In this document: one piece after another, positions 1 through 64,000 of the stretch
How the letters are laid out: each line of letters begins with the position of its first letter
How positions within the stretch are numbered: the stretch's first letter is position 1
Source of the DNA: Bacillota bacterium
GTDB lineage: Bacteria; Bacillota; SHA-98; UBA4971
DNA: 64,000 bases
Direction of reading: 5' to 3'
NCBI GenBank assembly: GCA_012842395.1
Contig: DUSX01000004.1
Span: 1-64,000 of the forward strand
Translations under genes and position numbers: made by a program
The notes under the pieces: generated by a model
Databases searched by the model: none
Seen by the model: only the letters and a program-made list of their open reading frames with translations
Told to the model about the DNA's origin: nothing

Positions 1-89
1 ATCTCCCGAACGGCTTCGATGTTGTCAAGCACCTCAGGGTCACACTCGTACGCCTCGCACAGGATATGACGCCCCAAAGTGTTTGCCAT
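1..89 (-). CDS. speD: S-adenosylmethionine decarboxylase proenzyme, N-terminal fragment
   Basis: Only the first 29 codons are in the window; the gene runs off the left edge. The frame begins MANTLGRHILCEAY and continues CDPEVLDN, the usual N terminus of prokaryotic SpeD. The enzyme self-cleaves to form a pyruvoyl cofactor and decarboxylates AdoMet for spermidine synthesis; the cleavage site lies outside the window and cannot be checked. The ATG at 87-89 has GGAGG 11 bases upstream and a good promoter at 152-179, so the gene is probably transcribed on its own rather than from the PLP-enzyme gene to its right. Identity rests on under 30 residues, but the GRH and CDPE motifs are characteristic. 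Confidence 0.8.
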   Translation of the reverse strand, partial: MANTLGRHILCEAYECDPEVLDNIEAVRE

Positions 90-151
90 CCAAAGTCCCG
101 CCTCCCTTCCAGATCTCTCCCTTCCGACCGGTGACTAGCCCGATCAACGCA

Positions 152-179
152 ATTTTAGCAGATCACGCCCCAAAGTCAA
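152..179 (-). promoter_or_regulatory. SigA-type promoter for speD
   Basis: Read leftward, TTGACT (174-179) and TAAAAT (152-157) are separated by 16 bases. Both hexamers match the vegetative consensus at five of six positions. The implied start site lies about 55 bases before the speD ATG. The region 90-236 otherwise holds no gene. Confidence 0.65.
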
Positions 180-236
180 GGGAATCTGCGCAATTCGTCC
201 ACGGCCGCTGCGGGTCAAAGCGTGCGCGATCTCCCC

Positions 237-1577
237 CTAAGCGGGCCTCAGAAGCCCTCTCCGCGACAGTGCCGAGAGCCCGGCAAGGATCGCGAGCTTC
301 ACGTGGTGCCTGGACAGCCCTCCCTGAATGTACGCCACGTACGGCGCGCGAAGCGGCGCGTCCACCGTCAGCTCTGAGGACGATCCCTGAACGAACGTCC
401 CCCCGGCCATAACGACCTTGTCAACATAGCCTGGCAGGGGGCTCGGCTCCGGAACGTACTTGGCGTTGACGGGGCTTGCAAGATGAAAACCCCGGCAGAA
501 AGCGAGCAACCTCTCTTCGGTGAACATTCTCACGGCGAGCACGGTGTCCGACCGGACTTCAGTCGGCCCGGGCAGCGTGGGATAGCCGAGCATCCGGAAG
601 ACCTGGGAAGCGACGCACGTGCCTGCGAGCGACTCGGCCACGACCGCCGGAGCAAGGAAGAACCCCTGAAGGATCAGGCGTGATAGGCCCAAGCCCGGTC
701 CGACAGCGGCTCCCACGCCCGGGGCCGTGAGCCGGGCCGCGACGCGCTCGATGATGTCACGCCTTCCGACCACGTAGCCGCCTGCCGGCGCGACGCCCCC
801 GCCGGGGTTCTTGATGAGCGAGCCCGCGACGGCGTCCGCGCCTGCTGCGGTTGGCTCCCGGTCTTCGGTGAACTCGCCGTAACAGTTGTCAACGACCACG
901 ATGACGCCCGGCTTCTCTTGCTTGACTGCACGCGTGAGGCGCTCGATCTCGCTCACCGACACCGATGACTGCCACGCGTATCCCCGGGAGCGCTGGACGA
1001 ACACCACCTTGGTTCGGGGGCCCATGGCACGGAGTACCTTGTCCACGTCAAGGGCCTGGTTCTGTCCGTCTTCCCTCCCGCGGGCCACGATTCGCCACGT
1101 TATCCCGAGCTCGGCGCAAGACCCCGGAGCGACCCGCCCCATACCCAGCACGTCCCGAAGCGTGTCATAGGGCTCGCCGGTGGCGAACAGGACCTCTTCT
1201 CCTGGAAGGAGTAGGCCGAAGAGACAGAGGGAGAGTGCGTGGGTGCCGGAGACTATTTGATGCCTGACGATGGCCGCATCGGCCCCGAACACCCTCGCGA
1301 AGACGGCCTCCGCCGCCTCTCTGCCGGGATCATCGTAACCGTATCCAGTGGTATCGGCGAATGACTGGTCGCTTACACCCACTTCCCTGAACGCGCGCAA
1401 CACCCGTGCGATGTTGCGCGCGGCAAGGGCGTCCACGGCCTTGAGGTCCCGGCTGCACGACTCCTCGGCCTCGCGGAACAAGTCCAACAGGGCCGGGTCG
1501 ATGTCGAGGCCGAATGCGGCCGCGTCGTCGAATGCGTTCGTATCGTCAACGTCCCTGCCTTCCCCATATGTTGTCAT
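237..1577 (-). CDS. PLP-dependent methionine gamma-lyase-like protein (YnbB/aluminium-resistance family)
   Basis: This is a 446-residue fold-type I PLP enzyme of the group often annotated as aluminium resistance protein or methionine gamma-lyase family protein. Characteristic pieces are [20 protein letters not shown] near the N terminus, the conserved block around [14 protein letters not shown], the [11 protein letters not shown] aspartate motif and [16 protein letters not shown], whose lysine should bind PLP. The reaction is not established for the family; sulfur amino acid cleavage is inferred from relatives. I chose the ATG at 1577 because it overlaps the dapL stop by 4 bases (ATGA); the frame stays open further upstream but that part lies inside dapL. 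It is the last gene of the dapF-dapL run. Confidence 0.85.
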
Positions 1578-2752
1578 GAGAACCGGACTCCCGCATCTTC
1601 CAGCCTGGATATGGCCTCTTCTAGCCTCGCGTCGCTGATGGTCACGGATATCCTGAAATAACCCTCGCCTGCGGACCCGTACCCCACTCCGGGGGTCAGG
1701 AACACGCCCGCCTTCTCCAGCACGTATTTGGAAAAGCTTATCGACGTGTACCCCTCCGGGACGGGTGCCCAGACATAGAACGTCCCCTTCGGTAACTCGA
1801 GGCTCCACCCGAGCCGGTTTAGGGCAGCGACGATCTTCTCGCGGCGGCTCGCGTACGCCGGCAGGACCTGGCTGAAGTGCTCCGGCGACGTTTCAAGCGC
1901 GGCTATCGCGGCATACTGGATCGCTTGGAATATCCCGGAGTCGATATTCGTCTTCAGCCTGCCGAGCGCCTCGATGACATCCTTGCAGCCCGCCGCCCAG
2001 CCGATACGCCAGCCTGTCATGTTGTAGGTCTTCGAGAGAGAGTGAAACTCGATTCCAACCTCCTTGGCGCCCGGCACTTGGAGGAAGCTCGGGGCCACGT
2101 AGCCGTCAAAAGTGATCTCGCTGTACGCTGCGTCGTGGCACACGATGATAGAGTTCTCTTTCGCAAACTCCACTACGGACTCGAAGAACCGGGTCCCGTC
2201 GACCGTTGCGGCGGTGGGGTTATTGGGGTAGTTAATGAACATCAACTTGGCCTTGGCTCTGACGTCCCGTGGGATAGACTCCAGGTCGGGCAGCCAGCGC
2301 GTCTCGGGGCCCAGCCTCATGGGAAATGCATCTCCGCCTGCGAGGAGCACGCCCGTTGCGTAAACCGGGTATCCCGGGTCAGGCACGAGGGCGACGTCTC
2401 CGGGGTCGATGAAGCACCACGGAATGTGGGCTATGCCCTCCTTGGAGCCGATGAGCGACACGACCTCCGTGTCCGGATCGAGGTCCACGTTGAACCTGCG
2501 TTTGTACCACTCCGCCACTGCTACCCGGTACTCGCGCAGCCCTTCATAACTCGGGTAGCGGTGGTTGGCCGGGTCGTCCACGGCCTCCTTGAGCTTTGCT
2601 ACCACATGCCCGGGCGTCGGGAAATCGGGGTCGCCGATGCCGAGGCTGATGACGTCCACCCCACGCTCGCGGGCACGGGCTATTTCACGCTCGACCTCGG
2701 CGAAGAGGTAGGGCGGCAGGTTTGAGATCCGTCGCGCTTCATGAATCTTCAC
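1574..2752 (-). CDS. dapL: LL-diaminopimelate aminotransferase
   Basis: A 392-residue class I/II aminotransferase. It opens with [20 protein letters not shown], typical of DapL and related aminotransferases, and carries [11 protein letters not shown], the NYPNNPT substrate motif and [12 protein letters not shown], whose lysine binds PLP. DapL converts tetrahydrodipicolinate directly to LL-diaminopimelate, bypassing the acyl intermediates. The neighbouring dapF epimerizes that product, which strengthens the assignment over a generic aminotransferase. I chose GTG at 2752: GAGGAG lies 8 bases upstream and the codon overlaps the dapF stop as GTGA. A GTG at 2761 is also in frame but sits directly against that ribosome binding site. 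Confidence 0.88.
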
Positions 2753-3639
2753 TTCAACCACTCCTCGATGTCGTCGATGATTCCGCTGAATACTCGTGTC
2801 GCGGGCCCGGTCATTAACACGTGGCCGTCACGGCTCCATTCGATGAAGAGAGTCCCACCCGGCAGGTGCACCCGCGCTGACCTCGCGGAATACCCGCGTT
2901 CCGCAGCAGCAACGAGGGACGCGCACGCTCCCGTGCCGCATGCGAGCGTCGCCCCGGCGCCCCTCTCCCACACGCGGACGATGAGGTCGTTTGCGCCGTT
3001 TACCTGCACGAATTCCACGTTGGTCCTGTTTGGGAAAGCAGGGTCGTGTTCGATGGCCGGGCCGAGGCGGTCCAGGTCGACGCCAGCCACGTCAGGCACG
3101 AATATCACGCAATGCGGATTTCCCATGGAAACGCAGGTGATCTCGAAGTCCGCTACGGTGAGGACGTCGCTCCTGCCCACGACGGCCGAACCCGCTGCCA
3201 GCACGGGGACATCCTCCGGACGGAAGCTTGGGAGGCCCATGTCCACCCGGACCTGGCCCGCGAATTCCCCGGCCTCCACGACCTCTGCGCGCACGCACGC
3301 TTTCCTGGCTTCTATCGAGACGGTCGGACCCGAAACCAGCCCGGCGCCGCGCGCGTACACGGCCACGCAGCGGGATGCGTTGCCGCACATCTCGGCCTCG
3401 CTCCCGTCGCTGTTGAAAATGCGCATCCGGACGTCCGCGCGCTCCGACGGCAAAATGAGAACGATCCCGTCCGCGCCCACGCCTTTGTGCCTGTCGCACA
3501 GCCTGCGTGCCGCGTCGCCCCACCGGGTCGCGTCCAGGTCGATGGGTGCGCCAGGCGTTGTGAGATCGAAAATGACAAAATCGTTTCCGATACCGTGCAT
3601 CTTCACGAATGCGGTCTTCGTCGCGCCGGACCCGGCCAT
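2749..3639 (-). CDS. dapF: Diaminopimelate epimerase
   Basis: A 296-residue DapF, close to the usual 270-290. It interconverts LL- and meso-diaminopimelate, supplying the peptidoglycan cross-linking residue and the lysine precursor. Visible hallmarks are [11 protein letters not shown] at the N terminus, the first catalytic cysteine in [10 protein letters not shown] and the second in ACGTGAC. The ATG at 3639 is preceded by a GGAG tract 11 bases upstream; a GTG at 3675 would add 12 low-complexity residues with no clear ribosome binding site. It is translationally coupled to dapL by a 4-base overlap. Confidence 0.95.
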
Positions 3640-3699
3640 CGCATCTTCGTCTCCTTCGTCTCCTTCGCGAGGCACTCGACTCGCTTCGTTACTCGGCCT

Positions 3700-4023
3700 T
3701 TATTCGCGCTCCGGTGACGATCTCCTGCTTGCGCTCACACCCTCGTTTCCTGACGTGTTGCGGCCGTCTTGAGGCCTTGCCGCCGGCGCCGTCGCCGGCG
3801 GAGCTGGAGCTGCGCCGCCCACGGCTTGGCCGGAGCTCGTCCCAGCCCCCGTCCCCGTTCCACATATGATGCACCTTCCGCGCTCCAGGGATACGCGTCG
3901 CATCTCGATGGGGGCAAACACCGCGCCATCCCTGAATCCCTCCACGCGGCCGTGCCTGTGGCCCACTATGTATCCCAGAAGGAAAGCCACTGCTATGAGC
4001 AAGACCCAGCCGTCAACCGACAC
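3700..4023 (-). CDS. Small single-pass membrane protein, unknown function
   Basis: A 107-residue protein with one clear N-terminal membrane segment (about residues 5-20, WVLLIAVAFLLGYIVG), then a short charged stretch, a lone CIIC motif, and a low-complexity Ala/Gly/Pro/Ser tail. I do not recognise the family. The GTG at 4023 has GGAGGGGG about 10 bases upstream and overlaps the UbiA-like gene by 11 bases, which favours a real coupled gene. The CxxC could bind metal or form a disulfide; this is inference. Confidence 0.6.
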   Translation of the reverse strand: MSVDGWVLLIAVAFLLGYIVGHRHGRVEGFRDGAVFAPIEMRRVSLERGRCIICGTGTGAGTSSGQAVGGAAPAPPATAPAARPQDGRNTSGNEGVSASRRSSPERE

Positions 4024-4624
4024 CCGCGTCGCCCCCTCCGACCCCAGCGTCCCCGGCCATGCGGCTCAAGGCCTCGATAAGGGGGGTGCACAGGCAGACG
4101 AGGATAGTCGTTCGACGGTCGACAACCATGGCAGCGAGAAGCGCCACGAGGCACAGCAGGATGCTCTGGCCCCGGCCGAGCCGGCGGGCGAGGTTGGCGC
4201 GGCCAAGGGCCCGGTCCGACGCAAGGTCCTGAAGGTCGTCGCCGATCTGCACGGCCACCATCAGCAGAACCGAAACGGAGGTGGCTCTCCACCCGAAAAG
4301 CAGCAACGTTGCTACTGCGACGAGGGCCGACTCCATCCACGCGGGAAGGCCCAGTGGCAGCATCTCGCCGGGGTTCTTGAGCATTCCCACGAGGTAGGCC
4401 CCGAGAACCAGCGGCGCCCCGAGGCGCAGGTTTATGCCGCAGCTTGTAAGCGCGAAGACCAAGGAGTAGAGAACGGCGCCCCTGCCCATCACGTGTAGCA
4501 GCGATGGCCTGCCCTGGGCGATGTCGGCTTCATAATCGAGGTAGTCGTCCGTGAGCTTGATAGCGGCGCCTGCTAGGGCGACCGCCAGGAGGTCCACAAG
4601 GAATTCAGAGATTGCGGAGAACAT
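4013..4624 (-). CDS. UbiA-superfamily-like integral membrane protein
   Basis: A 203-residue hydrophobic protein, shorter than most UbiA prenyltransferases (about 280-300). It has two aspartate-rich motifs of the form DDxxDxxxD: residues 26-34 (DDYLDYEAD) and 129-137 (DDLQDLASD). In UbiA enzymes such motifs bind the Mg-diphosphate of a prenyl donor. At least four further membrane segments lie between and after them. The substrate is unknown. The start has an excellent AGGAGGTG 7 bases upstream and overlaps the GTPase gene by 20 bases, so the two are coupled. The alternative is a CDP-alcohol-type or orphan membrane protein with convergent motifs. Confidence 0.6.
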   Translation of the reverse strand: MFSAISEFLVDLLAVALAGAAIKLTDDYLDYEADIAQGRPSLLHVMGRGAVLYSLVFALTSCGINLRLGAPLVLGAYLVGMLKNPGEMLPLGLPAWMESALVAVATLLLFGWRATSVSVLLMVAVQIGDDLQDLASDRALGRANLARRLGRGQSILLCLVALLAAMVVDRRTTILVCLCTPLIEALSRMAGDAGVGGGDAGVG

Positions 4625-5216
4625 GCCGCTTCACCTCCTGTAAGCCAGTTTTCGCAGCGGCCGAAACCGGGATGACGGTATAGGCCGAGAAGAGACGTCG
4701 AAGTCGGGCAAGGCCGTGCGACGCACCCGGAAGGTCCATCTTGTTCGCCACTATGAAGTACCCTCCCCTGGAGCCCGCGAAATCGGCGAGCTGCCGGTCG
4801 ATAGTTCCAACGGGAGGGTCGGCCCGCCCGTCGCGTCCGGCCTCGGCCGCGTCGATCACATGGATAATGAGATCAGCGGGACGCAACACCTCCAAAGTCT
4901 GGGCCATGGCCTTTCGGACCTGGGGGTTCTCGTGTATGTAGTCAACCAGCCCCGTGGTGTCCACGATCTCCACAACCTTGCGTCCCTTTGCCGCCGGGAC
5001 CGCAACCACTATCGATTGCAGGCACCTGGTTTGGTGCGGATTCTGCCCGACTAACTCACGAATAGCGGCATCGAGGGGGTATGTCTTCGACTCCCTGCGC
5101 CCGTGCGGCTCACAAAACGCGACCTCGACGGTCCGGACCTTGAGGTGCTCCGCAAGACGTAGGACGAGGAGGGTTTTGCCCACGTTCGGCCTGCCCACGA
5201 CCACGCAGCGCTTCAT
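4605..5216 (-). CDS. Small Era-like GTPase
   Basis: A 203-residue P-loop GTPase with all G motifs: G1 GRPNVGKT at residues 8-15, G3 DTTG at 86-89, G4 NKMD at 158-161 and G5 SAA at 185-187. There is no KH, TGS or membrane domain, so it is not Era, Der, Obg or FeoB. Cofactor and target are unknown. It heads the run GTPase, UbiA-like protein, small membrane protein, dapF, dapL, which suggests a link to envelope precursor or lipid metabolism, but that is inference from position only. Confidence 0.8.
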   Translation of the reverse strand: MKRCVVVGRPNVGKTLLVLRLAEHLKVRTVEVAFCEPHGRRESKTYPLDAAIRELVGQNPHQTRCLQSIVVAVPAAKGRKVVEIVDTTGLVDYIHENPQVRKAMAQTLEVLRPADLIIHVIDAAEAGRDGRADPPVGTIDRQLADFAGSRGGYFIVANKMDLPGASHGLARLRRLFSAYTVIPVSAAAKTGLQEVKRHVLRNL

Positions 5217-5303
5217 TCTTGTACGTTGTCTCCCTGCTAGCCGGTCCCGCGCGGCAGCGCAAGCGCATGTCGCTTTTCTGTCCTATCAGGTCCTATCGGA
5301 TGG

Positions 5304-5376
5304 CTAAGTATGGCGCCGCAAGTTTTCGTCTCTTTTCTTGAGGGCGCTAGGGTTGCCGGTGTTTGCACGACGGGGC
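5304..5376 (+). repeat. Dispersed intergenic repeat, copy 1
   Basis: A 73-bp sequence that begins CTAAGTATGGCGCC and ends CACGACGGGGC on the plus strand. Its reverse complement aligns without gaps to 7070-7142 with 60 of 73 identical positions by hand count. All 13 differences are transitions. It fills much of the gap between the spoVK stop and the GTPase start. Confidence 0.8.
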
Positions 5377-5383
5377 AGCGAGC

Positions 5384-6427
5384 TCAGAAGTCGTCGGCGA
5401 TGTCTTCCCTTCGGATGATCATGAGTTCTTCGCGCGACAGGTTCGGCTTTTCTACCAGACGTAGCGCTTGGCGCCTGATCGCTCGTTCGATCAGGTTACG
5501 CACGAGCCTGGCGTTCCCCGAGTGCTCGTTTCCCGGGCCGGTCCTTCTGCTTAGAATGGCTTCCAGCCTCGCGCGGGCAGCCACGTCGAGGCGATAGTCC
5601 CTCTTCTTCAGCATGAGGTCGGCTATGCGCAAGAGCTCCTCGGTGGTGTAGTCGGGAAACTCTATGTGGATCGGGAAGCGCGATTTTATCCCAGGGTTTG
5701 CGTTGATGAAGGTCGTCATCTCGTCGCGGTAGCCGGCGAGTATGACAATGAACCTGTCCCTGAAGTCCTCCATGCCCTTTACCAGGGTATCGATGGCTTC
5801 CTTGCCGAAGTCCTTCTCGCCTCCGCGCGCCAGCGAGTACGCTTCATCGATAAACAGTATTCCGCCGAGGGCTTTCTTAATCTGCTCGCGTGTCTTCTGC
5901 GCGGTGTGCCCGATATACTCTCCCACGAGGTCCGCCCGCTCCCTCTCCACGAGGTGCCCCTTCTCAAGCACGCCCATCTCCCGGAAGATCTTGCCGAACA
6001 GGCGTGCGCACGTGGTCTTGCCCGTTCCGGGGTTACCGCTGAATATCATGTGGAGGACGAGGGGTTCGCACGTTAGCTGGCGCGCGGCACGGATCTGCTG
6101 GATTCTGACGTACGCGACGATCTCGCGCACCAGGGCCTTCACCTTGTCGAGGCCGATGAGGGCATCGAGCTCCGCAAGCGCCTCCTTCAGGCGCCAGTCC
6201 GCCCCGGCCGGGCCTGCGCTGCCCGGTCCCGGTCCGCCCGCGGCGGGGTCCGTGCCCGCGCCGGGGAAGGTGGCCGCTTCTCCTGCGCTTCGTTGCCGCA
6301 CGGCGGATCCTTCCCGACCGTGCTCGCCCGCGCACTTGAGGAGCCGGAGCGCTTCCGCGGGGGTGAGTTTCCCCTCTTCAATGCCGGCAAGGACGAAGTC
6401 CGGGTTTTTGGGCTCGAGAGCAAGCAT
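5384..6427 (-). CDS. spoVK: SpoVK-like AAA ATPase
   Basis: A 347-residue AAA protein of the SpoVK/CbbX group. After a short N-terminal segment and a Gly/Ala/Pro-rich linker (about 40-78) comes ALIGLDKVK, Walker A GNPGTGKT at 131-138, Walker B GILFIDEAYSLA, and the arginine-finger and lid region around NPGIKSRFPIHIEFPDY. SpoVK is made during sporulation in Bacillus; its substrate is not known with certainty, and CbbX relatives remodel Rubisco. The ATG at 6427 follows AGAGGTGG. A possible sporulation-type promoter is at 6519-6526. The gene stands alone, bounded on both sides by the repeat family described at 5304 and 7070. Confidence 0.82.
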   Translation of the reverse strand: MLALEPKNPDFVLAGIEEGKLTPAEALRLLKCAGEHGREGSAVRQRSAGEAATFPGAGTDPAAGGPGPGSAGPAGADWRLKEALAELDALIGLDKVKALVREIVAYVRIQQIRAARQLTCEPLVLHMIFSGNPGTGKTTCARLFGKIFREMGVLEKGHLVERERADLVGEYIGHTAQKTREQIKKALGGILFIDEAYSLARGGEKDFGKEAIDTLVKGMEDFRDRFIVILAGYRDEMTTFINANPGIKSRFPIHIEFPDYTTEELLRIADLMLKKRDYRLDVAARARLEAILSRRTGPGNEHSGNARLVRNLIERAIRRQALRLVEKPNLSREELMIIRREDIADDF

Positions 6428-6518
6428 GCCAGTTTACCACCTCTTGGCGTGGTGCCATGGGTCTTCGTCTCTCTCTTTCCGGTGTGCTAGGTGGAGGTGC
6501 GCTCAGGTCTGACCATAT

Positions 6519-6526
6519 AGCGTATG
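6519..6526 (-). promoter_or_regulatory. Possible SigK/SigE-type -10 element upstream of spoVK
   Basis: Read leftward the bases are CATACGCT, fitting the CATANNNT pattern of SigK promoters and seven of eight positions of the SigE -10 box. An AC dinucleotide lies 17 bases upstream, as in SigK promoters. It is about 95 bases before the spoVK ATG. The match is short and could be chance. Confidence 0.3.
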
Positions 6527-6802
6527 CGGTGCACTCGTTGGAGGTGCAGGATCGCCTCCGCCTCCTTGGCGAGGTCGCTAAGCAGAGGGGCAAGGGCGCT
6601 TCCGAACTATGGTGAGCGGTTGCCGGTGTGTGACCGCACGAGGGGCGTCAGAATCCAGTCCGGCCGTCCCGAAACCGTGGCAGACGTTCGAGCGGGCCGT
6701 TGCGATGCATGGTGGAATACGCGCGGGCGCGAAGAGCATGATGCCGGAAGACGGCGATTCCCGAGCGGCACTGCGCCGCCAACGAGGGCCGCAAGCGCAA
6801 GC

Positions 6803-6834
6803 GCGGGAGGGCCCTGGGTAAGGGGCCCTCCCGC
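6803..6834. terminator. Perfect 12-bp hairpin, possible terminator
   Basis: The arms GCGGGAGGGCCC (6803-6814) and GGGCCCTCCCGC (6823-6834) are perfectly complementary around an 8-base loop. No U-tract follows on either strand, so it is not a standard intrinsic terminator. It could still stop the gntP transcript with Rho, stabilise an RNA end, or be a protein site. Confidence 0.4.
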
Positions 6835-6927
6835 CAGTCTTCGGGCGCGTCCGCGCTCGAGCTCATGGCCGTCGCGCTCGCCCGGGCAGGCGTGGATCGT
6901 GGATCGAGGCCGTGCGCCAGCGGGTGC

Positions 6928-6970
6928 CTAAGTATGTCGCCAAAAGTCCGCGTCACTTTCCGGCGAGGCG
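6928..6970 (+). repeat. Dispersed intergenic repeat, partial copy 3
   Basis: Begins CTAAGTATGTCGCC on the plus strand and follows the first 40 or so bases of copy 1 at about 70 percent identity by eye before diverging. It faces copy 2 at 7070-7142, so the two ends form an inverted pair with outer sequence CCTAAGTA and TACTTAGG. Confidence 0.5.
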
Positions 6971-7069
6971 GTCGTGCCTAGGTAGGGCTCACGGCGTTGC
7001 CCTCCGCGGACGGCGCGCTTGCGGCATACGTCGTTCGAATTCGGCGCGCAAGCCTGCCGACTTCTCCAC

Positions 7070-7142
7070 GCCCCGTCGTGCAAGCATCGACAACCCCAGC
7101 GCCCTCAAGAAGGGGGATGAAAACTCATGGCGCTGTACTTAG
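7070..7142 (-). repeat. Dispersed intergenic repeat, copy 2
   Basis: On the plus strand this reads GCCCCGTCGTGCAAGC through GTACTTAG. It is the gapless inverted partner of copy 1 (5304-5376), with 13 transitions and no transversions or indels. It lies about 100 bases downstream of the gntP stop. Confidence 0.8.
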
Positions 7143-7240
7143 GGCTAGCGAGGTCCAAGGCAAAGACGCGACCTCGCCTCGCGCTTCAGCCAAACGCGAA
7201 TTGGGCGTAAACGGGCGGCCAGGTCGTCTGGACGCAACGC

Positions 7241-8617
7241 CTAGAAGAAGAAGCTTGCAACGACTATCGTGAGGAACGACACGGCCCAGCCGATCGTCGT
7301 GGGCACAGACCACGTCATTATCTGCTCCTTGACATCTTCGATGCCTAGGAGCCTATTGACTACCCAGAAGTAACTGTCGTTGAAGTAGGAGAGAACCATG
7401 GCGCCCATCGCGGCAGCCTGCGCCGCCAGCACCGGGTTGACGTTCAGGTTGGCCAGGATAGGCGCTGTTATGGACGCAGAGGTGATCATGGCGACGGTGC
7501 CGCTTCCCTGGACCAGCCGCACCAGGGTCGCAACGGCAAACGGGAGGATCACAGCCGGCAACCCTGAGTTCGCGATCTGTTGGGCTATGAAGTCGCCTAC
7601 GCCGCTGGACCTGAGGACCTGGCCGAGCGACCCGCCTGCGCCGGTCACCAAGATGATGATCCCAGCCGAGGCCACTCCTTCCTCGCACCGCCTGAGCACG
7701 TCCTTGCGAGGGGCCTGGCCCATCAGACCATAAACCGCGATGATGAGTCCGATCGCCACCGCTATCACGGGGTTACCCAGGAAAACGAGGAAGTTTGCCA
7801 CCGGACCGGCGGCCTTGGCTGCGGTCAAGACTGTATTGAGAAGGATCAGGATGACCGGGACCACGACGGGGGCAAAGGAGATGGCAGTCCCCGGCAGCCG
7901 TGCCTCGTCGTCGCTTGCCGCCACGGTCTCCGCGACTTGGGCGGGCTTGGATCCGGCGGGAAGACGCTGCCAGCCGAGACCATCCGGGGTCGGCACCTGC
8001 ACTATCCTGCGTCCGAGCCACTTGGCGTATATGACTCCCGCGATGGTGACCGGCGCCGCGAAGACGAGCCCCCACAGGATCATCAGGCCGACGTCCACTC
8101 CGAAGATGCCCGCCACCGCCAGTGGACCCGGAGTCGGCGGCACGGCGTGGTGAGTTGCGACGAGCCCTACCGCAAGCGACACCCCGAGGGCTACCACAGA
8201 TTTGCCTGTGCGGCTGGAAAGGGCTTTCGCGATGGGTGCCAGGATCACGAAGCCGGAATCGCAGAAGATGGGGATGGAGACGACGTAACCCGTCGCCGCC
8301 AGGGCCCACTCTTCCTTGTCACGGCCCAAGTACCTCAAGAAAGTCTTGGCCATTCTCTCTGCCGCTCCAGACACCTCGAGCACTCGGCCCATCATCACGC
8401 CGAAACCGATGACGATGCCTATGCTAGCAAGGGTGTTGCCGAAGCCGGTGGTGATCGCCGTTGCCACGTCCTTGGGACCCATCCCGCCGATGAGGCCCAC
8501 CAGTGCAGCGGCGATGATAAGGGCGAGAAACGCGTGGATCTTCGTCCGCAAAATGAGATAGACCAACGCAGCAACGCCGATGATGAGACCGACAATCATC
8601 TGGGTTCCCGAAGGCAT
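7241..8617 (-). CDS. GntP-family sugar acid permease
   Basis: A 458-residue polytopic membrane protein with about a dozen hydrophobic segments, the size of GntP/gluconate:H+ symporters. Family-like features include the SIPIFCDSGFVILAPI block and the ATHHAVPPTPGPLA loop. Substrates of the family are gluconate, fructuronate, serine and short sugar acids. As the last gene of the deoR-kinase-dehydrogenase run it most likely imports the four-carbon sugar acid used by that pathway. The ATG at 8617 has GGAGGG 7 bases upstream. Confidence 0.9.
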   Translation of the reverse strand: MPSGTQMIVGLIIGVAALVYLILRTKIHAFLALIIAAALVGLIGGMGPKDVATAITTGFGNTLASIGIVIGFGVMMGRVLEVSGAAERMAKTFLRYLGRDKEEWALAATGYVVSIPIFCDSGFVILAPIAKALSSRTGKSVVALGVSLAVGLVATHHAVPPTPGPLAVAGIFGVDVGLMILWGLVFAAPVTIAGVIYAKWLGRRIVQVPTPDGLGWQRLPAGSKPAQVAETVAASDDEARLPGTAISFAPVVVPVILILLNTVLTAAKAAGPVANFLVFLGNPVIAVAIGLIIAVYGLMGQAPRKDVLRRCEEGVASAGIIILVTGAGGSLGQVLRSSGVGDFIAQQIANSGLPAVILPFAVATLVRLVQGSGTVAMITSASITAPILANLNVNPVLAAQAAAMGAMVLSYFNDSYFWVVNRLLGIEDVKEQIMTWSVPTTIGWAVSFLTIVVASFFF

Positions 8618-8693
8618 ACATATTCCCTCCTCGGGCTGAACTCTCGTGAGGCCAAAAGTCTGCTTGTCTCAGCGTTCTGACGTCCTTCCCCGC

Positions 8694-9719
8694 TTACGCC
8701 CTTTTCGCCCGTGAATACCGTGCAGCTACCCGTATCGCCTCCTCCATGCTGACAGCGCTGGCCACGCCTCGACCCGCTATGTCAAATGCGGTCCCGTGGT
8801 CGACTGATGTCCGAAGGAATGGCAGACCCAGGGTAACGCTGATGGTCCTCTCGAAATCCAGCGTCTTGGTTGCTATGTGACCCTGGTCGTGGTAGAGGGA
8901 CAGGATGGCGTCCCACTTGCCCTCTAGGCCCAGGTGGAACACTGAATCAGCGCCTATCGGGCCGACTGCGTCTATGCCATCCGCCCGTGCGAGCTCAATC
9001 GCGGGAGAGATCTCTCGCACCTCTTCATCGCCGAAAAGACCGCCCTCACCAGAGTGCGGGTTGAGCCCTGCGACCGCGATCCTCGGCCGCGAGAACCCTA
9101 GGTCAGCCATGGCGTTCGCGATTTGTCTCAGGGCCTCATGCACCCGCTCCTTTGTGACCGCACGGATCGCATCGATGAGCGGGAGGTGACGCGTGAGGAA
9201 GAACACGCGGAGGTTTCTCACGGTGAACATGGTGAGAGCGAATGGAGCGCCTGTCATCGTCGTGTACATCTCGGTGTGCCCTATGAACGGTATTCCTGCG
9301 GCCCTGATCGACTCCTTGTTTATCGGAGCGGTGGCCACAGCGTCGATGGCCTTGGCGAGGCCGAGCTCAACGGACAGCTTGATGCACTCGTACGCTATCT
9401 CGCCCGCGCCAGCCTGGACCTTGCCGAACTCAACCGTGGGTGGTGCGGCCCCGCCTCGGAGGGGCGCCACCACGTCGATAGTCCCCGGCCTGAAACAGCC
9501 TTGAGCTGGCGCCTCGACTGTGTTTAGCCGCACGCGCGCCCCCACGATGGAGGCCGCCCGCTCGAGAAAAGCGGGCACGCCGATGACCACGGGTCGGCAC
9601 ACATCATATAGCTCGCCACTGGCGAGGGCCTTGACCACGATCTCCGGCCCCACGCCCGCCGGGTCCCCCATGGTTATCCCTACCATGGGCTTCTCGCCTG
9701 ATGTCGGTTGAATAGCCAT
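8694..9719 (-). CDS. pdxA2: PdxA-family dehydrogenase, probably four-carbon sugar acid 4-phosphate dehydrogenase
   Basis: A 341-residue PdxA-type metal-dependent dehydrogenase. It shows VGITMGDPAGVGPEI at the N terminus, the GHTEMY segment and SLYHDQGHI, with histidines in the positions that bind divalent metal. PdxA makes a pyridoxine precursor, but PdxA2 paralogues next to a DUF1537 kinase oxidise and decarboxylate D-threonate or D-erythronate 4-phosphate to dihydroxyacetone phosphate. The neighbours favour that role here. Start choice: ATG at 9719, or TTG at 9725, which sits better relative to GAGAGGG; the difference is two residues. Confidence 0.85.
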   Translation of the reverse strand: MAIQPTSGEKPMVGITMGDPAGVGPEIVVKALASGELYDVCRPVVIGVPAFLERAASIVGARVRLNTVEAPAQGCFRPGTIDVVAPLRGGAAPPTVEFGKVQAGAGEIAYECIKLSVELGLAKAIDAVATAPINKESIRAAGIPFIGHTEMYTTMTGAPFALTMFTVRNLRVFFLTRHLPLIDAIRAVTKERVHEALRQIANAMADLGFSRPRIAVAGLNPHSGEGGLFGDEEVREISPAIELARADGIDAVGPIGADSVFHLGLEGKWDAILSLYHDQGHIATKTLDFERTISVTLGLPFLRTSVDHGTAFDIAGRGVASAVSMEEAIRVAARYSRAKRA

Positions 9720-9823
9720 GTGCAAATCATCCCTCTCGTCAAAGTGTCCATCAGAGTCTCTGTGCCAAGGCTCGATTCACACAGAGGCCCGACGGAGCCA
9801 CGCGCACAAACGGCAGCACGAGC

Positions 9824-11194
9824 TCATTCCCTGCTCTCACCGCCATGCTCGAGGAGGTGGCGGACGCACCGGACCGCGGCATCCTCCCCTCCAACGAGGC
9901 CGCCTTTGGTGACGAGTCTCAGGCCCTCGTGTCGTCCGCCGATGAGGGTTCCGGAGGCGGCGAGGGGCAGCACTTCCGTGTTGATCTCGATGCCAGCGGC
10001 GCCTACCTCCTCGAGGACGGCAAGCGTGGTATCGCCCCCTGTCACATATAACCCGCACACTGCGCCCCTCGAGCTCTCGAGAGCCGTCCTCGCAATGCGG
10101 CCAAGGCCGGAGGCGAGGTTCGTGGCCGCCGTGCCAGCGGCCCGGTCCATCTCCCTGTCCAGGGAGGCCAAATCGAGGGTATCCTCCTGGGAAGAGGACG
10201 ATGTGACAATGATCGCCACGTCCTGCGGTCCTCTCGCCGATATGGCGTCGAGCACCTTCGCTGTGGCCTGCGCGACTACGCTGTCGAAGGAGAGAGGGTC
10301 TCCGACGGCGAGAGCCCTGGCGTTCACCGGCACCGTCACGGTAGGCAGCGTTTCCGCTAGGCGTTTTATCTGGGCGCGCGTGAGCGGGGTCGCGCTACCC
10401 ACGACTACGAGCGCCACGCGTCCCTGCCCTCGCACCGGCCCGGAAACGGGCGTCACGTCGGTGGGCGGAGCGACTTCACGGGATGCCAGCACGACCGAGG
10501 CCGTGAACGCGCCGGGGTCAACCAACAACACCTGAAAGGGAAGGCGTGATACGGCGCTCGCGATCACATCGATCTCATCGTCGGTCGCGGCATCGACCAC
10601 CACTATCTTCGCGCCAGACGAGCGGGCCTCGGAGAGACGCTCGAGGACACGTTCCGAGCCGCGCAAGACATCACCCAGCGGGATGCTTGCGACCTTGCGG
10701 CGTGTACCATCCTGGATGAGGGTCGGGACGTGGGATTGCGAGACAGGCGTGCGCGGATCGCGCGCCACGGACGTCTTCTCGAGGGGCACGCCGTCGACCA
10801 GCTGGTAACCGCCAACGGTGATACGGTCCGACTTTGGAAAGGCGGGAACCACCACCGCCAGCTCCGCGTCGGTCAGCTCGTCCAGCGCTGCATCGATCTC
10901 GACGGCTACGTTGCCTCGGAGTGTAGTGTCTATCCTCTTGCTGAAGTGTGACGCGCCCTCGCCCGCCATCCGGGCGAAGCTGCTGAAGCACGCGCGGACT
11001 CGTGCGTACGCTTCGTCCGCCGGCAGCGCACGGCTGTTGGAAGAGACGATCACCGCATCGTACTCGGACAACGCCGGGAGCTTTCCAAGCCCTTCAGGTC
11101 TCAACGTGGCGACGCGCAGGCCTTGAAGGGTGAGGAGGGCTCCGGTGGCGTTTGCCCCGGTGAGGTCGTCGGCGACAGCGAAGAGCTTGACCAT
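9824..11194 (-). CDS. dtnK: DUF1537 four-carbon acid sugar kinase
   Basis: A 456-residue member of the DUF1537/OtnK family. The N-terminal domain begins KLFAVADDLTGANATGA, the hallmark of the group, and contains FSKRIDTTLRGN, another conserved substrate-site block. The C-terminal nucleotide-binding domain includes GLYVTGGDTTLAVL. These kinases phosphorylate four-carbon sugar acids (D-threonate, D-erythronate or L-threonate) at O4. Which acid is used cannot be read from sequence. The ATG at 11194 has GAGGTG 9 bases upstream and lies 24 bases after deoR. Confidence 0.88.
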   Translation of the reverse strand: MVKLFAVADDLTGANATGALLTLQGLRVATLRPEGLGKLPALSEYDAVIVSSNSRALPADEAYARVRACFSSFARMAGEGASHFSKRIDTTLRGNVAVEIDAALDELTDAELAVVVPAFPKSDRITVGGYQLVDGVPLEKTSVARDPRTPVSQSHVPTLIQDGTRRKVASIPLGDVLRGSERVLERLSEARSSGAKIVVVDAATDDEIDVIASAVSRLPFQVLLVDPGAFTASVVLASREVAPPTDVTPVSGPVRGQGRVALVVVGSATPLTRAQIKRLAETLPTVTVPVNARALAVGDPLSFDSVVAQATAKVLDAISARGPQDVAIIVTSSSSQEDTLDLASLDREMDRAAGTAATNLASGLGRIARTALESSRGAVCGLYVTGGDTTLAVLEEVGAAGIEINTEVLPLAASGTLIGGRHEGLRLVTKGGLVGGEDAAVRCVRHLLEHGGESRE

Positions 11195-11218
11195 TGCAGC
11201 TTCACCTCTATGTGGTCC

Positions 11219-12022
11219 CTACCTGGCTTCGTTTCCGGGCGGGTCGGGGCAGGCGGTGTGTCCAGGCCTGACAACGCGCACCCCGAGATCCTCGATGGCC
11301 TGGATCACGGCAGCGTCAGTCTCGTCGTCGGTCACCACCGCGCTCAACTCGTCGATGGCGCAGATCTGGGCGAAGACCCGCACCCCGAACTTGCTATGGT
11401 CCGCGAGGACCACACGTTTCGACCCCGCACGGATCATGGCTCTCTTCACGGGGACTTTGTTTATGTTGCGAGTCATGACGCCGCTCTCGGGGTCGATGGC
11501 GTCGCAACCGATAAACGCGGCGTCCACATGCAGCGAGCCGATCATGCGTTCCGCCACAGGGCCCATCATGTTGTACACGCTGCGCTGGACTTCGCCGCCG
11601 GTGCAGATCACCCTGATACCTCGCGAGTCCGCAAGTTCAGCCGCGATCTTGAGGTCATTGGTGACTACCGTGAGGTCTCGGAACGCGTGAAGCCTCTTTG
11701 CCAGCGCAAATGTGGTCGATCCGGCGTCAAGGATGATCGCATCTCCCTCGGAGATCAACGCCAGCGCGGCTTCGGCGATCATCGCCTTCTCTTCCGGCAG
11801 GGAACTCGCCTTGGAAAGATAGGGTATGTCGCGCGTAACCCCGCTCCGCAGCATCGCCCCCCCGCGGACCCTTACAATCATCCCCGAGTCTTCCAGCGCC
11901 TTCAAGTCGCGGCGGACGGTCATTCGGGAGACCCCGAACTTTGTGGCTATCTCGTCGACTCCGACGGCGCCACGGGAATTGATGTATTCGGCGATGAACG
12001 CTTGTCTTTCACTAGACAGCAC
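11219..12022 (-). CDS. DeoR-family transcriptional regulator
   Basis: A 267-residue DeoR regulator: winged helix-turn-helix in the first 60 residues (VDEIATKFGVSRMTVRRDLKALE) followed by the sugar-phosphate-sensing domain with GDAIILDAGSTTFALAKRL. It is first in the operon with the kinase, dehydrogenase and permease and probably represses it until a phosphorylated intermediate accumulates. The GTG start at 12022 has GGAGG 11 bases upstream; an ATG between them is out of frame and quickly stops. Confidence 0.9.
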   Translation of the reverse strand: MLSSERQAFIAEYINSRGAVGVDEIATKFGVSRMTVRRDLKALEDSGMIVRVRGGAMLRSGVTRDIPYLSKASSLPEEKAMIAEAALALISEGDAIILDAGSTTFALAKRLHAFRDLTVVTNDLKIAAELADSRGIRVICTGGEVQRSVYNMMGPVAERMIGSLHVDAAFIGCDAIDPESGVMTRNINKVPVKRAMIRAGSKRVVLADHSKFGVRVFAQICAIDELSAVVTDDETDAAVIQAIEDLGVRVVRPGHTACPDPPGNEAR

Positions 12023-12375
12023 TGGTCATCGAACCTCCGTGGGAGAGAAGCCCCGTGCTCCTCTGAGAAAGTCTAGACAGTCATATGTGTCATGTTGTGC
12101 GTTTGTGATCGCAATATTACTATTCGATGGGCGCTATAAAACTCCTGCCGGAGTCTGTGAGATCATATGGTATGGCTTTGGCAGGCTCTCGGGCGAGGAA
12201 ACCGGGGTGCAGAAGGCCACGTCCCACCGGACTGGGGCGCGTTCACGCCATGCGTGTGGCGCCGCGAGGAACGCTGGGGGGCTGAAAGCCGTCGGCTATC
12301 AGGCTGCTTGTGTGCCAAAGCGGCTGGGGCTCGGGCGCGGATCGTGAGGTCGCGGATGCGCTGCGGGACACGAGG
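12023..12375. other. Intergenic control region between hfq and the deoR operon
   Basis: 353 bases with no supported gene. The right-hand two thirds are GC-rich. Bases about 12070-12175 are markedly AT-rich and contain two CATATG cores about 80 bases apart (near 12084 and 12165), plausible DeoR operator sites. I see no convincing -35/-10 pair, so the promoter is not placed exactly. Confidence 0.5.
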
Positions 12376-12633
12376 TCAAGCGTTCTTCGGGTCGGCCCCG
12401 CGTTCGGGCTGCGAGAGAGATGACACGGGACGCAAGGGCGTGATGGTAGAGATGGCGTGTTTGTAAATGAGATCCTGCCGGGTGCCGTCTGACAAGATCA
12501 CCGTGAAGCTGTCGAAGCCCTTTACCAGGCCTTTCATCTGATACCCGTTGACGAGGTATATGGTGACCGGGATCTCCTGGCGCCTTACGGCGTTCAGGAA
12601 CACGTCCTGAAGACTCTGGGACTGCCTGCCCAT
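12376..12633 (-). CDS. hfq: RNA chaperone Hfq
   Basis: An 85-residue Hfq. The Sm1 region is [20 protein letters not shown] and the Sm2 motif is YKHAISTI, the uridine-binding signature. It forms hexameric rings that pair small RNAs with mRNAs. The ATG at 12633 has GGGAG about 6 bases upstream; the ATG four codons earlier at 12645 touches its own purine tract. The position just downstream of miaA is classical. Confidence 0.95.
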
Positions 12634-12781
12634 GTGCTCTCCCATCCTTCCTGTTCCGGGCGGCCGCTTCCGGCCGGCCGCGCCCCGCGTCCTTGTCGTC
12701 GTCACTGTGCACCGGCATATGCAGGCTGAAGCGTACGCCACGAGGCGCGCCCCGCTGCGTGCGGTCGCACGAAAACACCTT

Positions 12782-13768
12782 CTACATCGCCGCGAGTTTT
12801 CCTTTGACCAGCGCAAGGACGCAGGTCGCCGCCTCGCTCACCGACGGCGGGCATCCCATGTCGATCCATTCTATTCGCGGGTCAGCACGGAACCAGGTGA
12901 GCTGTCGCTTCGCGTACCGCCTGGTGTTCCGCTTGATCGCCTCCACGGCTTCTTCAAGCGAGCACCTACCCCGCAGGTGCTCAACGATCTCCTTGTAGCC
13001 CAGCGCCTGTCGCGCGGTAAGAGCGCACTCGTATCCACGTTCCAACAAACAGCGGGTCTCCTCCACGAGCCCTTGCCTCACCATGGCATCACACCGCCGT
13101 TCTATGCGCTCGTAGAGGACCTCCCTCTCGCGGACCAGCCCCAGCATCACGAGCCTGTCCACGCGCATCTTTCCCTCCCCCGCCCTCCGCCACATCTCGG
13201 AGATGGGCCGCCCCGTCGTGGCGTAGACTTCGAGGGCGCGGATTATGCGGCGCGCGTCGTTCGGGTGTATCCGGCGGGCGGCCGCCGGATCTACCTCTGC
13301 GAGCCTCGCGTGAAGGGCAGGCACCCCCTGGGCTGCGGCCTCGTCCTCAAGTTTCCTGCGCAATTCCGGGGAAGCGCCCTCCCATGGGAACAGGAACCCG
13401 TCGACCACGGCCCTCACGTAGAGGCCCGTGCCGCCTACGAGGAATGGGATCTTTCCGCGGGCAGCGATGTCGTCGATGGCAGCCTGCGCCAGCTCCTGGA
13501 AGCGTGCCACGTTGAACGCTTCATCCGGATCGACCACATCGATGAGGTGATGCGGAACTCGTGCGCGTTCCGACGGTCCGGGCTTCGCCGTGCCGATGTC
13601 CATGTACCTGTACACCTGCATGGAGTCACACGACACTATCTCGCCCCCGAGCCTCGCCGCCGCCTCGATGGAAACGTCCGTCTTGCCGACCGCCGTAGGA
13701 CCGACAATGACGACAAGGATCTCGGGGCACCTCCGCGTCCTTCGTTCGCCGTGTCTTGCTTCTTTCAT
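12782..13768 (-). CDS. miaA: tRNA dimethylallyltransferase
   Basis: A 328-residue MiaA. P-loop [26 protein letters not shown] for tRNA and substrate binding, [30 protein letters not shown] and the C-terminal [16 protein letters not shown] are all present. It prenylates A37 of tRNAs reading UNN codons; MiaB, encoded upstream in the same run, then adds the methylthio group. The ATG at 13768 has GAGGGG 4 bases upstream; the open frame upstream of it is not protein-like. Confidence 0.96.
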
Positions 13769-13864
13769 ACGTCCCCTCTTCCGTGGTCCTCCCGCAGCTT
13801 TCCACAACCTCCAGGGCAAGCTCGCCCGGCACAGGCGCCTGCCTGGGAGGCAGGGCCCCGCGCC

Positions 13865-15688
13865 TCACACTCTCCTGAACGCCCGTTCAATTTCACCCTT
13901 GCCGATCCTGAGGATCGTTGGGCGCCCGTGTGGGCACGAGTATGGATCGCTCGCCTTTGCGAGGTCCGCGAGGAGCCTGTCTATCTCGGGCGCCTCAAGG
14001 GCGTGATTCGCCTTCACCGCCGCCTTGCACGCAACCTCGGCCGCCACGCGCGCGACCAGATCGATGCCCTTGTACGCGTCGTCCTCGGGGGCTCCAAAGC
14101 ACGCCTCGAGTGACTCACGAACGACATCCGCGACGTCGCGTGCCCCGCGCAGGGAACCAAGCACGGCCGGGACCCCACGGAGGATGAGCGCCGACTGCCC
14201 GAAGGGCTCCAGAAGGAAACCGAGCCTCGAAAGCTCCTCAAGCATTGCGCACACGCGGGACTCCACGCGCGGCGACAGCTCCAGAGTCGTCGGGATGAGT
14301 GTCTGGACCTCCGGAGCCCCAGTTGAAAGCCCCGCGAGGACCGCCTCATACAAGATTCGCTCGTGCGCTGCATGTTGATCGATTATCACAAGGTCGCCAT
14401 CGTCGGCCGCGAGTATGTACGTGTTCATGAACACCCCGAGCGGGACGAAGCGCGTCCTGGGCCCGGCGGTGCCCACTGCGCGCGACGCCTGTGGCGAGAC
14501 CACGCCCCCCTCTGCCTCGCCCAGCTCCACCTCAAGGCCGGCGGGATGACCGGCGCGGTAGCCGTACGCTCCCGGCCCGTCCCTCACGGTCCAGGTGGGG
14601 GCCGCATGACGGTCTAGCGCTGCGCCGTCTCCCCGCGGGTCAGGCCCGAGCCTTCGGCCGAGGTTTGGGACTGCAGCGGATGAGTGGAGCGCTGACGCCG
14701 CGGCCTGCGCGGCAAGCTGGAACACCTCATGGCCCGCGGAGAATCTCACCTCTCGTTTGGCCGGATGAACGTTCACGTCGACCGAAGCCGGGTCGGTGGA
14801 GATCCAAAGAAACACCACTGGGTACCGGCCCGGAGGCAGCCTCCGGGCGTATGCATTCTCTATTGCTCGCGCCACAGCGGGGGCCGACACGGGCCTTCCA
14901 TTTACGAATACGTGCTGCATGTCCCGGTTGGCGCGGGAGAGATCTGGGGGTGATATGAACCCTTCGATGCTGGTGCGACCGGTGCCGGCCACGAGCGGCA
15001 GCAAAGCTTTTGCGAGGGTCGCTCCGTACAGGGAGGCGATCGCCGCCCGCCTGTCGCCGCCGGGCTGTCCCTGGGCAAGGAGCAAGTCCCGTCCGTCCTG
15101 AACCAACCGAAACCTCACGCCCGGCCAGGCCAGCGCGACTCTAGCCACGGTGTCGCGGATGTGGTCGAGTTCCGTCGCGGGGCGCCTTTGGAATTTTCGT
15201 CTCGCGGGTGTATTGAAGAAGAGATCACGGCAGGTTACGGCGGTGCCCGCGGGCGAGGGCGCGTCCTCAACCTGCACGAGGCTCCCGCCTTCGTACACGA
15301 CCCTCGTGCCGACCTGGTCGACCTCGCGCCTGGTCACGAGCTCCACGCGCGCCACCGCCGCAATGCTTGCGAGGGCCTCTCCCCTGAACCCCATCGTTCG
15401 CACGTTTTGGAGATCGTCCGCCCGGCGGATCTTGCTCGTCGCGTGCCGGAGGAACGCCGCCTTTGCGTCGCCCCTAGTCATTCCCGAACCGTCATCACTC
15501 ACCCTGATGAACTCGCCTGGTGCGCCCCGGAGCTCGATGGTTATGGCGGACGCTCCCGCATCGATGGAGTTCTCGACGAGCTCCTTCACGACCGACGCGG
15601 GGCGCTCTATCACCTCGCCCGCAGCGATCTTGTTGATGGTCTCCTCGTCGAGCAACGTAATGGTGGTGTCGTCTCGTCCCAGGCTCAC
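13865..15688 (-). CDS. mutL: DNA mismatch repair protein MutL
   Basis: A 607-residue GHKL ATPase. The N-terminal half has IAAGEVIERPASVVKELVEN, DDGSGM and GFRGEAL. The C-terminal half has DQHAAHERILYE, the DQHA(x)2E(x)4E metal motif of endonuclease-type MutL, so this protein should nick DNA itself, as expected for bacteria without MutH. The middle is a variable proline- and glycine-rich linker. GTG start at 15688 overlaps the mutS stop by 4 bases. Confidence 0.97.
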   Translation of the reverse strand: MSLGRDDTTITLLDEETINKIAAGEVIERPASVVKELVENSIDAGASAITIELRGAPGEFIRVSDDGSGMTRGDAKAAFLRHATSKIRRADDLQNVRTMGFRGEALASIAAVARVELVTRREVDQVGTRVVYEGGSLVQVEDAPSPAGTAVTCRDLFFNTPARRKFQRRPATELDHIRDTVARVALAWPGVRFRLVQDGRDLLLAQGQPGGDRRAAIASLYGATLAKALLPLVAGTGRTSIEGFISPPDLSRANRDMQHVFVNGRPVSAPAVARAIENAYARRLPPGRYPVVFLWISTDPASVDVNVHPAKREVRFSAGHEVFQLAAQAAASALHSSAAVPNLGRRLGPDPRGDGAALDRHAAPTWTVRDGPGAYGYRAGHPAGLEVELGEAEGGVVSPQASRAVGTAGPRTRFVPLGVFMNTYILAADDGDLVIIDQHAAHERILYEAVLAGLSTGAPEVQTLIPTTLELSPRVESRVCAMLEELSRLGFLLEPFGQSALILRGVPAVLGSLRGARDVADVVRESLEACFGAPEDDAYKGIDLVARVAAEVACKAAVKANHALEAPEIDRLLADLAKASDPYSCPHGRPTILRIGKGEIERAFRRV

Positions 15689-18351
15689 AGGTCCTCGTCC
15701 CTTTCAGATAACCTCGCTTTGACCTCGGCCAGCTTCTGAAGTGCCTCGATGGGCGTCATCCTGTCCACGTCGAGCGCCCTGAGCTCGGCGACGATCCCAT
15801 TCCGCGCGCAGGTCGCGCACGCCTCCGCGCGCGCCGTCGCCTGGTCTGGCGCGCCTGGCACATCCCGCTCGTCCGTCTCCATCAACATGGCGAGCAGGCT
15901 CATCTGCTGCGGTCTCGAGGGGCTGCGCCTTTCGAGGTCTCGCAGTATCGCGCCGGCCCGCCGCACTATCTCCGCGGGCATGCCGGCCATCCGCGCGACG
16001 TTTATGCCGTAGCTCTTGTCGCACCCGCCCGGCGCGAGTCTGAAGAGGAACACGACCTCGCCGTCGCGCTCCTCGGCCTCCACGCGGAAGTTCCTCACAC
16101 GCGGCAGCCTCTCCTCGAGCTCGGTCAATTCATGGAAATGGGTGGTGAATATCGTCTTCGCGCCGACCCTGTTGTGGAGGTACTCGATGACCGCCTGGGC
16201 GATGGCCATCCCGTCGTAGGTGCTGGTGCCTCTTCCAAGCTCGTCGATGAATATGAGAGTCTTCTCGGTCGCCTGCGCCAGGATCGCGGCGGTCTGGAGA
16301 AGCTCCACCATGAACGTGGACTTCCCCGAGGCGATCTCCTCGCTCGACCCCGCCCGGACCGCTATTCTATCGGTGAGCGGGATGCGCGCCGACGTGGCGG
16401 GCACGAAGCTTCCGATGTGCGCCATGAGGACGATGAGGAGCACTGACTTGCCGAAAGTGCTCTTGCCAGCCATGTTGGGCCCGGTGAGCACCATTATCTG
16501 GCAGTCATTAGGATCAAGGACCACGCTATTGGGAACGAACGCGCCCGCTGGTATGGTCGTTTCCACTACCGGGTGGCGGGCGCCTACGATCTCGAGCCTC
16601 GCGCCCTCGTACACCGTGGGCCGCACGTATCCTCGAGCCGCCGCGACCTCGGCCAGGCCCGCGAGCACATCAGCTTCGGCGAGGGCCCTTGCGGCTTCCT
16701 GGATCCTTGCGGTCTCGGCGGCCACGCGCGCGCGGACCTCGCAGAACAACTCGTACTCGAGGCGGGACATATGGTCCTTCGCCTTCAAGATGATGGCCTC
16801 GTGCTCTTTGAGCTCCGGAGTGACGAAACGCTCCGCCCCGGAGAGGGTCTGCTTCCTTACCCACTCCGTTGGCACGAGGTGAAGGTTTGGCCGGGTCACT
16901 TCTATGTAGTACCCGAACACCTGGTTGTACCCGACCTTCAGGGACTTGATGCCCGTTCGCTCTCTCTCAGTCGTCTCGAGCGTGGCGAGGAACTCCCGGC
17001 TCCTCTCGCTCGTCCTCCGCAGCTCGTCGAGGTGCTCATTGTACCCGCTGCGGATTATGCCGCCTTCCGTCACGGCGGCGGGTGGATCGTCGCAGATAGC
17101 CTCCATGATGAGCTGGCGGACGTCTGAAAGGTCGCCGAGCCTCGCCCCCAGCTCGCGGAGGGCGGCGCACCGCGCGCGCACAAGAAGGCTCCGGATCTCA
17201 GGGATGGCCGCGAAGGACTCGGCGAGCGCAACCAGGTCGCGTGCACCTGCGGCGGACGTCGAGACCCGCGTGGCGAGCCTTTCCACGTCGCGCACGGCGG
17301 CGAGCGCCTGCCGCAGCTCGGCCCGGGCGATGACATCCCCCACCAGCTCCTCGACCGCGTCGAGCCTTCGGTTGATCTCTGCAATGTCTTGGGAGGGCCT
17401 CTCCAGCCACCTTCGGATGAGCCGCGCGCCCATGGGCGTTACCGTGCGGTCCAGTACGCTGAGGAGCGTGGGCCCGCGGGAGCGCTGGCGGATAGGGTCT
17501 GACACCTCCAGGCTTCGTCTGGATTCAGGGTCAAGCCCCATTGAGTCGCCGCAGGAGTACGCCTTGAGGCTCCTGATGTGACCGAGCGACGTCATCTGCG
17601 TCTCGCGCAGATAAAGCAGGACCAGCCCCGCGGCTTGAAGGCCCACCGGGTACTCGCGCGCACCCGACGACTCGAGCGTGGTCGAACCGAACTGCTCCTC
17701 GACCGCCTTCGCCGCGAGCGACGGCGACCCCGCCCCTGGAACGTCGTCACACCGTGTGAGCGAGATGCCTTCCAGTCTCGAGAGGCCCTCCATCAGGCGA
17801 GCATCCTTGGCCGCGTCGGGCGGCACAAGGCATTCCCTCGGTGCGATCCTTGCCATTTCGGCAAGGATCGCGTCTTGCGCGCGCTGGCCCGCGGCCTCGG
17901 TGACGGAGAACTCCCCGGTCGACACGTCAGTCACGGCCAGCCCTACGGCGCGGCCCCGGACGGCGACCGCGGCAAGATAGTTGTTGGACTTGGCGTCCAG
18001 GAACTCCGGGTCGGTCACCGTGCCGGGCGTAACCACCCGGGTGACCTCGCGCCTCACGATCTGGCGCCCTGGGCCCGGCACCTCCATCTGGTCGCACACC
18101 GCAACCTTGTAGCCGCTATCCACGAGGCGCGCGATGTAAGCCTGCGCCGCGTGGTACGGCACGCCGCACATGGGCATCCTGTTGCCCTTGCCCGTCTCGC
18201 GAGACGTCAGCGTTATGTCGAGCACCCTCGACGCTATCTCGGCGTCCTCGTTGAACATCTCGTAGAAGTCGCCGAGCCTGAACATGAGTATCGCGTCGCG
18301 GTACTTCGCTTTTATAGCCTGGTACTGCTGAAGCATCGGGGTGATGGTCAA
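15685..18351 (-). CDS. mutS: DNA mismatch repair protein MutS
   Basis: An 888-residue MutS1. The mismatch-binding Phe-x-Glu is in FRLGDFYEMF near the N terminus, Walker A is GPNMAGKST, and the Walker B region is IFIDELGRGTSTYDGMA. The start is a TTG at 18351, giving MTITPMLQQYQAIKAKY, which aligns with family N termini; GAGGTGG lies upstream inside miaB and the codon overlaps the miaB stop (TTGA). The next ATG would remove five residues. Confidence 0.97.
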   Translation of the reverse strand: MTITPMLQQYQAIKAKYRDAILMFRLGDFYEMFNEDAEIASRVLDITLTSRETGKGNRMPMCGVPYHAAQAYIARLVDSGYKVAVCDQMEVPGPGRQIVRREVTRVVTPGTVTDPEFLDAKSNNYLAAVAVRGRAVGLAVTDVSTGEFSVTEAAGQRAQDAILAEMARIAPRECLVPPDAAKDARLMEGLSRLEGISLTRCDDVPGAGSPSLAAKAVEEQFGSTTLESSGAREYPVGLQAAGLVLLYLRETQMTSLGHIRSLKAYSCGDSMGLDPESRRSLEVSDPIRQRSRGPTLLSVLDRTVTPMGARLIRRWLERPSQDIAEINRRLDAVEELVGDVIARAELRQALAAVRDVERLATRVSTSAAGARDLVALAESFAAIPEIRSLLVRARCAALRELGARLGDLSDVRQLIMEAICDDPPAAVTEGGIIRSGYNEHLDELRRTSERSREFLATLETTERERTGIKSLKVGYNQVFGYYIEVTRPNLHLVPTEWVRKQTLSGAERFVTPELKEHEAIILKAKDHMSRLEYELFCEVRARVAAETARIQEAARALAEADVLAGLAEVAAARGYVRPTVYEGARLEIVGARHPVVETTIPAGAFVPNSVVLDPNDCQIMVLTGPNMAGKSTFGKSVLLIVLMAHIGSFVPATSARIPLTDRIAVRAGSSEEIASGKSTFMVELLQTAAILAQATEKTLIFIDELGRGTSTYDGMAIAQAVIEYLHNRVGAKTIFTTHFHELTELEERLPRVRNFRVEAEERDGEVVFLFRLAPGGCDKSYGINVARMAGMPAEIVRRAGAILRDLERRSPSRPQQMSLLAMLMETDERDVPGAPDQATARAEACATCARNGIVAELRALDVDRMTPIEALQKLAEVKARLSERDEDL

Positions 18352-19670
18352 GCGTCCACCACCTCGCCCATCTGCGTCCAGGCATGGGGCTCGGTTATCC
18401 TCACCTTGACGAGGGTGCCCTTGCGCGCGCGGTCATCGCGCGGGAATATCACGAGCTTGTTGGTGCGCGTCCGCCCGGCAAGCATAGAGGGGTTGGTCTT
18501 GCTCTCCCCTTCCACGAGAACCTCCACGATCTTGCCTGCGAGGGCCTTGTTTATCTCGAGCGTTATCGCGTCCTGCACCTTGATGAGTCGCTGGATCCTG
18601 TCGCTCTTCACGTCCTCCGGGACCTGGTCGTCCATGCGGGCGGCGGCGGTGCCTCGGCGGGGGGAGAAAACGAAGGTGAACGCCGAGTCGAAGCGGACCT
18701 CGCGGACCACCTCAAGGGTCTCGAGGAAGTCCTCCTCGGTTTCGCCCGGAAAGCCCACTATGAGGTCGGTGGTTATCGAACAGCCTGGGACGGCCTCCCG
18801 GATGCGCCTGACCAGGTCCGTGTACTGAGCCCGCGTGTATCCGCGGTTCATACGAGAAAGAACCCTGTCCGACCCAGCCTGGAGGGGCAGGTGGAAGTGC
18901 TCGCAAACCGTCCGGCAGTCGGCTATCGTGTCAATGAGCTTTTGAGAGAAATCCCTTGGGTGGCTCGTGGTGAAACGAATCCTGTATATGCCTGGCGTCC
19001 CGTCGAGCGCCCGCAAGAGATCGGCGAAGTCGCGGCCATCTTCGAGGTCGTGCCCGTACGAATTGACGTTTTGGCCCAGGAGGACGACCTCGCGGTAGCC
19101 AGCCCTCCCCAGGCTCCTGACCTCGTCAACTATATCCTCGAACCTGCGACTCCTCTCGCGGCCACGGACGTACGGAACGATGCAGTACGTGCAGAAGTTG
19201 TTGCAGCCGTACATTATGGTGACCCACGCGGATACGGCGTCCGCGCGGCGCATGGGGAGGTGTTCAACTATGCCGCCTTCTTCGTCCCAGACCTCCACCA
19301 CCCTCTGGCCGGCCTCCACCTTGTCGAGGAGCTCGGGCAAACGGTGAAGGTTCATCGTGCCGAAGACCAGGTCCACATGGGGCAGCTTCGAAGCTATGCG
19401 CTCCGCCTCGCCGTCCTGCTGCACCATACACCCGCAGATGCCGATGATGAGGTCGGGATTCGCGCGTTTGAGGCGCTTGAGGTCGGCCACTCGCCCGTAG
19501 ACCTTCCTCTCGGGATTCTCCCGCACACAGCATGTGTTGAAGATGACTAAATCGGCTTCCTCGACCGTGCTAGCTGGAACGTACCCGCGGTCTTCGAGGA
19601 TTCCGGCGATCACCTCGGAGTCGTGCTCGTTCATCTGGCACCCGAAGGTTTGCACGAAGTACTTCCGCAT
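18348..19670 (-). CDS. miaB: tRNA-2-methylthio-N6-dimethylallyladenosine synthase
   Basis: A radical SAM methylthiotransferase of about 440 residues. The N-terminal domain (RKYFVQTFGCQMNEHDS, FNTCCVREN, GICGCMVQ) supplies three cysteines for the auxiliary cluster; CNNFCTYCIVPYVRG is the radical SAM CxxxCxxC motif; the C terminus is a TRAM domain. I chose the ATG at 19670 because MiaB proteins commonly begin there; GTG/ATG codons at 19718/19715 are in frame but add residues without clear homology. Neither start has a strong ribosome binding site. Confidence 0.94.
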   Translation of the reverse strand: MRKYFVQTFGCQMNEHDSEVIAGILEDRGYVPASTVEEADLVIFNTCCVRENPERKVYGRVADLKRLKRANPDLIIGICGCMVQQDGEAERIASKLPHVDLVFGTMNLHRLPELLDKVEAGQRVVEVWDEEGGIVEHLPMRRADAVSAWVTIMYGCNNFCTYCIVPYVRGRERSRRFEDIVDEVRSLGRAGYREVVLLGQNVNSYGHDLEDGRDFADLLRALDGTPGIYRIRFTTSHPRDFSQKLIDTIADCRTVCEHFHLPLQAGSDRVLSRMNRGYTRAQYTDLVRRIREAVPGCSITTDLIVGFPGETEEDFLETLEVVREVRFDSAFTFVFSPRRGTAAARMDDQVPEDVKSDRIQRLIKVQDAITLEINKALAGKIVEVLVEGESKTNPSMLAGRTRTNKLVIFPRDDRARKGTLVKVRITEPHAWTQMGEVVDA

Positions 19671-19946
19671 GGCGCTGCTCTCTAGACCACCCTTTACACC
19701 TAAGTCTGCGCACATCACCTGAGGCGCGCGTCATAGCTTGTCTTGTATCGGCGTGTATCGGCGCGCGAGCCCTGCCTGGGCTCCCGCCTGGGGTCGGCGA
19801 TGTCCCCGGCGGCTGGCTCTGCCGGCGGCGCGCTCGCGGGGGCGGCGCGCCCGCGGCGTGCGGCGAGCCTCGCTCGAATTCGGCGCACGAAACGGCCGTG
19901 CTCAGACGGCTCGCAAGGACTATGGTGCGTCCCGCGCACCAACCCA

Positions 19947-19955
19947 ATTCTAACA
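19947..19955 (-). promoter_or_regulatory. Extended -10 promoter for the miaB-mutS-mutL-miaA-hfq run
   Basis: Read leftward, TGTTAGAAT fits the extended -10 pattern TGnTATAAT with one mismatch, in an AT-rich patch (19941-19972) that stands out in a very GC-rich gap. No good -35 is seen, as is common for extended -10 promoters. It would give a leader of about 270 bases to the miaB ATG. Confidence 0.45.
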
Positions 19956-20014
19956 TATATTCGTAACGGGGAGAACCGTGGGACGCTGTTGCGCTCTTGA
20001 AGAAGGTGTTGCGG

Positions 20015-21643
20015 TCACTTTCGCAGCAAGCCTGCTCTCCGCAACGCATCGGCGAGATCGCGACCGACGAGCGGAACCGCCGCAACCTCCCGGTACGCGA
20101 ACTCGCCCAGCACGGTGAGGACGACGGCGTACACGATGGCTCCGGCCACGACAGCCGCGACGGTTGATAGGGAGTTGTCGTAGGAGTAGGCAAGGCAGGA
20201 CTGGTACACGCACGTGACCACAGGAACCATGACTATGCATCCGGCGAGGGCTCGCCACCCGACGGCAAGGAGCCTCCAGCCATCGCCGCTCGCCCTGGCC
20301 ACTGCAGCCGTGTTGAGGGTTCCGGCCACAACAAACGCGAGACCTGTGCCAAGGGCAGCTCCCCTGATCCCGAACTCGGGCATGGCGGTGAGAACGTAGT
20401 TGACCCCTCCTGCCACGGCCGCGCCGATGAGGCCGTTTCTGGCCGGCACGAGGACCCTCCCGTAGCCATTGAGGACACCCGCCGTGGTTTGTTGCAGGCA
20501 AAAGAAGAGCGACGAGAACGCCATGGCCGAGAGAGGCGTCCCGCCCGCCGGGTCTTTGAAAAGGAGCGAGCACAACTGCGTCGGGAGCACCGCGAGCCCA
20601 GCGGCGGCCGGAAGTCCTATGACGAACGCGCTGCGCAGCGCCTGGCGGGCGAGACGTCTCGATCTCTGCACTTCGCCGCACGCGTCGGCCGCCGCCACCT
20701 GGGGGACGAGGCTCGTGGCGACCGCAACCGTGACCACCCCCGGCAGGGCCACGAGCCCGAGCGCCATCACCTCGAGATGGCCGTACAGCCTGGTGGCCTC
20801 AGCCACAGCGTGCCCCGCTTGCTGGAGGCGGGCGGGCACCACTACAGCGTTGATGGCCTCGAGCAAGGGGAGGACGAGTGCACCCAGGGTGGCTGGTCCA
20901 GCAAGGGAAAGCAGCTGGCACAGGGTCGCCCCTGGGCCGCTGCGCTGGACGCGGGCGTGGCTTTTCGCGAGCTCGAAAGCTCCCCGGGCGGGCGAGGAAC
21001 GCGCCTGTTCCCCACACGCCGTGAAGTAAAAGGCCGCCAACACGCAAAGGCCGGCCGCGGCACCGGCCCAGCTACCCGCCGCCGCGCCTGCGGCTGCCCA
21101 CTGAACGCCCCTCGGGACGAGAGCGTATGCGAAGGCGAGGCCCGCTACGACCCGCACGACTTGCTCGGCCACCTGCGAGGCCGCCGTGGGTATCATGGTG
21201 CGATAGCCTTGGAAGTACCCGCGCAGCGCGCCTGCGATGGGGCTTATGAGAAGGGCGGGAGACAGCCATCTCATCGCGAAGTACGCCCTGGGGTCTTTGA
21301 CGACGGTCGCGGCAAGGAAGCCCGCGCTCGCGTAGAGGGCTCCGGAAAGCGCGAGCGCGATGGGGATGACGAACCCGAGGCACACCTGGAGGACCTGTCT
21401 CGCGCCCCGGTGGTCACGTCGGGCCACACGCTCCGCGACGAGTTTGGAGGCGGCGACCGGGAGGCCGGACGTGCACAGCACGAGAGCCATGACGAAGACC
21501 GGAGAGGCCATGTGGAGGAGGCCAACGCCCTCGGCTCCGATGAGCCGGGCGAGGGGTATAGTGAAGAGGGCCCCGAACGCCTTCGTGACCACGGCGGCAG
21601 CTACGAGGATGGCGGTGCCTTTCAAAAAAGACTCGGACTTCAT
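20015..21643 (-). CDS. spoVB: SpoVB/MurJ-type polysaccharide flippase
   Basis: A 542-residue membrane protein of the MOP exporter superfamily, with about 14 hydrophobic segments. It opens SFLKGTAILVAAAVVTKAFGALFTIPLARLIGAEG and has the GYFQGYRTMIPTAASQVAEQ block typical of SpoVB and related lipid-linked oligosaccharide flippases. In spore formers such proteins act in cortex or cell wall precursor export; the exact cargo here is unknown. It follows the amidase gene by 120 bases. The ATG at 21643 lacks a good ribosome binding site. Confidence 0.87.
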   Translation of the reverse strand: MKSESFLKGTAILVAAAVVTKAFGALFTIPLARLIGAEGVGLLHMASPVFVMALVLCTSGLPVAASKLVAERVARRDHRGARQVLQVCLGFVIPIALALSGALYASAGFLAATVVKDPRAYFAMRWLSPALLISPIAGALRGYFQGYRTMIPTAASQVAEQVVRVVAGLAFAYALVPRGVQWAAAGAAAGSWAGAAAGLCVLAAFYFTACGEQARSSPARGAFELAKSHARVQRSGPGATLCQLLSLAGPATLGALVLPLLEAINAVVVPARLQQAGHAVAEATRLYGHLEVMALGLVALPGVVTVAVATSLVPQVAAADACGEVQRSRRLARQALRSAFVIGLPAAAGLAVLPTQLCSLLFKDPAGGTPLSAMAFSSLFFCLQQTTAGVLNGYGRVLVPARNGLIGAAVAGGVNYVLTAMPEFGIRGAALGTGLAFVVAGTLNTAAVARASGDGWRLLAVGWRALAGCIVMVPVVTCVYQSCLAYSYDNSLSTVAAVVAGAIVYAVVLTVLGEFAYREVAAVPLVGRDLADALRRAGLLRK

Positions 21644-21763
21644 GATGGTACCGTACTATGATGCAGAGACCGCGGTCATGCCTCGAGTTCGCCGCTTGGC
21701 CACGTGCGCCTGTGCGCGGGGCCGCCGGGGCACCCATGCGTGCGTCGAGCCGCACCTTCGCCG

Positions 21764-23443
21764 TTACCGGCCTCGTGGCCTCACCACGACTATCGGCGTC
21801 TGTTGATCGTCGTTTCCGAACGGATTGTGTGCGAGAGCCCGCACGAGCCAATCGGACCGGCCCTCGAGGGTGGAGCCCAACACGTCCACACACCCGATGT
21901 CGTTCACGTCGACTACCGCGGCGTCAACCCCGGTGACCGCGTGGATCTCCCGTGCAACCTCATCGGGGTGCGCCGGCCCTAGAATCACGTGCTTGTCATA
22001 AGGTGGCATGGTGCCCGCGATGTCGTCTATCTGAGCGAGGGAGCGTCCCGCCACCCTGAAAAAGTCGCCTCTTCTCCCGAGGAGCCGCCCGACGCCTGCC
22101 GCAGCCGTCCCCAACAGCACTCTCCCAACCCCCGCTTCGCGTATGGCAAGCTCCATGGCGGGCGGCGTAGCCAAGCTACCGTCCTTGCCGGGCAGCTTGC
22201 AGAGGACTCGCGCAAGCGGCCTGGGGCGGACCTCTGCGGGGAGCACGGCCCTCCCCTGCGTGATGGCCACGACGCTCTCTGCCACAGCAATGACGTCGCC
22301 CGGGCGCGCGATCCCTTCCACGTAGCGGCGCACCACATCGGTGATCCTCTCGTGCTCGCCCACGAGGTGGGTGCGGATGGGAATCACATGCGCCGCCACC
22401 GGGATCTCGACGGTCTCGTCTTTGTGCCGACCCGTCAAGCCCTCTCTCTTCTGCACGCCCGGTCTGGCTTCGCTTTCGACGTGCCCGGCCCCGGCCGGAG
22501 GCCCGGAGACCGCCGGTGCTTCCCGGGGCTGCTCTGCAAAGTAGCGTTTCAGGCCGGTCATGATGGCCGACGCGGCCCTCTCCTTGAAGGTCGTGCTGCG
22601 GAACCACCCCTCTTCCACCCAGTTCGTGATGGTGGCGACCTCAATGAACGCGCACGGCACCCCGGGGTCAGCCGGGAGCTTTCCAGGGTATCGCGCCACA
22701 CCTCTCGACACAACGGGCAACTTCGCCGAGAGAGAGGCCGCGATATGCCTCGCCAGCCGCTCGCTGCGGCTGTCTGGCAAGTGAAGAGCGCGCGAGCCTC
22801 CCACTGAGCGGTCACGCGATCCGAACGTGTGAACGCTCACCAAGACGTCTGCCCGCGCCTCCCTTACCTGGCTGAGTCGCTTTGCCATCGGCACCTCTTG
22901 GTCAGAGGACCGAGTCATGACAACCGCCGCTCCAGCAAGGGTGAGACGCGTCGCAAGGACACGGGCGACGTCGAGGGTGATGTTCTTCTCGAGCAAGTTC
23001 ACGGGGCCGCGCTCCCCGTTGTCGCTCCCGCCGTGTCCCGGGTCCACGCCCACGACCCTTCCCTCGAATATGGCCCGCACCGCGCTCCAGTCGAAGTCGA
23101 TGACAAGGCGCGCCGGCACGCCCGCGCACGGAGTCACCGTCCAGGAGCAGGCGTGCTCCAGCTTAACGGTGACCGAGGGGTGAAGGTGATCCGCGGCCAC
23201 TGTGACTTCAACGAGCAGCCCGTCGTTTACCGTCAGGGTGTCGGGAGCCATGGCGAGGTCGCAGCCCGGGAGGTCTATCCGTACCTGGCCGGGGGATGGG
23301 GCACGAACGCGATGCGACATAGGAAGCGTCGCCTCGATGACCAGGCGTGAAGTCATCCGGCGGCATATCGGGTCAGCGTGCTCCGTGGCCCATACGTTTG
23401 TGATCTTGGGCTTCTCCAAACGCACCAACCCCGCCCGGCGCAA
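21764..23443 (-). CDS. N-acetylmuramoyl-L-alanine amidase fused to an F420 gamma-glutamyl-ligase-like domain
   Basis: A 559-residue three-part protein. Residues about 14-118 look like an AMIN domain (beta-rich, ending RLVIDFD). Residues 130-302 are an Amidase_3 zinc amidase: DPGHGG with H137, E152, H205 in SVHTFGS and E268 in AFIEVATITN match the metal and catalytic positions. After a linker (about 305-348) residues 350-555 resemble stand-alone Firmicutes proteins annotated as coenzyme F420-0:L-glutamate ligase (CofE-like): PGDVIAVAESVVAITQGR, FFRVAGRSLAQIDDIAGT and VVDVNDIG. The reading frame is continuous. No signal peptide is visible, which is odd for a wall hydrolase. The start codon (TTG at 23443) is uncertain. 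Confidence 0.8.
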   Translation of the reverse strand: MRRAGLVRLEKPKITNVWATEHADPICRRMTSRLVIEATLPMSHRVRAPSPGQVRIDLPGCDLAMAPDTLTVNDGLLVEVTVAADHLHPSVTVKLEHACSWTVTPCAGVPARLVIDFDWSAVRAIFEGRVVGVDPGHGGSDNGERGPVNLLEKNITLDVARVLATRLTLAGAAVVMTRSSDQEVPMAKRLSQVREARADVLVSVHTFGSRDRSVGGSRALHLPDSRSERLARHIAASLSAKLPVVSRGVARYPGKLPADPGVPCAFIEVATITNWVEEGWFRSTTFKERAASAIMTGLKRYFAEQPREAPAVSGPPAGAGHVESEARPGVQKREGLTGRHKDETVEIPVAAHVIPIRTHLVGEHERITDVVRRYVEGIARPGDVIAVAESVVAITQGRAVLPAEVRPRPLARVLCKLPGKDGSLATPPAMELAIREAGVGRVLLGTAAAGVGRLLGRRGDFFRVAGRSLAQIDDIAGTMPPYDKHVILGPAHPDEVAREIHAVTGVDAAVVDVNDIGCVDVLGSTLEGRSDWLVRALAHNPFGNDDQQTPIVVVRPRGR

Positions 23444-23523
23444 AGTGTGGTGCGCCCTGAAAAGGGCGACACATTACATGCTATGCGCGGACGGGGTCGG
23501 TCGACACGTCGATGTGATGAAAC

Positions 23524-23757
23524 TCATCCCCCGGAAACCGGAGGGAACACGGTGACCCTGTCGCCCGGGAACAACCTAGTCGAGGCACTGCCCACCCTGT
23601 CGCCTATCAGGACGATCCCCCATAAACCCTGGGGTAGGCCCACCGCAGCCAGGGCATCGCCCACGGTGGCGTCTTCAGGGAGCTCGACCTCGGTCATCTC
23701 TGCGAGGCCGGGGCGCACGGACACCAAGACCTTGGACATCTCAACAGTCACTTTCAT
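23524..23757 (-). CDS. MoaD/ThiS-like sulfur carrier protein
   Basis: A 77-residue beta-grasp protein ending PPVSGG; the terminal GlyGly is the thiocarboxylation site of MoaD and ThiS. It overlaps the aldehyde ferredoxin oxidoreductase gene by 4 bases (ATGA). MoaD-like proteins commonly accompany these tungsten enzymes, where they probably serve pterin cofactor synthesis. Confidence 0.85.
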   Translation of the reverse strand: MKVTVEMSKVLVSVRPGLAEMTEVELPEDATVGDALAAVGLPQGLWGIVLIGDRVGSASTRLFPGDRVTVFPPVSGG

Positions 23758-25616
23758 GATATCCGCCCCATCGCCAAGAGCTCTGCCGCAACGTCGGCGA
23801 GGCCCAGCCTTTCGAGGGTCTTGACCGTGGGCCGCCCGTCACGGTCCCAGCCACGCAAATCATAGTATTCATCGAGGAGCCGATCGATGTCCTCACGCGT
23901 GACGCGTGACCCTGCCAGCGGTCCGTCCGGAACGGGTTCGGTGTAGAACCTCCGCGGCGGCTGGTCGTCCGCCCTGCCGAAGTCAGCCCTTTCGCGTACG
24001 CCGAACGCCCGCACGAGGTTCCAAATGCGCTCCGACTTCAGGAGCAGGTCCTCCCATGTATCATCGCGCCCTGTCACCGCCGGATACAGCCTGGCGTAGT
24101 ACTCCAGCGGCAGGCCAAGCTCGACCCACTGCAGGCGGCACACTCCCAGACAATCGAAAAGCGGCCTCACGTGTTGCAGCTCAACGACCTTCGCGGCCTT
24201 TCCTTCAATGACGTTGCGCCCGACCGCGATGTCGTGGGTGACGGACCACGCCCGGTTGTGGTGAGCTCCGATGTCGCACGTCATGTAGGCGAGCATCATG
24301 GACGGCGCACCACGTGATTCGTATCCGCTCCACTCCAGGCCCTTGACCTGAATGGCGAAGTCCTCGCTGCCACCGCCCCAGGCCGCGGCGGCGGCTCTCA
24401 CGCCCCTTGAAAGGGGCGCGCCGATGCCTTGGCGCGCCGCTATGAGCTTTGCGATCTCGACGAACGCCTCGAGGCTCCCGAAGCGGGCTTCAATGCCGCC
24501 AGTATCCTCCTTCGTGATTATCCCGCGCTCGAAGCACTCCATGGTGAAGGCCACGGCATTGCCGGCCGAAATGGTGTCCAGGCCGAGCTCATCGCACATG
24601 TAGTTGGCGTACGCGACCTCCTCGATGGAGCCAAGCGCGCAGTTGCTGCCGATGAGGGCCGTAGTCTCGTACTCCGGGCCCTCGAGGAACACGCTCTCGC
24701 CCCTGTGGCTCGCCTTGCAGTACTTGCCCGTGGCCATAGGGCACGCAAAGCATGCTTTGTCTCTGACGTGGATGTCGCTGCGCATGCGCTCCCCGCTCAA
24801 AGCATCGGCGTTTTCGTAGAAGTTCTGGCGGAAATTGCGTGTGGGCAGCGCGCCGATGGAGTTCGACCACGTCGTCACCTGGGCCAGCCCCTGATCCTGC
24901 CACACTTTGAGCGCGGGGTTGGCAGCGAGGGCGGAGAACATCTCGCCTGCGACCTTGCGCAGGGCGGACATGTCAGCCACAGGAACGCCCTTGGTGCCCC
25001 GCACCGCAATGGCCTTCAGGTTCTTGGAGCCCATGACCGCGCCCATGCCGCACCGCCCGGCTTGGCGGCCGATGTCGTGATTCACGCAGGCGAAAACCAC
25101 CATGTTCTCGCCCGCGGGTCCGATGGTGGCTATCTGAAACTCGTCCCCGAGCTCGTCCTTGAGAGCCTTCTCCGTCTTGATCGCGCCCATTCCCCACAGC
25201 TTCTCGCAAGGGCGCACCTCGACCTTGTCGTCCTCAATGAATAGGTACGATGGTACGGGCGCCCTGCCTTCCAGCACGACCGCATCGTAGCCGGCGTACT
25301 TGAGCTCACCAGCGAGATGCCCCCCGATGTTGCTGTCGCCGTAGAGCCCTGTCGCCGGGCTCTTGGCAGAGAAACTCGTCTTTGAACCGCTGGGCAGGAA
25401 CACGCCGGAGAACGGCCCCGCGGCCACCACTAGCTTGTTGCCGGGCCCAAGCGGGTCGGTGCCGGGTGGGACCTCCCTGTACACGAGGTATGCGCCGAAG
25501 CCCCGGCCGCCTATGTAGGCGTTCACGAGGTCCTCGGCAAGCGGCTGCGCGGAAGCGACGCCCGTGGACAAGTCAACCCTCAGGATGCTTCCCGCGTATC
25601 CGTGCATCGTCCGCAT
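23754..25616 (-). CDS. Aldehyde ferredoxin oxidoreductase family protein
   Basis: A 620-residue member of the AOR family, which uses a tungsten (or molybdenum) bis-pterin and one 4Fe-4S cluster to oxidise aldehydes to acids while reducing ferredoxin. Family-like segments are YIGGRGFGAYLVYREV, SGSKTSFSAKSPATGLYGDS and GRQAGRCGMGAVMGSKNLKAI. Cluster cysteines are C289, C292 and probably C300 (CFACPMATGKYC), plus one in DCLGVC near the C terminus. The usual spacing is CxxCxxxC, so the third ligand is displaced here. The ATG has AGGTGG 8 bases upstream and directly abuts the ferredoxin stop. MoaD follows and ferredoxin precedes it. Confidence 0.93.
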   Translation of the reverse strand: MRTMHGYAGSILRVDLSTGVASAQPLAEDLVNAYIGGRGFGAYLVYREVPPGTDPLGPGNKLVVAAGPFSGVFLPSGSKTSFSAKSPATGLYGDSNIGGHLAGELKYAGYDAVVLEGRAPVPSYLFIEDDKVEVRPCEKLWGMGAIKTEKALKDELGDEFQIATIGPAGENMVVFACVNHDIGRQAGRCGMGAVMGSKNLKAIAVRGTKGVPVADMSALRKVAGEMFSALAANPALKVWQDQGLAQVTTWSNSIGALPTRNFRQNFYENADALSGERMRSDIHVRDKACFACPMATGKYCKASHRGESVFLEGPEYETTALIGSNCALGSIEEVAYANYMCDELGLDTISAGNAVAFTMECFERGIITKEDTGGIEARFGSLEAFVEIAKLIAARQGIGAPLSRGVRAAAAAWGGGSEDFAIQVKGLEWSGYESRGAPSMMLAYMTCDIGAHHNRAWSVTHDIAVGRNVIEGKAAKVVELQHVRPLFDCLGVCRLQWVELGLPLEYYARLYPAVTGRDDTWEDLLLKSERIWNLVRAFGVRERADFGRADDQPPRRFYTEPVPDGPLAGSRVTREDIDRLLDEYYDLRGWDRDGRPTVKTLERLGLADVAAELLAMGRIS

Positions 25617-26015
25617 CTAGCTCGCCACCTTTCGCAAGCCAGCGAGAGCATCAAGGACGCCTCTCGGGCAGTACTTCGCGCACTCCCCGCACGCCACGCA
25701 CTTGATGGGGTGAGCAACCTCGGGGTGCGAAAACAGCGCGCCATTCGGGCACGCGTCTATGCAAACGCCGCAGTTCGTACATGTGTCCGCGTCTATCCGT
25801 ACCACACCCTCATCCATGTTAATGGCGCCGACGGGGCAGACATCGGCGCACGTGCCACACTGGTCACAGACGATCACGTCGTATCTGGCGTCGGTGAAGA
25901 GCTTGGAGACCACGCGGATCCCGGCTTTCTTGGGGTTGTTCTCGCCAAAGTTCGTCACCGAGCACACGAGCTGACAAAGCCTGCAACCTGTGCATCGATC
26001 GAGATCGAGTTCCAC
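25617..26015 (-). CDS. Polyferredoxin, four 4Fe-4S clusters, partner of the aldehyde oxidoreductase
   Basis: A 132-residue ferredoxin with 16 cysteines in four groups: C8/11/14/18, C50/53/56/60, C79/82/85/89 and C106/109/112/116. Each has the CxxCxxCxxxC layout, so up to four 4Fe-4S clusters are expected. Such four-cluster proteins commonly accompany AOR-family enzymes and carry electrons from them. GTG start at 26015 with GGGAG 5 bases upstream; its stop abuts the AOR start. Confidence 0.92.
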   Translation of the reverse strand: MELDLDRCTGCRLCQLVCSVTNFGENNPKKAGIRVVSKLFTDARYDVIVCDQCGTCADVCPVGAINMDEGVVRIDADTCTNCGVCIDACPNGALFSHPEVAHPIKCVACGECAKYCPRGVLDALAGLRKVAS

Positions 26016-26110
26016 CTTCTCTCCCCTCCCGAGCCTTCGTGAGCAAGACGCGAGTCAAACGAGCCGTGCCCGTGCATCGCCCGTTCATCGGCCACCGGCG
26101 CGGGCACGGG

Positions 26111-27256
26111 CTATACTACTGAGGGCTCGACCACGAGCTCCCCCCGCTCGAACCGGCCGAGGTCAAGCCCGCTTATGTCTATGGAAGGCTTGCCGTCGCA
26201 GATGATCTCAGCGAGCAGCCTGCCGGTGATGGGAGCCAGCATGAAGCCGTGACCCGAGAACCCACACGCAAGGTAGAAACCCTCCACCGGCGTTGCACCA
26301 AGTATCGGGTGGGCGTCGGGCGTCATGTCGTACAACCCCGCCCACTGCCTCACGACCCTGAGGTTACCCACAGGAGGCAGGACCCTCGTTATCTCGCGTG
26401 CCATTTCAACGAGGAACTTCCAGCCGCTCTCGGTGCTGAAGCCATGTGGCTCGGACGGGTCTCCCATGCCCATCACGAAGCTCCCATGCGGGGTTTGCTG
26501 GCAATAGAACCGCCTCGAGAACGACATCACCATCGGCCGCAGCGCGGGCTCCACCGGCTCGGTCACAAGGATCTGATGACGCTCGGCCCAGAACGGGATC
26601 TCGAGGCCCACCATCCGCGCCACAAGCCCCGAATGCGGCCCGGCAGCGTTCACGACCACCCTCGTATCGATGGTCCCCTTGTCGCAGACGACCCTGGCGA
26701 CCCCGCCGGCCCCGACCTCGATGGCCTTGACTTCCGTGAAAGTCATGACCTCCACGCCGAGCCGGCGCGCGGCGGCGGCGTACGCGTAGGTGACGTGGAA
26801 CGGATTGGCGTGGCCGTCGGTCGGGCAGTACGTGGCGCACAGCACGTCGCTCGTGTTGAGCATAGGAACGATGGCCTTCGCCTCTGCGGGCGTGAGGAGG
26901 CTCGCCGGGATCCCCAGCTCCCGCTCAAGTTGGACGTTCTTCGTGAATTGATCCATCTCGCGGTCTGTGTACGCGAGAAGGAGATAGCCACCTTGCTTGA
27001 ATTCGACGCTGCGGTCATAGCCGAGCTCTTCGTCCATCCGTTCGAACATCCGGACGCTTTCGCGTGCCAAGAGGCAGTTCAGCTTCGTGCCCCACTGCTG
27101 CCTCACCCCTGCGCCGCAGCGTCCGGTGGAGCCGCTCGCCAGGTACGAGCGCTCCACGAGCACCACGCGGCCGAACCCGCGCGTCGCGAGATGATACGCC
27201 ACGGATGCGCCCACGACCCCGCCACCGATGACAACAGCGTCAGCGGACCTGGTCAT
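26111..27256 (-). CDS. FAD-dependent amino acid/amine oxidase subunit (DAO family)
   Basis: A 381-residue DAO-fold flavoprotein. The dinucleotide motif DAVVIGGGVVGASVAYHLA is at the N terminus, followed by GSTGRCGAGVRQQW, the pattern of sarcosine oxidase beta, proline and hydroxyproline dehydrogenase subunits, and the C-terminal GLYDMTPDAHPILG flavin-contact block. It is likely the substrate-oxidising subunit (secondary amine or imino acid). The ATG at 27256 has GAGGGG 7 bases upstream. It overlaps the BFD-like gene. Confidence 0.88.
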   Translation of the reverse strand: MTRSADAVVIGGGVVGASVAYHLATRGFGRVVLVERSYLASGSTGRCGAGVRQQWGTKLNCLLARESVRMFERMDEELGYDRSVEFKQGGYLLLAYTDREMDQFTKNVQLERELGIPASLLTPAEAKAIVPMLNTSDVLCATYCPTDGHANPFHVTYAYAAAARRLGVEVMTFTEVKAIEVGAGGVARVVCDKGTIDTRVVVNAAGPHSGLVARMVGLEIPFWAERHQILVTEPVEPALRPMVMSFSRRFYCQQTPHGSFVMGMGDPSEPHGFSTESGWKFLVEMAREITRVLPPVGNLRVVRQWAGLYDMTPDAHPILGATPVEGFYLACGFSGHGFMLAPITGRLLAEIICDGKPSIDISGLDLGRFERGELVVEPSVV

Positions 27257-27674
27257 GGCCATCCCCCTCGATCCCGCGCTCGCCCGCGCGCCTGCGCTGG
27301 AGCTCCAGCTCCCGGCTTTCGGATTCGTCGCTCGCCTCCACCGCGCCCCCGAGACGCACAGGCTTAGTGGGCGGCCTGAATTTCCCTGTCGCTAGATCTG
27401 CGACGCTGGTGCCCGTGGCCTTGGCTATCTCCGCCAGCACGAGTTGGCGGCAAGTCCGGCCTTGGCAGGGCCCCATGCCGCACCTGGTGATCCGCTTGAT
27501 CTCCTCGACCGTCCTGTAACCCTTAGCTATGAGATCGCGGATCTCGTCGAGCGTGACGTCCTCGCACCGGCAAACCACGACAACGCCGGGCCCGGGGGCT
27601 TTGCCCCCTTCGCCCATACTCTCGTCGTCCGCAGTTCGCTGCGCCGCCTCAGCCTGAGGTTTCGCGCACGCCAC
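27240..27674 (-). CDS. BFD-like 2Fe-2S protein
   Basis: A 144-residue protein whose core is a bacterioferritin-associated-ferredoxin-like domain: C35 and C37 in CRCEDVT, C65 and C70 in CGMGPCQGRTC. In related oxidases this domain is fused to the C terminus of the NAD-binding flavoprotein subunit; here it is free-standing. The C-terminal third is charged and low-complexity. GTG at 27674 has GGAGG 8 bases upstream and overlaps the preceding 4Fe-4S gene. Confidence 0.88.
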   Translation of the reverse strand: MACAKPQAEAAQRTADDESMGEGGKAPGPGVVVVCRCEDVTLDEIRDLIAKGYRTVEEIKRITRCGMGPCQGRTCRQLVLAEIAKATGTSVADLATGKFRPPTKPVRLGGAVEASDESESRELELQRRRAGERGIEGDGHDQVR

Positions 27675-28167
27675 ATGCGCTCCCTCCCACCCGGATGTGC
27701 CGGACCTCCATCGAGAGCCCCTTCGGCACCTCTATCCACACAACAGATGTCTTGTCTTGCCTTTCGGACGTCTGGACCCGGACCACTCTAGCGGTGCAGC
27801 GCGCCCTTCCCGTCCTATCCAACCCCACCACATCCTGCCCTGGTTTGGGCAGCGGCACGAACTCGTAAGGCAGTTTCACGAGAGCCTGAGCCTCTCCCCA
27901 CGTCTCGTCGACAACGAATATGGCAAGCCCCGGGCAAGCGGATATGCACGTGCCACACCCGTTGCACTTGTCGAAGTCCACCTCAGGAAGGTGGTTGATG
28001 TCCTCAAAGGGCCGGATAGCACCTCGTGGACACGCGTCGTGGCACGGGTCGCAGGGTATCTCCTCGGGACATTCGACGACCACGCACGGGCCCCGTGCGA
28101 GCCTCTCGGCGTCAGGAACACCGTTCGGGGCGCTCGGGCCGGCAGTCAATTCGCCACCGTCACGCAA
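27649..28167 (-). CDS. 4Fe-4S dicluster protein of the oxidase complex
   Basis: A 172-residue iron-sulfur protein with two cluster motifs: C33, C39, C42, C46 and C68, C71, C74, C78 (CNGCGTCISACP). After residue 80 it has a beta-rich domain without cysteine clusters. It probably wires the flavoprotein subunits to the electron acceptor. It overlaps genes on both sides (26 and 8 bases), so the complex is made in one coupled run. Confidence 0.88.
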   Translation of the reverse strand: MRDGGELTAGPSAPNGVPDAERLARGPCVVVECPEEIPCDPCHDACPRGAIRPFEDINHLPEVDFDKCNGCGTCISACPGLAIFVVDETWGEAQALVKLPYEFVPLPKPGQDVVGLDRTGRARCTARVVRVQTSERQDKTSVVWIEVPKGLSMEVRHIRVGGSACGVRETSG

Positions 28168-29272
28168 ACACGCCGACCTCCTTCCCGAGGCGCATCAGAC
28201 GTTCGATCCCCCGGCGCACCCTCTCACCTTTCGGGCCTGCGCGGAGCGCGGCGAGCTCGGCCCTGGCGGCCGCGAGCCTCTCATCCACGTCGGGTCTTGT
28301 ATACCCGAGCGAGCGCGCTGCGGCGAGCCCGGCGAGAGTGCCTTCTATCATGGCGGACGAGGCCTCCTCGATACCCGCCAGGTCTCCGGCCACGTATACG
28401 CCTGGGCGCGAAGTCTCGTAGTTGTCATCCCGCAAAGCGACGTGCCCACCAAGCTCGGGGATGTAAGCCATCCTGCACCCTGCTTGCCAGAGGAGGTCTG
28501 CCAGGGGAGTGAGGCCGACCGCCAGGCATATGGTGTCCACCTGGAAGCGCCGATCCGTCCCCGGGACCGGCTCGAAGTCACTGCCGAGAGCGCATATTGT
28601 AGCGCCCTCGACCACCCTGGTGCCGTGCGCTGCCTTCACCGTATGCGATGTGAGGACCGGCACGCCAGCCCTTCGGATCTTCCGCGCGTGAACCTCATAC
28701 CCGCCTATGTTGGGCATTGCCTCGACGACTGCGACGACCTCGACGCCCGCCTGCAACAGCTGGTAGCTGACGATGAGGCCGATGTTGCCTGCTCCAACCA
28801 TAAGCGCGGCGCGCCCGGGCCTCACCCCGTGCACGTTCATGAGCGTCTGGACCGCGCCGGCACCGTAAACGCCCGGCAGATCGTTGCCGGGAAAGGCGAG
28901 CATCCTCTCAGAAGCTCCCGTGGCGCATATGACGCGCTCCGGCTTCAGGAACGTGACGCGATCCTCGCGCTCGATACCGAGGGTCCCGTCATCATAGAAA
29001 CCGACGACGGTGCTTTCCAGCATGAGCTCCACCATCGGGTCGCCCTCGACCTGCGCCGCAAGCATGCGGGCTATGTCTATCCCGCGCCGCCCGGCAAACT
29101 GTCCCCTCGACCCGAAGAACTTGTGGGTTTGCTTGACGAGCTGCCCTCCCGGCCTCGTGCCGGAGTCTACGCAAGTCACTCGGGCGCCCATCTCCCGGGC
29201 GGCTATGGCGGCGCACAGGCCCGCTGGGCCTGCCCCGATCACGCAGACCTCAGTCGTTCGCAAGAAGCACAC
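28160..29272 (-). CDS. NAD(P)/FAD oxidoreductase subunit of the oxidase complex
   Basis: A 370-residue two-dinucleotide-domain flavoprotein: EVCVIGAGPAGLCAAIAA at the N terminus for FAD, a second motif LMVGAGNIGLIVSY in the middle, and GVYVAGDLAGIEEASSA near the C terminus. It resembles HcnB, SoxA and the alpha subunit of dye-linked proline dehydrogenases, but lacks their C-terminal BFD domain, which is encoded separately at 27240. GTG start at 29272; a TTG at 29263 is an alternative. Confidence 0.88.
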   Translation of the reverse strand: MCFLRTTEVCVIGAGPAGLCAAIAAREMGARVTCVDSGTRPGGQLVKQTHKFFGSRGQFAGRRGIDIARMLAAQVEGDPMVELMLESTVVGFYDDGTLGIEREDRVTFLKPERVICATGASERMLAFPGNDLPGVYGAGAVQTLMNVHGVRPGRAALMVGAGNIGLIVSYQLLQAGVEVVAVVEAMPNIGGYEVHARKIRRAGVPVLTSHTVKAAHGTRVVEGATICALGSDFEPVPGTDRRFQVDTICLAVGLTPLADLLWQAGCRMAYIPELGGHVALRDDNYETSRPGVYVAGDLAGIEEASSAMIEGTLAGLAAARSLGYTRPDVDERLAAARAELAALRAGPKGERVRRGIERLMRLGKEVGVFA

Positions 29273-29579
29273 CCTTTCCCCGCTGCGTTTCGACGCGCAT
29301 GCCCTCGCGCAGCCTCTCTATGCAGACTCTCACGTTCGGGCGCCCGTCCACGGTCATCAGGCACGACGAGCAGTTGCCTATCGCGCAGAAGAAGCCCCTC
29401 GGCCTTTTCAGTTTAGGACTCTCTCTCAGCACGCGCACGCCCGCTGCGTGCAGGGCGGCCGCAATAGGCTCCCCCTCGTACCCCTCCAGTTCCTGGCCGT
29501 CGAACGTAAACTTGACCTTCCTGCCCCTCTTGAACTCAAGTATCGGGTGAACCGTGATCCTCATAGCGTCATCGGTCAT
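29250..29579 (-). CDS. 2Fe-2S ferredoxin-like subunit (HcnA/SoxA N-terminal type)
   Basis: A 109-residue plant-type ferredoxin-like protein with C65, C70, C73 and C86 (CAIGNCSSC plus a distal cysteine). It is the first gene of the oxidase operon and corresponds to the small iron-sulfur subunit of HcnABC-like complexes. The ATG at 29579 (MTDDAMRITV) was chosen over the upstream open frame because homology begins here; there is no strong ribosome binding site. Confidence 0.88.
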   Translation of the reverse strand: MTDDAMRITVHPILEFKRGRKVKFTFDGQELEGYEGEPIAAALHAAGVRVLRESPKLKRPRGFFCAIGNCSSCLMTVDGRPNVRVCIERLREGMRVETQRGKGVLLAND

Positions 29580-29898
29580 CGGTCGCTCAGCCGTCCTCTC
29601 GCTGATGAGCGCGTCGTGGGTGAGCCGGCGCAGCCGCGCCGCGTGGTCCGGATTCTGTGACGGCGCCCATGGCGCTGCCGCGTATCGAGCCCGAGTCGTC
29701 CTCGCGTCTCGCAGACGTACCACAGTGTTTATTCGCGCCGGTCAGGGCTTTTCCTCTATGGGACCATCGAAATGCTCTCGACGTGAACCTGCCGCGGCTT
29801 CGACCTTTCGACCGTCGACTGCCTGGCGTTCGCGGGAAGGTTGCGGTGTTTGCGGGCCGAGGCTGGGAGGTTTGCGGGCAGGGCTGGGAGGCCCTGGG
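29580..29898. other. Intergenic region between recN and the redox island, with an imperfect tandem repeat
   Basis: 319 bases without a supported gene. Bases 29849-29870 and 29871-29891 are two tandem copies of TTTGCGGGC(C/A)...GGCTGGGAGG differing by a one-base deletion and a substitution. The 10 bases before them (GTTGCGGTG) resemble part of repeat copy 1. No clear promoter or terminator is seen. Confidence 0.5.
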
Positions 29899-31632
29899 TC
29901 AGCGGCCGCTGGCGCGCGAGGCCGCCTGAAGCATCTCTCTCGCATGCTCGAACGTTGTCGGTGTGAGGCCTGCGCCTCCGAGCATCCTCGCGATCTCGGC
30001 TATGCGTGCTTCTCCCTCAAGCTTCTCGACGACGGTCTTCGTGCGCCCGCCCCCCTCGACCTTATTGATGACGTAGTGGGTATCGGCCATGCTCGCGATC
30101 TGGGCGAGATGGGTCACGCAGATCACCTGGCGCATCCGGCTCGTCGCCGCGAGCTTCGCTGCGACCGCGGTCGCTGTGCGGCCGCCGATGCCGGCGTCGA
30201 TCTCGTCGAATATGAGCGTGTCCACCTCGTCCACCGAGGCGAGGCACGACTTCAGGGCAAGCATCACCCTGGAGATCTCCCCGCCGCTCGCTATGCGGGC
30301 AAGGGGCTTTGCCGGCTCGCCCCGGTTTGCCGAGAGGAGGAACTCCACAGTGTCGACGCCGCTTGCCCCGCAAGCAAGGAGCTTGCCCCCCACAGGCACG
30401 CCCGCCGCGTCTTCCTTTGTGGAGAAGCTCACACGGAATTCGCATGAACCCATGTTCAGCTCGGCAAGCTCGGCCTCCACCTGCTTCTCGAGCACACGCG
30501 CGGCACGCGCCCGCAGCTCGTGGAGGGAGCCGGCGAGGGCTCCGAGAGACTCTCTGGTCTTCGCCAATTCCCTTTCAATCGCTGCTATCTCCTCCTCTGA
30601 GGACGCGGCCTTCTCTATCTCACGGCCGATCTCGCGGCGGAACTCGAGGATCTCGTCCACCGTGTCACCGTACTTCTTCTTCAAACGCTGGAGAACAGCG
30701 AGACGCTCTTCCACCTGCGCGAGTCGTGCCGGGTCAACCTCGATGCCGTCCCTGTATACCCGGAGCATCCGCGCCGCCTCCTCGCACGCGGCTGAGGCAC
30801 TTTGCAGGAGCTCTTGCGCCCCTCTCACGGAGTCATCCACCTTCATGATGGCCTCGATCTCCGAAATGGCCGCGGCTATGGCGTCACAAGCGCCCGCTGA
30901 CAGGCCGTCAGTCCCCTGGAGCGCGGCGTACGCCGCCTCGGCGTGGGCGTAGAGCTGGTCCGCCGCAGCGAGGACCGCCCGGTCGCGTGCAAGCTGCACG
31001 TCCTCTCCTGGGGAAAGCCGCGCGGCGTCGATCTCTCTCGCTTGAAACTCGAGAAGGTCCAAGCGCTGCGCGCGCTCCCTCTCTCCCGTGCGAAGCGCTG
31101 CGAGCCTCTCCTGGAGCTCCACGAGGCGCGCATGACAGGACCGCACCTCATCGCGAAGGGCAAGCGTCTCCGGGCCTGCAAACCTGTCGAGGAACTCTAT
31201 GTGCTTCCCTACCCGGAGCAGCGACTGGTGCTCGTTTTGGCCGTGGATGTCAACCAGATGCTCACCGATGCCTGCAAGCATCCCCTGCGTGACGGGCCGC
31301 CCGTTCACCCTGCACTGGTTCCTTCCGGATCTTGAGATGGTGCGTGAGATGACCACAAGGTCGTCGTTCCCCACTTCTATGCCAAGGTCTTCGATGGCCC
31401 GACGCGCAGAAGACCCTTTCGGGACGGAGAACACCCCGTGGATGACGGCTTCGTCCGTCCCCGTGCGGACCAGGTCCAAAAACGCGCGCCCTCCAAGAAG
31501 GAGAGTCACGGCACCGATGATGATGGACTTGCCCGCGCCTGTCTCTCCCGAGAGCACGTTGAACCCTTCCCTGAATTGGAGCTCGACTTCCTCCACAAGA
31601 GCGAAGTCTTTGATATGGAGCTCAAGAAGCAC
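29899..31632 (-). CDS. recN: DNA repair protein RecN
   Basis: A 577-residue SMC-like ATPase. Walker A GETGAGKS at residues 29-36, a long coiled-coil middle, the signature LASGGEISRVMLALK and Walker B TLIFDEIDAGIGG are present. RecN binds DNA ends in double-strand break repair. GTG start at 31632, 55 bases after argR, as in many Firmicutes where argR precedes recN. Confidence 0.96.
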   Translation of the reverse strand: MLLELHIKDFALVEEVELQFREGFNVLSGETGAGKSIIIGAVTLLLGGRAFLDLVRTGTDEAVIHGVFSVPKGSSARRAIEDLGIEVGNDDLVVISRTISRSGRNQCRVNGRPVTQGMLAGIGEHLVDIHGQNEHQSLLRVGKHIEFLDRFAGPETLALRDEVRSCHARLVELQERLAALRTGERERAQRLDLLEFQAREIDAARLSPGEDVQLARDRAVLAAADQLYAHAEAAYAALQGTDGLSAGACDAIAAAISEIEAIMKVDDSVRGAQELLQSASAACEEAARMLRVYRDGIEVDPARLAQVEERLAVLQRLKKKYGDTVDEILEFRREIGREIEKAASSEEEIAAIERELAKTRESLGALAGSLHELRARAARVLEKQVEAELAELNMGSCEFRVSFSTKEDAAGVPVGGKLLACGASGVDTVEFLLSANRGEPAKPLARIASGGEISRVMLALKSCLASVDEVDTLIFDEIDAGIGGRTATAVAAKLAATSRMRQVICVTHLAQIASMADTHYVINKVEGGGRTKTVVEKLEGEARIAEIARMLGGAGLTPTTFEHAREMLQAASRASGR

Positions 31633-31687
31633 GGCATCTCACCACCGCTCTGGTCGCAGCTCCTCCTGTCGACCGGACCTTCGCTCG

Positions 31688-32173
31688 CTATTCCCCGCGC
31701 TCCTCCGGGGACGGCCGTCGCAGCCTGTTGAATCTTCCCAGCAGTTCGGGGACGGCAGACTTGGGGCGGACCACCGCCAGGATCGTGTCGTCGCCGGCTA
31801 TAGTTCCCACGATCTCCTTGAAGTCCGCCTCGTCGATGGCTGCCGCCACCGCGTGGGCGTTGCCCGTGAGGGTCTTGATGACGACCAGGTTCTCGCTGAA
31901 ATCGACGGCCACAACGGAATCCGCGAACAGCCTTTCGAGACGTCGCTGGGCCTCTTCTTGCGACCGCTCGTGCGGCAGGCCGTAGCGATACCGTCCGTCG
32001 CTGGTGGGCAGCTTCGTTATGCGCAGCTCTTTGATGTCCCGAGAGACAGTGGCCTGCGTGACTTTGAAGCCCTCCTTGCGCAGTTCACGGGCGAGGTCTT
32101 CCTGGGTTTCGACCACCTTGTCCCTGATGATCTTGAGCACCCTCGCGTGGCGCTTGGCCTTCAACGATTTCAC
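31688..32173 (-). CDS. argR: Arginine repressor ArgR
   Basis: About 161 residues. The N-terminal winged helix has TQEDLARELRKEGFKVTQATVSRDIKEL; the C-terminal hexamerisation and arginine-binding domain has GTIAGDDTILAV. It represses arginine biosynthesis when arginine is bound. The start is uncertain: GTG at 32173 gives the usual K-rich beginning and lies just after the nadK stop, while a TTG at 32197 would overlap nadK by 20 bases. Confidence 0.94.
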   Translation of the reverse strand: MKSLKAKRHARVLKIIRDKVVETQEDLARELRKEGFKVTQATVSRDIKELRITKLPTSDGRYRYGLPHERSQEEAQRRLERLFADSVVAVDFSENLVVIKTLTGNAHAVAAAIDEADFKEIVGTIAGDDTILAVVRPKSAVPELLGRFNRLRRPSPEERGE

Positions 32174-32177
32174 CTTC

Positions 32178-33035
32178 CTACACGTTCCCTTCCGCAAGAC
32201 GCGTCCTGAGGACCTCGTAGAAGCTGCGACGCCCGAGCTTCACGAGCCGGGTCTTCGTCGGGGCGGCTTCCACAAGGACCTCGTCGCGGTTCTCCAAGCG
32301 AAATCCCACCTGGCCGTCGACGGTCAGCATGACCTCCTCGCTCGGGGCGGACACGACTATCCTCACCGTGTCCCTGCGGGAAGCGACGAAGGATCTCGCC
32401 GCCAAAGTGTGCGGGCAAATGAACGTCACTATGAGGGTATCGATGGCCGGGTCTACTATCGGGCCGCCCGCGGACAAGGAGTAGCCGGTGGAGCCGGTGG
32501 GGCTCGCGACTATGGCGCCGTCCGCCGGGTAGGTGCCAATGAAATTCGGGCCGATGTACGTCTTCAGCCGTATCATTCTGGCAAACGCGCCCTTGGTGAC
32601 AACCACGTCGTTCAGCCCAACGAAGTCTGCCACGGTTCCCTTTGACCCGCGCGTGACCTGCGCACGGAGCATCATTCTCTCCTCCACAGTGTACCGGCCG
32701 CTTAGGACCCTCTCGAGAGCCTCGTACAAGTCGGGAAGCTCCACCTCAGTGAGAAACCCGAGATGGCCGACGTTCACGCCGAGGATGGGAACCTCACTAC
32801 CGGCAAGGCGGCGGGCCGCATTCAGGAGGGCGCCATCGCCCCCGAGCACGACGGCGAGGTCGAGCTTCTCACCAATGGCCTCCTCGCCGAAGGACAGGTC
32901 GACGAGGCCGAATTCCCGCGCACTGTCGGGATCAAGCATGACCTGGACCCCTCGCGCGGGAAGGAACCTCAGGAGCTCCTTCGCCGTTTCGACGGCGGCG
33001 TGCTTTCCAAGGTGGGTTACAAGGCCTATCCTCAT
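32178..33035 (-). CDS. nadK: NAD kinase
   Basis: A 285-residue NadK. The GGDG motif is in AVVLGGDGALLNAAR, and the NE/D-type and glycine-rich blocks are at GLNDVVVTKG and SPTGSTGYSLSAGGPIV. It phosphorylates NAD to NADP. The ATG at 33035 (MRIGLVTHLGK) has GAGG 6 bases upstream; the open frame further upstream is not protein-like. Confidence 0.96.
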   Translation of the reverse strand: MRIGLVTHLGKHAAVETAKELLRFLPARGVQVMLDPDSAREFGLVDLSFGEEAIGEKLDLAVVLGGDGALLNAARRLAGSEVPILGVNVGHLGFLTEVELPDLYEALERVLSGRYTVEERMMLRAQVTRGSKGTVADFVGLNDVVVTKGAFARMIRLKTYIGPNFIGTYPADGAIVASPTGSTGYSLSAGGPIVDPAIDTLIVTFICPHTLAARSFVASRRDTVRIVVSAPSEEVMLTVDGQVGFRLENRDEVLVEAAPTKTRLVKLGRRSFYEVLRTRLAEGNV

Positions 33036-33109
33036 CTCGCACCTCGCACAGTCTCCTACCAACAAGGACTTCCGTTGCGAATGCGAACGGCGTGCGCCTG
33101 AGGCCCGCA

Positions 33110-34021
33110 TCAGTCGAGGGCGCGATGCGCCGCGAGCACTACCTCACGCACCGAGGCCTCAAGCGCTTCGCTCACTGCCGCGCCGAGACCGCAACTGGGC
33201 TCTCGGCACTTTACTGCATACACCAAGAACTCGATGTTTCCTGCAGGCCCTCTTATCGGCGAATAGGTGATCCCTCGGATCTCCAGTCCACACCCCATCA
33301 TGAACTCCACCACGCGAAGGAGCGTCTCCGCGTGGACGTCGGGGTCGCGGACCACCCCTCCCTTGCCCACTTTCTCTCTGCCCGCCTCAAACTGGGGCTT
33401 CACGAGCGCCACGATGGACGCGCCGGCAACCAGAAACGTCAACAGATGCTCGAGAAACTTCGTTATCGATATGAACGACACATCGATCGTGCAGACATCC
33501 GCTGGCTCCGGCACAGCCTCCCTCGTGAGATACCGCACGTTTGTGCGCTCGCACACCACCACCCTGGGGTCATTCCGAAGCTCCCACGCGAGCTGACCGT
33601 ATCCCACGTCAACGGCATACACCCGTCTCGCACCGTGACGCAGTAGGCAGTCGGTGAACCCGCCGGTGGATGCGCCGACGTCGATGGCAACCTTTCCGGC
33701 CACGTCCACGCCGAACTCGTGGAGGGCCTTCTCGAGCTTCTCCCCGCCCCTGCTCACGTACGCGGCTTTCGTCGGCCTCACCTCGATCGCCGACGACGCG
33801 GGTACCTTCGCGCCTGGCTTGTCCTGCCTTGCGCCGTCCACGAAAACCTCGCCTGCCATTATGGCCCGGCGGGCCTTCTCTCTCGTTTCGAACATCCCCA
33901 GTTCCACAAGCAAGACATCCAAGCGCGTGCGCGCGCGGGCCGGCGCTTTGCCGAGGTTGTCGGGGCCTTCGCTTGCGCATCGGCCGGCTAGGCCTCCGCC
34001 GGAGTCATCTAGGCCTGTCAC
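33110..34021 (-). CDS. tlyA: TlyA-family rRNA (cytidine-2'-O)-methyltransferase
   Basis: A 303-residue protein with an N-terminal S4 RNA-binding domain (TRLDVLLVELGMFETREKA) and an FtsJ-type methyltransferase domain with AIDVGASTGGFTDCLL as the SAM site. Homologues 2'-O-methylate cytidines in 16S and 23S rRNA. The GTG at 34021 overlaps the dxs stop by 4 bases; the first 25 or so residues are not conserved and the true start may be further in. Confidence 0.92.
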   Translation of the reverse strand: MTGLDDSGGGLAGRCASEGPDNLGKAPARARTRLDVLLVELGMFETREKARRAIMAGEVFVDGARQDKPGAKVPASSAIEVRPTKAAYVSRGGEKLEKALHEFGVDVAGKVAIDVGASTGGFTDCLLRHGARRVYAVDVGYGQLAWELRNDPRVVVCERTNVRYLTREAVPEPADVCTIDVSFISITKFLEHLLTFLVAGASIVALVKPQFEAGREKVGKGGVVRDPDVHAETLLRVVEFMMGCGLEIRGITYSPIRGPAGNIEFLVYAVKCREPSCGLGAAVSEALEASVREVVLAAHRALD

Positions 34022-35979
34022 CTCGTCACCTCCGCCCCTGCTGCGAGCTCGCTCGAGCCCATGGCGGAGGTGCCCTGTCGCGTCCGTATTACACCCGGGC
34101 TGCGCTCGAGGAGGTCAGCTGCGGCCTTCGCGATGTGGGTCGGCGTGAGCCCGCACCCAGCCAGGAGCGTGTCTCTCGGTCCGTGTTGCACGAAGGCGTC
34201 GGGCAGCGCAAGGTGCCGGAATGCCACGGCCTGCCCCGTGGTGCCGTGCTGCGCGATCACCTGGGCGACCGCGCTCCCGAACCCACCCGCTGGCGTTCCC
34301 TCCTCGACCGCTACCACGCGCCCGCACCGGCTGGCCACGTACAAGAGAAGTTCCTCATCAATTGGTTTCGCGAACCTCGCGTTCACCACGGCAGCGCTTA
34401 TCCCCCTCCGCTCGAGAAGCGCAGCCGCTTGGAGCGACGGATACACCATGCTGCCGATGGCGACGATCGCTACGTCGTCGCCGTCGCGGACGAGAACGCC
34501 CTTTCCGTGCTCGATGGGGCAAGCAGGTCTGAACGCGGCGTCTCCCCAGCCCTGGGCCCTCGGGTATCTCAAGGCAACGGGCCCGTCCATGCGAAGAGCC
34601 GCCGAAAACATGACCACGAGCTCCACTTCATCCGCGGGCGCCATCACCGTCATCCCCGGCACGCTCCTGAGATACGCAATGTCGAAGGCCCCGTGATGGG
34701 TCGGGCCGTCTTCCCCGACAAGCCCGGCCCTGTCCACGGCGAACACCACGTGGAGCCCCTGCAGGGCCACGTCGTGGACAATCTGGTCATAGGCTCTCTG
34801 AAGGAACGTGGAGTAGATCGCGGCCACCGGGATGAAGCCCTGGCTCGCCAGCCCCGCGGCAAGCGTGACAGCGTGCTGCTCCGCTATGCCTACGTCGAAG
34901 AACCGGTCTGGATGAAGCCGCGCGAAGGCGTCGAGCCCGGTGCCGTCAGGCATGGCGGCCGTTATGGCCACGATCCGCGGGTCGCTCGACCCCAGCTTCG
35001 CAAGAGTCTCGCCGAACACCTGGGTATAAGTCGGCGGCCCCGGCGAGCGCAGGAGCTCCCCGGACGCCACGTCGAACTCGCCTACCCCGTGGAACTTCCT
35101 GGGGTCGGCCTCAGCAGGCGGATAGCCACGCCCCTTCTTCGTAACCACATGGATGAGCACGGGACCGCCCTTGGCACGCGCGTCCTCGACGGTGCGCATG
35201 ATAGCCTGAATGTCATGGCCGTCGAGTGGCCCAAGGTAAGTGAAGCCCAGGTTCTCAAAGAGCATGCCAGGGACCACTAGGTACTTCACGCTTCCTTTGA
35301 GCCGCCTGACGCTCTCGGCGAGATCCTTGCCGATACGCGGGACCCCCTCGAGTATGCGCTCGATGTCCTGCCGCAGTTTCAGGAGGCGTGGTTCCGTTCG
35401 CAGTCGAGCGAGGTATGAGGCAAGCGCGCCCACGTTGGGGGATATCGACATCTCGTTGTCATTCAGCACTACGATGAGGTCGGTCTTGAGATGGCCCGCG
35501 TGATTCAAGGCTTCGAAGGCCATGCCCCCCGTGAGGGAGCCGTCGCCGATGACCGCTACCACCGTGAAATCCTCGCCTTTGAGGTCGCGGGCCTTTGCGA
35601 TGCCGAGCGCCGCCGAGATGGAAGTGCTCGAATGGCCCGTATTGAAAGCGTCGTGGGGGCTCTCGTCGCGCCTAGGAAACCCGCTTATGCCCCCGAACTG
35701 CCTGAGGCTACGGAACACCGTGTGGCGCCCGGTAAGGATCTTATGAGCGTATGCCTGGTGGCCGACGTCCCAGACGATCTTGTCTCTCGGACTGTCCAGG
35801 ACCGCGTGAAGCGCGATGGCTAGGTCAACGGCGCCGAGGCTCGGCGCGAGGTGGCCCCCGGTCTTGGCCACCGTGGTTATGATCTCTTCGCGGATCTCCG
35901 ACGCAAGCTGCTCCAGCTCTTGCGGCGAGAGCCGTTTCAAGTCGTGCGGTAGGTCCAAACGGTCAAGGAGCCTTGCCAC
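34018..35979 (-). CDS. dxs: 1-deoxy-D-xylulose-5-phosphate synthase
   Basis: A 653-residue thiamine-diphosphate transketolase-like enzyme that condenses pyruvate and glyceraldehyde 3-phosphate to start the MEP isoprenoid pathway. GHQAYAHKILTGR, the cofactor motif GDGSLTGGMAFEALNHAG...N, the catalytic GIAEQHAVTLAAGLA and DRAGLVGEDGPTHHGAFD are present. It lies five bases after the OapA-like gene and downstream of ispA, which uses products of the same pathway. Confidence 0.97.
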   Translation of the reverse strand: MARLLDRLDLPHDLKRLSPQELEQLASEIREEIITTVAKTGGHLAPSLGAVDLAIALHAVLDSPRDKIVWDVGHQAYAHKILTGRHTVFRSLRQFGGISGFPRRDESPHDAFNTGHSSTSISAALGIAKARDLKGEDFTVVAVIGDGSLTGGMAFEALNHAGHLKTDLIVVLNDNEMSISPNVGALASYLARLRTEPRLLKLRQDIERILEGVPRIGKDLAESVRRLKGSVKYLVVPGMLFENLGFTYLGPLDGHDIQAIMRTVEDARAKGGPVLIHVVTKKGRGYPPAEADPRKFHGVGEFDVASGELLRSPGPPTYTQVFGETLAKLGSSDPRIVAITAAMPDGTGLDAFARLHPDRFFDVGIAEQHAVTLAAGLASQGFIPVAAIYSTFLQRAYDQIVHDVALQGLHVVFAVDRAGLVGEDGPTHHGAFDIAYLRSVPGMTVMAPADEVELVVMFSAALRMDGPVALRYPRAQGWGDAAFRPACPIEHGKGVLVRDGDDVAIVAIGSMVYPSLQAAALLERRGISAAVVNARFAKPIDEELLLYVASRCGRVVAVEEGTPAGGFGSAVAQVIAQHGTTGQAVAFRHLALPDAFVQHGPRDTLLAGCGLTPTHIAKAAADLLERSPGVIRTRQGTSAMGSSELAAGAEVTR

Positions 35980-35984
35980 CCTCG

Positions 35985-36641
35985 TTACCTCTCATCATCT
36001 CTCGATTTCGACTTCCGGCCGCGGTCCTCTCGCCCACGGACCTCGGCCTCAGGACGCACGTGCCGGCGATGGTTCTCCTTCCCGCCACGAAAGAACGTGA
36101 GCCCGGTGACGGACTCGATGCCTGCTATGACCTTTCCAGCCGCGAGCACGATCTTCTCGGCGTCGTTCACCGCCATGTTCTTGCTCCACGCCTTGCCGCC
36201 GACTGTGAGCGCGGCGATGAGGCCTATCACCACCGTGCTTACCAGAGTTTCGCTCACTCCGGATGGCATGACCGTCATGAGCTGCACAACTATGCTCGCC
36301 CCGACGGCGCCGCTGACCGTGCCTGCCATATCGCCCACCACATCGTTGCAGAAGTTGGCCACACGGTCGGCGGACCGGACTATGCGGAGCGCCTGGTGGG
36401 CACCGTACACCTTCTTCGCAGCCATCGCGTGGAAAGGCTGTCTCTTGGCAGCGGTCGAGGCCGTGCCCAGCACGTCAAATATGACGCCGATAAAAACTAT
36501 GCCCAACAGAACAAAAAGTCCAAGAACCAACCCGACGCGACCCAGGAGAATCTTGGACACGAAATTGACTGATATTGCCAGCAAGAAAGTTGTCAAACCA
36601 ACGGACACAGCTCTTGCGAGACGTTGGTCCAAGAACGCCAT
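35985..36641 (-). CDS. oapA: OLE-associated membrane protein (OapA-like)
   Basis: A 218-residue membrane protein between the OLE RNA and dxs. Hydrophobic segments lie at about 13-33, 37-57, 108-124 and 132-150. Conserved-looking motifs are FDVLGTASTAA (55-65), PFHAMAAKK (69-77) and NFCNDVVGD (96-104), with LTVGGKA near 145-151; I recognise this pattern from OapA, which binds OLE RNA at the membrane and is distantly like DUF21/CNNM transporters. The last 35 residues are strongly basic. In Bacillus halodurans OLE and OapA are linked to magnesium, cold and alcohol tolerance. The ATG at 36641 was preferred over GTG at 36674; neither start has a strong ribosome binding site. Confidence 0.85.
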   Translation of the reverse strand: MAFLDQRLARAVSVGLTTFLLAISVNFVSKILLGRVGLVLGLFVLLGIVFIGVIFDVLGTASTAAKRQPFHAMAAKKVYGAHQALRIVRSADRVANFCNDVVGDMAGTVSGAVGASIVVQLMTVMPSGVSETLVSTVVIGLIAALTVGGKAWSKNMAVNDAEKIVLAAGKVIAGIESVTGLTFFRGGKENHRRHVRPEAEVRGREDRGRKSKSRDDER

Positions 36642-36689
36642 CACCTCGAAAACGTTCCAGGCAGGTGGTAGCACCCCGGGTAAATATTG

Positions 36690-37281
36690 TGGCTTGAGGT
36701 CCGGCTGGTTTTCCCTGCGGTGCTCCCTCGCGTTGCCGCTCGGGCGGTTTCCCGTTTACGACCGCCTCCCGCGGTTGCCACAGCGGGCGGCCGGATTACC
36801 ACTTAGCGCACACTGCAATCCCCGGAATGCCCCACGTCTCCGGACAGTCTAGGAGTTTTCCTCGGCAGCTCCCACCATCTTCTAGCCTCTTTTGCAGTTG
36901 GGGTTTCATGCGGCAACGGGCCAGCCTCCTGGCCAGGAGGCACTTGCCCTGGTACCCGCAATCCCGCGCCCACCACTCAAGGCAGGCTACACTGCACCAA
37001 GCACGGTGTGTCTCGCACCTGCCCGCACCTAAGTGCAGGTTTACCCCCCGGCCGTGGCAGCCGGTCGGTGCCGTCTCACCACGGGGTCGGGTCTCCGCGA
37101 GGAGAGGGTCAACGCCCGCATGCCATTGCAGATCGCCCTCTCCTCTTAACCCCCAGCACCAGCCCCCGACTGGGCGTCGGCGGCCAGCACCAGGGACTTC
37201 ATCGATGTGCCCTCGACGGATTTTTAGGCCCGTCTTCAAAGATGGTGGTGCTGACTAGAATACTGCACCACCTGCCCTGGC
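36690..37281 (-). ncRNA. ole: OLE RNA (ornate, large, extremophilic)
   Basis: A gene-free stretch of about 670 bases between ispA and the OapA-like gene, exactly where OLE RNA is known in Firmicutes. It has its own promoter (37289-37317), giving a start near 37281. The sequence is rich in helix-forming arms, for example GCCTCCT/AGGAGGC (36924-36941, tetraloop GGCC) and the GTGGTG...CACCAC pair near its 5' end. Length from the start to the coding region fits the roughly 600-nucleotide OLE class. Boundaries are estimates: the 3' end is not marked by a terminator and the RNA may be cut from a longer transcript. Identification rests on synteny, length, structure and the adjacent OapA gene; no covariance search was possible. 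Confidence 0.85.
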
Positions 37282-37288
37282 AGAAATG

Positions 37289-37317
37289 ATTATAACATAG
37301 GCACTTCTTGCCTTCAA
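37289..37317 (-). promoter_or_regulatory. SigA promoter of the OLE RNA
   Basis: Read leftward: TTGAAG (37312-37317), a 17-base spacer, and a perfect TATAAT (37289-37294). The -35 overlaps the ispA stop codon. It is the strongest vegetative promoter I find in the window. Confidence 0.8.
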
Positions 37318-38297
37318 GCGACGCGGCCGCCGAGCGCCCGGGCGAGCGCGCACAGCTCGGCGGCTTCGCCCGCCGCGAATAGCGACAGCGCTTCCTCCGC
37401 CTGCGCCAGAAGCTCCTCGGCGTAGGCTCTTGCTGCCTCGGACCCCATCGCCCGCGGGAAGGTCAGCACGTTCCCCTCTTCGATATCGTCCAGATCATCG
37501 AACACCTGGAAGGCGCGGCCGACAAGGCTTCCGAAACGGGTCAGCGCCTCGAGCTCGTCGGGGAGCGCGGAGAGGGCGATCGCACCGCAGCGCACCGCAG
37601 CCCGTATGAGTGCCCCGGTCTTGAGGTCTGCGAGGCGCACCACTCGGTTCGCGAGCGTCACGTCACCGCCTCGCGGCGCCTGGGCCCTGTCGGTCGCACC
37701 CGGCGCGGCCTCCTCACTGCGGGGGTGCCCAGAGCGCTCCGCGGCATCACCGACGTCAATGGCCTGCCCGCCCGCCATGCCCAGGCTCCCCGCCGCACGC
37801 GCGAGCTCCCAGGCGGTGTTCGCCGCCGCTTCCGGGCCTATCAGGCTCCGGGATTCGTCCCCGGTGAGCACCTCAAATGCCAGCGGCAGAAGGGCGTCGC
37901 CCGCGAGGATGGCCAGCGCCTCTCCGAAAGCCTTGTGTACCGTAGGACGGCCGCGCCTGAAGTCGTCGTCATCCATCGCCGGAAGATCGTCGTGGATAAG
38001 CGAATACGAGTGAACGAGCTCAACCGCGACCGCACAAGGCATGGCGCGCCGCACGGCCATCTCATCCCAGTCGTCGCGACGAGTGCATGCCGCCGCGCTT
38101 CCGAGGGCTGCGCTGTGCCTCCGCCCCACTGCGAGGGCCGCGCCGAGCGTCAGGAGCGGTCGTATTCGCTTCCCCCCGGGAAAGACCGCGTACCTCATGG
38201 CCCTGTGAAGCCCGACGGGGGCGGCCGTCTCAGGAGGCAGCGTGCGCTCGAGGGCCTCGTTCACGAGCTCTCTCATCCTGTGCGTCCAGTCGTTCAT
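37314..38297 (-). CDS. ispA: Farnesyl/geranylgeranyl diphosphate synthase
   Basis: A 327-residue polyprenyl synthase. The first Asp-rich motif is in SLIHDDLPAMDDDDFRRG and the second in FQVFDDLDDIEEG; FPGGKRIRPLL is the diphosphate-binding block. It extends DMAPP with IPP units. Two extra low-complexity inserts are visible relative to relatives: near residues 65-78 (CTRRDDWDE) and a Pro/Gly-rich stretch before LANRVVRLADLKTGALI. The ATG at 38297 overlaps the xseB stop (ATGA). Confidence 0.93.
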   Translation of the reverse strand: MNDWTHRMRELVNEALERTLPPETAAPVGLHRAMRYAVFPGGKRIRPLLTLGAALAVGRRHSAALGSAAACTRRDDWDEMAVRRAMPCAVAVELVHSYSLIHDDLPAMDDDDFRRGRPTVHKAFGEALAILAGDALLPLAFEVLTGDESRSLIGPEAAANTAWELARAAGSLGMAGGQAIDVGDAAERSGHPRSEEAAPGATDRAQAPRGGDVTLANRVVRLADLKTGALIRAAVRCGAIALSALPDELEALTRFGSLVGRAFQVFDDLDDIEEGNVLTFPRAMGSEAARAYAEELLAQAEEALSLFAAGEAAELCALARALGGRVA

Positions 38298-38542
38298 CCC
38301 GCATCTTCCTCGAGACGGAATGGCTCGGTGACGAGCTCGCCGCCTTTCGTCTCCACAAGCTTCGCGATCCTTGTTTCCGCTTCGTCTAGCTTCTTCCGGC
38401 ACATCTTCACGAGTGACATGCCTTTCTCGAAAGCCTCGAGAGACTCCTCCAGCGTGAGCTCGCCGCCTTCCAGGCGCGACACCGTCTCCTCGAGCTCCTC
38501 CATGGCCTTCTCGAAGTCAATCTTCGTCCCCTCGTCTCCCAT
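38294..38542 (-). CDS. xseB: Exodeoxyribonuclease VII small subunit
   Basis: An 82-residue XseB with the core FEKAMEELEETVSRLEGGEL and LEESLEAFEKGMSLV, predicted helical hairpin. It overlaps the 3' end of xseA by 26 bases and ispA by 4, so all three are coupled. Confidence 0.95.
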   Translation of the reverse strand: MGDEGTKIDFEKAMEELEETVSRLEGGELTLEESLEAFEKGMSLVKMCRKKLDEAETRIAKLVETKGGELVTEPFRLEEDAG

Positions 38543-39755
38543 TGGGGCCTCCCTCCTTGACCGTGGTCACGACGCACTCAACGCTTCCGTCGGCAAGCAG
38601 CACTTCGACCCCGTCGCCTTCCGCGACGCTCCTCACACCGCGGACGACGCGCCTCTCTGGAAGGGTCCTGACCACAGCGTAACCGCGCGCGAGCGTGCCC
38701 AGCGGGCTCAACACATCGAGCCGCGCCGCGAGCGCTCCGAACACCTCTCGCTTTTCGGCGAGCCTCCGCGCAATGGCTGCGACCGCCCTCTGGTGCGCGT
38801 CACCCAGCCTCTGCCGGTGGTCTCTCGTTATGTCTTGAGGAAACCTGAAGACGTGAGACCGGGCGACGCGCTCGAACCACTCTCTGTGCCGGCGCACCTC
38901 TGCCTTCGCCGCGGCCTCCAGGCGCAACGAAAGTTGAAGGAGCGCCTGTCTTGTCTCGGCCAGGTCGGGAACGGCCATTTCGGCGGCGGCCGAAGGAGTA
39001 GGCGCCCGACGGTCTGCCACGAAGTCTGCGATGGTGAAATCTGTCTCATGGCCTACGGCGGATATCACAGGAACCTTGCAGCCTGCGATGGCCCGGGCGA
39101 CTCTTTCGTCGTTGAACGCCCAGAGGTCCTCTATGGAGCCGCCGCCCCGTCCCACGATGACCACGTCGATGAGCGCGGAGGCGCGGTTCACGAGCTCGAG
39201 GGCCTTGACTATGCTTTCTGGGGCTTCGTCCCCCTGCACCTGAGCGGGCACCACAAGCACCGTGGTGCCTGGCGCTCTGCGGCTTATCACGGTGATGACA
39301 TCACGCACTGCGGCGCCGGTGGGAGATGTCACGACCCCAACGACCGACGGGAACCTCGGCAGCGGTCGCTTTCTCGAGGCATCTAGGAGGCCTTCCACAG
39401 CGAGTTTCTCGCGTAGTTGCAGGAACGCGAGGTACAGCGACCCGGTGCCAGCGGGCATCATGTCTTCCACATAGAGCTGCACATCGCCGGCTTTTTCGTA
39501 TACGCCCACCGAGCCGAACGCGAATACGAGCATTCCGTCGGCGGGCATGAACTTGAGACGGGCGTTGTTTCCGCGAAACATCACGCACCGAAGCCTTGCG
39601 GAAGCGTCCTTGAGGCTGAAGTACATGTGCCCCGATGTGTGATAGGTGAAATTGGAGATCTCGCCGCGCACCCAGATACCTGAAAGGGCCTCGTCGCCTT
39701 CGACGATCTGCTTTATGTGCCTGTTGACATCGGAGACAGAATAGATAGAGAGCAT
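38517..39755 (-). CDS. xseA: Exodeoxyribonuclease VII large subunit
   Basis: A 412-residue XseA. The N-terminal OB fold begins YSVSDVNRHIKQIVEGDEAL and has WVRGEISNF; the nuclease core includes GVVTSPTGAAVRDVI, VGRGGGSIEDLWAFNDE and SAVGHETDFTIADFVADRRAPTPSAAAE. The C-terminal part is coiled coil. It degrades single-stranded DNA to acid-soluble oligomers. The ATG at 39755 has AAGGTG 6 bases upstream; the longer open frame is not protein-like. Confidence 0.95.
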   Translation of the reverse strand: MLSIYSVSDVNRHIKQIVEGDEALSGIWVRGEISNFTYHTSGHMYFSLKDASARLRCVMFRGNNARLKFMPADGMLVFAFGSVGVYEKAGDVQLYVEDMMPAGTGSLYLAFLQLREKLAVEGLLDASRKRPLPRFPSVVGVVTSPTGAAVRDVITVISRRAPGTTVLVVPAQVQGDEAPESIVKALELVNRASALIDVVIVGRGGGSIEDLWAFNDERVARAIAGCKVPVISAVGHETDFTIADFVADRRAPTPSAAAEMAVPDLAETRQALLQLSLRLEAAAKAEVRRHREWFERVARSHVFRFPQDITRDHRQRLGDAHQRAVAAIARRLAEKREVFGALAARLDVLSPLGTLARGYAVVRTLPERRVVRGVRSVAEGDGVEVLLADGSVECVVTTVKEGGPNGRRGDED

Positions 39756-40061
39756 GGCAGCACCTTCACACAACGTTCTGCGGACCTTCCAGGCGCGGGA
39801 CGCGGGCTTGCCAGGTAGATCGTCACAAGTTCGCGCTGCCCCGCCTTTCAGCGTGCAGGTCAGGGCGCAAGCGCTGCCCACGATCGCCATCCTTGCCTTG
39901 AGGGCACGGCGCGCCCGCGGCGCGCCTCGGTAGAATCCGCCGTGAGGGCCGGCCGACCAGTTCCCGAGCGCCCCGTCGTGCAAAGACCGACAGCCCACAG
40001 CCCCAGCACCCCTGGGAAGAGGCGACAAGTCGCGGCGTCACGCTTGGAGAGCCGACAAGGC
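39756..40061. other. Intergenic gap between nusB and xseA with a repeat copy
   Basis: 306 bases without a supported gene. folD, which sits between nusB and xseA in Bacillus, is absent. The right part (39970-40047) is a diverged copy of the dispersed repeat. Confidence 0.6.
39970..40047 (-). repeat. Dispersed intergenic repeat, diverged copy 5
   Basis: Plus strand starts GCCCCGTCGTGCAAAGACCG, sharing the invariant 14-base core GCCCCGTCGTGCAA with copies 1 and 2, and continues with recognisable similarity (CCCCAGCACCCC, GAAGAGGCGA, GGCGTCACGCTTGG) through the length of the unit, with a few small insertions. Orientation is the same as copy 2. Confidence 0.6.
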
Positions 40062-40496
40062 TTACTCAGGAGAGTTACCGGGGCTTGCCGCCGTTTCCCG
40101 GGCGAGCCTTCCCAGAATGCCGTTGACGAACTTGCCCGACTCCTCGTCACCGAATTTCTTCGCAAGAGCCACGGCCTCATTGATGGCCGCCGCCACCGGG
40201 ACGTCGTCCAGATGGAGGATCTCGTACACGGCGAGCCGCAAGAGGTTGCGGTCGACGGCGCCCATGCGGTCGAGCGTCCACCCGATCGCCAGCTTCGATA
40301 TGATCGCGTCGATTTCCGCTTTGCGCTCGACGACCCCGGACACCGCCCTTCGCACGTAATCAAGGCTTCGCTCATCCACTCGCCTGCCGTTCGTGGCGGC
40401 ATGGATAGCCGGCTCCATCGCCGCCCGGCCCACGTCCATCTGGAAGAGCGCGATGAACGCGGCCTCACGCGCCTCTCTTCTGGTCAAACCTCTCAC
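40062..40496 (-). CDS. nusB: Transcription antitermination factor NusB
   Basis: A 144-residue all-helical NusB: TRREAREAAFIALFQMDVG at the N terminus and the C-terminal VPVAAAINEAVALAKKFGDEESGKFVNGILGRL, typical of the family. It binds boxA RNA with NusE in rRNA antitermination. Start (GTG at 40496) lacks a strong ribosome binding site, so a nearby TTG is possible. Confidence 0.95.
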   Translation of the reverse strand: MRGLTRREAREAAFIALFQMDVGRAAMEPAIHAATNGRRVDERSLDYVRRAVSGVVERKAEIDAIISKLAIGWTLDRMGAVDRNLLRLAVYEILHLDDVPVAAAINEAVALAKKFGDEESGKFVNGILGRLARETAASPGNSPE

Positions 40497-40555
40497 CTCA
40501 CGCAGCCCGCGCCGCGCCTTTACGAAAGCGTTGCGGCGCCCCCCTGACTTTGGAA

Positions 40556-40573
40556 GGGGCTGCCGGCAGCCCC
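40556..40573. repeat. Perfect 18-bp palindrome upstream of nusB
   Basis: GGGGCTGCCGGCAGCCCC is self-complementary with no loop, in the 126-base gap between the DUF2273 gene and nusB. It could be an operator for a dimeric regulator or part of an RNA hairpin. No U-tract follows. Confidence 0.5.
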
Positions 40574-40622
40574 TCCTCGCTCGCGCACAGGAGCCCTTGT
40601 CGCAGCTCCCGCCCGGTTCCGC

Positions 40623-40853
40623 TCAGCGATCCTGAGGCGGCAGAAGATCTCCGAGGATGTCCCTGATGCTCCTGCGACTGTCGATATACCGGCCGATAAG
40701 GTAGCCTGCGGCTACACAGCCCACAAGATAGAGGCCGGCAATGGGGCTGAAGAGGATCATCACCCATCCGACAATGAAACCGAATATCGACCCGAACACC
40801 TTCCCCGGGTGTTCGAGGGCAATGCGCAGCATCTCCCTGACCTCGGGACGCAT
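40623..40853 (-). CDS. DUF2273 small membrane protein
   Basis: A 76-residue protein with two membrane segments (FGSIFGFIVGWVMILFSP and IAGLYLVGCVAAGYLIGRYI). The pattern H-P-G-K near the N terminus and the position next to Asp23 and AmaP genes identify the DUF2273 family, thought to act with Asp23 proteins at the membrane. ATG at 40853, with a TTG one codon earlier. Confidence 0.85.
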   Translation of the reverse strand: MRPEVREMLRIALEHPGKVFGSIFGFIVGWVMILFSPIAGLYLVGCVAAGYLIGRYIDSRRSIRDILGDLLPPQDR

Positions 40854-40874
40854 CAACCTGCCCCCTTTCTCCGG

Positions 40875-41420
40875 CTACACTACTCTCGGGGTCTTCTGCT
40901 CGTGGCCGATGTTTCTCACGTTCACGGACACCTTTGACACGTCCACCCCGACCGTGTCGCCGATGTAGCGCGCGAGCTTCGCCTGGATCTGCTCGGCCAC
41001 GGACGGAATGGAGATGTCGGGGCTTACAGTGACTGATACGAATATCTCCAGTTCTTCGCCGGATAAGTCGACCACGGTGTCAACGTCTTGAATCCCCGGT
41101 ACCTCCCTCGCCGCCCGCCGGACGAGCGCTTCAACGGCGGTTTGTGCGATCCTGACCTCGCCGAGGCTTGTCCCACGGATGATCGGCCTGCGCCGCCCGC
41201 GGCCCCGGGTGGCAAGCCACATGAGGTAGAGTCCCAGGGCAGCGACGATGGCGGCGCCCACGACTACCACCGGACGCAGGCTGCCGAAAGGCCCAGTGAG
41301 GAAGACATCAGTGAAGAGCCTTGTAGGGTTTGGCCCGAAAGCCATCATCAGGAATACCAGGCCTGTCCCAATCATCACAAGGGACGAAGCAAACACGACG
41401 ACTCGGTCGTAGAATCTCAT
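40875..41420 (-). CDS. amaP: Alkaline shock response membrane anchor AmaP
   Basis: A 181-residue protein with two N-terminal membrane segments (about 10-30 and 48-68) and a C-terminal Asp23-like domain. AmaP anchors Asp23 to the membrane. The ATG at 41420 (MRFYDRVVVF) matches the family; AAAGGAG lies upstream at a rather long spacing, and a GTG at 41441 is the alternative. Confidence 0.88.
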   Translation of the reverse strand: MRFYDRVVVFASSLVMIGTGLVFLMMAFGPNPTRLFTDVFLTGPFGSLRPVVVVGAAIVAALGLYLMWLATRGRGRRRPIIRGTSLGEVRIAQTAVEALVRRAAREVPGIQDVDTVVDLSGEELEIFVSVTVSPDISIPSVAEQIQAKLARYIGDTVGVDVSKVSVNVRNIGHEQKTPRVV

Positions 41421-41449
41421 GGTGGAAGCTGCTCCTTTCACCTTCCTGG

Positions 41450-41869
41450 TCAGCGCACCCTCGCAGTCTCCTGTTTCTCCTCGTGCGGGAAGCTCACCCC
41501 TTGCACGTGAACGTTAACCTCCACGACCTCGCGCCCGGTCATGCTCTCGATGGCCCTCTTCACGTTCTGTTGCACTTTCCAGGCGACATCGGGGATTCGC
41601 ACCCCGTAATTGACCACGACGAAGAGGTCAACGGCCGCCTCCTTCTCGCCGACCTCCACCTTCACCCCTTTGGACAGGTTCCGGCGCCCGAGCAGCTCGG
41701 CTATGCCTCCAGTGATGCCGCCGCTCATGCCGGCTATCCCCTCCACCTCGGTTGCGGCGAGGCCGGCGATCACTCCCACGACCTCGCTTGCTATCTTGAT
41801 ATTCCCGAGGCTCTCATGACTATCGTGCGAGCGAGTATCGTCATAATACTGCAGGTCGCCCGGCTGCAT
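41450..41869 (-). CDS. Asp23/Gls24 envelope stress response protein
   Basis: A 139-residue Asp23 family protein: GNIKIASEVVGVIAGLAATEVEGIAGMSGG, then LFVVVNYGVRIPDVAWKVQQNVKRAIESMTG and VNVHVQGV. It forms membrane-associated assemblies under envelope stress. The ATG has AAGGAGG 10 bases upstream. It is followed by amaP and DUF2273, a recurrent trio. Confidence 0.93.
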   Translation of the reverse strand: MQPGDLQYYDDTRSHDSHESLGNIKIASEVVGVIAGLAATEVEGIAGMSGGITGGIAELLGRRNLSKGVKVEVGEKEAAVDLFVVVNYGVRIPDVAWKVQQNVKRAIESMTGREVVEVNVHVQGVSFPHEEKQETARVR

Positions 41870-41906
41870 GGCATCTTGGCCCTCCTTCCGGCCGCATTAT
41901 ACCTTT

Positions 41907-43292
41907 TCATGCCTGCCTTGACAAATCAGCGGAGTTCCCGGCGGCAACGGCCAGAACGTCATCGTTACAATAGATCTCAGCTTCGCGGAACCGGGAGCTC
42001 CTTATGAGCCTTCGCTGGAACGCGACGTTCGTGCAAATGCCCTCTATCTCGATCTCCTCGAGCGCCCTCGACATCCTCTCGATGGCCTCAGCGCGGTCGC
42101 GGCCCCACACAGCCACTTTTGCGATGAGCGAATCATAGTAAGGCGGCACGGTGCATCCCGCGAAAAGCGCGGTATCCACCCTCACCCCGGGCCCTCCGGG
42201 GATAACGACCGAGGACACGCGCCCGGGCGATGGCATGAAGCTCCGCGAAGGATCTTCCGCGTTGATCCTGCACTCGATGGCGTGGCCCGAGAGAACGATG
42301 TCGTTTTGAGTGACCGCGATGGACTCGCCCGCGGCTATCATGAACTGCGCCTTAACGATGTCGATGCCTGTCACGAGCTCCGTCACGGGGTGTTCCACCT
42401 GCACCCTCGTGTTCATCTCCATGAAGTAGAACGCCCCGGTGGAATCCACGAGGAACTCCATGGTGCCGGCGTTGGTGTAACCGACGGCGAGCGCGCCCCG
42501 CACGGCCGCGTCGCCTATCGCCTTTCTCATCCTGTCGTCCACCACCGGCGACGGCGACTCCTCTATCAGCTTCTGATGCTTTCTTTGCACCGAGCAGTCG
42601 CGTTCGCCGAGATGGATCGCGTGTCCGTCCTCATCCACGAGTAGCTGCACTTCGACGTGTCTCGGGCGGTCGAGGATCTTCTCGAGATATACTCCCGCCA
42701 CGCCGAACGCGGCCTCGGCCTCGGCTTGCGCGAACCTAATGGCGGTCACAAGCTCTTGCCTACTGGACGCGGCGCGCATTCCCTTCCCGCCGCCACCTGC
42801 AGCGGCTTTCACCATCACCGGAAACCCGTATTCGTCCGCAAATGCAAGGGCCTCTTTCTCGTCCTGTATGACTCCTGACGTGCCGGGGATCACAGGCAGC
42901 CCGGCTGCAGCCATCGCCCGCTTGGCCTCCGCCTTGTCACCCATGACGTTCATCACTCGGGCGCTGGGGCCTATGAATTTCAAGCCGTGAGACTCGCAGA
43001 TCTCGGCGAAATACGGGTTCTCAGCCAGAAACCCGTAGCCCGGATGGATCGCATCCGCTCCGGAAAGCATCGCCGCGCTGATGATGTTGGGTATGTTGAG
43101 GTAACTCTGGGTGCTGGGCCCGGGCCCGATACAATAAGCCTCGTCAGCCAACTTGGTCGCAAGCGACCCGCGATCGGCCTCCGAGTACACTGCCACGGTC
43201 TTTATGCCAAGCTCCTTAGCAGCCCTGATGATTCTGACAGCAACCTCGCCTCTGTTCGCCACGAGGACCTTTGTAATGGCAAGCTCCGACAC
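41907..43292 (-). CDS. accC: Biotin carboxylase subunit of acetyl-CoA carboxylase
   Basis: A 461-residue ATP-grasp enzyme. [22 protein letters not shown] at the start, the glycine-rich [27 protein letters not shown] and the [14 protein letters not shown] catalytic block are intact. It carboxylates the biotin on AccB for malonyl-CoA and fatty acid synthesis. GTG start at 43292 with GGGAGG 7 bases upstream. Confidence 0.97.
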
Positions 43293-43403
43293 GCTGTACC
43301 TCCCGCAACCTCCGCTTCAGCATCCATGAATGATGCGTCCTCTACGATATGAACCAGGTACGACATGAGCCAGGCCGCAACAGCCTCAAGGCTTGCCCTG
43401 GCC

Positions 43404-43991
43404 TCAGAGGGTCTCGAGGACGAATAGGGGCTGGCCGTATTCCACGGGCTCCGCGTTTTCCACAAGGATCTCCAGGACCCTTCCCCTCACCTCGGCCTGT
43501 ATCTCATTCATGATCTTCATGGCCTCGATTATACACACCACCTGCCCCGGGGAGACCGTATCTCCGATCTCGACGTAAGGGTCGGCGTCGGGCGCGGGGG
43601 CCCTGTAAAACGTGCCTACCATGGGGGCGGTGATCGTGATGCGGTTCTCCCGCGCTGTCACCTCGCCTTTGGGTTCCGGCGCGGCCTTGGCGCGCGGCGG
43701 TTCCTCCTCCGGCAACGCCTCCACGAGGCCGACCACCTCCGGAGCCCGCTTCACGGTCACCATGCCGTCTGCCTTCCGCAACTTCAGGGACATCCCGTCC
43801 GCTGTGATCTCTATCTCTGCGATGTCGTGCGCGTTCATTATCCTCGCGAGCCCGGCGATCTCACGTCGCAGTTCTCTGAGTTCCAACTCCTGCAGCCTGC
43901 CTTCCCTGAAACTGGATGAATATCCGCGTTCATAGCCTTCCCGGCGATTGGAACCACTAACCATAGCAACAGCGCCGGGACTTCGGGTCAT
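43404..43991 (-). CDS. accB: Biotin carboxyl carrier protein
   Basis: A 195-residue AccB. The C-terminal biotinyl domain contains [11 protein letters not shown], whose lysine in AMKIM is biotinylated; the N-terminal part contains [20 protein letters not shown], followed by an acidic/proline linker. It is 30-40 residues longer than usual because of an N-terminal Arg/Ser-rich stretch, so the true start may be further in. Pairs with accC downstream. Confidence 0.95.
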
Positions 43992-44164
43992 GCCTTGCTA
44001 TATTCACCACAAGTGCCTCGTTTCCTTCTTCCCTTGGCCGCCGGGCGGGCACTTAGCTGGTTTGGCTCGAGCGGTGGTGAACGCCGCGCACGTCGCGTGC
44101 CGGCATCGCGGGCAACTCGCCCTTCAGATAGCGCGGGTCCGGCCTCCTGTTGTCGCACCTCCAC

Positions 44165-44797
44165 TTAGTCCGTGCGCTCGATTATGGTTATGTTGGCGAG
44201 GTCGACCCCGAGGCACCTTGCCACGATGTCTCCGATTTGTTCCGCATCGGCGCGCGTGAGTTCCGGTCCGGAGACCACCACGTCGCACGCGTCCCCGCGA
44301 ACGAACACCAGCGCATCCTTGTAGCCTCTCGCTCTTATGAGCGCCTCCGCCTCTGCTTCAGCTTCGGTTCTCTTTGAGAGATCCACGAGCTCGGTGCTTG
44401 CCGCGGCCCGAGCTTCCTCGGACGTGTTCTCGTCTGCCACGATCTGTTGGAGCATCTCGATATTCTTTGAGCGCGTGCGGGTCCGCTCCAGCCTGTACTC
44501 CGCGAAGAAGTCCTCGCCCGTCGCTTCCGGGATCTCGTCCTGGGTGGCCGCGCCACCGCTCGTCGACCTAGCGCCCAGTTCATCGGCGGGCGTGCTGGAT
44601 GCCGCTGTCCCGGCTGGCGTCTCGCCCTTTGGCGTCCCGGTGCCACCGGCGGCAACGGGACGCGCCTGATCGTCTGTCGTGAGCTGGGCTTGGGTGTCAG
44701 CGACCGGGCTTCCAACGTTCCTCGTACCGATCAACACCCCGAGAACGACCGCGATGACCACCATCAGCGCGAAGCCAGATCTCGCCCTGTCTTTCAT
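44165..44797 (-). CDS. spoIIIAH: Stage III sporulation protein AH
   Basis: A 210-residue bitopic protein: one N-terminal membrane segment (SGFALMVVIAVVLGVLIG), a Pro/Thr/Ala-rich spacer and a C-terminal ring-forming domain (EDFFAEYRLERTRTRSKNIEMLQQIVAD...) of the YscJ/FliF-like type. SpoIIIAH in the mother cell membrane meets SpoIIQ from the forespore to form the feeding channel. ATG at 44797 with AGGTGG 5 bases upstream; a GTG three codons earlier is possible. Confidence 0.92.
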   Translation of the reverse strand: MKDRARSGFALMVVIAVVLGVLIGTRNVGSPVADTQAQLTTDDQARPVAAGGTGTPKGETPAGTAASSTPADELGARSTSGGAATQDEIPEATGEDFFAEYRLERTRTRSKNIEMLQQIVADENTSEEARAAASTELVDLSKRTEAEAEAEALIRARGYKDALVFVRGDACDVVVSGPELTRADAEQIGDIVARCLGVDLANITIIERTD

Positions 44798-44806
44798 GAA
44801 TGCCAC

Positions 44807-45478
44807 CTACCTCTGCCTGGGAAGTACCGCAACCTTGTGGGGCGGTATGTCGAGGACGGTCGCAACCGCCTCAGTGAGGGCGCTCCTTACGCGGGCGTCA
44901 CTCGCGCCGTCCGACACCACGAGCACGCCCTGGACCCGCGGTTCGAGCACGTTGCGAACTACCGGGACAGCGTACCCTGTTCCCCGCTCCTGTGTTGTGA
45001 CCACTTCGCCGCTGGTCCTCACCTCTGTGGTCTCTCTCTTCACGCCGGAGGAGTCCTGTTCTGTGGTGCTGCTTTCCTCGCGGGTGGCGTTCTCAGCATA
45101 CTCATACATGCGACCGGTCGCAAACGTCAGCTTCACGCTCACCCTGCCTGCGCCCTCGACCTGGCGAAGGATCTCCTCGAGCGCACGTTCCAAGGACGAC
45201 TCCTGTGACCCAATTGCGTCGGGTGTGTCGTACGCGGCCGACCCAGATCCCGCGGCGACAGGTGTCGCACCGCGTGTCACGTCAGTGCGCGGTGTGCCCG
45301 GCGTGGTAGACGGGCCCTGGAACCTCGACGAGAAACCGATGAGCAGCAGGAGGACGCCGACGAGGCCGGCAAGGACGAGCCACGCGATCCTCCGGATTTG
45401 CGGCGGCTTGAGACCGCTGCCCTCGTCGGATCTGCCTTCGAGCAGTTTTGCGATCAAGTCCGCAATGGTCTGCGTCAT
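44807..45478 (-). CDS. spoIIIAG: Stage III sporulation protein AG
   Basis: A 223-residue SpoIIIAG: one membrane segment (about 32-50), a flexible spacer, then the secretin-like ring domain (SSLERALEEILRQVEGAGRVSVKLTF ... VQGVLVVSDGASDARVRSALTEAVATVLDIPPHKVAVLP). It builds the large ring of the feeding channel. ATG with GAGGTG 9 bases upstream. Confidence 0.93.
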   Translation of the reverse strand: MTQTIADLIAKLLEGRSDEGSGLKPPQIRRIAWLVLAGLVGVLLLLIGFSSRFQGPSTTPGTPRTDVTRGATPVAAGSGSAAYDTPDAIGSQESSLERALEEILRQVEGAGRVSVKLTFATGRMYEYAENATREESSTTEQDSSGVKRETTEVRTSGEVVTTQERGTGYAVPVVRNVLEPRVQGVLVVSDGASDARVRSALTEAVATVLDIPPHKVAVLPRQR

Positions 45479-45498
45479 TTCGGATCACCTCGCATGGC

Positions 45499-46098
45499 TT
45501 ACCCGCGCACGTCCACGACCACAGGGACGTCTGCGCTGAGCCCGTAGAAGTCCCGCAAGGCCTCCTCCACTCGCGCTGCGACCACCGATGCGGTGCCCCG
45601 GCTCGTGCCGCCGTCCTCGGGTCCCCGGGCCTCGGTTGAAGTCGGCGACAGGCGCACCGCTACGCTGACCTTCAAGATCTCGCCGGAAGGCCCGAGCTCA
45701 ACCCTGGCGTCCGCGGTGCCGCCGGACGCCAGGCGTGCCAGCGACTCGACCTGCCTCTCGAGTCGCGCCTTTGCCCCGCGGCTCGCAACCTCCAGGCCCG
45801 CCTGAGCCACCCTGTTCCCCTCCGCCGCGTAGTCACGTGCGCCGACGTTGGGGGTTTCGGGGAAGGCCGGGGCCGAGGTGGTGGCCAGCACGTCTTTTAT
45901 GGAGGAGAGGTCGACGAGGGACCCCAGGATGACCGCCACGAGCACGAGCCCGATGACCACCCTCGCGAACTTTCGCAGGTCGTTCCGGGGGAGGAGCATT
46001 TCCGCGAACGCGAGCGTGAGCGCCATCACCGCAAGGTCGCGCACCCAGCCCGATATTGCGTCAATCACGCCACAGCACCCCCCGCCTACCACGCTCAT
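45499..46098 (-). CDS. spoIIIAF: Stage III sporulation protein AF
   Basis: A 199-residue SpoIIIAF with two N-terminal membrane segments (VIDAISGWVRDLAVMALTLAFAEMLLP and ARVVIGLVLVAVILGSLV) and a soluble ferredoxin-fold-like C-terminal domain. The ATG at 46098 overlaps the spoIIIAE stop (ATGA); the upstream open frame is a shadow of spoIIIAE. Confidence 0.92.
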   Translation of the reverse strand: MSVVGGGCCGVIDAISGWVRDLAVMALTLAFAEMLLPRNDLRKFARVVIGLVLVAVILGSLVDLSSIKDVLATTSAPAFPETPNVGARDYAAEGNRVAQAGLEVASRGAKARLERQVESLARLASGGTADARVELGPSGEILKVSVAVRLSPTSTEARGPEDGGTSRGTASVVAARVEEALRDFYGLSADVPVVVDVRG

Positions 46099-47423
46099 CT
46101 CATTGCGGCGGTCAGGTTCGCGAGGCCCGCCACTACCGTCATGGCCGCGACGAAGGCAAACGCGGATACGGCCAAGGAAACGAGGACCATGACGAGCGAG
46201 TTTCCCAAAGCACCCAGGCACCGCGCGAGGCGCTCGTCGCCCATGGGCTGAACCACCGCGCCCGCCAACTTATACATAGCCGCTACGACGAAGATCTTAG
46301 CTGCTGGGACCAAGCAGATCATGAACACGCCTACGAGGCCGGCCACGGTGAGACCGCTCTGAATGAGCACGGAGCAGCTCGCGACCATCGCGACGGCGTC
46401 CGAGAACATCTTGCCGACCACCGGGATGAACGTGCCCGACACGAACTTAGCGGCCCGGATCGCGAGGGTATCCCCGACGGCCGCCCCCACCCCCCGCACC
46501 GCCATCACGCCTACGAACAGCGTCATGAACCCGCCGAGCGCGGCCACGGCCCCGTCTCGCAGGAGCGCTGACAGGCGCGTGAGCTGAACGCGTTCGGTGA
46601 TCATGCTCGTCACATCAAGGACCGCTGACAGGAATATCAGCGGGAAGACGAGGTTGTTCACGAAGCCGCTCGTGGCACCCGCGGCGGCCACCACCGCGGG
46701 GCTCATGATGGCCGCGGAGGTTACCCCTCCGGCCGCTGCGAGCAGCGTAAAGAGCAAGGGTGTGGCCGCTTGGACGAAGGAGGTCATCCGGTCAACGGCG
46801 GCCGTCGCGACCCTCGTGGTCACGAGGAAGCTGTTTACAGCCATGACAGCGAGGACCATGAAGCACGCCGCGCGCGCTACCCCAGTCGCTTGCTCCGCCC
46901 CCAGGCCCGCGGCAAACTCCGACAACACCGAGCACATCACGGCGAGCACTATGAGCTGGCCGAGCAGGGCCAAGCTGGCCCGTACCTCCGCTGCGAGGAG
47001 CCTGACGATGCCCGTGGCTATCTTGCCGGGGTCTAGACCTCCCGGTATGTTCCGGGGAGCCCTCAGCATGGCCACGAGGTCGAGATCCGGGAAGAAACCT
47101 TTGACGTCGGCGTCGACGTCGCGGAGAAACCTTTCAAGGGCCTCCGTGTCCATCGCCTCGAGCTGCGCCCTCACGACATCGTCCAGCGTAGCTGGGGACG
47201 CGGGGGGCCCCGGACCGGGCGCTGAAACGGCCTTGTCGTTGTCGGTCGCAGGGACCTCGGCCTCTGCGACGGCGGCCTGGCCTCCCCCCAGGCTGACGGG
47301 CAGGAGAGCCACCGCGAGCACCGTCATGGTCGCAAGGAACGCCCACCTCAGTGAGACGAGGCTGGCGGCCCGGCGGCGGCGCAACAAGTTGTGCGGTGTC
47401 GGGCTGATGTGTCTGCGCGTCAC
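46095..47423 (-). CDS. spoIIIAE: Stage III sporulation protein AE
   Basis: A 442-residue SpoIIIAE: N-terminal signal-like segment, a soluble stretch (TLDDVVRAQLEAMDTEALERFLRDVDADVK) and seven or so C-terminal membrane segments, with FVSGTFIPVVGKMFSDAV as a conserved block. It is the largest membrane subunit of the channel base. Two adjacent GTG codons (47426 and 47423) could start it; GGGGAGG upstream fits the second better. The much longer open frame upstream is a shadow of spoIIIAD. Confidence 0.92.
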   Translation of the reverse strand: MTRRHISPTPHNLLRRRRAASLVSLRWAFLATMTVLAVALLPVSLGGGQAAVAEAEVPATDNDKAVSAPGPGPPASPATLDDVVRAQLEAMDTEALERFLRDVDADVKGFFPDLDLVAMLRAPRNIPGGLDPGKIATGIVRLLAAEVRASLALLGQLIVLAVMCSVLSEFAAGLGAEQATGVARAACFMVLAVMAVNSFLVTTRVATAAVDRMTSFVQAATPLLFTLLAAAGGVTSAAIMSPAVVAAAGATSGFVNNLVFPLIFLSAVLDVTSMITERVQLTRLSALLRDGAVAALGGFMTLFVGVMAVRGVGAAVGDTLAIRAAKFVSGTFIPVVGKMFSDAVAMVASCSVLIQSGLTVAGLVGVFMICLVPAAKIFVVAAMYKLAGAVVQPMGDERLARCLGALGNSLVMVLVSLAVSAFAFVAAMTVVAGLANLTAAMR

Positions 47424-47509
47424 CACGATCCTCCCCAAGCTCGCGGCGGGCCCGCCGCCGTGCCCGTTGTCGCAACCCGCTGGAGGAGCAATGCTTCGAC
47501 ACCCCTGGT

Positions 47510-47905
47510 CTACTTCAGGAAGCGAGTGATCGTTTCGAGCACCGCGACGAACACCGGGAGCGCCATCACAAGTATGAGGACCTTCCCGGCGAACTCGAGT
47601 TTGGTCGCTATCGCACCTTCCCCCGCATCCCGGCATACCTCCGCGCCGAATCCGGCGAGGTAGGCCACCCCGATCACCTTCAGGACCGTGGTGAAGTATA
47701 CGCTTCCCGACCTCGTCCTGGACGCGAGGTCCGTGAGAGTGCGCACGAGGTAGTTGATGGGTCCGAGCATCGATGCGAACACGATGACCCCTGTCACGAT
47801 GCTGAGCCAGATGGCTATCTCCGGCCTCTGCGATCGCAGGAGCACTATGAGGACGGTCGCCACCACACACACGGCAAGCACTTTCGCGATGTCCAAGGCC
47901 AGCAC
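47510..47905 (-). CDS. spoIIIAD: Stage III sporulation protein AD
   Basis: A 131-residue membrane protein with four segments, containing VLKVIGVAYLAGFGAEVCRDAGEGAIATKLEFAGK, the highly conserved SpoIIIAD block. Related in fold to type III secretion export components. GTG start at 47905, with a TTG three codons in as an alternative. Confidence 0.94.
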   Translation of the reverse strand: MLALDIAKVLAVCVVATVLIVLLRSQRPEIAIWLSIVTGVIVFASMLGPINYLVRTLTDLASRTRSGSVYFTTVLKVIGVAYLAGFGAEVCRDAGEGAIATKLEFAGKVLILVMALPVFVAVLETITRFLK

Positions 47906-47926
47906 CCCGCACGGCCGGGTTCGGCC

Positions 47927-48127
47927 CTACCAGAGCCTGAACACGGTGAGGATGTCGTCCAAGAGCTCCTTGAACTGGAGGAGCGCGATACCGAACACCA
48001 GGGCGGCGCCGATGACCGTGGCGGCCCAGGCGAAATCCTTCCTGCCCACCTGTTCGAAGATGAGGGCGACAACGATGGAGATGATGCCTACCCCGGCGAC
48101 TTTGAACACGATGTCAATGCCTGGCAT
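47927..48127 (-). CDS. spoIIIAC: Stage III sporulation protein AC
   Basis: A 66-residue protein with two membrane helices: IDIVFKVAGVGIISIVVALIFEQVGRKDFA and the second after ATVIGAALVFG. This is the usual size. The ATG at 48127 has GGAGGGAG upstream; an ATG six codons earlier lacks one. Confidence 0.94.
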   Translation of the reverse strand: MPGIDIVFKVAGVGIISIVVALIFEQVGRKDFAWAATVIGAALVFGIALLQFKELLDDILTVFRLW

Positions 48128-48196
48128 TCCGTCGTCTCCCTCCATCAGCGCGACGCCGAACTCGCGCCTCGATGGCTGCAGGACGCTCAGTGCGAC

Positions 48197-48712
48197 TCAG
48201 TACAACAGGAGGGCTACCATCGCTCCCACCGTTACGCCGAGATAACGCCACATCCGTGCCATGCGCTCCGCCTCGTCCCGGGCGCGGGCCTCGTTCGCGC
48301 GGAGCCGCTCGCGTACGAGCGCGACGTAGCGAAGCTGGTCATCCGCGCCGCACGTCCCGAGAGTCTCGCCGAACGCGAGAAGCGCAGCGCGATCCTCGGC
48401 CGCCAGGGCCGACCACGGGTACACACGGTTCACCGCCGCCTGCCAAGCCTGGTTCGGCAAGAGCTCGGATGAGCCAATGAGATCCGCTGCGACGCGAAAC
48501 ACCCTCGCTCCGACCCCTTTGGAACCGCGGCATGCGCGAGACAGCGCCTCGGCGAGGGGCGTCCTTGCGAAGGAGATCTCCGTCTCCAGCACTGCCAGCG
48601 CCGTCGCGATCTCCGCCAGCTGGCGCGGGCGCTCCGAGTAGTTGCGAGCAATCGTGTTTCCGATGAGGGCGGCGGATCCCACGACCAGCGCCGCCCCGAG
48701 CAGCCTGAGCAC
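48197..48712 (-). CDS. spoIIIAB: Stage III sporulation protein AB
   Basis: A 171-residue SpoIIIAB: an N-terminal membrane segment, a helical GspF-like middle domain (LAEIATALAVLETEISFARTPLAEAL) and a C-terminal membrane segment after AERMARMWRYLGV. It may contact the SpoIIIAA ATPase. I chose GTG at 48712, which has GGAGG 8 bases upstream; the GTG at 48721 lies on top of that site. Confidence 0.92.
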   Translation of the reverse strand: MLRLLGAALVVGSAALIGNTIARNYSERPRQLAEIATALAVLETEISFARTPLAEALSRACRGSKGVGARVFRVAADLIGSSELLPNQAWQAAVNRVYPWSALAAEDRAALLAFGETLGTCGADDQLRYVALVRERLRANEARARDEAERMARMWRYLGVTVGAMVALLLY

Positions 48713-48740
48713 GGAGCTCACCTCCCTGCTGCACCTCCAC

Positions 48741-49751
48741 CTAGTGCCCGGAGCGGGTGAACAAGAGCGTTTGCGACTTAAGGTCGAAGACGGACTCCAC
48801 CGTGCCCGGTCCGTCCTTCGAGCTGAGGGTGACCACTCTCTCGAACATCTGGCCCTCGAACAAACACCGCAGCGCAGGGCGTCTGGTGACGTCGTCCAGA
48901 GAGTCGCCGTGGGCCGTGGCGACGATGCTAACGCCGGCGTTCATAACCTCGCGGACGGCCACGGAGTCCTCCTCCCTGCCGATCTCATCGGTCACCACGA
49001 GGTCGGGCGACATTGACCTCACGAGCATGATCATCCCCGCAGCCTTGGGGCACGCGTCGAGCACATCTGTGCGCATGCCGACCGTGTTCTGCGGGACCCC
49101 GTAATAGCAAGCCGCTATCTCGGAGCGCTCGTCCACGATGCCGACCCGCAGGCCGACGAGGCCGAGGGATCTCACGCCGTCGCTGGCCTGGCGGGCGATG
49201 TCCCGCAGGAGCGTGGTTTTGCCGCACCGTGGGGGTGAGATGATGAGCGTGTGAAAGAGACGGTTCCTGGATTTGACGAGGTACGGCATGACGGCGTCCG
49301 CTGCGCCCAGGACCTCGTGTGACACCCTGATGCAGAATCCTGAGATGTCCTTGATGACCTTGACAGTGCCGTCTTGCACCACGGCGCGGCCGACGATGCC
49401 TACCCTGTGACCCCCGCGCAGCGTGATGTACCCCTGGCGGATCTCGTCCTCGTACGAGTAGATGGACGAACCCGCCATGAGTTGAAGGGTCACGAGCGCC
49501 TCCTGATCGGTAAAGATGTAGCCGTCGTCTGGCCCGGAGGCGATTCCCCCGCGTGACGAGACGAAGACCTCTTCGTCCCCGACGTCCAACGTTACCGGGC
49601 GCCCACGCCTTAGCCGTATCTCGTGTGCCTTCCCCAGGACCTCAGGAGGCAGCGTCTGTATTGCCGACCGCAACTTCATCGGAAGGCACGGAAGGATCTC
49701 GTCCGCAATCACCCGGTCCATGGGCCGCCCGCAGCGTCCCTCCGCCAGCAA
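48741..49751 (-). CDS. spoIIIAA: Stage III sporulation protein AA (ATPase)
   Basis: A 336-residue secretion-type ATPase. EIRLRRGRPV in the N-terminal part, SIYSYEDEIRQGYITLRGGHRVGI, Walker A SPPRCGKTTLL, Walker B DLVVTDEIGREED and the ATAHG segment are clear. It is the energy source proposed for the feeding channel. Start is either TTG at 49751 (GGAGGG 8-9 bases upstream) or ATG at 49721 (no ribosome binding site, but nearer the family N terminus). Confidence 0.93.
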   Translation of the reverse strand: MLAEGRCGRPMDRVIADEILPCLPMKLRSAIQTLPPEVLGKAHEIRLRRGRPVTLDVGDEEVFVSSRGGIASGPDDGYIFTDQEALVTLQLMAGSSIYSYEDEIRQGYITLRGGHRVGIVGRAVVQDGTVKVIKDISGFCIRVSHEVLGAADAVMPYLVKSRNRLFHTLIISPPRCGKTTLLRDIARQASDGVRSLGLVGLRVGIVDERSEIAACYYGVPQNTVGMRTDVLDACPKAAGMIMLVRSMSPDLVVTDEIGREEDSVAVREVMNAGVSIVATAHGDSLDDVTRRPALRCLFEGQMFERVVTLSSKDGPGTVESVFDLKSQTLLFTRSGH

Positions 49752-49775
49752 AGCACGTCCCTCCCTCGTACAACC

Positions 49776-49804
49776 ATGCTTATGCGGCGGCCACGGCTTT
49801 ATGA
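49776..49804 (-). promoter_or_regulatory. Possible SigE-type promoter of the spoIIIA operon
   Basis: Read leftward, TCATAAA (49798-49804) matches the SigE -35 pattern TMATAWW exactly, and CATAAGCAT (49776-49784) matches the CATA of the -10, separated by 13 bases. spoIIIA is SigE-dependent in Bacillus. The second half of the -10 is imperfect. Confidence 0.45.
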
Positions 49805-49805
49805 C

Positions 49806-49847
49806 AAAAACAGCGCGGGGACGGTGACAGGATCACCGCCCCCGCGC
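49806..49847 (-). terminator. Intrinsic terminator after efp
   Basis: In minus-strand RNA a 15-bp stem (49833-49847 with 49813-49827, one G-U pair) closes a 5-base loop and is followed by UGUUUUU (A-run at 49806-49810 on the plus strand). It ends the pilus/pepP/efp transcript just before spoIIIA. Confidence 0.9.
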
Positions 49848-50046
49848 CGCGTCCCGGCGCTTCTTGCCAGGTACCATCCTATGCCCAGATGATGCGGCTA
49901 GTACGGTAGGCCGTCAAGCACAAGTTTGACATGACTAGTTCTCTCTTGTTTTCCGACGCCTTGGGTTCCCGGTGACTGTACGAGGGGTGTCAAAACCCAC
50001 CCACGCCCACGCACCCTGGAACCGTCCATCACCTGTGCCCGTCTAC

Positions 50047-50604
50047 TCAGACTCGCTCGAGGTACTGGCCGGTGCGCGTGTCAACTCTTATGATATCACC
50101 GACGTTTACGAAAAGGGGCACTTGAACGACAGCGCCCGTCTCGAGGGTGGCGGGCTTCGACCCACCCGTCGCTGTATCTCCTCGCAGGCCAGGGTCGGTA
50201 TCCACCACGGCGAGCTCCACGAAGTTCGGAAGCTCGACCCCTATGGGTGAGCCCTCGTACATCTGGACGCCGATGATCATGTTCTCCTTCAGATACTTCT
50301 TGGCGTCGCCGAGCGTCTCATTGTTCAGGACGAGTTGCTCGTAGGTGGACGTATCCATGAAATAGTTCTCGTCGCCGGAGCTGTAAAGGTACTGCATCTC
50401 TCTGTAATCTATGTGGGCCCGCGGAAGCTTCTCTCCTGCCCGGAACGTTCTTTCTATGACGTACCCTGTTTTCACGTTCTTGAGCCTCGAGCGAACGAAC
50501 GCGGAGCCCTTCCCGGGCTTCACGTGCTGGAAGTCGACCACAGTGTAGACCTCGCCGTCGAGCTCGATGGTAAGGCCGGTATGGAAGTCGTTAGTAGATA
50601 TCAT
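50047..50604 (-). CDS. efp: Translation elongation factor P
   Basis: A 185-residue EF-P with three beta domains. It begins [25 protein letters not shown] and has the tip loop VKPGKGSAF, whose lysine contacts the peptidyl tRNA to relieve polyproline stalling; the C terminus [18 protein letters not shown] is standard. The partner modification genes are not in the window. ATG at 50604 after a GGGGGTGGG tract. Confidence 0.96.
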
Positions 50605-50689
50605 GCACCCACCCCCGAACTGGATCAAATACAGACATATTTCGCGTCGTCTCTAGATTATCCTCTCCCGTCGCCGGATATTTGGCGCA

Positions 50690-50726
50690 TCTGAAACTAA
50701 GCGCGAACTCTTGGCGACATAGTTAG
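50690..50726 (+). repeat. Dispersed intergenic repeat, partial copy 4
   Basis: Plus strand GCGCGAACTCTTGGCGACATAGTTAG closely follows the reverse complement of copy 3 (GACGCGGACTTTTGGCGACATACTTAG). It spans the pepP stop codon and the spacer before efp. Only the outer 30-35 bases of the unit are recognisable. Confidence 0.45.
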
Positions 50727-51799
50727 AGCTCGATGAGCTCCTTCGGCGAGCGGGTAAGGTTCAGGACCCCTCCATCCTCGACGACAACGAGGTCCTCGAT
50801 TCGCACCCCGAGCTTGCCCGGAAGGTAAATGCCCGGCTCCACGCTCACCACCATGCCGGGTTCCAGCACGACGGACGATGAAGGGGCGAGGCGCGGTTCC
50901 TCGTGCACAGCGAGGCCCACACCGTGCCCGAGCCCGTGGCCGAAGTTCTCGCCGTATCCTGCCTCCGCGATGACCTGCTGTGCCATGGCGTGTGCCTGCT
51001 CGCCGGTGATACCGGCCCTAATGCCCTCGAGCGCGGCACGCTGCGCTCGGAGGACGATATCGTAGATCCTGCGCTGTTCCTCGGAAGCCCTGCCCAAAAC
51101 CACGGTGCGCGTCGTGTCGCCCCGGTAGCCATCGACAACGGCCCCGAAGTCGAGCACGATGAGCTCGCCAGGGACGAGCCGTTTGTCGCTGGCCACCGCG
51201 TGAGGCATGGCCCCGTTCGGGCCGGACCCGACGATGATGTCGAAGCCCAGCCTTTCCGCCCCGTTTCTCCTCATGAACCACTCCATCTCCAGGGCGACCT
51301 CTATCTCGGTCATGCCCGGTTTCATCACCGTAACGATGTGCGAGAACGCGGCGTCGCCGAGCGCCTCCGCCCGGCGGATCTTGTCGATCTCCTGATCGTC
51401 CTTGACCATCCGCAACCTCTCCACGAGCCCTTCTACAGGAACCAACTTGATTCCCTGGAGCTCGGAGGAGAACGTCTCATACTGCTTGTACGTGATGACG
51501 TCTTTCTCGAACCCGAGGGTCGTGACGCCGATCTCGCCAAGGACCTCTTTCAGGGTGTCCGTGAACTTCACGCCGTGCTTCACTATGCGAAAGTCAGGCG
51601 CCTGGGCCGCGGCCTGCTCGGTGTACCGGAAGTCGGTTATGAGCACTGCGTGGTCCTGCGACACAACCGCGAATCCTGACGATCCTGTGAACCCCGTCAT
51701 GTAACGCCTGTTTTCCGGGCGCGCCACGAGAACAGCATCGATCTCGTGCTCTCGAAGCGAGTCTCGGAGCCTAGCTATTCTTTTCGACACACATGCCAC
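50723..51799 (-). CDS. pepP: Xaa-Pro aminopeptidase (M24 family)
   Basis: A 358-residue creatinase/aminopeptidase P. N-terminal domain AVLVARPENRRYMTGFTGSSG; C-terminal pita-bread domain with the five metal ligands in VLDFGAVVDGYRGDTTRTV, GHGLGHGVGLAVHEEP, EPGMVVSVEPGIYL and GVRIEDLVVV. It removes N-terminal residues preceding proline and often sits beside efp. GTG at 51799 has GGAGG about 8 bases upstream; the frame is open further upstream but not conserved. Confidence 0.93.
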   Translation of the reverse strand: MACVSKRIARLRDSLREHEIDAVLVARPENRRYMTGFTGSSGFAVVSQDHAVLITDFRYTEQAAAQAPDFRIVKHGVKFTDTLKEVLGEIGVTTLGFEKDVITYKQYETFSSELQGIKLVPVEGLVERLRMVKDDQEIDKIRRAEALGDAAFSHIVTVMKPGMTEIEVALEMEWFMRRNGAERLGFDIIVGSGPNGAMPHAVASDKRLVPGELIVLDFGAVVDGYRGDTTRTVVLGRASEEQRRIYDIVLRAQRAALEGIRAGITGEQAHAMAQQVIAEAGYGENFGHGLGHGVGLAVHEEPRLAPSSSVVLEPGMVVSVEPGIYLPGKLGVRIEDLVVVEDGGVLNLTRSPKELIEL

Positions 51800-51881
51800 A
51801 CCCCATCCCTCCATCCGGCTTGCCTGAGGTGCAGAGGACCCAGAACCACCGGCCTCCGGTCCGGCCAGCCTCGGCTCGTCC

Positions 51882-53315
51882 TCACGAACCAGGCCCTCCC
51901 GGACCGTCCCCACCAGGAGCCGCCGGATTCGGGATATTCTCCCCCGTGCTGACGTTCTCCTGCTCTGCCCCGGCCTCCATCCCCGTCTTTGTTGCGGCCG
52001 GCGCTGCAGCGTCGTCCACAGTCACTATGGTCGGCGTTATGAATATGACCATCTCGGTTTCCTTGGCCTCCACCTTCTTGTTCTTGAAAAGCTCTCCCAG
52101 AATAGGGATGTCGCCGAGGATGGGGAGCTTCAGCATGCTCTCGATCTCCTCACGCTGCAGCAACCCCGCGATGGCCAAGGTTTCGCCGTCCCGCACCGTG
52201 GCCACGAAATCTGCCTCCCGCGTCCTCACGTGCGGGTAGCCCTGGGTCTGCTCCTGCCCCAGGATGGACGACACCTCCGGCTGGACGTGCACGGTTATGA
52301 GGCCGTTACGGTTGACGCGGGGCGTTATGATGAGTTTCACCCCAGCCTCGATGAACGACACGCTCTGGCTCGTCTCTCCGCCGCTCGAACTCGTAACGAC
52401 GACCGGGATCTTATCGCCGATGAACACCCGAGCCTCGGTGCCGTCGAGGGTGGTAGTGCCGGGGCGGGCGATTGTCACAGCCTTCCCTGAGTCCTCCAAC
52501 ATCTTCAGGAACGGCCCCACGCCGAGTGACAGCCCCACAAATGCGCCTGTGGCAGGGTCCGTTCTTATGTACACCTTCCCGAACTCCCCAGCCTCCTGCC
52601 AGTTTATCCCGTACTCGTCGAGCGCATCCTTAGCGATCTCTTCCAGCCGGGCGTCTATGCGCACCATGGGGATGGGAACGTCCAGCTTTTGCACGATCCG
52701 GGCCGCCTCGTCGAGCTCGATTTCGACGCCGGACGCTATGATCGAGTTCGTGCGCGCCTCGATCTGGAGTCTATCGGCGGGAATGACAAGGCTGAGGGCC
52801 TGTTTGATGTCATCTGGGGAGGAGTAGTTCAGCTTGAATACCCTGGTCTCGACCTTGTCGAATCCATCTTTGAACCGTGCGGGGGCGGCAACCACGAGCG
52901 TATTGCCGACGTATCTGTAAGCAAGCCCCGTAGCGAGCGTAACGAGCTCGACAGCGTCGGTAACGGGAACCGCCTTGAGCGTGAGCGAAACCTCGCCCCT
53001 CACGGATGGGTCTGCTATTATGTTTACGCCGCCGAGTTCCGCAAGGATCTTGAGGACGTCCCGAATGTCGGCACCCTTAAGATCGACTGTGACAGGCCGC
53101 GGGCCGGGTTGAGCCTGGGCATCTGTTTGAGCCCCCGCTTCAGGCTGTGCCTGCGCTTGGTCCTGGGCCTGGGATGCCGGCGGAGAGCTCTCCCCGCCAC
53201 CGGCGGTTGCTGCCGCCTGCGCTTCCAGGGGCGCGGGCTTCACTAAGCACACGAGCATGAGCAGAAGCGCGATCGCCAGGGCGACGCGCCTGGCTTGGCG
53301 CAGACCGGTTGTCAT
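51882..53315 (-). CDS. pilQ: Secretin (PilQ/GspD family)
   Basis: A 477-residue secretin with an N-terminal signal peptide (RVALAIALLLMLVCLV), a Gln/Ala-rich spacer, an STN-like domain (VTVDLKGADIRDVLKILAELGGVNIIADPSVRGEVSL begins it), an N1 domain, and the C-terminal secretin core (EARVFIGDKIPVVV, VKLIITPRVNRNGLITVHVQPEVS, LPILGDIPILGELF). Secretins form outer-membrane pores for pilus exit. Its presence in a spore former is notable because most such bacteria lack an outer membrane. It overlaps the preceding gene by 4 bases. Confidence 0.92.
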   Translation of the reverse strand: MTTGLRQARRVALAIALLLMLVCLVKPAPLEAQAAATAGGGESSPPASQAQDQAQAQPEAGAQTDAQAQPGPRPVTVDLKGADIRDVLKILAELGGVNIIADPSVRGEVSLTLKAVPVTDAVELVTLATGLAYRYVGNTLVVAAPARFKDGFDKVETRVFKLNYSSPDDIKQALSLVIPADRLQIEARTNSIIASGVEIELDEAARIVQKLDVPIPMVRIDARLEEIAKDALDEYGINWQEAGEFGKVYIRTDPATGAFVGLSLGVGPFLKMLEDSGKAVTIARPGTTTLDGTEARVFIGDKIPVVVTSSSGGETSQSVSFIEAGVKLIITPRVNRNGLITVHVQPEVSSILGQEQTQGYPHVRTREADFVATVRDGETLAIAGLLQREEIESMLKLPILGDIPILGELFKNKKVEAKETEMVIFITPTIVTVDDAAAPAATKTGMEAGAEQENVSTGENIPNPAAPGGDGPGGPGS

Positions 53316-54505
53316 CGTCCACTGCCTCCCCCGAGTTCCAGCACGAACTCCTCGCCTTCTTTGACCACGGTAACGGATTTCTGCTCGACGGCCTTCACCA
53401 AGGCCCCCTCGACCTCGTCACCGGGGCGCACGATGATGCTGCCCTTGGCTGTCCTCACTATCGCGTACGCGGCCGAGTCCCCCGAGGTGATGATGCCGGT
53501 CACGAGCATCGGCGGAGGCTCCACAGGCCGCCTTTGCGTCTGCGTGGCGGCGGACGCCCCTTGCGGCCTCTGGGCGCTGCCACCCCCCTGGTGGGCGGCC
53601 GCAGCGGGAGCGGGAGCGGCCGCGGCGGGCTCTTGCGCAACCGTGACGGCGGGCACACCAGCGTCTTGCTTGTCGCCCGCGCCCTCCGTCGCGGGCGTGG
53701 GCTCAACGGATACGTTCGGCGCTACAGGAACTGGCGAGCGGGCGGTCTCGGTTTCAGCAAGCCCGGCGGCGCCGCGCGCCTCAGGCGCGCCTGCCTCTGG
53801 AGGCTGCACAGGCCCGACCGCTTGGGCGCCCCTCCCCGCCGCGTCCGCGCCGTCCTCGGACGGCACGGGCTTGTCCGCGCCTCGCGTCGCTGTCTCCTCG
53901 GGCACGGGCGCGGCCGGTGGTGTGTCCGCAACCTGCGCCGCACTCACGGGCTCTGAAGCCCCAGCCTCGGAGGGTGACGGGGGAGCGGATGCTGCACCGG
54001 CGCCTGACGCGCCTGAAGCCTCGTCTTCCAGGGGAGCCTCTCTTTCGGCCGCGGTGTCCTGAGCACTCGTCATCGAGGGCGCTCCGGCGATTCGCGAGAT
54101 GCCGTGAGGTCCTGCCTCGGGTGTCGCGGCCTCGGGACCCGGGCCTACCTTCTCGGCCGCCTGCTGCAGAGCGATAGTCCTATCCGCCGCGAAAGGGTCC
54201 GCGGCCGCCCTCGCCCGAAAAGGAATGGTCTCTTCATTCTTTCCGGTCTGCACGACCTGCGGAAGTGGCTCCTGTAGCTCGCGCCACTTCTCAGGAACGG
54301 CCGAACGCCCCGCTTCAGCGGGAAGCGCCTGCCCCGGAGCTCTCCCGGAGGGCTGCTGCGCGATCTTCACGCCAGCGAGCACCGCGGCGGCCGTCACGGC
54401 AAGCGCCACCGCCGCGACCGCAAGCCAGATTCCCCGGTTTCGCGGCGGTTTTTGAACACCGTGCCTGGGGGCCACACGTGCCCCCGCGCCCGACAAAGGT
54501 CTCAT
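53312..54505 (-). CDS. PilP/GspC-like inner-membrane protein with long low-complexity linker
   Basis: A 397-residue protein: one membrane segment (about residues 25-45), a linker of roughly 250 residues rich in Ala, Pro, Glu and Gly, and a C-terminal domain of about 65 residues (PPMLVTGIITSGDSAAYAIVRTAKGSIIVRPGDEVEGA) resembling the PilP or GspC homology region that contacts secretins. The genetic position between pilO and the secretin supports a PilP role. The ATG at 54505 overlaps pilO by 4 bases. Confidence 0.7.
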   Translation of the reverse strand: MRPLSGAGARVAPRHGVQKPPRNRGIWLAVAAVALAVTAAAVLAGVKIAQQPSGRAPGQALPAEAGRSAVPEKWRELQEPLPQVVQTGKNEETIPFRARAAADPFAADRTIALQQAAEKVGPGPEAATPEAGPHGISRIAGAPSMTSAQDTAAEREAPLEDEASGASGAGAASAPPSPSEAGASEPVSAAQVADTPPAAPVPEETATRGADKPVPSEDGADAAGRGAQAVGPVQPPEAGAPEARGAAGLAETETARSPVPVAPNVSVEPTPATEGAGDKQDAGVPAVTVAQEPAAAAPAPAAAAHQGGGSAQRPQGASAATQTQRRPVEPPPMLVTGIITSGDSAAYAIVRTAKGSIIVRPGDEVEGALVKAVEQKSVTVVKEGEEFVLELGGGSGR

Positions 54506-55077
54506 TTGCCACCCCCGCCCTTCGGCAGCGCGTACAGGACTACAGAAAACGTGGCCTCCAAGGCCTCCGCTGTTCCAGGATCGGTCGTGCCTCCTGACGC
54601 AGCAAGACGGACGGCCCTGACGCTCATCGCCCGGCCAGCGGAGAGAATCTCCGTGAGAAACGTCTTCACTTGGCGATAGCAGCCCTTGATCCCTATCGTG
54701 ACGGGGACCTCGACATATGGGCTGGATACGGACGGAGGTTCTAGCGAAAGAGACTGCAAGGTCGCTCCCGAGGCCCACGAGGCTCGTTCCACGTCCCTGA
54801 GAAAGTACGGGATGCTCTCTTCCTTTGTCACGGTCGAGTCGATGGCTTGGAATGACTTCAAAGCCTTTTCGTACTCGTCACGCAGCGTCCTGAGGGTCTC
54901 GCTCTTTTCAGCGACCGATCCGATCCTAAGGCTCACCTCGTCGAGGCGCTGGGAAAGCTCGGCGGCCGTGCGCGACATCGGCGAGAACACACACGCATAA
55001 AACACATATCCCGCAATACCGAGACCCAACGCGAGGACGACGATGTACTCGAGCATTCGGCGGCTCGGAACCGTCAT
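54502..55077 (-). CDS. pilO: Type IV pilus assembly protein PilO
   Basis: A 191-residue protein with an N-terminal membrane segment (LEYIVVLALGLGIAGYVFYACVF), a coiled coil (AELSQRLDEVSLRIGSVAEKSETL) and a ferredoxin-like C-terminal domain. It forms the inner-membrane alignment complex with PilN. Overlaps pilN and the PilP-like gene by 4 bases each. Confidence 0.87.
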   Translation of the reverse strand: MTVPSRRMLEYIVVLALGLGIAGYVFYACVFSPMSRTAAELSQRLDEVSLRIGSVAEKSETLRTLRDEYEKALKSFQAIDSTVTKEESIPYFLRDVERASWASGATLQSLSLEPPSVSSPYVEVPVTIGIKGCYRQVKTFLTEILSAGRAMSVRAVRLAASGGTTDPGTAEALEATFSVVLYALPKGGGGK

Positions 55078-55628
55078 GGCTGCTCACCCCCCGCCCTGGC
55101 GAGGGTTGCCTGTGCCTCAAAGACGAACATGCTCGCGCTTTCATCTGCCCTGCTCGTGCGGGCCAGCCACACGTCCTCGAAAAGACCGGAGTCCTTGAGG
55201 GCCAGCGCGAGCGAGGCGACGGCTTCGAGCGAGGCAGCCTCCCCGTCTATCACCGCTTTGCCGTCGTTCCCAAGTGTGAACTGCCCGAGTCGCACGCCCT
55301 CTGGAATGAAGCGTGGGAGGACCTCCAGGATCTCCTGCGCCGGGAGCCCGGCCTCGACCTGTCGCTTGGCCGCCGAAAGCTTGGCGAGCGCCTCGTCTCG
55401 TCTCTTGCGAGTCTCGTCAATGCTGCGGTCCAGCCAGGCGTAACGCGCGTAGTCCTCTTGCTGTGTTTTCAAGGAGCGGCGCAGACCCGCGATCTCCTGG
55501 GCCTTGGCCACGTAAATGAGAACGGTCACGAGCACGAAGCCCAGGACCGACGCCACCACCAGTATCCGCAGGACGCTTGTCCTCGGTGGCTTCGGCAGCC
55601 CTTGTGGGAGTAGGTCAACACCCTTCAC
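55074..55628 (-). CDS. pilN: Type IV pilus assembly protein PilN
   Basis: A 184-residue protein beginning VDLLPQGLP, like the short motif with which PilN binds PilM, then a membrane segment (VLRILVVASVLGFVLVTVLIYV), a coiled coil and a ferredoxin-like domain. GTG start overlapping the pilM stop (GTGA). Confidence 0.88.
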   Translation of the reverse strand: MKGVDLLPQGLPKPPRTSVLRILVVASVLGFVLVTVLIYVAKAQEIAGLRRSLKTQQEDYARYAWLDRSIDETRKRRDEALAKLSAAKRQVEAGLPAQEILEVLPRFIPEGVRLGQFTLGNDGKAVIDGEAASLEAVASLALALKDSGLFEDVWLARTSRADESASMFVFEAQATLARAGGEQP

Positions 55629-56764
55629 CGTTCCTCCACCCCCCGGAGCGCGAGCCCGATGGCAACAGAGAGAGACGGTCCGTGCACGGCGAGCACGTCA
55701 GCGAGGCCAGGCCTGTTTGCGGCGGCCACGTTTCTGAGGGGATCACCATGGATCACGCGCACGCCGACGCTGTTCTCGAGGAACTTATCGAGCCCGGCGA
55801 GCCTCGACCCACCGCCGGTCAGGACGATCGAGCCGATGGGCGCGCCAGCGCCCCGCCTTGTCCTGGCCTGCGCGTTGCAGTAGTCGAGAGACCGCCTCAG
55901 CTCAAGGGCAAGCCTCGCCGCGACCCCCGCAAGCGCCTTTGGAATCACAGCATCGTGGTCGTGCGCTTCGTCAGGGCCGCCCGCGTCAGACTGCGCGTTG
56001 ACTGCTGCCTGCGTCGGCGCTGGCAGCGCCACTTGGGAGCTGCGTTTCGCCGCTTCAGCCCAGTCGAACGCACGTCCGGTGGCTTCAGCGACGGCGGCGG
56101 TGAAATCATTGCCGCCCAAGGGAACGATGCGGGTAAACCGCAGGACCCCGCCATCGGAATAGGCAAGGTCCGTCGTCCCGCCGCCGATGTCCGCGTAAAA
56201 GCCCGACGTCTCGGCGCCGTCGTCGCGGAATATGCGGTCCAGAGTAATGGGTTGGATGTCGAGGGCAAGCGGGTACAGCCCCGCAAGCTGCATCGCCTCG
56301 ACATGGCTCTGTACGAGCTTCTTCGGGGCTGCCACGATCATGACCTCGAGCTTGTCCGGAGAATCAGGCGGGGGCCCGATGATGTCGTAGTCTATGCTCG
56401 CGTCTCTCGCGGGGTACGGGATGTAGGCCCCCGCGTCCCACTTCACTGCCTGGGCGAGTTCTTCCCTCGGCATGCGCGGGAAGAGCGCGTGACGCACCAC
56501 CACGTCGTCGCCGGCGATAGCGGCATAAACTTCGTTGGACCGGATGCCCGCCGCGCGCATGGCCTCCCTCACGGCATCGGCGACCTTGGGAGGATCGAGA
56601 ACGCTCCCTTCAGAGACCGTGCCTTCGGGCGTGGGATGCACACCGGCCCGGGTTATCTCGACCGCGCCCTTTGTTTTCGTGATCTCGACCACCTTGATGA
56701 GCGTTGTCCCGATATCTAGCCCCACGGCGCGCTTCGCGCCGCCGAACGGAAGAAGCGGGCTCAG
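55625..56764 (-). CDS. pilM: Type IV pilus assembly protein PilM
   Basis: An actin-like ATPase of about 379 residues: AVGLDIGTTLIKVVEI (phosphate 1), FYADIGGGTTDLAYSDGG (phosphate 2) and SIVLTGGGSRLAGLDKFLE (adenosine). It sits on the cytoplasmic face and recruits PilN. The start is odd: a perfect AAAGGAGG (56772-56779) stands 7 bases before a CTG codon at 56764, and no ATG, GTG or TTG is in frame near it. The only conventional in-frame choice is a GTG at 56812 with a poor site. Confidence 0.88.
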   Translation of the reverse strand: MSPLLPFGGAKRAVGLDIGTTLIKVVEITKTKGAVEITRAGVHPTPEGTVSEGSVLDPPKVADAVREAMRAAGIRSNEVYAAIAGDDVVVRHALFPRMPREELAQAVKWDAGAYIPYPARDASIDYDIIGPPPDSPDKLEVMIVAAPKKLVQSHVEAMQLAGLYPLALDIQPITLDRIFRDDGAETSGFYADIGGGTTDLAYSDGGVLRFTRIVPLGGNDFTAAVAEATGRAFDWAEAAKRSSQVALPAPTQAAVNAQSDAGGPDEAHDHDAVIPKALAGVAARLALELRRSLDYCNAQARTRRGAGAPIGSIVLTGGGSRLAGLDKFLENSVGVRVIHGDPLRNVAAANRPGLADVLAVHGPSLSVAIGLALRGVEER

Positions 56765-56845
56765 ACGACCGCCTCCTTTCGAAACATGAACCCTAATGCT
56801 GGGCCGCCACACCTGAAACCATTCTCAAAAGTCGGGAGCGTTTCC

Positions 56846-56961
56846 GTAAGAGACTGTTGAACTCCGCCAGCAGCTACCCGTTTGGCCCAGCACGGCGACG
56901 GTTTTGCGCGATTCGACCGGGCCATCCTGACACGATGTGGGAACCATCAACAGTCTCCTAC
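56846..56961. mobile_element. MITE-like element with 15-bp terminal inverted repeats
   Basis: GTAAGAGACTGTTGA (56846-56860) and TCAACAGTCTCCTAC (56947-56961) are inverted repeats with 14 of 15 matches, enclosing 86 bases with no gene, in the 237-base gap between pilM and the prepilin peptidase. No target duplication is obvious and no second copy is in the window. It could instead be a long-range RNA hairpin. Confidence 0.5.
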
Positions 56962-57049
56962 TCCCGTACTTACTGTTGCACTACACAGGCAAAGGAACCT
57001 GAAAGACGCCACCAAAGCGGCAAATCGGCGCAGACTGGCGCATGCGCGC

Positions 57050-57793
57050 TTAGAACCCCACCTGGCCGAGCCACGGGAACACCAGGCGCAGCACCCAGGT
57101 GCCCGAGATACACACAATGATCGCTCCCGCCGCAATGAAAGGCCCGAACGGGATCTCGTCTTTCCTCTTTTTGAGGCCTGCGACGATCAAGCCGATCCCG
57201 ACCGCTGCACCGATGAAGCAGGCGATCATGAATGAGGCAAGCCCGCCCCACGGCCCGAGAAAGCTCCCCACGAGCGCCATCAGCTTGACGTCCCCGCCCC
57301 CCATGCCGCCGCGGCTCAAAAGGGCGATGAGAAACACCAGCCCGCCACAGGCAACAAGCCCAATAGCGCGCATGGCAACCTCGTGCAGGCCCCAGAGCGC
57401 TCCCGCCGCCACGCCCACCGCCATCCACGGAAGCGTGAGCCTGTCGGGTATAACCCCATGGTTGAGGTCGATCCCCGCAGCAACCACGACCAGGCTCGCC
57501 AGAACGAGGTAGCTAAGTATCCCGACAGTGACTCCCCGACCCACGACGATCAAGAGAAAAATAAATCCCACCCCCACCTCTATGGCGGGATAAAAGAACG
57601 ATATTTTCTCACCGCAGTGCCGGCACCTGCCCCTAAGCAACATGTAACTCAACACCGGCACAAGCTCCGACGGCCCCAGCATGGCCTTGCACTTCGGGCA
57701 GTGTGATCCCGGCCGCACCACGGACTGCCCGCGTGGCAGGCGGTGGATGCAGACACCAAGGAAACTGCCGATGACTGCGCCGAACAGGAACAC
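57050..57793 (-). CDS. pilD: Prepilin peptidase
   Basis: A 247-residue PilD/TadA-type aspartate protease. The zinc-like cysteine pairs CPKC and CRHC lie in the cytoplasmic loop; the catalytic aspartates are in AAGIDLNHGVIPD and GGMGGGDVKLMA. It cleaves the prepilin leader and may methylate the new N terminus. The listed start is GTG at 57793, which cuts into the first membrane helix; GAGGTGA at 57816-57822 instead stands before two ATC codons (57811, 57808) that would yield the usual MIAEIFVFLFG-like beginning. Confidence 0.93.
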   Translation of the reverse strand: MFLFGAVIGSFLGVCIHRLPRGQSVVRPGSHCPKCKAMLGPSELVPVLSYMLLRGRCRHCGEKISFFYPAIEVGVGFIFLLIVVGRGVTVGILSYLVLASLVVVAAGIDLNHGVIPDRLTLPWMAVGVAAGALWGLHEVAMRAIGLVACGGLVFLIALLSRGGMGGGDVKLMALVGSFLGPWGGLASFMIACFIGAAVGIGLIVAGLKKRKDEIPFGPFIAAGAIIVCISGTWVLRLVFPWLGQVGF

Positions 57794-58415
57794 GAAGATC
57801 TCAGCGATGATAGCGTCACCTCGTTAAATCCCGACAGCCACCGTGTTGGGGGCACCCGCACGCCGACCTGTGCCGTTCTCAGGAGCTGTTCCTGGTTCCT
57901 GGGAGAATGCTCCACAACGCGCTCGAGACGCCGGGCAACTCCTCGTCGTGCCTGGTAGACATGATTTCTAGGAGGCGCGCCTTCGGCAAGAAGTCGGTTT
58001 TCGCGCCAGCCCCTCCAGCGGCGATCGTAAACGTCGCAAAGCTCCCGCCTGCATGCAGCGGCAGCGCGGTCATCAGGAGACGGCACAGACTGCCTCACGC
58101 GGGCAACGGGACGGCCGGGTCGTCGAAGGCCCATCGGACCCGGCAGCCGCTACCCGCATATCTGACGACATCTCAGGATTGCGTCAGTGTACCCTACCCC
58201 GACACGGAACACGGTCCCGAAGGGCAATGCCTCATGCCGGCAGTCACAGCACAGACCACTTAGCCCATTCTCCGCATTAGGAGCGCGGTTGAATTGAGAC
58301 ATGACCAGCTAAAGGACTAGTCGTCGAGGTCCTCCGATCGTCTTGCGGTGCGTGACCATTGTGCCATTTAGCTGGGAATACGCTTCTACTACGTAAAACG
58401 AGCCTAGACTCCGCC
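57794..58415. other. 622-base interval inside the pilus locus, no supported gene
   Basis: Lies between the prepilin and prepilin peptidase genes. The best frame is a 64-codon minus-strand ORF (57879-58073, containing GGSFATFTIAAGGAGAKTDF) with no ribosome binding site and no family I recognise. The part near 58260-58400 is AT-richer than its surroundings. It may hold a decayed minor pilin gene or untranslated sequence. Confidence 0.5.
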
Positions 58416-58811
58416 TTAAGACTGTCCCTGCTGCAGCTGAGAGTGGTCACAAGTGACCTTTCCGTTGCTGTCGATCGAGTACTTGGCCGCATTGTTAACT
58501 GGACAGGTGACTTCCTTCTCAAGATAGCCCTTATCTGTCAGCAGTTTCTGATCCAGTGTCCCGCCTTCGCCTTCTGGCCACTTGTCCTCCTCGACATAAT
58601 ACATCCCGGCGGCAGCCTCGAGGGTCTTGCAGTTGGCGTCACACGCCCTCTCCTTCGCTGCTTTCGTCATGCCAGCGAGGTTGGGTACTGCGATGGCAGC
58701 AAGAACACCTATGATGGCGAGCACGATCAGCATCTCAACAAGCGTGAAGCCCCGGCGCTCGGTCAAGACACGCCTTGCGCTTCTCTTTATACGCCTCACC
58801 ATGAGCCTCAT
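58416..58811 (-). CDS. Type IV prepilin (major pilin-like)
   Basis: A 131-residue class III-signal protein: a basic leader of 21 residues ending RRG, cleavage before FTLVEMLIVLAIIGVLAAIAVPNL, and Glu at +5 of the mature protein. The soluble head has four cysteines, possibly two disulfides. Length suits a PilA/PulG-like pilin. The ATG at 58811 has AAGGAGG 10 bases upstream; ATGs at 58838 and 58802 are alternatives. Confidence 0.92.
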   Translation of the reverse strand: MRLMVRRIKRSARRVLTERRGFTLVEMLIVLAIIGVLAAIAVPNLAGMTKAAKERACDANCKTLEAAAGMYYVEEDKWPEGEGGTLDQKLLTDKGYLEKEVTCPVNNAAKYSIDSNGKVTCDHSQLQQGQS

Positions 58812-58960
58812 TTCACCAATGCCTCCTTTTTCCGTCATGTCTCCTCTCCCCAATCCCCGGGGAGATCGTGATCTCATGAATACGACCCCCTCAAGCCCAT
58901 GTAAGCTGGGATCTCACCCCCTTTCGCCGAACAACGGCATGCCGGTGCGATCTCAGACCA

Positions 58961-60193
58961 TCATCGCACCATCTGTGTCAGCTGGAACATCGGCAATATG
59001 ACTGATGCTGCCACGAGGGCAACGGACAGGCCCAGGAAGACGATCACCAGCGGCTCTATCAGGCTCGTTAGCGACTTTATGCCGCGGTCGACCTCCTGCT
59101 CGTAGAAGCCCGCCAGCTTCATGAGCAGGCTGTCGAGGGCGCCGCCTTCCTCGCCGACGGCCATCATCTGTGTGACGACCGGAGGGAAGATCCCTGCCTG
59201 CGCCAGCGGAAGGGCGATCCCCGCGCCTTCTCTCACACCGGAGCGGACCTGCCGGAGGCCGATGGCGATGCGGCTGTTGCCGACAACTCGCTCCACGATC
59301 TCGAGGCTCTGGAGGATCGGGACGCCCGCGGCCACAAGGCTTGCCAGGGTCTGGGCGAACCGCACCACGATGACCTTCTCCATGAACCTCCCGATCACAG
59401 GAAGCTTCAGCACAGTCGAGTCATACCAGTAGCGACCGCGATCCGTCCTGAGCCAGTATCCAACGGCCACCGCTATTAGCGCTGGCATGCCGAGCACCAC
59501 ATACCATCTGGTCTGGACGAACTTCCCCACGCCGAACACGATCTGCGTGATCTTCGGCAGCGGCACGTCGGACTGCGAGAGCACTTCGACGAACCTCGGG
59601 ATCACGAATGTCATCAGCACCCCGACCACTATCACGGCGAAGCTCGCCACGACCGCCGGGTAGGTGAGCGCGCCCTTGACCCTCTGGCGGAGGTCGTGGT
59701 CCTTCTCGTAGTAGTCCGCGAGCCGCGCGAGCACCTCGTCGAGCCGGCCGGTCACCTCCCCCGCCTCCACCATGTGGATGAAGAGCGGCGGGAACGCGCC
59801 TGTCTCGGCGAGCGCGCCCGCAAGCGGGTTGCCGGCATCCACGCGCGCCTTAGCCGCCTCGAGCACGCGCCTCTCCAACTTGTTCTCGGCCTGGCCTGCG
59901 AGGGTGTGCAGTGCCGCCGAAAGCCCCACTCCCGCCTGCATCATCACGGAAAGGTGCCGCGAGAGCCTTGCGAGGTTCTGGACCTTCAGTCTGCCCCCCA
60001 CGGGCGGCTGCGCCGCTGCTGCTGCTCCGGCGCCACCCTCGGCCTCGCCCTTCTCCCCGCCGAAGAGCCCTGTCACGAAGAGGCCCTGCGCGCGCAATAG
60101 CTCGGCCGCGGCGGCCTCGTCGGCCGCCTTGATGGTGCCCTGTGTCAGGCGCCCTTCGGCGTCACGCGCCCGGTATGTGAATACCCGATCCAC
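58961..60193 (-). CDS. pilC: Type IV pilus/type II secretion inner-membrane platform protein
   Basis: A 410-residue GspF/PilC protein: two repeated cytoplasmic GspF domains (LSRHLSVMMQAGVGLSAALHTLA and FAQTLASLVAAGVPILQSLEIV), each followed by membrane helices, and a short N-terminal domain (FTYRARDAEGRLTQGTIKA). It couples the ATPases to pilin polymerisation. Confidence 0.95.
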   Translation of the reverse strand: MDRVFTYRARDAEGRLTQGTIKAADEAAAAELLRAQGLFVTGLFGGEKGEAEGGAGAAAAAQPPVGGRLKVQNLARLSRHLSVMMQAGVGLSAALHTLAGQAENKLERRVLEAAKARVDAGNPLAGALAETGAFPPLFIHMVEAGEVTGRLDEVLARLADYYEKDHDLRQRVKGALTYPAVVASFAVIVVGVLMTFVIPRFVEVLSQSDVPLPKITQIVFGVGKFVQTRWYVVLGMPALIAVAVGYWLRTDRGRYWYDSTVLKLPVIGRFMEKVIVVRFAQTLASLVAAGVPILQSLEIVERVVGNSRIAIGLRQVRSGVREGAGIALPLAQAGIFPPVVTQMMAVGEEGGALDSLLMKLAGFYEQEVDRGIKSLTSLIEPLVIVFLGLSVALVAASVILPMFQLTQMVR

Positions 60194-60205
60194 TCCCGCG
60201 ACCTC

Positions 60206-61267
60206 CTATGCGCCCCTGATGAGCCGCTTGAGCTCGTCCTGGTCCACCGCTATCGTGAGGGCGTCCTCCAGGCTCACCACGCCCTGTTCCACCCACTGTC
60301 GCAGGGACTGGTCCATGGTCTGCATCCCGAACCTCGCCCCGGTCTGGATCACCGACCGAAGCTGGTGCGTCTTGCCTTCCCTGATGAGGTTTCGCACCGC
60401 AGGCGTGCCGACCATGACCTCCACCGCCGGGACCCGCCCGGGCTTGTCCTTCCTCGGGATGAGCTGCTGCGAGATCACCGCCACCAGCGTGGCGGCGAGC
60501 TGGATCCTCACCTGCTGCTGCTGATAGGGCGGGTAGACATCGATGATCCGATCGATGGTCTGCACCGCATCGCCCGTGTGCAGCGTGGCGAGCACCAGAT
60601 GCCCCGTCTCTGCGGCCGTGATCGCCGTGCTCATGGTCTCGAGGTCGCGCATCTCGCCCACGAGGATCACATCGGGGTCTTCCCGCAGCGCCGCCCGGAG
60701 CGCCAGGGCGAACGAGGCGGAGTCCTGCCCGATCTCGCGCTGGTTCACCATGGCCTTCTTGTGCCGGTGCAGGTACTCGATTGGGTCCTCGATCGTCATC
60801 ACGTGGCAGCTTCGCTCGCTGTTGATGAGGTCCACCATCGCCGCAAGCGTCGTGGACTTGCCACTGCCCGTCGGCCCCGTCACGACGATGAACCCCCGGC
60901 TCTTGCGAGCAAGGCTCTCGATGATGGGTGGAAGGCCTAGCTCGCTTATGCTCGGTATCTCGTGCGGGATGACCCTTATGGCCGCCCCGCACGTCCCGCG
61001 CTGCCTGTATGCGTTTACCCTGAAGCGCCCCACTCCAGCCAAGCCGTATGAAAAGTCCACCTGGCCCTGCTCCGCAAAAACACGCTTGTGCTCATCGTTC
61101 ATGAGCGCCAGCACGAGCCCTTCGGTGTCCTGAGGCGAAAGAGGCGGCAACCCCTCGACAGGACGCAGGCTCCCGACCACCCTCAGGACAGGTGGAAGGC
61201 CGGTCGTGATATGTAGGTCGGATGCGCCATTCCCGACAGCTACTTTCAGCAATTCCTCTATTGACAA
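60206..61267 (-). CDS. pilT: Twitching motility retraction ATPase PilT
   Basis: A 353-residue PilT: N-terminal SIEELLKVAVGNGASDLHI, Walker A GPTGSGKST, Asp box ITIEDPIEY, Walker B VILVGEMRDLETM, His box TGHLVLATLHT and the AIRVIPHEIPS linker. It drives pilus retraction. The start is a TTG at 61267 with AAGGAGG 10 bases upstream, overlapping the pilB stop region by 10 bases. Confidence 0.94.
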   Translation of the reverse strand: MSIEELLKVAVGNGASDLHITTGLPPVLRVVGSLRPVEGLPPLSPQDTEGLVLALMNDEHKRVFAEQGQVDFSYGLAGVGRFRVNAYRQRGTCGAAIRVIPHEIPSISELGLPPIIESLARKSRGFIVVTGPTGSGKSTTLAAMVDLINSERSCHVMTIEDPIEYLHRHKKAMVNQREIGQDSASFALALRAALREDPDVILVGEMRDLETMSTAITAAETGHLVLATLHTGDAVQTIDRIIDVYPPYQQQQVRIQLAATLVAVISQQLIPRKDKPGRVPAVEVMVGTPAVRNLIREGKTHQLRSVIQTGARFGMQTMDQSLRQWVEQGVVSLEDALTIAVDQDELKRLIRGA

Positions 61268-63099
61268 GATCGAGCGTCCTCCTTGCCATCCGGCACCGCG
61301 CACACCTTTGCGAGTTCCTGGGGTGTCGTGATCCCCAGCAGCACCTTGCGCGCGCCGTCAACCACGAGCCTGGTCATGCCCGCCTTCACCGCCGCATCCT
61401 CGATCTCCTCGGCGGGCGCGGACTTCATGACGAGCGCGCGGATGCAGTCGTCGACCACCATCACCTCGGCGATGGCCGTGCGCCCGTAGCATCCCGTGTT
61501 CGCGCACTGCCTGCAGCCAGGGCCGCGCCTGAGCACCCTTCCCCGCTCCGCTTCCACCCTGGCCGCCGTATCAGGCGCAAGCGCGCTCCACGCCGCCCAC
61601 GTCGCAGGATCAGCGTCGTACTCTTCGGCGCAGTAAGCACACACTTTTCGAACCAGCCTTTGTGCCACGACCGCGGTCACCGATGATGCCACGAGGTACG
61701 GCTCGACCCCCATTTCTACGAGTCGCACCAGCGCCCCAGCCGCGTCGATGGTGTGGAACGTGCTCAAAACAAGGTGCCCCGTCATCGCGAACCTTATGGC
61801 GATCTCGGCAGTCTCGCGGTCCCTTATTTCGCCCACCATGACGATGTCGGGGTCCTGCCTAAGGATAGCCCGCAGCCCTGCCGAAAACGTAAGGCCCGCC
61901 CTGGGATTCGTCTGCACCTGGTTGAGGCCGGACACGCGGAACTCCACGGGATCTTCGATGGTGACAATGTTCTTCTCTGGGCTATTGAGCTCGTGGAGAG
62001 CCGCGTACAGCGTCATGGTCTTGCCGCTTCCCGTCGGGCCTGTCACGAGCACGATCCCGTTGGGCCGCGCGAGCGCCTGGCGGAGGCGCGCCGCATCCGC
62101 CTCCAGGAACCCAAGCTCGTCGATACGGGTAATGGCCCCCTTTGACCGCAGGATCCTGATCTCGACCTTCTCGCCATAGAGCGTCGGAAGCGTGGACACG
62201 CGAAGGTCCACATCCTCGCCCTCCGCTCGCATCTCGACCCGCCCGTCCTGCGGCACCCGCCTTTCGGCAATGTCCATGCCTGCCGTGACCTTGATGCGGG
62301 ACGCCACCGCGGGGCCCAGCTCTTTCGGGAACGTCATGACCTGCCTCAGGACACCGTCGACCCTGTATCTCACCCGCACTTGCGACTCTTGCGGCTCGAT
62401 GTGGATGTCGCTCGCCCGCGCCTTCACAGCCTCGGAAATGATGGCGCTCGCGAGCCTCACCGCCGGGGCGCTCATCACCTGCGCGTCGTCGGCGGCCTTC
62501 CTCGCCTCGTCAGCCCTGGCCTGCTGCGCCTTTCCGGCCGCCCCGGCGACCTGGGCCTGGACCTCCTTGACAAGCTTCACGGCGGGGCCGGCGCCGTAGC
62601 ACTCGGCTATCGCGGCCTCGATCTCCGCCTCGCTGGCAATGACAGGATCGACCTCGAGGCCTGTGGAGATCCTCACGTCATCGATGGCGAAGACGTCCAG
62701 GGGGTCCGCCATGGCGAGGGTGATGCGGTCGCCGACTCGCTCGATGGGGAATACCTTGTGGGACCTCACGAACGCCTCGGGGAGAAGCCGCGCCACTTCT
62801 GGGTTGATGATGTACCTGGCGAGCTCGACCCGGGGAATTCCGAGTTGGGTTTCGAGGGCTGTGAGCATGGTGTCTTCATCGACGAGGCCTAGGGAGACCA
62901 ATACCGCACCCAGCCTTCCACCCCCATCCTTCTGGGCAGAAAGCGCTTTGTCGAGGTCTTCCCGCGATAGGACCCCCGCGTCGACTAGAATCTCACCCAG
63001 TTTGCGCCTACGCGCGGCGGGCGCCGCCTGATCTCCGTACACGACGGTCTCGGCGGCCGACAGCTCGCGCCCGGCGCCGGCTCCCCCTGCCGTGCCCAT
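61258..63099 (-). CDS. pilB: Pilus assembly ATPase PilB (GspE family)
   Basis: About 613 residues. The N-terminal MshEN domain (RRKLGEILVDAGVLSREDLDKAL) is the type that binds cyclic di-GMP in some relatives; the core has ARASDIHIEP, Walker A GPTGSGKT, VTIEDPVEF, VMVGEIRDRETA and TGHLVLSTFHT; a tetracysteine zinc site (CAYC and CRQC) follows. It powers pilus extension. The ATG at 63099 has AAGGA 4 bases upstream; in-frame ATGs further up (to 63189) lack sites. Confidence 0.94.
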   Translation of the reverse strand: MGTAGGAGAGRELSAAETVVYGDQAAPAARRRKLGEILVDAGVLSREDLDKALSAQKDGGGRLGAVLVSLGLVDEDTMLTALETQLGIPRVELARYIINPEVARLLPEAFVRSHKVFPIERVGDRITLAMADPLDVFAIDDVRISTGLEVDPVIASEAEIEAAIAECYGAGPAVKLVKEVQAQVAGAAGKAQQARADEARKAADDAQVMSAPAVRLASAIISEAVKARASDIHIEPQESQVRVRYRVDGVLRQVMTFPKELGPAVASRIKVTAGMDIAERRVPQDGRVEMRAEGEDVDLRVSTLPTLYGEKVEIRILRSKGAITRIDELGFLEADAARLRQALARPNGIVLVTGPTGSGKTMTLYAALHELNSPEKNIVTIEDPVEFRVSGLNQVQTNPRAGLTFSAGLRAILRQDPDIVMVGEIRDRETAEIAIRFAMTGHLVLSTFHTIDAAGALVRLVEMGVEPYLVASSVTAVVAQRLVRKVCAYCAEEYDADPATWAAWSALAPDTAARVEAERGRVLRRGPGCRQCANTGCYGRTAIAEVMVVDDCIRALVMKSAPAEEIEDAAVKAGMTRLVVDGARKVLLGITTPQELAKVCAVPDGKEDARSCQ

Positions 63100-63450
63100 G
63101 CTTCCTTGACACACCCCATCATCAGCGCCGCTGTCTGGCATGCCACAATACACCATGATTACCATATAGTGGCATTTGTCGCAATACAAGATATTCGTTC
63201 TCTATTTGGACATGCTCCAAGGAATTCCTGCACGCCCATCCAAAAAAGAGCAAGAAAGGACACGCCTGCTGGCAGGGCTCCTAGGCTCGCACTATAATCG
63301 TTAATCGTTCTCGACGGATACGAGGGATTGAACGGGCATTGAGTGGGGTGCACAAATACTTCGCCAGGGTGGACACCGGCGCTCCTGCAACCACTGGAAA
63401 TGGTGAAAGGACTGACGCACCCTCACCTATGGATACGAGAGACAACCGCA
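63100..63450. other. Leader/promoter region of the pilus locus
   Basis: 351 bases between coaBC and pilB. The centre (63160-63310) is AT-rich relative to the window, as expected of a promoter region, but no -10/-35 pair is convincing. A T-rich tract on the minus strand (TCTTTTTT near 63240-63250) follows only a weak hairpin. No separate gene is supported. Confidence 0.4.
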
Positions 63451-64000
63451 TCACGAGCCCGTTTCCGACCGCCTCTTGAGAAGCTGTGCCACTTCGTCGA
63501 GGATCTTGTGCGCGAGGTCCCTTTTCCGCACGAGCGGGATCGCATCCACTCGCCCGTCGCGGTGTATGATCTTGGCCTCGTTGAAATCGGACCCGAATCC
63601 CGCGCCGGGACGTGTCACATCGTTAGCCACGATAAAGTCCAGGTTCTTCGCGTGCAGCTTCTCGGCGGCGTGATCCATGAGGTCGTGGGTTTCCGCGGCG
63701 AATCCCACCACCACACGTCCGCCCTTGTGCCTCCCCACGGTGCTGATGATATCCTCGCACGCCTCGAGCTCCAGCGTCATCGGCCCCGCGCTCTTCCGCA
63801 GCTTTTGGGGTGCCGCCTTTGCGGGGCGCCAATCCGCGGGGGCGGCCGCTCCGATCACCGCGTCGGCCTTCTCGAACCTCGCCATCACCGCGTCCAGCAT
63901 CTCGCGAGCGGTGCGAACGTGAACCACCTCGACTCCTGCCGGGTCCGCCAGGGAAGTAGGCCCGCTCACCAGGACAACACTGGCGCCGCGGTCACGTGCG
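63451..64000 (-). CDS. coaBC: CoaBC (phosphopantothenoylcysteine synthetase/decarboxylase), C-terminal part
   Basis: Open from the right window edge, so the N-terminal decarboxylase domain is missing. The visible 182 residues are the C-terminal CoaB synthetase domain: VLVSGPTSLADPAGVEVVHVRTAREM, MTLELEACEDI with the lysine-rich strand before it, VGFAAETHDLMDHAAEKL, and LDFIVANDV. CoaBC couples cysteine to phosphopantothenate and decarboxylates it for coenzyme A synthesis. The pattern AETHDL plus VANDV is diagnostic. Confidence 0.92.
   Translation of the reverse strand, partial: ARDRGASVVLVSGPTSLADPAGVEVVHVRTAREMLDAVMARFEKADAVIGAAAPADWRPAKAAPQKLRKSAGPMTLELEACEDIISTVGRHKGGRVVVGFAAETHDLMDHAAEKLHAKNLDFIVANDVTRPGAGFGSDFNEAKIIHRDGRVDAIPLVRKRDLAHKILDEVAQLLKRRSETGS

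Follow-up and report, generated by a model that had tools for sequence, protein, structure and literature searches.

A leaderless AMIN-type amidase fused to a CofE-like domain in Bacillota, with a plausible role at peptidoglycan stem peptides

In the window, a 64,000-nucleotide stretch of a Bacillota genome, one gene encodes both an AMIN-type peptidoglycan amidase without a signal peptide and a domain with the fold of the F420 ligase CofE. We find that these two proteins are genetic partners in many Bacillota, that the CofE-like half is not an F420 ligase, and that the fused protein is plausibly aimed at peptidoglycan stem peptides. We found no description of this fusion, or of cytosolic AMIN amidases, in the literature searched, in keeping with the sequence-only reading of this DNA, to which the architecture was not familiar. 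The gene pair points not to F420 but to an uncharacterised intracellular step in which an amide bond of a wall building block is made or edited.

The fused gene and its distribution

The single open frame claimed in the sequence-only reading is real and lies on the minus strand, which that reading omitted; it runs from a TTG start at 23443 to a stop at 21764. The features discussed here are as follows.

21764..23443, minus strand: fused gene, 559 aa, AMIN-like, Amidase_3 and CofE-like (ORF, Pfam, AlphaFold2 model)
23090..23407, minus strand: predicted AMIN-like beta domain, residues 13-118 (AlphaFold2 model; Foldseek match to AmiC, 4BIN)
22532..23056, minus strand: Amidase_3 catalytic domain, residues 130-304, with H137, E152, H205 and E268 intact (Pfam, alignment A3, Foldseek)
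22394..22531, minus strand: low-confidence linker between the halves, residues 305-350 (pLDDT below 50 at residues 318-344)
21776..22393, minus strand: CofE-like domain, residues 351-556 (Pfam, alignment A2, Foldseek to the CofE structures 2PHN and 7ULD)
20015..21643, minus strand: SpoVB/MurJ-like flippase, 120 bp downstream of the fused gene (Pfam Polysacc_synt and MurJ)

Of the two N-terminal domains that had been read from the sequence, Amidase_3 (PF01520) was recovered by Pfam at residues 131-299 (E 7e-32, 111 bits, cut-off 27), but Pfam made no AMIN call in the 559-aa protein, and the AMIN assignment is instead that of a confidently predicted beta domain with a Foldseek match to AmiC. The second half matched the Pfam family F420_ligase at residues 356-501 (E 2e-7, 31.1 bits, cut-off 25). 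The AlphaFold2 model (mean pLDDT 86) resolves the beta domain, the amidase, the linker and the second domain, with the linker disordered in the model, and Foldseek searches with it matched AmiC, LytH and CwlV as well as Archaeoglobus CofE (2PHN, E 8e-7).

The sequence-only reading had raised the possibility of a stop or frameshift near 22400-22500, in which case two separate genes would have been mistaken for one. Neither is present: the region is the linker, and 11 further genomes of the window organism's family and 4 genomes of sister families have the same uninterrupted frame, which rules out an assembly artefact or frameshift. Of the 13 family genomes searched, 12 encode the fused protein, each with the frame open, and the sole genome without it (G005) is 88% complete. 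A search for the same two-domain fusion also found it in two sister families of the same class and in a Desulfotomaculia-like genome of another family (G170), which carries one fused and one split copy; thus, the fusion probably arose more than once. In Pelotomaculum and Moorella, the amidase and CofE-like genes are separate but adjacent.

We note that four sister-genus loci (L021, L028, L029 and L030) encode, in addition, a CofE-like protein that stands alone and shares about 43% identity with the domain of the fusion. Long ORFs around CofE-like genes in some high-GC genomes (L149, L150 and L151) at first resembled further fusions, but nothing matched their N-terminal parts, which appear spurious.

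A CofE fold that is not an F420 ligase

The sequence-only reading took the C-terminal half to be like the F420 gamma-glutamyl ligase. Its fold is indeed that of CofE, by both Pfam and Foldseek, but the assignment to the F420 type failed on score, on motifs and on the C-terminal segment. The fused protein scored 18.1 bits with the CofE equivalog model (TIGR01916, NCBIfam), whose cut-off is 180.65, and the stand-alone CofE-like protein of Pelotomaculum matched CofE in Foldseek (E 2e-9) at about 20% identity, with nothing else significant. The family has the fold of archaeal CofE, F420-0:L-glutamate ligase (2PHN, 7ULD), and the Asp-Thr/Val-Asn motif of CofE aligns with D164/N166 of the A2 profile, but the family lacks the SK, GID.SN and GR motifs of Af-CofE and is about 40 residues shorter C-terminally. 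In structures of Af-CofE, a domain-swapped hairpin contacts F420 (PMC10861534); to judge from the alignment, this hairpin would be missing or reduced in the CofE-like family.

The sequence-only reading had also raised the question of other F420 genes, and the genome of the window organism gave little sign of them: no CofH scored above cut-off, CofC gave a marginal match only, and the sole CofD match is YvcK, beside RapZ. On the low CofE score, the lack of a CofH above cut-off, the marginal CofC match and the identity of the CofD match, we reject a role in F420 biosynthesis. That the protein is nonetheless an F420 gamma-glutamyl ligase, as its domain name has it, would agree with the Pfam family and the CofE fold, but against a score so far below cut-off, a shortened domain and the state of CofH and CofD we give this reading almost no weight. 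We conclude that the CofE-like domain is not an F420 ligase. The family that bears this label was present in 162 of the 398 Bacillota genomes sampled and in almost all Negativicutes, and the genome of the window organism has no recognisable F420 synthesis; if the protein modifies stem peptides, a widespread annotation would be corrected.

What the family does conserve is distinctive. The invariant motifs IDD..GTMPPYDKH and DVND lie around residues 473-486 and 512-515 of the fused protein (alignment A2), and across distant classes there are 25 invariant columns, several of them acidic, which suggest an active site. CofE forms its amide bond with GTP and Mn2+; some acidic residues align between CofE and the family, and the SK motif is replaced; because the nucleotide-site motifs of CofE are partly replaced in this way, use of a nucleotide by the CofE-like half is not assured. 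If the half were instead a non-catalytic ligand-binding or scaffold domain, the protein might be a regulator that senses, for instance, muropeptides or D-glutamate. That idea is consistent with the loss of the C-terminal segment and several CofE motifs, and with the dead amidase partners of some lineages described below, but the invariant columns suggest an active site and the protein carries no DNA-binding or signalling domain; we consider a regulator rather unlikely.

A leaderless amidase kept beside the CofE-like gene

The absence of a signal peptide, from which a cytosolic location had been proposed, proved to be general. The N-terminus of the fused protein has no hydrophobic stretch and its fold starts at residue 13, and the amidase of every lineage seen, other classes included, starts at a TNI(W/Y/F)-like motif without a hydrophobic leader. 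The four catalytic residues named in the sequence-only reading (H137, E152, H205 and E268) are all present and are invariant across intact relatives (alignment A3). The amidase half has the catalytic domain, zinc ligands and AMIN-like N-terminal domain of CwlD/AmiC-type N-acetylmuramoyl-L-alanine amidases, but differs from them in lacking a signal peptide, in its own motifs (the TNIW start, GPVNL.EK and TITNWVEEG) and in having a CofE-fold protein as its genetic partner. The fused protein scored 78.2 bits with the CwlD equivalog model (TIGR02883, NCBIfam), short of the cut-off of 221.55. By its residues, the amidase half would be able to cut the MurNAc-L-Ala bond where the zinc site is intact.

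We assessed the partnership in 398 Bacillota genomes, the same set being used for the amidase, the CofE-like gene and Omp85. By manual selection among the matches, taking those that began no later than model position 7 and scored above about 187 bits, we counted 60 full-length leaderless amidases in 59 genomes, and all 59 genomes also carry the CofE-like gene. Moreover, the distance to the CofE-like gene is at most 5 kb for 57 of the 60 copies and at most 200 bp for 48, where about 0.3 would be expected by chance. The P value overstates this association, since the genomes surveyed are related to one another, but the arrangement varies by lineage: fused, overlapping, adjacent and co-directional, or divergent.

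In four lineages the amidase partner has lost all its zinc ligands and catalytic residues and is still leaderless:

L163:9384-10301, L170:5397-6284, L176:7116-8006 and L182:5231-6166: degenerate amidase partners, near the CofE-like gene and mostly divergent from it

Their retention beside the CofE-like gene suggests that the amidase is conserved for binding and not for cutting alone, and their existence implies that cutting is not always needed. The combined cut-and-ligate role put forward in the sequence-only reading is thereby weakened, in favour of recognition by the amidase half.

The same lineages bear on a possible role in peptidoglycan recycling. In E. coli, AmpD removes stem peptides from muropeptides that have been taken back into the cytosol; here the amidase half would strip stem peptides from cytosolic muropeptides, and the CofE-like half would process or re-ligate the freed gamma-glutamyl peptide. 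An intact zinc site, the lack of a signal peptide and the occurrence of the wall-turnover enzymes YkuD and DacF among the neighbours all fit, but the pair persists with a dead amidase in four lineages, the conserved neighbours seen include no kinase, permease or Mpl gene of recycling, and Negativicutes have the CofE-like gene with no amidase. We therefore regard recycling as doubtful.

Wall-precursor neighbours, polyamines and Negativicutes

The neighbours of the CofE-like gene include several from peptidoglycan metabolism: the SpoVB/MurJ-like flippase, Amj and YkuD (in one operon), DacF and MurI. The flippase of the window is likely on one transcript with the fused gene, and this gene order is kept in the family and the sister families. 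Another genome (G281) has five consecutive genes, for the amidase, an L,D-transpeptidase, the Amj flippase, the CofE-like protein and the arginine decarboxylase. On the other side of the fused gene, between it and an aldehyde ferredoxin oxidoreductase gene (23754-25616), is a small ORF (23524-23757, minus strand) that appears ThiS/MoaD-like by eye; relatives have an ORF of 77-79 aa at this place.

A second recurrent neighbour is pyruvoyl-dependent arginine decarboxylase, whose gene is no more than 5 kb from that of the CofE-like protein in 23 tabulated genomes from several families, at two further loci (L164 and L205) and on some Pelotomaculum-group contigs. The adjoining decarboxylase is often a second copy in its genome, has an intact self-cleavage motif, and occurs beside both the amidase-linked CofE-like type and the type linked to c2, a membrane-anchored protein described below. 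In the window organism it is on another contig, not beside the fused gene, and it was not beside the CofE-like gene in the Negativicutes loci examined. As a side observation, the decarboxylase also adjoins the CofE-like gene at L175, L210, L177, L190 and L191, with a further copy elsewhere in several of these genomes.

Its partnership with the amidase, together with arginine decarboxylase and flippase-type genes for lipid II among its neighbours, ties the CofE-like family to cell-wall precursors. We give slightly less than an even chance to a reading in which the fused protein is a cytosolic peptidoglycan-precursor enzyme, with recognition by the AMIN-amidase and amide joining on the stem peptide by the CofE fold. 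We infer its substrate, nucleotide use, amine and reaction direction as follows. The AMIN-amidase half would recognise the MurNAc-L-Ala-D-Glu part of a cytosolic wall intermediate, for which UDP-MurNAc-peptide, a lipid-linked precursor and a recycled muropeptide are candidates, and, with an intact zinc site, might cut the MurNAc-L-Ala bond as well. In the CofE-fold half, a nucleotide and metal would activate a glutamate carboxyl of the stem peptide, which would be joined to an amine, most likely a polyamine or agmatine that arises from, or is related to, the decarboxylation of arginine.

A more specific proposal, which we hold only tentatively and consider improbable as a whole, is that the CofE-like protein couples polyamines or agmatine to D-Glu of peptidoglycan precursors, that the leaderless AMIN-amidase is a stem-peptide recognition subunit, fused to it in this lineage, and that polyamination of the wall extends through the Firmicutes well beyond the Negativicutes. 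The proposed site of coupling, the alpha-carboxyl of D-Glu in peptidoglycan precursors, is also that of MurT/GatD, which amidates D-Glu of lipid II, but the folds of MurT/GatD (Mur ligase and glutamine amidotransferase) are unrelated. Free polyamines or agmatine might instead be gamma-glutamylated, and the presence of wall genes nearby would then be incidental. This reading would be in line with CofE-type chemistry and the dedicated decarboxylase copies, but leaves the amidase partnership, the flippases and MurI unexplained, and we think it has little chance of being correct.

Negativicutes bear most directly on the coupling of polyamines to precursors. These bacteria bear polyamines on the alpha-carboxyl of D-Glu in their peptidoglycan, which serve as tethers for the outer membrane (PMC10628300). 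The CofE-like gene is present in 195 of 200 genomes of one class (166 of 168 high-quality genomes), almost always as a single copy; we take this class, that of G253, as Negativicutes because the CofE-like protein of G253 is most similar to those of named Negativicutes. We know of no gene for the attachment of polyamines to Negativicutes peptidoglycan; none was named in the literature searched, in which searches for the diamine transferase gave nothing usable. The lipid intermediate:diamine transferase of Selenomonas is, as far as we know, an orphan activity. Since the CofE-like gene is near-universal in a class with a polyaminated wall and no known gene for it, the CofE-like protein is a candidate enzyme. 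The match to the Selenomonas activity is one of distribution, but the gene is also present in many monoderm Bacillota. If the CofE-like protein does modify stem peptides, a gene would be named for a wall modification without a described one, and outer-membrane anchoring in Negativicutes could be tested directly.

On the Omp85 survey of 398 Bacillota genomes, we reject a general tie between the CofE-like gene and the outer membrane. Many carriers of the CofE-like gene have no Omp85, and the two were not associated (45 of 102 Omp85-bearing genomes versus 117 of 296 others, P = 0.42); thus, a role in outer-membrane tethering cannot be general. Nor is a spore-specific role likely as the general function, since the non-sporeformers Phascolarctobacterium and Acidaminococcus carry the gene. 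The window organism itself is apparently a diderm, potentially spore-forming and perhaps Limnochordia-like member of the Bacillota: its genome carries Spo0A and, at one locus (L229, G000:C10:6000-25900), BamA/Omp85, a giant TamB-like protein and others similar to OmpH, LpxD and components of LPS transport.

Around the CofE-like gene of Negativicutes lie genes for membrane-anchored c2, a thioesterase, RNase PH, RdgB, YfcE and sometimes MurI. The c2 protein (L107:5385-5966) is conserved, about 180 aa long and without a Pfam match, and is paired with the CofE-like gene in some other Bacillota as well; it showed no remote similarity to the amidase or the CofE-like domain. A pair of Hydantoinase_A-type and histone-deacetylase-type genes is also found beside the CofE-like gene (L107:7642-10647, L043, L171, L217 and L218), and recurs in both Negativicutes and Moorella/Desulfotomaculia-like genomes.
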